A DNA stretch of 21,822 bases, taken from positions 1-21,822 of IMG/VR virus record IMGVR_UViG_3300046376_000092. One strand, given 5' to 3'. Position numbers and translations under genes: made by a program. Below, one piece after another: positions 1-21,822 of this stretch. Position 1 is the stretch's first letter. Each line of letters begins with the position of its first letter. This DNA is from a virus. The notes under the pieces were generated by a model, which was not told the origin of the DNA, made no database searches, and saw only the letters and a program-made list of their open reading frames with translations.

Positions 1-1160
1 GCCGCACCAGCGCCAACCGAACTGACTGTCGGAACTCGAACGCCACCACCCATCGCGCCGTTGCCACCAAAGTTGGCGAACACCGGTACACCAAGGATGC
101 TCCTACCGCGACCCCCGTCCCCACCACGAACGTTGAAAGTGCCGCTAACGCCGAGCCCCCCGGTCCCGCCGTTGACCAGCTGGCTTGCGGTGCTCGATGT
201 CATGCCGGATCCGCCGGTTCCGCCCGGAGCGCTAAGCCCACCGATCGTGGTCGTTCCACCCGTTGGACCAGGGTTGGTGACGCCAGCGGCACCGCCAGAG
301 CCTATAGTAACCGCAATGCTTGCACCAAGCCCATTAGCGTCTACCGTAAAGTCGCAGTAAGCGCCACCCGCCCCACCGCCTCCCTCAGCCAAGCCAGAGC
401 CAGCCCCGAGAGCCGGTCCACCAGCGCCACCAGCACCCCAAAGCCTACGCCGCACAGTCTTGCAGTCGGCAGGCTTGGTCCAGGTTCCGCTGCTGGTGAA
501 CACGTCAACTGTAATCAGGTTGTCGAGCCGGATCGCCTTCCACACCGAGCCGTCCCAGACCCGGAGCAGCTTCGTGTCCGTCTCCCAGATGAACGCACCT
601 TCACCAGGGCTTGACGGGCGGGAGCTCGACAGACGCGGCAAGATCCCGCCGACCGCAACGGTGAAGACACGGAAGTCCGCACCAAGGTCGCCAGGAAGCA
701 ACCCGCCACCACCCGCCGTCAGACCGGCCCGAAGGTTGATCTGTCGAAGCGGAATGACGCCGGAGCTAGTCGGCGGTCCACCTGCCGTCGGATAGTTGAT
801 CAACGTGACCCGCTGCTGTCCAGACGCATCGAACGCCGAATCTTCCACGAGAGCGGCGATCGTGTACAACACGTTCGCGCCACCACCGTTGGGGAGCGTC
901 GTTGTCAAAGCAGCGTCAGAAACGACCGGGTAACCGCCCTGCGTCCCAGACACCGTACCTTGGACCATCCCACGGAACGGAGTGACAGAAACCTGCATCG
1001 TCCCGCCGACCGTGGTGACAACGCCACCACCGTCATTGATCAGGCCGGTCACGACCTTGAGTGGCGCGTCCCTCGCGGGAGTCCACAACGCTGTGTTCCC
1101 GAGACGGAAACGCTGGGCCGTGTCCTGCCCAGACTTCATATGCAACGGCCAAATAGCCAC
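1..1160 (-). CDS. Glycine-rich minor tail protein (partial, runs off left edge)
   Basis: The reading frame is open from a GTG at 1160 to the window edge, 386 codons without a stop. I chose the GTG because AGGAGG lies about 6 bases upstream, right after the previous gene's stop at 1170. The N-terminal ~200 residues look like a beta-rich virion domain. A segment with FIWETDTKLLRVWDGSVW follows at about residues 195-215, a pattern common in phage tail and fibre proteins. Then comes FTSSGTWTKP followed by GAGGAGG-type glycine-rich sequence, the hallmark of the phage glycine-rich tail domain. Position after tape measure and Dit-like genes fits a baseplate or tail-tip adhesin. The C-terminus, which would carry receptor specificity, is outside the window. 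The glycine-rich part may form a polyglycine-helix bundle, which is inferred from the family. Confidence 0.8.
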   Translation of the reverse strand, partial: MAIWPLHMKSGQDTAQRFRLGNTALWTPARDAPLKVVTGLINDGGGVVTTVGGTMQVSVTPFRGMVQGTVSGTQGGYPVVSDAALTTTLPNGGGANVLYTIAALVEDSAFDASGQQRVTLINYPTAGGPPTSSGVIPLRQINLRAGLTAGGGGLLPGDLGADFRVFTVAVGGILPRLSSSRPSSPGEGAFIWETDTKLLRVWDGSVWKAIRLDNLITVDVFTSSGTWTKPADCKTVRRRLWGAGGAGGPALGAGSGLAEGGGGAGGAYCDFTVDANGLGASIAVTIGSGGAAGVTNPGPTGGTTTIGGLSAPGGTGGSGMTSSTASQLVNGGTGGLGVSGTFNVRGGDGGRGRSILGVPVFANFGGNGAMGGGVRVPTVSSVGAGA

Positions 1161-1169
1161 GTTCTCCTC

Positions 1170-2093
1170 CTACATTTGAGCGTCGCGCCAGAAGATCCGG
1201 ACGTAACCCGTATCCCCAGGGCTTCCTGGGGTGAATTGTACCGCAGTGCTTCCCGGCTCCGCTACACAGTCCTCCGGAAGGTCAGACTGCTGATTGATAG
1301 CGTAGTACCGGTCGACTCCCCCGAGCGTCACCGTGCCCAACCGCGCGTCAACGGCGAGCACCTCTCCGGCAGCCAGGTCCATATCGACTCCCAGATCCCA
1401 GTTCCCCGGCGCGTGGACGAACGGCGGAGAGCTCAGCGGACCTACGAACTCGAACCGAAGCGGCGTAGCAGAGAGTCCATCATTAATAACCGCACTCGCC
1501 CCGGTTACTGTCGTACCGTAATCAACGCCACCCCCGGTGGCGTAATCAACGCCACCGCCCGTGGTGTAATCAACGCCACCAATGGACACCGGGGGTTGGA
1601 GCGTGATCACTTGCTCGTTAACAGAGTACTTGTTCGGGTCGGTCGCCTTCCACTGGATCGACGCCTCCGGGTAGCCCTTGAAGTACGGACGTTTGATCGG
1701 CCACGTCCGCGCAATGATCCGCGCGTAAACCATCATGGTCTCGCCGTGCTGCCGGATGACCAGCGGGATCTCTTCTTGCTGAATCTGCGTCCTGCGAAGG
1801 AACTCCCTGCGGAGCTCGGCGAACGACCCGTCCGTGTCGAACGTCCCCCAGATCTGCATGTCGAATGTGATAATTCGGCCCTGGCTGAGCGCGCGACCAG
1901 CAAAGTCGCCGTTGTAGTTGGGGCGTGGCGCGTCTGACGTGTCGAGAGCCGGGAGGTCGTCCCAGCCGGTCAACTCCTTGTAGCCGAAGAACGTGCCGAC
2001 ACCCATCAGCAGGCCGTCCCACTGAATGTTGGTGTCGTCGGCAATGAGCGCATCGGGAGCGACGGAACCCTGCGGCGCAAAGATAAGACTCAT
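1170..2093 (-). CDS. Distal tail (Dit-like) / minor tail protein
   Basis: This gene encodes 307 residues starting MSLIFAPQGS. The ATG at 2093 shares a base with the TGA of the tape measure gene (TGATG), so translation is probably coupled. A longer in-frame GTG start at 2120 would sit inside the tape measure and is less likely. The motif QWKATDPNKYS at about residues 147-157 resembles the conserved A-x-DP-x-x-Y segment of siphovirus distal tail proteins, and the place directly after the tape measure supports this. The N-terminal ~150 residues would form the ring linking the tail tube to the baseplate. Residues 171-194 contain three copies of a GGVDYxTG octapeptide, apparently a linker before a C-terminal beta domain (about 195-307). 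The exact role is inferred from position and weak motif similarity. Confidence 0.7.
   Translation of the reverse strand: MSLIFAPQGSVAPDALIADDTNIQWDGLLMGVGTFFGYKELTGWDDLPALDTSDAPRPNYNGDFAGRALSQGRIITFDMQIWGTFDTDGSFAELRREFLRRTQIQQEEIPLVIRQHGETMMVYARIIARTWPIKRPYFKGYPEASIQWKATDPNKYSVNEQVITLQPPVSIGGVDYTTGGGVDYATGGGVDYGTTVTGASAVINDGLSATPLRFEFVGPLSSPPFVHAPGNWDLGVDMDLAAGEVLAVDARLGTVTLGGVDRYYAINQQSDLPEDCVAEPGSTAVQFTPGSPGDTGYVRIFWRDAQM
1512..1580 (-). repeat. 24-bp tandem repeat encoding (GGVDYxTG)3 linker
   Basis: Three near-identical 24-base units, each containing GTAATCAACGCCACC on the plus strand, encode the octapeptide GGVDYxTG inside the Dit-like gene. The units are in frame, so gain or loss of a copy would preserve the reading frame. 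Confidence 0.85.
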
Positions 2094-4711
2094 CAGCGTC
2101 CCTTCGTGACGAACCACCACTCCTCGGCAATCTCACGCGGATCCTTATGGGCATCGTTGTAGTTGCCGATGAGCGGTTGGGTGTTGGTGCGGATCTCCGC
2201 GATGAGGTCGGCCATGACCTCCATGAACTCCGCTTTCGTGACGCCTGGCGATGACGCGACACCAGCGGCGATCGGAGCCAACCGGGCCGACATCGGCTGG
2301 ATCTTTGCGTCCCCCATGGTGCCAGTGAGGCCCTTCAGGACGTCTTCGACGTTGGGGATTTGCTTCGAGATCTCGTCGATGAAGCCACCCATGATCCAGC
2401 GCGCGTTCGGGCGAAGCAGCTTCTTGTCCACATCCTCCGGACCCTTGGACTTCGGAATCAAGCTGGTAAGGTGCTTAAGCTTGGCAGTAACCGAACCGAT
2501 CATCGACTCGATACCGCTCAGCAGACCCTGGATGATATCGACGCCAGCGCTGTAAAGCCAGCTAGCCGCGCCGGAGAACACACCCTTAATGCTACCCACG
2601 ATGCTCTCGACCTTACCCAGCACCGAGCTAAGAGCGTTGCCGACCACGCCACTAAGCGCGTTCCACACCGACGACGTCACGGATTTGACGGCGTTCCAGG
2701 CATTGCTCAGCACCGACTTGACCGCGTTCACGGCGGACGAAACCGGACCGCGCAGCGCATTCACGGCGGAGGACACTACCGACTTGATGGCATTCCAGAC
2801 CGACGAGGTCACCGACTTGATGGCGTTCCAGACAGTTGTAATAACGGATTTAACCGTGTTCACTGCTGCCGAGACTTGGGACTTGATGGCGTTCCAGACC
2901 GTGATTATCGTTTGCTTGATAGAGTTCATGACGGTGTTGACGATCAAGCGCATGACAGCGAAACCGAGCTGGAAGATCGCCTTGATCAAGTTGATGTACG
3001 CAGTAACAACGCCACCAAACACACCCCAGAACGCGCGCCAGATCGCCTTGACGGTGTTGACCCAGCCCATCACAAAGCCCTTGATGCCATTAAATATGGC
3101 CATGACGACAGCGGAGATCGCGTGAACCGCAGTAGAGACCGCACCCTTAATGGCGTTCCATGCGGCTACCATGAAACCCCAGACAGCCTGAACCGCACCC
3201 TTCACCGCGTTAAACCCGGACACGAAGAACCCAGCGAACGGGCCAGCAAACCACGCGCCGACCGCCTTCATGAATCCCCAGATGGCGTTCCATGTGCTAA
3301 TGAAGAAGTTACGGAAGCCTTCGTTCGTTTTCCACAGGTAGATGAACGCCGCTACCAGGGCAATGATCGCCAACGCAATCAGAACGAACGGGTTCAGCGC
3401 GGCTACTGCATCAAATGCCGCCATAGCTGCTGTCGCCGCTATGATGCCGACCGTGAGAGCGCCGATACCCACGATGAGCGCACCCAGGACTGATGTGTTC
3501 ATCTTCCCAATGGCGTTGAAGAACCCGGAGACTGCGTCCAGAACGCCACCACCCAGTGGCGCTAGCGCCGCGCCGATGTTACCTAGCGCGCGGCCGATCG
3601 ACATGAACACTTCGCCGATCTTCGGGCCGTTCTCCTTAACGTACGCCATGAAGTCCTTGAACTTCTTTGACGAACCCAGACTCGCGGCCCATGCCGCCCA
3701 ACCGGCAGTAATGTCCTTCAAGCCACTTAACATGTCTTGGCCGAACGGGAGGAACGCCTTCGTGATCCCACCCAGTGTCATGATCAGATTGCCGACGATG
3801 TCCGTAAGCAACTTGAACGTCGGCCCAAAGTTCTTCGAGATAAAGCTCACCATGCCAGTGAACGCCGGAGATTCGACGAACGCTTTCATCTGGTGCAACA
3901 ATCCGGAGAACGCAATAGAAACTGCGTCCACGATCGGCTTGATCCGTTTCAGAACCGCTGTTGCGAGTTCAATCGCGCTCTGGAACACTGCATAGACGCG
4001 GTTCGCCCCGAACCCCTGAACCGCAGCGTTGAACTTCAGCTGAGTCTCACGGAGAGCGCGCATCTGCGGGTTCAGCTTGGACAGGTCACCCTTGGCGTTC
4101 TTAACTGCCTTGGTATACGCTTGCCACGCCGGAATCGCCACCAGGGCGAAGGCTCCGATGCCGACTCCGAGCGTACCGGCGATCGCTACCAACCCACCGA
4201 GAGCCGCAGCCGCTGCCGTTGCCAACGGCACAATCGCCGGTAGGATCGCAATCAACGCGCCTACCGCCAGCGTCACGCCCCGGATGCTGTTCTTCTCACC
4301 AGCCAACCGACGCAACGCAGAAACCCCGGAGTCTGTGTCGACCTCGACGGTTACCTTCTCGTCGGGGATCGCCTTCAGCTGAGCCCGGAGCTTGGTGATC
4401 TCCCCGGTAGCATCAGCATCGACGTTGATCCGTACGCTCTCGTTGCCGATCGTGGCTAGCTGAGCCTTGAGACGCTTGATTGCCTCTTCGCCGGACACCT
4501 TGGCACCGACGTTGACGTTCCCGCCAGCCTTCTCGACCTGTGCTTTCAGCTTCTCAAGTTCAGCTGTTATCGAGCCCAGGTCGACACCGATCTTGATCTT
4601 GTTCTTCTCGAACTCTTTGGCCTGGGCCTTCGCTTCTTTCAGGTCTTTGGTAAAGGAGGTACGGTCCAGGGTCAGCTTGGCCTCTACTGCACCTGCGTCG
4701 AAGTTAGCCAC
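2093..4711 (-). CDS. Tape measure protein
   Basis: This 872-residue protein is the longest gene product in the window and follows the tail chaperone pair. It would set tail length and help eject DNA. The start is a GTG (4711) with the purine run GAGAGAAGGG upstream. Residues ~45-135 carry three related segments of the type LKAQLxxI...VxIxVDxD. Two strongly hydrophobic stretches at about 145-195 and 405-460 are probable membrane-interacting segments. Residues ~600-690 are a run of 11-residue repeats around VWNAIKSVxSS and AVNAVKS, with regularly spaced tryptophans as in many tape measures. A charged C-terminus ends in AEEWWFVTKGR. No lysozyme or peptidase motif was seen. Using the usual ~0.15 nm per residue, a tail near 130 nm is expected; this is an estimate only. 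Confidence 0.95.
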   Translation of the reverse strand: MANFDAGAVEAKLTLDRTSFTKDLKEAKAQAKEFEKNKIKIGVDLGSITAELEKLKAQVEKAGGNVNVGAKVSGEEAIKRLKAQLATIGNESVRINVDADATGEITKLRAQLKAIPDEKVTVEVDTDSGVSALRRLAGEKNSIRGVTLAVGALIAILPAIVPLATAAAAALGGLVAIAGTLGVGIGAFALVAIPAWQAYTKAVKNAKGDLSKLNPQMRALRETQLKFNAAVQGFGANRVYAVFQSAIELATAVLKRIKPIVDAVSIAFSGLLHQMKAFVESPAFTGMVSFISKNFGPTFKLLTDIVGNLIMTLGGITKAFLPFGQDMLSGLKDITAGWAAWAASLGSSKKFKDFMAYVKENGPKIGEVFMSIGRALGNIGAALAPLGGGVLDAVSGFFNAIGKMNTSVLGALIVGIGALTVGIIAATAAMAAFDAVAALNPFVLIALAIIALVAAFIYLWKTNEGFRNFFISTWNAIWGFMKAVGAWFAGPFAGFFVSGFNAVKGAVQAVWGFMVAAWNAIKGAVSTAVHAISAVVMAIFNGIKGFVMGWVNTVKAIWRAFWGVFGGVVTAYINLIKAIFQLGFAVMRLIVNTVMNSIKQTIITVWNAIKSQVSAAVNTVKSVITTVWNAIKSVTSSVWNAIKSVVSSAVNALRGPVSSAVNAVKSVLSNAWNAVKSVTSSVWNALSGVVGNALSSVLGKVESIVGSIKGVFSGAASWLYSAGVDIIQGLLSGIESMIGSVTAKLKHLTSLIPKSKGPEDVDKKLLRPNARWIMGGFIDEISKQIPNVEDVLKGLTGTMGDAKIQPMSARLAPIAAGVASSPGVTKAEFMEVMADLIAEIRTNTQPLIGNYNDAHKDPREIAEEWWFVTKGR

Positions 4712-4729
4712 CCCTGGACCGCCCTTCTC

Positions 4730-5388
4730 TCACCCGGCACGGCGAGTCTGGAGGAAACTAAGCTCCCCGAGATCCGCGTTAGCGACATCGATGGATTCCT
4801 TCCTAGGAGTTGGTGGCGTCATTGGCGGGTGGCCGTTGTCGCCTGTTCCGTCTCCCAAGATTCCTTCGTCTCTCAACCCGTCCAGCAGCACTTGTGCTTC
4901 GTACCACGGTTGGGCGAACCACGTTTCGCGGTCCATTTGGAAATACCGCCGTGCTAGGTAAACCTGTGCCCTGTCAGCCGGAGAACCAGCTAGGGCTTCG
5001 TACCGCTTGTGTCTTTTGGGCCGACTTCACCGGAGAGCCACGCCGTGAACGCGCCGAACACCCGGTAAGGGAGTGCCCGGACGGCTTCGGTGCTCGGGTT
5101 GCCGGAACAAAGTTCGGAGATCCAGACCGACATTTCGTCCTGGACCTCCTTGATCTTGTCGCGAGGGAGGTTGTCGAGGAACTCGTCGATCGCTTCGTCA
5201 TCGTCGTCATCGATCTTCTTCGCGTCCTTTTCCAGTCCGCGAATCAGCTTGCCGACGCTTTCGATGCGCTCGAAGAAGGTCTCAACCTGACCCTGGCTGG
5301 GTTCAGGGATGGTTCCTGACGAGCCTCCGTGTGCAGTGAAATCATAGGTCATCGCCTCGACGGCGACGCCTGAGTTGAAGCCTGGCAT
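4730..5388 (-). CDS. Tail assembly chaperone, long -1 frameshift product (GT-type)
   Basis: The first 125 codons are shared with the short chaperone. At the slippery heptamer CCCAAAA (5020-5014) a -1 shift would move ribosomes into the frame that stays open to the TGA at 4730, adding 94 residues for a 219-residue product. The shifted part reads KRHKRYEALAG and continues through MDRETWFAQPWYEAQ, a segment typical of the T part of actinophage chaperones. The frame relation was checked by hand: 5388 and 4936 differ by exactly -1. The fusion is known in this family to bind the tape measure, the next gene downstream (starting 18 bases after the stop). A separately initiated protein from the ATG at 4936 is possible but less likely. 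Confidence 0.88.
4990..5388 (-). CDS. Tail assembly chaperone, short product (G-type)
   Basis: This 132-residue acidic, helical protein starts MPGFNSGVAVEAMTYDF, with GAGGACATAAC upstream of the ATG. It lies between the major tail protein and the tape measure, the invariant place for the tail chaperone. The acidic run KKIDDDDDEAIDEF and the C-terminal YRVFGAFTAWLSGEVGPK match the general look of the family. Most ribosomes should end at TAG (4990), giving this form. A minority would shift at CCCAAAA into the longer product. It acts in the cytoplasm during tail assembly and should not be in the mature virion (family knowledge). Confidence 0.88.
   Translation of the reverse strand: MPGFNSGVAVEAMTYDFTAHGGSSGTIPEPSQGQVETFFERIESVGKLIRGLEKDAKKIDDDDDEAIDEFLDNLPRDKIKEVQDEMSVWISELCSGNPSTEAVRALPYRVFGAFTAWLSGEVGPKDTSGTKP
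5014..5020 (-). promoter_or_regulatory. Programmed -1 ribosomal frameshift site CCCAAAA
   Basis: On the coding strand the heptamer reads C CCA AAA in the zero frame, a full match to the X XXY YYZ slippery rule. It sits seven sense codons before the zero-frame TAG. The -1 frame is open across it and onward to 4730. Confidence 0.9.
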
Positions 5389-5420
5389 GTTATGTCCTCA
5401 CTGTGCCGGGTGAGTTGGAG

Positions 5421-6020
5421 TTACGGGAGAGCCGGGGCGGTGAGCTCGATGACCTGGATGTCGGACGGACGGCAGAGCGTGGACAGCCGAATCGGGTACA
5501 TCCGCTTGTCCGACGCACGCCGGAACGAGGTCTCGCCGGAGCCGATCATGGACGCCTTGGGAACGTACAGCCGACGCGGGAGACCGTACTTGTTCTTCAT
5601 TTCCAGGCAGTACGTCCAGTAGGAGACGTCGTCGGAAAGCACCATCTTCTTGCTTCCCATCACGCCGGAGGACGCCGGAACGACCGTGATGGACGATCCA
5701 CCCCACGCGTACTTGACGGTCTCCAGGGTGTCTTCCGCGAGCTCGGCTTCAAGGCCGATCGTCTTGGACTCCTGGCGCTCGTCGACCGGGGTGGACTGCT
5801 CCTCGATCGTGATCTGGGTCGTGGACACGTCCACGTTGACCTTGAAGCCCTCGTTGGTCGCACCCGCCGACACCCAGTCGGCCCACGCCGTGTCAGCCGG
5901 GGTCCACAGCGGGGTGTCGTCGTCCGGAGGAGGAGCCACATCGCCCAATACCCACGGAGTGAGCATCAAGATGGCGTTCCCGGTGACAACGTTGTCGGGA
6001 TCGTACAGAACACCAGCCAT
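5421..6020 (-). CDS. Major tail (tube) protein
   Basis: This 199-residue protein begins MAGVLYDPDNVVTGNA, with AAGGAG ahead of the ATG. It lies directly upstream of the chaperone pair and downstream of the tail terminator block. The sequence VNVDVSTTQITIEEQSTPVDERQESKT at about residues 60-87 is typical of actinophage tail tube subunits, where this region forms the loop and beta strands of the tube. LEAELAEDTLETVKYAWGG follows. It would polymerise into the tail tube around the tape measure. The family assignment rests on remembered motifs and synteny. Confidence 0.92.
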   Translation of the reverse strand: MAGVLYDPDNVVTGNAILMLTPWVLGDVAPPPDDDTPLWTPADTAWADWVSAGATNEGFKVNVDVSTTQITIEEQSTPVDERQESKTIGLEAELAEDTLETVKYAWGGSSITVVPASSGVMGSKKMVLSDDVSYWTYCLEMKNKYGLPRRLYVPKASMIGSGETSFRRASDKRMYPIRLSTLCRPSDIQVIELTAPALP

Positions 6021-6026
6021 GGTGTC

Positions 6027-6269
6027 TTACTCCTTCGAGTCGGTCCGGACCAGGTACGCGCCTGCTTCATTCATCAGCGCGTCGGCCTGGGCTGCGGACA
6101 TGTTGACGTCGGAGTCGTCCGGGATGACCGGCAGACTCTTGTCGCTGGGGACGACCTCGTAACCACGCTTCGCGCGGACGGCCGACTTACCAGTCGACTT
6201 GTGCTCTTCCAGCGGAGGGCGGTCCGACACAGCCGGATCGACCTCAGCGGGTGGCGTTTCATTTGCCAT
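6027..6269 (-). CDS. Hypothetical 80-residue protein before the major tail protein
   Basis: The gene starts MANETPPAEVDPAVSD, with GGAGG 5 bases before the ATG. Its stop lies 6 bases before the major tail protein start. The N-terminal half is proline- and charge-rich and probably disordered. The C-terminal part SAAQADALMNEAGAYLVRTDSK (about 58-79) looks like a short helix followed by a strand. I do not recognise a family. Its location suggests a small tail accessory or assembly factor expressed together with the tube protein; this is inference. Confidence 0.75.
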   Translation of the reverse strand: MANETPPAEVDPAVSDRPPLEEHKSTGKSAVRAKRGYEVVPSDKSLPVIPDDSDVNMSAAQADALMNEAGAYLVRTDSKE

Positions 6270-6280
6270 GGTTCCTCCAG

Positions 6281-6700
6281 CTAGATCGGTGGTAGCCCTG
6301 ATTCTACATCAAAGAAGTAACTGCACACAAACTGTGTGCGTTCAGCATCATCGAAATCAAAGTGTGCGGGGGGACCGCCCACCCGGTAGATCGACGAAAA
6401 CATGGTGCCGAAGTATCGTCCAGACGATATCGACAGCAGGGACGAGTCAATAGCAAAAGCCAGGTCTTCGCCCGACTGGTAAAGGTTCTGTCGGCTGGTC
6501 ACCTTGACCTGGTATGAGACGTTGTCCAGGACGCCGTCCATCAGCAAGCCAATGCCACCATCCACGGTGAGGTTCACGACGTGGTTGACCGGCTGATCCG
6601 GCAGTAGGGGTCCCGGTTCGTACCAAACACCCGCGTCGTCCCAGGAATCCGACAGCCGGTCGCTGATCAAGCTTTTGAGGGTCGCAAACTTAAGCGGCAT
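6281..6700 (-). CDS. Tail terminator protein
   Basis: This 139-residue protein begins MPLKFATLKSLISDRL and has the size and strand-rich composition of the terminator family (lambda gpU-like fold). The region VNHVVNLTVDGGIGLLMDGVLDNVSYQVKVTSRQNLYQSGEDLAFAID resembles actinophage terminators, which contain a V-x-Q-V-x-x-x-x-R-x-x-x-x-x-A-E-x-L-A pattern. The ATG at 6700 overlaps the upstream stop as TGATG. It would cap the completed tube and join it to the head. Called from synteny plus pattern, not from a search. Confidence 0.75.
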   Translation of the reverse strand: MPLKFATLKSLISDRLSDSWDDAGVWYEPGPLLPDQPVNHVVNLTVDGGIGLLMDGVLDNVSYQVKVTSRQNLYQSGEDLAFAIDSSLLSISSGRYFGTMFSSIYRVGGPPAHFDFDDAERTQFVCSYFFDVESGLPPI

Positions 6701-7131
6701 CAGGCTTTCCCCCTCGCTCGATCTTTGGCCTTCAGTTGGGATTTGCTCAGCCGCTTCACGACAGGAGGACGGTTGTACACGAACCGCCCTGCGTCCTTCA
6801 CGGTCGGGTGCCCCGAGTTCCGCAGATCGTTAAACTCATGCGGAGCGTTCTTGTAGACACCCTTAGACAGCTTCTCTGACCCGACGATCGCGGCTGACAC
6901 CAACCCGCGCGGCCGGAGAGCGTCCCGCGCCAAACCCCGGTAAATGCCACGGTACTCAGCGAACAACGTCCGGGTAAGGAACTTGCCACCACCGCCGCGC
7001 GGGTGACGCAAATCAAGCGACTCATGTTGATATTTCGCATAGACCTGGTCCACGACACACTTGATCTCAAGAGTGCCGTGCCCGACGATCCTGTCGAGCT
7101 TGTCGATCTGCGCCGCAAATGTGCTGGCCAT
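6700..7131 (-). CDS. Neck / tail completion protein (HK97 gp10-like)
   Basis: This basic 143-residue protein has an N-terminal helix IDKLDRIVGHGTLE, then segments KFLTRTLFAEYRGIYRGL and RLSKSQLKAKDRARGKA. The start at 7131 overlaps the TGA of the repeat protein, and its own stop overlaps the terminator start, so the three genes are probably translationally coupled. Genes of this size and charge between the connectors and the tail terminator are usually neck or tail completion proteins. No diagnostic motif was seen, so the name comes mainly from position. Confidence 0.55.
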   Translation of the reverse strand: MASTFAAQIDKLDRIVGHGTLEIKCVVDQVYAKYQHESLDLRHPRGGGGKFLTRTLFAEYRGIYRGLARDALRPRGLVSAAIVGSEKLSKGVYKNAPHEFNDLRNSGHPTVKDAGRFVYNRPPVVKRLSKSQLKAKDRARGKA

Positions 7132-8606
7132 CAGGTCACCTCCCAGTCTTCAACCGGGACAACCTGACCGTATCGATAAACCTTCATGTCGTCGAGCTCT
7201 ACCTCATAGACATGGCCACGGTGAACCAGCTTCATTACCGGCTCACCCGCCAAATCCAGGGCGAACGCCACATCTACCTCCGTCGGCAACCCAAGTGCCA
7301 TTGATTTGGCTAACGACAGCGCGAACGTCACGTCGGTTTCTGCTACTTGTCCCAGGACGAGAGCCTTGCCGCGTTCAAGCGCCAGGGCCAGGTCTGTCTC
7401 TGTCACCAAGGTGAAGCCTCGGGATTTGGTGGCGTTCGCCAGCGGGAAAGCGCTATCCGTCTCCGTGATCAAACCAAGGACGAACGCCACCCCACCCGTG
7501 AGATTCAGCGGAAATACGACGTCGCTCTCGGCTGGTAGACCCAGCACGAACGACTTGGCCCTAGACAACGGCAAAGCTGAGTCAGCTTCAACTACCAGAC
7601 CAAGACCGCCATTCTTGGTCCGACCCAAACTCAGCGCCGTGTCCGCCTCCACGACCAAGCCGAATGTGAGGACTTTCCCGGATCCCAGCCCGAGAGCGAC
7701 GTCTGTCTCTGCGGCTAGCCCCAACGTACGAGACTTAGCTCCTGACAGTGGGAGCGGCTGCTCCGCACTCGTGGGCAGCCCTAGCGCTCCCGCTTTGGAG
7801 GGGGTCAGCGGGAACGCTAGGCTGGACTCAATCGGCAGGCCCAAGACAGCCGATTTCGTCCGCGTGAGGGAAAACGCGGAGTCAGCTTCCGCTACCAGAC
7901 CCAACGCTCCGACCTTTGCCTTACTGATCGCAAACGCTGAGTCAGTTTCCGTCACGAGTCCCAATGTAAGGCTTGCGCCACCGCCGCCGGCGGGCCTTAA
8001 AGCAATCAACGCTCCGAGCTTCACGGTAGATACTGAGATTGAACCAGCTGCCGGAGTCTCCACCCCAGCGGACCCCGCGATCTTGGTGTTGTGTCGCAGG
8101 TAGTTCGCCTCTTGCTGCTCGGTGTAACCTGTTGGCGCTGTACCCGTAGACGAGTTCTCATTCGCAACGACATGCATCATACCACAACCGGCGTGCGCCG
8201 TGGTTAGGCTCAGAGACGGCATGGTAGTGTTAGCGATGGTCGTTGCAGTAACGATCGCCACATCGAGTGGGTTGGTGGTGTCGACGCCAGACCACAACGC
8301 ACACTGTGCTTGGTTCCAGTACGAACCCGACCACGACATCGTATAGTTCCCGGTGTCCGCCCCAGTCAGAGGCTTAGTAGCGACGTACAACCGCTGAAAC
8401 CCATCGGTCGTAGACTCGACGTAAGCCCGCTGGGTGAAACCGGACGGCCACGTGATGACTGGATCGGTTGCAGTATCCAGCCAGATCTCGATGATCAGTA
8501 CTGCGACATGCGTTGCCGCTGCTCCGGTTGGCACCGGGCAGTTCTTGGTGCTAGATTGTGTGTCGGTCGCCCCTGAAGTGGACGTCGACACCAGAGCAAC
8601 GGCCAT
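7131..8606 (-). CDS. Virion protein: beta-sandwich-like head plus twelve ~20-residue repeats
   Basis: This 491-residue protein has three parts. Residues 1-206 look like a beta-sandwich domain common in phage structural proteins: WPSGFTQRAYVES, then LYVATKPLTG and YTMSWSGSYWNQAQCALWSGVD, ending in LGALIALRPA after which a short glycine linker begins. Residues 215-457 hold twelve repeats of consensus LGLVxETDxAFxLxxxKxxx; nine start exactly 20 residues after the previous one, and two units are 21-22 long. The C-terminal ~34 residues, including KLVHRGHVYEVELDDMKVYRYG, form a separate small domain. The ATG lies 3 bases after the upstream stop. It is probably a surface decoration or adhesin-like structural protein. 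The location among head-tail joining genes is unusual. Its function is unknown, and similar repeats occur in uncharacterised actinophage proteins as far as I recall. Confidence 0.85.
   Translation of the reverse strand: MAVALVSTSTSGATDTQSSTKNCPVPTGAAATHVAVLIIEIWLDTATDPVITWPSGFTQRAYVESTTDGFQRLYVATKPLTGADTGNYTMSWSGSYWNQAQCALWSGVDTTNPLDVAIVTATTIANTTMPSLSLTTAHAGCGMMHVVANENSSTGTAPTGYTEQQEANYLRHNTKIAGSAGVETPAAGSISVSTVKLGALIALRPAGGGGASLTLGLVTETDSAFAISKAKVGALGLVAEADSAFSLTRTKSAVLGLPIESSLAFPLTPSKAGALGLPTSAEQPLPLSGAKSRTLGLAAETDVALGLGSGKVLTFGLVVEADTALSLGRTKNGGLGLVVEADSALPLSRAKSFVLGLPAESDVVFPLNLTGGVAFVLGLITETDSAFPLANATKSRGFTLVTETDLALALERGKALVLGQVAETDVTFALSLAKSMALGLPTEVDVAFALDLAGEPVMKLVHRGHVYEVELDDMKVYRYGQVVPVEDWEVT
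7236..7964 (-). repeat. Twelve-unit ~60-bp coding repeat array
   Basis: Units begin at residues 215, 235, 255, 275, 295, 315, 335, 355, 377, 398, 418 and 438 of the 491-residue protein. The conserved core is G-L-[VPA]-x-E-x-D-x-A-[FL]-x-L, with a K near position 17. DNA identity between units is only moderate, so these are old protein repeats rather than a recent expansion. Confidence 0.9.
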
Positions 8607-8609
8607 GAA

Positions 8610-9071
8610 TCACGCAGCCCGGAAAATCCCGGACGCGTTGAACGGGAGGGTGGTGGCGACACCGATGTCGAACGTGAGCGCGCAGTCCCACGCAAGAATC
8701 GGGACCTGCGTCGAGTCCGTGCCGGTCGTGGTGTCCGGGTCGTACGTCAACAGGGCCTTGCCCGTTGCTTGCGCCGCCCCACCGGAGTTCGTGTAGCTCG
8801 ACACATCCGGCGCGTCCGTGTCGACCCGGTTGTTCGTGTCGTCCACCGTAGCGGCGGTCGGGACAACCGCCTTGCGGCTGTAGCCGGTGAAGTCGGCTTC
8901 ATCGTTCGCCGCAGCCAACAGCGCCGCAAGGTCGTCGTAGTTGTTCAGCGTGTCGTCAGCTTCGAGACCGGATGCCTTCAGCAGGACGAGGAACAGCCCG
9001 TCATTGGTGGCGGGCAGTTCCAGGTAGTAGCGGACCTTGCCCTTGACGTTGTTGAAGACGAAGTCCGCCAT
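8610..9071 (-). CDS. Conserved actinophage virion-type protein
   Basis: This 153-residue protein begins MADFVFNNVKGKVRYYLELP. It contains LFLVLLKASGLEADDTLNNYDDLAALLAAANDEADFTGYSRKAV and TYDPDTTTGTDSTQVPILAWDCALT. I recognise this pattern from actinophage structural modules, where the protein is listed as a structural or hypothetical protein next to the connector genes. The start shares TAATG with the stop of the connector gene. The fold appears to be beta-rich with alanine-rich helices. A role as a head-tail joining or surface protein is inferred; I know of no biochemical function. Confidence 0.75.
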   Translation of the reverse strand: MADFVFNNVKGKVRYYLELPATNDGLFLVLLKASGLEADDTLNNYDDLAALLAAANDEADFTGYSRKAVVPTAATVDDTNNRVDTDAPDVSSYTNSGGAAQATGKALLTYDPDTTTGTDSTQVPILAWDCALTFDIGVATTLPFNASGIFRAA

Positions 9072-9703
9072 TACGAACCCTCCGGAATGAAGATGATGAG
9101 TGTGTCGTCGGGGGTTCCCGGTGGAATCGGGTCACCGACGTGCAGGACCAAAACCTCGTTGTAGCCCGTTCCCAGTAGCGACAACGCGATGTCGCCGTAC
9201 CGGAAGTTCCAGCCGTACCAGTCGGGGTAGCCGCGATGCTTCGACGGGGGGAGGAACACGTCAGCAGCGGTGAACAACCGACCTGGATACAGGTTGTAGA
9301 CGAACACACCTTGACCGGTGTTGACGTCCGACGCAGGGGGCGGAAGGTTGGGGCGGAGGGAACCGTCAGCGATCTTCTGTAAGATCTCCATGACGTACAG
9401 ATAACGCAGCCGTACCGGATCGTCCGGCAGCATGTCCTTGGATTTGCGAAACGTCAGCGTAGCCAAGTAGGCAGCGATGTCGCGAGACCACGCACGGACC
9501 GGGTAAACCGCCACCGAGCTTGGTGGCGTCGCATCCGGGTCCATGGGGATGCTGTAAAGCGAGTAAACGTAAGTGTCGACGACGCTATCAGCCTCTTTGA
9601 TCGCGTCGTTCAGCTGAGCGTCGTCGAAACTCGCAGCTGTGTCGGTGTCTTCAGACGCGCCGGGAGCCAACGCGTTACGCACGTCGTTAGGCGAACTGTA
9701 CAC
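9071..9703 (-). CDS. Head-tail connector / adaptor (DUF1320-like)
   Basis: This 210-residue protein starts at a GTG (9703), with GGGAG upstream. The N-terminal half has the features of DUF1320 / Mu gp36-like adaptors: the acidic helix FDDAQLNDAIKEADSVVDTYV, the YSIP loop, then PVRAWSRDIAAYLATL, followed by VRLRYLYVMEILQKIADGSL (about residues 25-118). Residues ~120-210 are an extra beta-rich tail containing YPGRLFTAADVFLPPSKHRGYPDWYGWNFRYGD. It should sit under the portal ring and guide tail attachment. The extra C-terminal part is larger than a minimal adaptor. Confidence 0.75.
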   Translation of the reverse strand: MYSSPNDVRNALAPGASEDTDTAASFDDAQLNDAIKEADSVVDTYVYSLYSIPMDPDATPPSSVAVYPVRAWSRDIAAYLATLTFRKSKDMLPDDPVRLRYLYVMEILQKIADGSLRPNLPPPASDVNTGQGVFVYNLYPGRLFTAADVFLPPSKHRGYPDWYGWNFRYGDIALSLLGTGYNEVLVLHVGDPIPPGTPDDTLIIFIPEGS

Positions 9704-9727
9704 GTTGACTCCCGGAAGTGATCGGTC

Positions 9728-10309
9728 CTACTGGCCGTAGTGCTCGTGAAGACGCTCGCGGAGCTCGTCCTTCGTACCGCCCCCGCTGAGACCAGCCGAC
9801 TTCGCGGCCTGAACCAGCGAAGGGTAGTCGAGGTTGTCGATGTCCGGGGCAGTTTCGCCCGACGCAACCTCGTCCGGAGGAGTTGCGTCCTCCGGCTGCT
9901 TCACGTCTTCGATGTCCTCGACCACGATGCCGTCGACCTCGTGCGGCTCGCTGGACCCACCCTTCTCGGGTGCGTCCTCCAAGCCGACGATCTTGCCGGA
10001 TGTCTGGCCAGCTGTCGTCGGGTTGACGGCGAGAGTTGCGAGGAGCCGGTCGGATTCAGCGCGGCGAGCCGCGTCCTCTTCTGCCTGCTTCTCCGCGTCG
10101 AACTCGCCTTCCCGCACCATCGCCCCGGACCGGAGGTAACGCTCGGCCTCCGACTCCGGCAGCGAAATGGTGTCACCCTGCTCGTACCGCTTGGGTTCGA
10201 GGATCGGCTGGCCGTTGTCCTTGTAGCCGATCGTTCGAACGTACCGCATGAAGTTGGCGCGGAGGACGTAAAGGTCCTCGCCCTCCCGCGCTTCCTTGTC
10301 ACCAGACAC
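9728..10309 (-). CDS. Head-module protein with C-terminal SAP/HeH-like domain
   Basis: This acidic 193-residue protein starts at a GTG, with AAGGAG 7 bases upstream. Residues ~12-68 (LYVLRANFMRYVRTIGY to SGAMVREGE) include QGDTISLPESEAERYLRSGAM, a segment often seen in small phage head-tail proteins. Residues ~70-155 are low-complexity, rich in E, D, A and P, and probably disordered. Residues ~158-190 (LDYPSLVQAAKSAGLSGGGTKDELRERL) match the helix-extended loop-helix/SAP pattern used for nucleic acid binding. It lies between major capsid and connector genes. Plausible roles are DNA contact at the head vertex or assembly; both are inference. Confidence 0.75.
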   Translation of the reverse strand: MSGDKEAREGEDLYVLRANFMRYVRTIGYKDNGQPILEPKRYEQGDTISLPESEAERYLRSGAMVREGEFDAEKQAEEDAARRAESDRLLATLAVNPTTAGQTSGKIVGLEDAPEKGGSSEPHEVDGIVVEDIEDVKQPEDATPPDEVASGETAPDIDNLDYPSLVQAAKSAGLSGGGTKDELRERLHEHYGQ

Positions 10310-10353
10310 GTTCCTGCTCCTTCCTTCGAGTTTGGCCCTGAGCCGAGCCGAAC

Positions 10354-11286
10354 TCAGGTCTCGACGTTGGTGATCCAGAGGGCGGCCTTCGGCTGGTCGA
10401 TGACGACCGCCGACTGACGAAGCGTATCAGAACGCCACGTCTCGTTGGACCGCTTCTCCTCGTAGAGCGGGGTGGAACGCAGAGCCCGCTCGTCACCGAT
10501 ACCGCCGAGGACCTTGCGCTGGAGAAGCAGGGCACGATCCGGCGCGAGCCGGTCCATTTCCCGCGACACCATGATGGTGAGGCCGTAGAACTCGCCGGGA
10601 AGCGTTCCCTTGTACTCCGGGGACTTCTCGGCCAGGTTCGCGCCGTTGCGGTACACGGCGTTGAAGTCGTCCGACGTGATCAGGTCGGTCCGCGTCTTGC
10701 GACCGATGACCAGCGTGTCCGCTTCGAAGCCGTAGTAGTTGTCTGGCGAGTCGACCGGAGCCGCGTCGCCAATCCGGCGCTGGCCATCGGCCAGGTCGAA
10801 TCGGATCTTGGAACCCGCGCCGTCCCACGGAGCCGTCGAGGCCATGGTCGGGATGTCGGGGTGGTTCAAAACGGCCTGCAGGAACACGGTCTCCCAGGTG
10901 CGCAGCATCGTGTTCTTGATCTGCGTCATCTGGGTGTTGACCCGATCGACCGCGTTGCGGTTGATCATTTCCTGCGAGACCTTCAGGCCGAGAGCCCGCT
11001 TGACGGTGAACGCGACCTTCCGCGCACCGACCTTGCCGGACACGACCGGGATCTCCCCGAACTCCTCGACGATCTGCGCGTCCTCGTCAGCGAAGAGCGG
11101 GGTGCTCTCCTCGTAGACGTAGACGCCAGACTGCGTCGGCGGGAGCTTGCGGAGCAACGCATCCACGATGAACTGCTGTTCGAGCGTGGAGACGATGCGC
11201 TTCGGGATGATCGTCGGCTGCTTCACCATCGCCGAGACGGTGAGCTTCGGGCCATCCTGGAAGCTGACGCTCTTGTGGAGAGCCAT
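10354..11286 (-). CDS. Major capsid protein (HK97 fold)
   Basis: This 310-residue protein begins MALHKSVSFQDGPKLTVS. The ATG is preceded by the purine-rich GAAGGGAAAGGG. Features expected of the HK97-fold shell protein are a spine-helix type segment (ERTQMTQIK-like region, NAVDRVNTQMTQIKNTMLRTWETVFLQAVL, about residues 112-142), the P-domain sequence DTLVIGRKTRTDLIT, and the C-terminal LPGEFYGLTIMVSREMDRLAPDRALLLQR. It is placed after the decoration gene and before the connectors. It would form the icosahedral shell after scaffold removal by the nearby protease. Confidence 0.93.
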   Translation of the reverse strand: MALHKSVSFQDGPKLTVSAMVKQPTIIPKRIVSTLEQQFIVDALLRKLPPTQSGVYVYEESTPLFADEDAQIVEEFGEIPVVSGKVGARKVAFTVKRALGLKVSQEMINRNAVDRVNTQMTQIKNTMLRTWETVFLQAVLNHPDIPTMASTAPWDGAGSKIRFDLADGQRRIGDAAPVDSPDNYYGFEADTLVIGRKTRTDLITSDDFNAVYRNGANLAEKSPEYKGTLPGEFYGLTIMVSREMDRLAPDRALLLQRKVLGGIGDERALRSTPLYEEKRSNETWRSDTLRQSAVVIDQPKAALWITNVET

Positions 11287-11314
11287 CTTTTATACCCTTT
11301 CCCTTCTCGGCCGG

Positions 11315-11773
11315 TCAGCCGTTGATCTTGGCGAGGCCGAGAGGGTTGGTGGCGAACACGACGCCACCCGGCTCCCAGCAGCGTCCGACGATGGTCCGCG
11401 CATCCGGCGTCACGCCTGCCGGAGCGACGGTGCCGTTGGCCGTGGCGACCAGCGGGTCACCGAACGCGGCGTTGGCGGAGTACAGGACGGGGTAGACGCC
11501 TTCGATGGCGACCGCCGTGAACTCCGTGATCTGGGTCACGTCGACCGTGACGTTGCCGAACGCGTCCGTGGACTCGTTCGACGCCGGGACGCGAGCGTCC
11601 TTGGTGGCGACACCCATCACCTTGACCGACGCAGCCGCAGCGACACCGACATTGCCGATGCCGAAGTTGGTGACTGCGGAGGTCCGGGCCTCGACCAGCT
11701 GGCCACCCTTGACGGTCTCCAGCACACGGCAAGTGATCGGTCCGGCGACGAACTTCGGAACCACACCTGGCAT
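11315..11773 (-). CDS. Capsid decoration / head stabiliser protein (DUF2190-like)
   Basis: This 152-residue beta-rich, alanine-, valine- and glycine-rich protein begins MPGVVPKFVAGPITCRVLETVKGGQLVEA. The later GVYPVLYSANAAFGDPLVATANGTVAP and the C-terminal DARTIVGRCWEPGGVVFAT match the DUF2190 type of small phage capsid proteins. AGAGGT lies before the ATG. It sits directly upstream of the major capsid gene, the usual place for decoration proteins that bind the outside of the expanded shell. Cys15 and Cys135 are its only cysteines. Confidence 0.78.
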   Translation of the reverse strand: MPGVVPKFVAGPITCRVLETVKGGQLVEARTSAVTNFGIGNVGVAAAASVKVMGVATKDARVPASNESTDAFGNVTVDVTQITEFTAVAIEGVYPVLYSANAAFGDPLVATANGTVAPAGVTPDARTIVGRCWEPGGVVFATNPLGLAKING

Positions 11774-11815
11774 TTCTGTTACCTCTTCCTTCTGTGTTGG
11801 ATTCGAAGTCCGGCG

Positions 11816-12526
11816 TTACTCGCCGTACATTTCGGTCCACGCGGACAGGTACGCCGCGTCGGGATCGGCCTTGCCGATCGTACCCGACTCGACCGAGTGC
11901 CCCATTTCGGGCGTGAGGTCGATCATGCCGGTCATCCCGTCGAGCATCTTGTTGATGACGTCCTTCGGGTCGATCTTGCCACCGCCCGACTCCGAGAGGT
12001 CGATGGTCATGACCTCCGGGGAGGAGACGACCGGCTCCGCGAGGTCCAGCAGGAACGGCGGGACACCCGCGCCAGCCAGTTCCTTACGGCGGGTCTTCCA
12101 CTCGGACGTCGCGCGCTCCGAACGCCACTGGGCGAACTCGTTGGAGAGGTTCGCGACGGCACCGGCCTCCGCGCCGAGGTTACCGCCCGGGTCGAGCGCT
12201 TCCTCCTCGACTGTGGTGGTGGTCTTCCGCTTCCGGGGGTTGGAACCCTGACCACCCTGGACGACCTGGGGAACCTGACCGTTGGCCGGGTCCACCGCTT
12301 CCGGATCGGCCTCTTCCTCTTCGAGCCCCTCTTCGAGCTCGTCCGGGTCGACCTCGTCCTCTGCGGGCTTCTCGACCGGCAGGCCGGTCTCCGGGTCGAT
12401 CTCGACCTCATCGGTGCCCAGGTCCAGCAACGCCTCGAACTCGTCGTCCGAGAGCTTCGACAGATCCAGGGTCGCGGTCCGGGTCTTCTTGTCGACCGAG
12501 CCGAGCTTGATGGCACTGTTGGCCAT
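11816..12526 (-). CDS. Nested in-frame scaffold protein (internal start at Met180)
   Basis: The ATG at 12526 inside the protease gene is preceded by CAGGAAGGAATCAGGAC, giving AAGGA about 8 bases upstream, as good as the ribosome sites of neighbouring genes. The product would be 236 residues beginning MANSAIKLGSVDKK. It would contain the acidic and helical scaffold part but not the protease domain. Mu I/Z and lambda C/Nu3 use the same nested arrangement. The site itself is seen in the sequence; its use is inferred. Confidence 0.65.
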   Translation of the reverse strand: MANSAIKLGSVDKKTRTATLDLSKLSDDEFEALLDLGTDEVEIDPETGLPVEKPAEDEVDPDELEEGLEEEEADPEAVDPANGQVPQVVQGGQGSNPRKRKTTTTVEEEALDPGGNLGAEAGAVANLSNEFAQWRSERATSEWKTRRKELAGAGVPPFLLDLAEPVVSSPEVMTIDLSESGGGKIDPKDVINKMLDGMTGMIDLTPEMGHSVESGTIGKADPDAAYLSAWTEMYGE

Positions 12527-13063
12527 GTCCTGATTCCTTCCTGAGTAGGTCTCGGCCGTCAAGTCCACGACCTCGAAGTTTTCCGCCCCCGACAGGTCAA
12601 CAGCCTGCCACGGTCGGAGCCCCGTGATACGGGGGTCCATCGTCGCCAGAACGTGCTGGATTGCTCCAGTGAACTTCCTGCCGTCCGCCTTCGCCAGCCC
12701 TTGAACAATCCGGGCCGACACCCCCAGTCTGGGGTTCTTTCCGACCAGAGCCGCACCCTCGCGGGTGAGATCGACCACCATATCGAGCCCATCGCCGGTG
12801 AAGATGAGGTCCTTGACCTCACCTTCGAACAGCCTTGGGTCCATGTGGTGTTCGTTCCGTTCGTTTGCGAGTACGAACGGGACCTGATCGTAGGCCCGCT
12901 GCTTGAACGAGCGAGCCAAGTTCATGAGGTAGGGCTTGTCGAACGTGATCCGACGGCCCTTGTAGTTGATCGTGGTCAGCGGAAGGATCTGCTTGCGGAA
13001 TCGCGTCTTGCCGACGCGCCGCGCGGTGGACAGATCGATCGGCGTGAGGAGTACGTTCGTCAT
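11816..13063 (-). CDS. Prohead maturation protease fused to scaffold (Mu I-like)
   Basis: This protein has 415 residues and its ATG lies one base after the previous stop. The N-terminal ~170 residues are protease-like: ITFDKPYLMNLARSFKQRAYDQVPFVLANERNEHHMDP, then EGEVKDLIFTGDGLDMVVDLTREGAALV and LGVSARIV. By analogy with Mu I and related head proteases, His72 or His73 and Ser116 are candidate catalytic residues. Residues ~205-265 are extremely acidic (EEGLEEEEADPEA). Residues 270-415 are mixed helix with hydrophobic segments such as LSNEFAQWRSERATSEWKTRRKEL, as expected of scaffold. The protein would direct shell assembly and then cut scaffold and itself. A good internal start at residue 180 suggests a separate scaffold product. 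Confidence 0.8.
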   Translation of the reverse strand: MTNVLLTPIDLSTARRVGKTRFRKQILPLTTINYKGRRITFDKPYLMNLARSFKQRAYDQVPFVLANERNEHHMDPRLFEGEVKDLIFTGDGLDMVVDLTREGAALVGKNPRLGVSARIVQGLAKADGRKFTGAIQHVLATMDPRITGLRPWQAVDLSGAENFEVVDLTAETYSGRNQDMANSAIKLGSVDKKTRTATLDLSKLSDDEFEALLDLGTDEVEIDPETGLPVEKPAEDEVDPDELEEGLEEEEADPEAVDPANGQVPQVVQGGQGSNPRKRKTTTTVEEEALDPGGNLGAEAGAVANLSNEFAQWRSERATSEWKTRRKELAGAGVPPFLLDLAEPVVSSPEVMTIDLSESGGGKIDPKDVINKMLDGMTGMIDLTPEMGHSVESGTIGKADPDAAYLSAWTEMYGE

Positions 13064-13064
13064 T

Positions 13065-14021
13065 TCAGACCCCCACAGGATTCTTCGGAGCGGCGTAGGC
13101 TTTCTTCAGCGCCGCGTTGAGGATCTTCTTGACGTTGTCTGGCTGTCCTGGGACCGCCAGCAGACGCTTCAACTGGCCGGAACTGAACTTCGCAGCGGTC
13201 CCAGGAGTCATCGACGCGTATCGGACTTGAGCCGGATCGGCCTTCACGTCTTCGTTCACGCCAGGGCCGACCCACTCGGTGAGTTGCTGCTTCCCGCCGA
13301 AAATCGCTACGACGTACTTCTTGCCGTTGCGAACCGTCTTCTGGTCGTCGGGGATCTGGTCCCAGGATTGCTTGGCTCGCTGGGTGACCCCTCCGCCCTT
13401 GGACGCTTCCTTCTTCGCACCGACCTGGACGCGCTGCGATGCGGTGGCGTCTTTCGTCTGAGCAGCGCCACCAAGCCGAGCCGCCGACGTTGCGTGGACC
13501 GTGCCCCCACCTTCGGCTTTGGCCGTCACACCCTTGGTGGCGTTCCCAAACAGACGGTTGATCCGCTTCCGAGCGATCGAGGAACCCTTCGCCTTCGAGT
13601 TCTTGGCCTTCTCGTCGAGCGGGACGAACCCGTGACCCCACTTGCCTTGGTTCTTGAACGACGTCCGACCGTCCTTGGTCAAAGCGAGGTCGATGACGTT
13701 GTTCAAGATCGACGCGGCGAGGTCGACCTTCCACTGCTTCGGGATCAGCCGGGGCAGGCCGAGAGAACGAGCGCGGCTGATGATGTGCTTCTTCGCCGCT
13801 GCCGGGTCCTTCGCTCGACCGAACGCCTGAATCGCGTTCCGCAGGTCCTGCTCGTTGCGGATCGGGAAGCTGGTCGTGCCGGGGATGGTTTGTCCCTTGG
13901 CAGCCGCTTCCTTGCGGGCAGCGACCGGGAAGGCGAGGTCGAGGATTGCAGCCCTGATGCGGGCTTTCTGTTCCGGATCGGAGATAGCTCTAGCGCGTTC
14001 AATCATTGCGCTGAGTTCCAT
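13065..14021 (-). CDS. Possible nested product of the 2H-domain gene (internal start at Met290)
   Basis: The in-frame ATG at 14021 has GGAGGGG 4-5 bases upstream, one of the strongest Shine-Dalgarno sites in the window. It begins MELSAMIERARAISDPEQKAR just after a proline/alanine linker at a domain boundary. The product would be 318 residues without the phosphoesterase domain. Its use is inferred from the site only. Confidence 0.5.
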   Translation of the reverse strand: MELSAMIERARAISDPEQKARIRAAILDLAFPVAARKEAAAKGQTIPGTTSFPIRNEQDLRNAIQAFGRAKDPAAAKKHIISRARSLGLPRLIPKQWKVDLAASILNNVIDLALTKDGRTSFKNQGKWGHGFVPLDEKAKNSKAKGSSIARKRINRLFGNATKGVTAKAEGGGTVHATSAARLGGAAQTKDATASQRVQVGAKKEASKGGGVTQRAKQSWDQIPDDQKTVRNGKKYVVAIFGGKQQLTEWVGPGVNEDVKADPAQVRYASMTPGTAAKFSSGQLKRLLAVPGQPDNVKKILNAALKKAYAAPKNPVGV

Positions 14022-14888
14022 CTTCCCCTCCTTCGGATACGCGGCTGCTGAGGGCAGTGTAGCACTCTCAGGTTCATCTGCGCCAGCCTGGGGTGAAGCC
14101 GCCCCCAGCGGGATCTCGGTTCTCTGCTCGTTACCCCTGACCACCCAAACCGAATCGAACGCCACCGGGGTTGCGGGCAGCGGATCCGGCTGGTCATCGT
14201 AGCTGATGGTTACGTGCGGCGTGTAACCGTGTTCGGTGTTGGCGGGGTAGTCCGACCCTTGGAGTGCCTGGCAGAGGTGGTAACGGAACTCAGAGAGTCC
14301 AGGGACGTCAACCAAGGCGAGCCAAGGAGTACCCTGGTCGCCTGCCGGGAACGCACCAATCCCTCCAATAGTGCCCTTGAGTGCCTCGCCGTAATCGGCG
14401 GCACACTTGCGAACGATCTCGACGATGGTGTTGTACCCATCATCGTCCTCCACTTCGCCGTTGTACGCCAAGGTGATGTGCAGGTCCTTGGCTTCCGTCC
14501 CACCCGGAACCGCGATGTCCCCCGCCGTGGGCTCGGGGATCATGAACGCCACCATGCAGGCGGTGGCGCTGATGTCCGGCTCAGCCAGGTTCATGTGAGC
14601 CGCTCCCCGCTTCGCTTCCCACTCCGAGACAGCCGCAGCAGCCAAAGCCTGCGTCTTTGCCGTGATGTGCTTCGTCGTGCCGTTCTTAGTAACCGTTCCG
14701 CCTCTGGCCCAACGCTTGACGGTGTTGACGGCAGTTGCAATAGCACGAGAGATCGAGTAGCCGCGTTCGTAATGGAGATGCTCCGCAATTCGCTCGATGT
14801 AATCCGGGAGCCCCCCAGCCCTTTCAACCCAGTTATCCGGGCCACCCGGTTTACGCTCCAGCCCCGGATAGACGCGACTCGAAACCAC
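13065..14888 (-). CDS. Multidomain head-module protein with 2H phosphoesterase-like domain
   Basis: I chose the GTG at 14888 (607 residues) because GGAGG lies 8 bases upstream; the frame stays open 5' of it inside the portal gene. Residues ~16-62 (GPDNWVERAGGLPDYIERIAEHLHYERGYSISRAIATAVNTVKRWARGG) match a short helical module common in actinophage head proteins. Residues ~108-260 contain His137-Ile-Thr139 (LHITLAY) and His225-Val-Thr227 (PHVTISY), the paired HxT motifs of 2H phosphoesterases / 2'-5' RNA ligase-like enzymes. Residues ~338-386 (SFPIRNEQDLRNAIQAFGRAKDPAAAKKHIISRARSLGLPRLIPKQW) are another module common in phage head genes. The rest is basic and disordered (430-520), with a helical C-terminus. 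It replaces the MuF-type gene expected between portal and protease. Enzyme activity is inferred. Confidence 0.75.
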   Translation of the reverse strand: MVSSRVYPGLERKPGGPDNWVERAGGLPDYIERIAEHLHYERGYSISRAIATAVNTVKRWARGGTVTKNGTTKHITAKTQALAAAAVSEWEAKRGAAHMNLAEPDISATACMVAFMIPEPTAGDIAVPGGTEAKDLHITLAYNGEVEDDDGYNTIVEIVRKCAADYGEALKGTIGGIGAFPAGDQGTPWLALVDVPGLSEFRYHLCQALQGSDYPANTEHGYTPHVTISYDDQPDPLPATPVAFDSVWVVRGNEQRTEIPLGAASPQAGADEPESATLPSAAAYPKEGKMELSAMIERARAISDPEQKARIRAAILDLAFPVAARKEAAAKGQTIPGTTSFPIRNEQDLRNAIQAFGRAKDPAAAKKHIISRARSLGLPRLIPKQWKVDLAASILNNVIDLALTKDGRTSFKNQGKWGHGFVPLDEKAKNSKAKGSSIARKRINRLFGNATKGVTAKAEGGGTVHATSAARLGGAAQTKDATASQRVQVGAKKEASKGGGVTQRAKQSWDQIPDDQKTVRNGKKYVVAIFGGKQQLTEWVGPGVNEDVKADPAQVRYASMTPGTAAKFSSGQLKRLLAVPGQPDNVKKILNAALKKAYAAPKNPVGV

Positions 14889-16302
14889 GCTTCGGCCCTC
14901 CAAGCTGCTGCTGGTTCCGGACAATTGCGTTGGTCGCGGCACCGACCGCACCCGAGACGAACCCAGCCTTCTCCGCGAACGGGTTGCCGGGGTTCGCCGC
15001 CTGTAGCTGGGCCGACGCTTCCAGCCCCTGCTTGGTCAGCCCCTGCCGAACGACCTGGGTGTTCAACCCCAAGAGCCCCGCGACCCGTTCGATCAACTCG
15101 TCCATGAACGCCTTTGGCAGGACCTGGTTCGGGGACTGCGCCGTCGCCTGGAGGAGAGCAATGGCCTGGGTGGCGTCGTCCTCCTGAATCGGCCCAAACT
15201 CGAACTCCGGGCAGTCGGCGGTCGGACCGAAATTGTATCGAACCAGGTCAGCGATCAGGAAGTTCGTGATCGTGTCCGCTACTTCCCTCGCGTCCGCGTC
15301 TCGGCCCATCTGAAAGAACGAAGTCTGATCTTTCGACAGAGCGAAGGACCCGGTCCCAGAAGCAGCAGCCGCCCCCAAGTCCGTGAACCCGGCAAGGACG
15401 CTCCCGCTTGCCTCCGCGTCCAGCCACCTCAGCGCCGACAGGAATTGGTCCGCTCCTTTACCTGACGATTCGAGGACGTCGGTCGTGATCTGGTCAGTCA
15501 GACCGACAACGCCACCCTGCCTAAGGGTGATCAACTTGGCAGCCGCCTTGTTCGCGTCGGTCTCAGTCCTCGACCGGACGATCGTCTTCGGAAGCGACTG
15601 TCCTTCGAGGAACTGATACCACAGGAAACGGATCTTCTGCTTCGTGATGTAACACCAGTGCGCGATGTCCAGGTCGCTTTTACCCTCGAGTGGGTTACGG
15701 TGCTGGTTGTGGATGTAGACGAACGCGCGTTGCGGCTTGATCCAAATCTCTTCGGTGTCCTCGTATCGGATCGGCATCTGCCGGTAGCCCTTGAACGAGC
15801 CGAACTTCTGGTCCCGGACGATCGCGCAAGTCGTCGGGGGACGCCACGCGACCTTGTCGTAGACCACACGGAGTTTGTCGTTGACCTCACGGATCGTCAG
15901 GACCTTCTCGTGGAACGACTTGCGGTAGGCGATCGCCATCAACATCTGGCCGATCACGACCCGCATCGGCGTCGACATGCCGCCGTTGTTCGCCGGAGCG
16001 TTGAAGAAGTCGTCGATGAACTTGTGGACCGCGAGGTCGCTGGTCCCCTTCTTGATCGTGAACCGCACGTTGCGGACCGGGAGGGTCAGAGCCTGCAACA
16101 GCGTCTCCGCCTTGCCGTCCACGGCCAACATGTCGTCGGTCTCGTTGACCTGCGCGAGGTCGTAGTTGAAGATGTTGCCGTCGTCGAAGCCCTGGAACAG
16201 CAGCGTCTCGTGGTCGAACTGGCTCCCGAGCTCGTCGTCCAGCAACGATGTGATGTCCTCGACGTCAGAACCCTCGTGAAGCGGAACTACCGAACCCGCC
16301 AT
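14851..16302 (-). CDS. Portal protein (DUF935 / Mu gp29-like)
   Basis: This 483-residue protein begins MAGSVVPLHEGSDVED. I chose this ATG over one three codons earlier because AGAGGA then lies 8 bases upstream. It overlaps the large terminase end by 38 bases. Portal-like features are VRNVRFTIKKGTSDLAVHKFIDDFF, MLMAIAYRKSFHEKV, the crown-to-stem segment AHWCYITKQKIRFLWYQFLEGQSLPKTIV, and the later QITTDVLESSGKGADQFLSALRWLDAEASGSVLAG, a stretch resembling the DUF935 class. It would form the dodecameric ring at one vertex and the docking site for terminase and connectors. The C-terminal ~60 residues are Q/A-rich with a glycine-rich end. Confidence 0.88.
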   Translation of the reverse strand: MAGSVVPLHEGSDVEDITSLLDDELGSQFDHETLLFQGFDDGNIFNYDLAQVNETDDMLAVDGKAETLLQALTLPVRNVRFTIKKGTSDLAVHKFIDDFFNAPANNGGMSTPMRVVIGQMLMAIAYRKSFHEKVLTIREVNDKLRVVYDKVAWRPPTTCAIVRDQKFGSFKGYRQMPIRYEDTEEIWIKPQRAFVYIHNQHRNPLEGKSDLDIAHWCYITKQKIRFLWYQFLEGQSLPKTIVRSRTETDANKAAAKLITLRQGGVVGLTDQITTDVLESSGKGADQFLSALRWLDAEASGSVLAGFTDLGAAAASGTGSFALSKDQTSFFQMGRDADAREVADTITNFLIADLVRYNFGPTADCPEFEFGPIQEDDATQAIALLQATAQSPNQVLPKAFMDELIERVAGLLGLNTQVVRQGLTKQGLEASAQLQAANPGNPFAEKAGFVSGAVGAATNAIVRNQQQLGGPKRGFESRLSGAGA

Positions 16303-18247
16303 ACAGATCATCCTCTCGGAGTTGGTTTTCCTTATCGTTCAGCCAGTTCTCTACAGCGTCGGCGGGGACCCATCGAAGTGCTTCACGATCGTCGGGGGAG
16401 TCGCTCGTCTCCCACCAGGGTACAGCACGGCCGGTTTCCGTGTAAAATTCGGAGCTCTCAGAGTCGGTCCAGTACGCCTGGACGACACTGTCGCCGGAGT
16501 CGGTGGACCGCCCTAGACGTTTACGGATGTCGTCCTTGGACTCGATCTTGATCACGCCACCGGACTCATAGGCCACACGGGGTGCCACGAGGTCAGCGCG
16601 TAACAACTCGTCGTCGGGGAGCATGATTTCGGAGCCGGTGGCGGGGTCGAGCAGCTCGCGCAAGTTCCACCACGCCGCAGCCCTTAGATTCTTGAACTTC
16701 CACTCCCCGCTCCGGTCCTTCACCGGGACACCCGTGGCGCTTTTCGCGCTCGCGGACGCGTTAAAAGCAAGGTTTGGGACTTGGAGCTCTCTCATCCTGT
16801 CGACGACTCCCGCGCCGACCCCGATCACGTCGACGACCGCAATGTCGGCGGGGTTCGTGAGGAGAGCTACGATGTGCCCAGTGGTCTCCATCGTGTCGGA
16901 GTAATGGAACTTTCGGATGGATTCAACGGCCCAACCTCGCCGGATAGCGAGGCTGGTGGAATCTTCACCGAAGCGAGCGATATCAGCGCCAACGACCCTG
17001 CGGGGGTCGCCGGTTTGCGGACGACCTGCGTCGTTCCAGTTGTTCCAGCGGACGATCGCCGCCTCGATCCAGCCAAGCGGAATGACCCCGTCTGTGTTGC
17101 TGTCTGGGAAGAGCCCCCGCACTTTGGCCGTGAAGAGCGAGCTTTGCGAGGCCAACTTCGCAATGGAGTTGCCTTCGCTGGGGGCTCCCACCCAGCGATG
17201 CAGGCGTTCCTCGACCCAGAGCGGTGAGATGAGAGAATCGGCAACTCTCTCCGATACAGGCTCTTCGGAATAGGGGATTTCTTCTTCACTTAAGAGGTCC
17301 TCCAGTAGGCTTGTCGACCGGCCGGTGAGCTCGCATTGCAAGCATTCCTTCTGCTCGATCAACATCCGGACGTTCGCGGCAGACATGTTGGGTGAGCGCA
17401 AACCGTCGATGCGGATGACGTTCCAACCTGAGCCGGGTTTGCAGACCCGCGCGAAATGTGAGGTGGGGTCGTCGGGGTTGCCGATCACGAGGACCCGTGC
17501 GTTCTTGTTGGTGGCGAGAGCGTCAACGGCGTTGAACAGTTTGACGTCGACGCCGCTAGCTTCGTCGATGACGATGAGGATGAATGGTGCGTGGATTCCT
17601 TGGAACGCGGAGTCGGCGTAGTCGGCGGGTTTACGTCCGTAGCCGACTAGTTCGCCGTCGAGCTTCCATTGCGGGTACCCGGCGGTGATGATGTTGCCCG
17701 CGAGCTCACCTTTCTTGTGCGCTTTCTGGACTTCTCTCCACAGGATAGCGCTTACCTGCGCTGCGGTCGGGGCAGTCGTTACCACGAAGGCATCGCCCGG
17801 GGGGTGGGCATCGATCCAGTTCGCTATCGCTCTGGAGGCGATGTAGCTCTTGCCTGCGCCGTGGCAACTCTGAACCGCTGTGTAGCGGTGGCTTTGCAAG
17901 CTGTTGCTGATGGCGATCTGTTTGGTCCATATGCGCTCTCCCAGCTTGTATTCGATCCACGCCGCCAAATTCTTGTAATAGTCGGGGATCGGCTCGAAGT
18001 CCTTCGCCGCGATGTCAGCCGGATCCGGAATGTCATAACCACTGTAGCCAGGGGTTAGTTTAGTAGGGGGGGATGTTCGCCCCCGGACCCCCGGAACGCC
18101 ACCAACCCCGACGTCTTCCAAAGGGGAATCCTTGAGCCCTTCGGAAACCAAGGCGTCCCAGTCGACCGCGTCCAACGGGTTCGGCGGTTTGGATGCTTTC
18201 TGCGGGGCTTGGCCGACCTTCCCTCGACTCTTCGGCTGGCCCGCCAT
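16265..18247 (-). CDS. Terminase large subunit
   Basis: This 660-residue packaging motor begins MAGQPKSRGKVGQAPQ. The ATPase domain has the Walker A motif SCHGAGKS (127-134), Walker B ILIVIDEA (223-230) and coupling motif VIGNPDD (254-260). The C-terminal nuclease has Asp422 in VVGADIARFGED, Asp473 in VVDVIGVGAG and Asp586 in GDSVVQAYW, the three-acid RNase H-like pattern. A Cys-containing insert at about 300-345 (ECLQCELTGRSTSLLEDLLSEEEIPY) separates the domains. The start shares TAATG with the small subunit stop, and the end overlaps the portal. It cuts and translocates concatemeric DNA into proheads. The first ~80 residues are proline-rich and probably disordered. Confidence 0.96.
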   Translation of the reverse strand: MAGQPKSRGKVGQAPQKASKPPNPLDAVDWDALVSEGLKDSPLEDVGVGGVPGVRGRTSPPTKLTPGYSGYDIPDPADIAAKDFEPIPDYYKNLAAWIEYKLGERIWTKQIAISNSLQSHRYTAVQSCHGAGKSYIASRAIANWIDAHPPGDAFVVTTAPTAAQVSAILWREVQKAHKKGELAGNIITAGYPQWKLDGELVGYGRKPADYADSAFQGIHAPFILIVIDEASGVDVKLFNAVDALATNKNARVLVIGNPDDPTSHFARVCKPGSGWNVIRIDGLRSPNMSAANVRMLIEQKECLQCELTGRSTSLLEDLLSEEEIPYSEEPVSERVADSLISPLWVEERLHRWVGAPSEGNSIAKLASQSSLFTAKVRGLFPDSNTDGVIPLGWIEAAIVRWNNWNDAGRPQTGDPRRVVGADIARFGEDSTSLAIRRGWAVESIRKFHYSDTMETTGHIVALLTNPADIAVVDVIGVGAGVVDRMRELQVPNLAFNASASAKSATGVPVKDRSGEWKFKNLRAAAWWNLRELLDPATGSEIMLPDDELLRADLVAPRVAYESGGVIKIESKDDIRKRLGRSTDSGDSVVQAYWTDSESSEFYTETGRAVPWWETSDSPDDREALRWVPADAVENWLNDKENQLREDDLYGGFGSSASRGF

Positions 18248-19062
18248 TATCGCGCCGTGGTGATGTTGTACGGCGTCGGGTTGCTGGGGAGCTTGTTGAC
18301 CAGTTCCAGTCCGTCCGTGGAGCGGAGCTTCGCCTGATACGCCTGGTTCGCCCGTTGGATCGCCGCAGGAACCACGTTGGGGACCATCGCGGCCTGGTCC
18401 GGGCTCAACTGCAACGCTTCCAGGACCACTCTTACGATCGCGGAGATGGCACCAGCCTGCGTCTCAGCCAGGTTCACCAACCTCCGAGAGATGTTGGCGT
18501 CGATGCACATCTTGGCGACCATCGCGGCGTGTTTCCTTTCCTCCCGGTATAGCAGGAGCCAGGCCGCTGCGTCGGTCATGGTCGGCGCACCTTTTGAGGT
18601 TTCGACGGATAAGGGGGGGAGCCCGAGTTCTGGTGCGTCTTCCGCTGGGTCCAGGTCCCACTCAGCGATCCGGTCTTCCAGCCACCTCACCATCGCCGTG
18701 CTACGCCGGAGCTCCTCCAGCAAAGCACCCTCCGCCGTGATGTTCTGGATCTCCGGGGCCGACTTGTCGCCGCCGAACCGCTCCTTCCGGTCGATGACCA
18801 GCTGGCGTCCATACGCCCTGGCGGCTGCCTTCTTCCCAGCCTGAGTATTCCCCCCATGCTTGGAGCAATACCCCACCCCAGGGTGTGTCGTGTTAGCCCC
18901 CGCCCCCCGGCTGCAGGGGTCACCCTGACGCTCCCCATGCCGAACCACAGCAGGACACCTCGCCGCGACAGACTGGTTACTGGGAGACCTAGTAGCGTTG
19001 AACTCCTCCCGCTGCTCCGGAGTGAACATGGCAGTTTCGGAATGCTTCGTAATCTTCACCAT
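18247..19062 (-). CDS. Terminase small subunit-like protein with Cys/His cluster
   Basis: This 271-residue protein begins MVKITKHSETAMFTPEQ. The frame is open to 19125, but an extended -10 TGC-TATACT ends 6 bases before this ATG, so I put the start here as a leaderless one. The next in-frame ATG is at residue 12. Cys36, Cys50, His60, Cys66 and His69 (GYCSKHGG) form a zinc-binding-type cluster that I associate with actinophage small terminases. The middle (EGALLEELRRSTAMVRWLEDRIAEW) and the helical C-terminus (TQAGAISAIVRVVLEALQLSPDQAAMVP) fit oligomerisation. It is placed just before the large subunit with TAATG coupling. DNA recognition at the packaging site is the expected role. Confidence 0.82.
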   Translation of the reverse strand: MVKITKHSETAMFTPEQREEFNATRSPSNQSVAARCPAVVRHGERQGDPCSRGAGANTTHPGVGYCSKHGGNTQAGKKAAARAYGRQLVIDRKERFGGDKSAPEIQNITAEGALLEELRRSTAMVRWLEDRIAEWDLDPAEDAPELGLPPLSVETSKGAPTMTDAAAWLLLYREERKHAAMVAKMCIDANISRRLVNLAETQAGAISAIVRVVLEALQLSPDQAAMVPNVVPAAIQRANQAYQAKLRSTDGLELVNKLPSNPTPYNITTAR

Positions 19063-19068
19063 GCCACA

Positions 19069-19077
19069 AGTATAGCA
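19069..19077 (-). promoter_or_regulatory. Extended -10 promoter TGC-TATACT for the structural operon
   Basis: On the minus strand TGCTATACT ends 6 bases before the ATG of the small terminase gene. The expected transcription start falls on or next to that A, which suggests a leaderless mRNA. I see no good -35 hexamer 16-18 bases upstream, as is usual for extended -10 promoters. Confidence 0.6.
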
Positions 19078-19203
19078 TAGAAGAGCTAGAGCAGTTAGAG
19101 CCAGGTGCCTCTGAGACAAGCTCACGTTGAATCGCCAGAAGGGACGGGCTTTTGGGAAAGGCCGCGATGATTATCAATGGCGGCCGACCTTTACGAGACT
19201 GCG

Positions 19204-19217
19204 GGAAAACGTTTTCC
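19204..19217. promoter_or_regulatory. Palindrome GGAAAACGTTTTCC (operator candidate, family A)
   Basis: This is a perfect 14-base palindrome with a central CG, the symmetry seen in LacI/GalR-type operators. A near copy, GGAAAGCGTTTTCT, lies at 19373-19386. A looser copy, GGAAAACGGGTTTCC, is at 19395-19409. Confidence 0.6.
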
Positions 19218-19277
19218 AACGAGGAAACGTGGAAATAGTAAGTATTTTCCCGAACCGCATGCAACAGGTGTTACATC

Positions 19278-19292
19278 GTTGCCTATGGCAAT
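19278..19292. promoter_or_regulatory. GTTGCCTATGGCAAT (motif B, copy 1)
   Basis: Inverted repeat GTTGCC-N3-GGCAAC with one mismatch. Its centre is 21 bases, two helical turns, from copy 2. Confidence 0.6.
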
Positions 19293-19298
19293 AATATC

Positions 19299-19313
19299 GT
19301 TGCCTACGGCAAC
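19299..19313. promoter_or_regulatory. GTTGCCTACGGCAAC (motif B, copy 2)
   Basis: Perfect inverted repeat with a 3-base centre, extended to 17 bases by flanking C and G. It is the best match to the consensus in the control region. Confidence 0.65.
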
Positions 19314-19317
19314 GGTG

Positions 19318-19333
19318 TGGCACAACAGTGCCA
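19318..19333. promoter_or_regulatory. TGGCAC-AACA-GTGCCA (motif C, copy 1)
   Basis: Perfect inverted repeat with 6-base arms and a 4-base centre. A second copy with one mismatch, TGACAC-TAAT-GTGCCA, lies 36 bases on at 19354-19369. Confidence 0.55.
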
Positions 19334-19353
19334 TCCTATCACCCCCATACGTA

Positions 19354-19369
19354 TGACACTAATGTGCCA
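19354..19369. promoter_or_regulatory. TGACAC-TAAT-GTGCCA (motif C, copy 2)
   Basis: Same arms and spacing as copy 1 except for one base. The flanking AT pair extends the symmetry to 18 bases. It lies about 45 bases upstream of the plus-strand -10 element. Confidence 0.5.
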
Positions 19370-19372
19370 TAT

Positions 19373-19386
19373 GGAAAGCGTTTTCT
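19373..19386. promoter_or_regulatory. GGAAAGCGTTTTCT (family A, copy 2)
   Basis: Differs from the perfect palindrome at 19204-19217 at two positions. It lies where a -35 region or upstream activator/repressor site for the plus-strand promoter would be. Confidence 0.5.
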
Positions 19387-19410
19387 ATATAGCGGGAAAA
19401 CGGGTTTCCA

Positions 19411-19419
19411 TGATATACT
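19411..19419 (+). promoter_or_regulatory. Extended -10 promoter TGA-TATACT for the plus-strand genes
   Basis: TGATATACT matches the extended -10 consensus (TGN-TATAAT) and mirrors the minus-strand element at 19069-19077. No clear -35 is seen. Transcription would start near 19426, inside the palindrome at 19418-19433, leaving a leader of about 38 bases before the ATG at 19464. Confidence 0.6.
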
Positions 19420-19433
19420 GGGGTATACCCCAG
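19418..19433. promoter_or_regulatory. Perfect 16-bp palindrome CTGGGGTATACCCCAG over the start site
   Basis: It is perfectly symmetric and overlaps the last bases of the -10 and the predicted transcription start, which suits a repressor site that blocks RNA polymerase. Confidence 0.6.
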
Positions 19434-19463
19434 CAAGGGGACCACCACCAAAAGGAGCGGACC

Positions 19464-19913
19464 ATGACCAGCATCACCGCGCGTAACGCGAAGGCACTGA
19501 CCGAGCGCAACGGGACCACCCTGCCCGAGACCAAGGTCGTTGCCAAAGGCAACAAGGTGGTTGCCAAGGACAACGACCCCAAGGCGGTTGCCCAGGGCAA
19601 CGACCAGGCCGAAACCCCCAAGGCGCCCGCCCCGGCCGGAGTCCCGTGTGGCTGCGGATGCGGCATCGAGACCAACCCGGGTCGGCTGTACAAGCCGGGA
19701 CACGACGCCCGCCACGCTGGACAGGTCGGCCTGGCCCTGTACGAAGGCCGGGAAGGCGCCCAGGACGAGCTCGCCAAGCTCGGCCCGAAGCTGCAAGAGA
19801 AGGCAAACCGGTTCGCCGACAACCGCCGGACCGCCGACGCCAAGAAGGCCCAGGCCGCGCGAATCCGCAAAGCTGCAGCCGAAGCGCTGAAGGCCGAACT
19901 CGCCAGTCTGTGA
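19464..19913 (+). CDS. Small CxCxC / HxxxH protein, unknown function
   Basis: This 149-residue protein begins MTSITARNAKALTERNG. AAGGAG lies 6 bases before the ATG; a longer in-frame start at 19317 lacks such a site and would run through the palindromes. Residues 24-47 contain three copies of a V-A-x-[GD]-N repeat whose DNA is the GTTGCC-N3-GGCAAC motif. Residues 62-84 have Cys62-x-Cys64-x-Cys66 followed by PGHDARH (His80, His84), a small putative zinc-binding motif that I recall in many actinophage proteins. The C-terminal ~60 residues are a long charged helix (KLQEKANRFADNRRTADAKKAQAARIRKAAAEALKAEL). A DNA- or RNA-binding regulator is possible but unproven. Confidence 0.85.
   Translation: MTSITARNAKALTERNGTTLPETKVVAKGNKVVAKDNDPKAVAQGNDQAETPKAPAPAGVPCGCGCGIETNPGRLYKPGHDARHAGQVGLALYEGREGAQDELAKLGPKLQEKANRFADNRRTADAKKAQAARIRKAAAEALKAELASL
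19539..19601. repeat. Three intragenic copies of GTTGCC-N3-GGCAAC (motif B, copies 3-5)
   Basis: Copies are GTTGCCAAAGGCAAC (19539-19553), GTTGCCAAGGACAAC (19560-19574, one mismatch) and GTTGCCCAGGGCAAC (19587-19601). The first two are 21 bases apart, the same spacing as the pair in the control region. The last is 27 bases further on. Confidence 0.75.
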
Positions 19914-19922
19914 CGGCAAGGG

Positions 19923-19947
19923 CCGAACCCCACCGCCCGGGGTTCGG
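19923..19947 (+). terminator. Hairpin after the CxCxC gene
   Basis: CCGAACCCC and GGGGTTCGG form a perfect 9-bp GC-rich stem with a 7-base loop, 10 bases after the stop codon. There is no real U-tract, as is common for hairpin terminators of high-GC hosts. Confidence 0.65.
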
Positions 19948-19996
19948 TCCTTGGGTTCCAGAAGGCACCCGCTAAATGAATAGAGCGCCCGCCCCA

Positions 19997-20014
19997 CGTG
20001 TTCGCTCGAACACG
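19997..20014. promoter_or_regulatory. Palindrome CGTGTTCG-CT-CGAACACG
   Basis: Perfect 8-base arms around CT. The half-sites GTTCG and CGAAC are those of Gram-positive LexA boxes but in the opposite order, so this is not a normal SOS box. Its function is unknown. Confidence 0.45.
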
Positions 20015-20123
20015 GAGCATGTATTAAAGCGAAACGCGGTCCGACGGGTTTGTCGGGGGGTTGTCGGCATCAAATCTAGATCTCAACTAGAGATTGAGAT
20101 TCTCCTACACGCGGGGAGGCGGG

Positions 20124-20155
20124 GCTAACCGGCCCGGCTTTTCCGGCCGGTTAGC
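20124..20155. terminator. Strong hairpin GCTAACCGGCC / GGCCGGTTAGC
   Basis: A perfect 11-bp stem encloses a 10-base loop with a T-run. It could terminate transcription from either side or insulate the gene at 20264. No U-tract follows; a partial copy GCTAAC recurs at 20161. Confidence 0.55.
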
Positions 20156-20184
20156 TGGGCGCTAACACCGGGGTTGCTGGGCCG

Positions 20185-20213
20185 TTGTGCGCGGCAAACC
20201 CCTCTGGTAAGAT
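20185..20213 (+). promoter_or_regulatory. Promoter TTGTGC-N17-TAAGAT
   Basis: A -35-like TTGTGC, a 17-base spacer and a -10 TAAGAT preceded by TGG (extended -10) lie about 50 bases upstream of the ATG at 20264. This is the best two-part promoter in the window. Confidence 0.6.
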
Positions 20214-20263
20214 AGGTTATGTAGGACCCCCCATGGGTTCCTGATCCGATTAAGGAGAACAGC

Positions 20264-20575
20264 ATGCGTCAATCAACGCAAACCGTCTTGGCGGTTTCGG
20301 CCACGGCGTTCGTCAGCGCGGCGACCATTTTGGTCGGTCTGGCGACCGAGTCGACCGGCCACCCGGCTTTTCAGGCCGCGCATTCCGCCGCGACGCTAGC
20401 CGTCCCCCAGGCGGTTCCGGTCCGGCTCGCTCCGCAGAGTTCGGCCCCGGTCGACCGGACGTTCGGGATGAAGCCCGGGGATTGTCCCAGCGAGGACTCT
20501 TGCGCTCCGGTCGGTTCGGGCCTTGATTACCATGACGGCCAGTGGTGGGTCGTCGTCACGCCGGTCGTACGGTAA
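20264..20575 (+). CDS. Small secreted or membrane-anchored protein (moron-like)
   Basis: This 103-residue protein begins MRQSTQTVLAVSATAFVSAATILVGLA, with AAGGAG 6 bases before the ATG. Residues ~7-27 are hydrophobic after a positive start, fitting a signal peptide or single membrane anchor. The rest is proline- and valine-rich, with Cys74 and Cys80 as a possible disulfide pair, ending in a compact GLDYHDGQWWVVVTPVV segment. It has its own promoter and lies between hairpins, an arrangement typical of phage moron genes expressed in lysogeny. I do not recognise a family. A cell-surface role such as superinfection exclusion is only a guess. Confidence 0.8.
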   Translation: MRQSTQTVLAVSATAFVSAATILVGLATESTGHPAFQAAHSAATLAVPQAVPVRLAPQSSAPVDRTFGMKPGDCPSEDSCAPVGSGLDYHDGQWWVVVTPVVR

Positions 20576-20676
20576 AAGCTCGGTCATTGAGTCCGAGCCG
20601 GGGAGGCGAACGAACGCCACCCCGACTGGGGCTGAGTCGACCGACTCGCTAGGGACAAGGGAAAGCAGGTAGGGAC

Positions 20677-21051
20677 ATGGTTGACAAGGCGATCGAGCCG
20701 GGTGTTGAGGGTTGGTTGGGCCAGATCCGTCACCGTGGTGGTTGGATGGATTTCGCGCGGAGCGTGGAGGGTCCGGCGAGGAAGTGGCAGTCGGCTGACC
20801 CGGTGGATCGTCGGGTGGTCCATTGGATCAGCCGGGAGGTGTTGATCGATGCGGAGCCGGAGGCGTTCCCGTTGAGCTTGGGGGATCGCAAGACGTTGGC
20901 GGACCTGCTGTGGGATGCGTTGGGTGAGACGGCTCCGGAGGCTTGGCACGACTATCCGGGGACGGTCAAGCTGTTGGAGCGGCTGGCGGTGACGGACCTA
21001 CAGATTGACGCGGCGAAGGGGTTCCGCCGTGATCTCGATGGAGGTTACTGA
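20677..21051 (+). CDS. Hypothetical protein, 124 residues
   Basis: This protein begins MVDKAIEPGVEGWLGQIRHRGGWMDF, with AGGTAGGGAC before the ATG. It is acidic and mostly helical, with tryptophans at W13, W23, W37 and later. A segment FPLSLGDRKTLADLLWDALGETAPEAW follows. I do not recognise a family. Its Leu codons are mainly TTG and many codons end in G or T, unlike the CTG/CTC style of the gene at 19464. It begins a run of small genes that continues past the window edge. Confidence 0.8.
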   Translation: MVDKAIEPGVEGWLGQIRHRGGWMDFARSVEGPARKWQSADPVDRRVVHWISREVLIDAEPEAFPLSLGDRKTLADLLWDALGETAPEAWHDYPGTVKLLERLAVTDLQIDAAKGFRRDLDGGY

Positions 21052-21122
21052 AGCCGACCGGTTGGGGTCTCCGCAGGAAATCGCAAGTTTTCTTCACGAC
21101 ACGAGGCAAGAGGAGCATGGAC

Positions 21123-21443
21123 ATGGGCGGGATGTACAAGACGGTTCGGAAGGTTGGCCAGGCGGCTCAGCTGGAGGGTTGGATTCGGGACAGCCGCCGA
21201 CGTCATCCGAATCCGAATGGGTTCGGTTGGGTCAGCCTCCGCGAGTTTAATGGCGTGAAGTTGATGGGCGGGGTTGATGGGGCTCCGGGTGTTGTGGTCG
21301 AGGGGGTCCGGATGCGACACCCGGAGGACCCGGTTTTGATCGCGGTGGAGGTGACGTTCTGGGGTGAGAGTGAGATGCATGAACTGTTGGTCGCTCCGGA
21401 TGTCGCGGTTGTGGTTTTCGATGTGGAGCAGGTCGACGAATGA
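21123..21443 (+). CDS. Hypothetical protein, ~106 residues
   Basis: I chose the second ATG (MGGMYKTVRKVGQAAQ) because AGGAG lies 7 bases before it; the ATG at 21117 is only one base from that site. The protein begins with a basic helix (KVGQAAQLEGWIRDSRRRHPN). It then appears beta-rich, with alternating hydrophobics (PGVVVEGVRMRHPEDPVLIAVEVTFWGESEMHELLVAPDVAVVVFDVEQV). No family recognised. The stop overlaps the next start as ATGA. Confidence 0.78.
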   Translation: MGGMYKTVRKVGQAAQLEGWIRDSRRRHPNPNGFGWVSLREFNGVKLMGGVDGAPGVVVEGVRMRHPEDPVLIAVEVTFWGESEMHELLVAPDVAVVVFDVEQVDE

Positions 21444-21784
21444 CTACGCACATTCAGTTCGTTTTCTTGACGCGCAGCGTCTCAGCGTACGACGCGGCCG
21501 CGATGTTCGCGGATGGTCCTCGCCAGCGGAGGCAGTATCAGCTGGCGAAGGCCGCTTCCGGTGACCCGAATCATGAGATCGAGTTCGGTTGGGGTCATTG
21601 GGAGGATGAGATTGTCGAGCACACGCCGGGTGAGCCGACGAGCCCGCCGATTTTGTCGATGGAGTTGAGCCCTTCGGGGATGTACGTCGAGGTTCGTTTC
21701 GATGACACGCCGGTCTACATGACGTTACCGGCGACAAGCACGGTCACTTTGGGGTGGCTAGAGAGGGAGACACACGATGTCTGA
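21440..21784 (+). CDS. Hypothetical protein, 114 residues
   Basis: This protein begins MTTHIQFVFLTRSVSAYDAAAMFADG. The ATG overlaps the preceding TGA (ATGA), which suggests translational coupling. The sequence is mixed: an N-terminal strand and helix, an acidic middle (EIEFGWGHWEDEIVEHTPGEP), and strands near the end (GMYVEVRFDDTPVYMTLPATSTVTLGWLE). I do not recognise a family. Its operon position with the two preceding genes suggests joint expression. Confidence 0.78.
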   Translation: MTTHIQFVFLTRSVSAYDAAAMFADGPRQRRQYQLAKAASGDPNHEIEFGWGHWEDEIVEHTPGEPTSPPILSMELSPSGMYVEVRFDDTPVYMTLPATSTVTLGWLERETHDV

Positions 21785-21822
21785 TATCATTCGCATTGAG
21801 CCGGGTACGGAGGCTTGGTCTC
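21777..21822 (+). CDS. Start of next gene (partial, cut by right edge)
   Basis: An ATG at 21777 overlaps the previous gene's stop by 8 bases and has GAGAGGGAG upstream. The 15 visible residues are MSDIIRIEPGTEAWS, which is too little to identify. Confidence 0.6.
   Translation, partial: MSDIIRIEPGTEAWS

Follow-up and report, generated by a model that had tools for sequence, protein, structure and literature searches.

The product of a minus-strand gene in the head cluster of the window, by which we mean the whole 21,822-nucleotide stretch of viral DNA analysed, contains a 2H phosphoesterase domain (residues ~108-262; 14103..14567, minus strand) that is an optional, functionally constrained passenger of that gene. 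Modelling predicts, with high confidence, that the domain has a genuine 2H fold and that its catalytic tetrad is intact; it is very likely an active enzyme. The best explanation, which we advance tentatively, is that the gene (13065..14888, minus strand; 607 residues, GTG start) occupies a slot in the head cluster and that its 2H domain is an enzymatic passenger which may be packaged, injected and directed, most likely, against a defence nucleotide.

The sequence-only reading of this DNA had proposed that two HxT motifs, with His137 and His225 as their histidines, fit the 2H pattern, and the profile and structural evidence bears this out. The motifs (H137-I-T139, 14472..14480; H225-V-T227 within TPHVTISY, 14208..14216; both minus strand) are separated by 88 residues. 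Pfam PF13563 (2_5_RNA_ligase2) matches residues 132-238 (E=5.3e-12), PHROG 14859 (E=6.5e-19) and PHROG 2659 (E=1.4e-16), both labelled RNA ligase, match the gene, as does TIGR02258 (E=1.3e-7, 31.7 bits), and there is a match to LigT_PEase below threshold; the PF13563, PHROG 14859 and TIGR02258 matches imply that the HxT pair is not due to chance. For residues 98-265 an alignment of 38 sequences gave an AlphaFold2 model with a mean pLDDT of 93.6 and a pTM of 0.89; it has the bilobal 2H core, and a core strand starts precisely at each of the two histidines, H137 and H225 (model residues 40 and 128). The top places in a Foldseek search are taken by Deinococcus CPDase, E. coli LigT and the rotavirus VP3 phosphodiesterase. 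VIA-align superposes the model on the bacterial CPDase 5h7e with Z 17.6 (155 residues, 2.8 A), followed by E. coli LigT (Z 15.3), Usb1 (Z 13-13.6), rotavirus VP3 (Z 13.2), the Burkholderia phage BCSR5 phosphodiesterase (Z 10.2) and FBB1 Acb1 (Z 9.8), such that CPDase and LigT are the closest solved structures (hmmsearch E 1e-9). In a profile alignment both histidines fall on the HxT histidines of PH0099 and CPDase; the conclusion that the two lie close together is based on the fold superposition and on the sequence alignment to CPDase. The best matches among viral predicted structures are head-region proteins of Gordonia and related phages that are either named RNA ligase or uncharacterised.

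The genomic setting is that of a head cluster, as had been proposed from the sequence. On the minus strand of the window the order is terminase large subunit (16265..18247; phrog_2 E=4e-30), Mu-type portal protein (14851..16311; PF06074 E=9e-39, phrog_113 E=6e-38), the 2H gene, a gene at 11816..13063, a small head gene resembling a head scaffolding protein family (11315..11773; phrog_673 E=1e-16) and the major head protein (10354..11286; phrog_1650 E=1e-77). The portal gene thus lies directly upstream of the 2H gene, which overlaps its 3' end by 38 bases and is preceded by a Shine-Dalgarno-like GGAGGG (14896..14901, minus strand) with a 7-nt spacing to the GTG at 14888. Of the earlier placement of the gene between portal and protease, the portal side stands; the 11816..13063 product is a probable prohead protease or scaffold-like protein which has no match in the domain and PHROG profile libraries, and its H72, S116 and H137, invariant in nine homologues, are no more than compatible with a prohead protease.

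The 2H gene itself appears modular. Its N-terminal module (residues 1-97, marked by KPGGPDNW; 14598..14888, minus strand) is shared by the slot genes of related viruses, whether or not these carry 2H, and its C-terminal region (residues 292-607; 13068..14015, minus strand) consists of small helical modules with low-confidence linkers between them. The full-length AlphaFold2 model is of low confidence (pLDDT 58.6) and was read for module boundaries only; in it low-confidence linkers flank the 2H domain on both sides. A Pfam search found neither PF04233 (MuF) nor a portal match in the gene, and a MuF, portal or protease identity, for which the libraries gave nothing but a weak phrog_80 match (E=0.01), was set aside. 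The motif KPGGPDNWVE is invariant in an uncharacterised module of ~95 residues present in the window (14598-14888) and in L004-L014, with a more distant copy inside Leaf gp58; this module matches no Pfam family at E<=0.1.

Comparison with related viruses reveals that the domain is dispensable to the slot. The nearest relative, L002, and, as far as its contig reaches, L003 share the gene order of the window, both with 2H. Eight other contigs (L004-L007 and L009-L012) have homologous portal and/or downstream head genes next to a slot gene in which the N-terminal module is present and 2H absent. One of these, L006, retains the C-terminal modules in part, so that the absence of 2H takes the form of one block spanning residues ~99 to ~287. 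On the 11 contigs of this 2H-less kind (4 to 53 kb, the longest 52.9 kb, with records that may be fragments) no 2H domain was found elsewhere. The occurrence of the slot gene without 2H beside homologous head genes implies that the domain is a removable passenger and that head assembly in this group is independent of it.

Removability is combined with strong constraint. A search of viral contigs with the single 2H sequence recovered no relatives, but an alignment-based scan with five rows did, yielding 68 loci in viral contigs, and 16 were found in bacterial and archaeal genomes. Among 86 distinct aligned domains His1, Thr1 and His2 are invariant and Thr2 is present in 83; the conservation of motif 2 is partly biased, as the search pattern favoured it, and the unbiased part is that of motif 1 and of the isolate-phage members found by tblastn. 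Loss of an HxT histidine in homologues, which was looked for, is thus not observed in any of the 86. Between the window and L002, dN/dS is 0.16 over the 2H region (74% identity), whereas it is 0.95 over the adjoining linker (residues 266-300; 40% identity), which indicates that the 2H domain is under purifying selection.

With respect to characterised 2H enzymes, the domain resembles ThpR/LigT, the bacterial and archaeal RNA 2',3'-cyclic phosphodiesterase, in its fold (Z 15-17.6) and in both HxT motifs, but it differs in that the Arg of HxTxxR is Tyr here and in being a domain of a phage head gene rather than a solo cellular enzyme. In E. coli LigT this residue, Arg130, lies five positions beyond the second His and keeps both the water nucleophile and the phosphate of the product in place (PMC5283653). 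The equivalent position is Y230 in the window (14199..14201, minus strand); of 77 phage or prophage head-type members 72 have Tyr there, the nine archaeal or Patescibacteria members all have Arg, and other cellular 2H proteins are variable, some having Tyr. Orthology with ThpR/LigT is ruled out both by this substitution of the catalytic Arg and by the TIGR02258 score, 31.7 against an equivalog cut-off of 65.7 bits.

The relationship to Acb1, which the sequence-only reading had raised, is not supported as a specific one. The domain shares with Acb1 (T4 57B, FBB1) the 2H fold, the tetrad (aligning with H44/T46/H113/T115 of T4 Acb1) and a closely similar second motif, YTPHVTISY compared with YTPHITLSY, and T4 Acb1 likewise has Tyr at the LigT Arg130 position. 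However, Acb1 is a small free protein whereas the 2H domain of the window is part of a head gene, and a recognisable Acb1 was rejected, given a PF23474 score of 15.8 against a cut-off of 27 bits and a fold Z of ~10 compared with 15-17.6 for LigT/CPDase. Acb1 employs aromatic base clamps for base stacking and an adenine contact by E141 (PMC9117128); its Y12, W74, F107, W147 and E141 align with M112, G183, E219, R251 and a gap, so that neither the stacking residues nor E141 are evident in the window domain, although the loops concerned are poorly aligned. Given the variable Arg130 position and the lack of evident Acb1 contacts in these poorly aligned loops, the substrate is not readable from sequence. 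In a family tree of 98 domains, which was not relied on, head-type and cellular 2H domains split weakly (79/93) and T4 Acb1 falls among the head-type domains on a very long branch.

The subfamily is widely distributed and is frequently fused to head proteins. In 64 full-length proteins scanned, 2H shares an ORF with Phage_portal (16), Peptidase_S78 (10), Portal_Mu, Phage_capsid and XkdF protease (2 each), and Mu-like_Pro and MuF (1 each), and PHROG portal families match 16 of the subfamily proteins and head maturation protease families up to 29. A MuF or portal fusion, absent from the window gene, is hence present in wider subfamily members. Among the isolate phages examined, the 2H gene lies just downstream of the portal in all 10 with an annotated portal. 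The genes of PHROG 2659 and 14859 deposited as RNA ligase in Gordonia, Arthrobacter and Streptomyces phages (including Kovu gp20, Charming gp14 and Lilbeanie gp16) belong to the same 2H subfamily and lie in the same portal-to-capsid position, but their domain identity to the window is only 27-37% and the remainder of each protein is unrelated or protease-fused. The 'RNA ligase' of Thermobifida phage P318, considered as a carrier, is a different, Rnl2-like protein. Prophage-like loci occur in contigs of Actinomycetota (Nonomuraea, Planomonospora, Sinosporangium, Streptomyces), Chloroflexota (Herpetosiphon) and Deinococcota (Calidithermus).

Conflict-type domains, i.e. Zeta toxin, NUDIX and a HipA-like kinase, are found in ORFs of the same kind. 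A single head-region ORF of one viral contig (L048:4456-6975) combines a Zeta-toxin-type kinase domain (E=6e-19) with 2H, a 1621-residue ORF (L042:1744-6606) has an intein, NUDIX and 2H, and in L086:5680-7560 a HipA-like kinase domain (PF20613, E=5e-7) comes after 2H. The major-capsid (PF05065) domain and 2H share an ORF in L076:4530-8033 and L092:5830-8898. A 2H-like domain with HLT and HVS motifs (subfamily profile E=2e-27) is located in the C-terminal part of the portal protein of Microbacterium phage Leaf (gp48; L017:3-911).

The idea of packaging combined with anti-signalling is not original to this work. Working from independent data, Iyer et al. 2017 reported fusions of 2H domains with MuF or portal proteins, inferred that they are packaged and injected, and proposed that they act as RNases or degrade defence nucleotides (PMC5512222); a 2022 survey repeats the packaging and effector proposal (PMC9503650). 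That 2H enzymes can be anti-immune is established by Acb1 (Hobbs 2022, PMC9117128) and by poxvirus LigT-like enzymes (Nomburg 2024, PMC11410667). The window gene is like the systems of Iyer et al. in that 2H is encoded within proteins of the portal-terminase head cluster; it is unlike them in that the slot gene carrying 2H is separate, has an N-terminal module of its own and shows no recognisable MuF or portal fusion. In the literature searched we found neither an experimental test of a head-carried 2H enzyme nor published virion proteomics of a carrier phage. Known anti-signalling enzymes, Acb1 among them, are not known to have been reported as virion cargo. What is added here is a clean case of presence and absence in one slot, the invariance of the catalytic residues, the Tyr signature, a count of ligase absence and a set of cultured phages, among them those of Gordonia and Arthrobacter, that would allow the proposal to be tested.

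With respect to mechanism, the slot-gene protein is probably packaged in the virion, and its 2H domain would then enter the host together with the DNA. Like other 2H enzymes, it would be expected to carry out metal-independent acid-base cleavage of a phosphodiester next to which there is a 2'-OH or cyclic phosphate. Its target is, tentatively, a host defence nucleotide, i.e. a cyclic di- or oligonucleotide or a 2'-5' or cyclic oligoadenylate, and the signal would be cleared before expression of the phage genes begins. The presence of an intact, constrained 2H domain beside the portal, its absence from related slots and its fusion elsewhere to proteins of prohead building or interior would all favour a packaged effector. 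Against cargo, portal and capsid fusions would need to be cut free for injection, and no cleavage site was identified; against a nucleotide signal as the target, the fold is nearer to RNA-processing CPDases and the base-stacking residues of Acb1 are not evident in the poorly aligned loops. No PADLOC model matched the 2H gene.

The likeness to CPDases bears most directly on RNA-end processing, in which the domain would open 2',3'-cyclic phosphates on tRNAs or other RNAs cut by defence nucleases, as a CPDase or ThpR/LigT-like component of RNA repair. Although the nearest solved structures (Z 15-17.6; hmmsearch E 1e-9) and the 31.7-bit TIGR02258 match speak for such a role, we consider it unlikely. 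Of 33 carrier records only one has an ATP-grasp RNA ligase (PF09414) and none has RtcB, which weakens the RNA-repair reading, even if host ligases could still serve, and which makes the deposited name 'RNA ligase' misleading; this scarcity is in line with Iyer et al. 2017, where 2H versions were never associated with RNA ligases (PMC5512222). The replacement of the ThpR Arg (E. coli Arg130) by Tyr in 72 of 77 members also argues against it, and a late head gene is an odd site for a repair function unless its product is packaged.

Packaging is shared by another explanation, namely that the domain is a Usb1-like RNase effector which trims or cuts host tRNA, guide RNA or mRNA early in infection. 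Iyer et al. 2017 preferred this reading on the analogy of PBECR RNases, which occur in fusions with MuF or portal proteins (PMC5512222), and the fold matches include Usb1 (Z 13-13.6); the likeness is, however, weaker than that to CPDase, the 2H gene shows no recognisable RNA-binding module, and we regard such a role as improbable. The steady location of the domain in the head cluster might instead reflect an assembly or structural role, with 2H serving within the prohead to bind packaging factors or nucleic acid and not as a delivered effector. This is very unlikely: related viruses whose head genes are homologous lack the domain in this slot, and the strictness with which the catalytic His and Thr residues are conserved points to chemistry. 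Optionality among close relatives is easier to reconcile with a packaged effector than with a component of assembly.

A broader and more doubtful proposal than the packaged, anti-signalling passenger of the window is that a widespread head-carried 2H subfamily, marked by TPH[VI]T..Y with Tyr in place of the LigT Arg, preloads the virions of many tailed phages and erases alarm signals before gene expression, with substrates distinct from those of Acb1 and LigT. Should the domain instead prove to be an RNA processor, the common annotation would still need correction. If the idea of a packaged anti-signalling enzyme is right, it would explain many deposited 'RNA ligase' genes that lie between portal and capsid genes, and an enzyme arriving with the DNA could act ahead of the peak of the host response.
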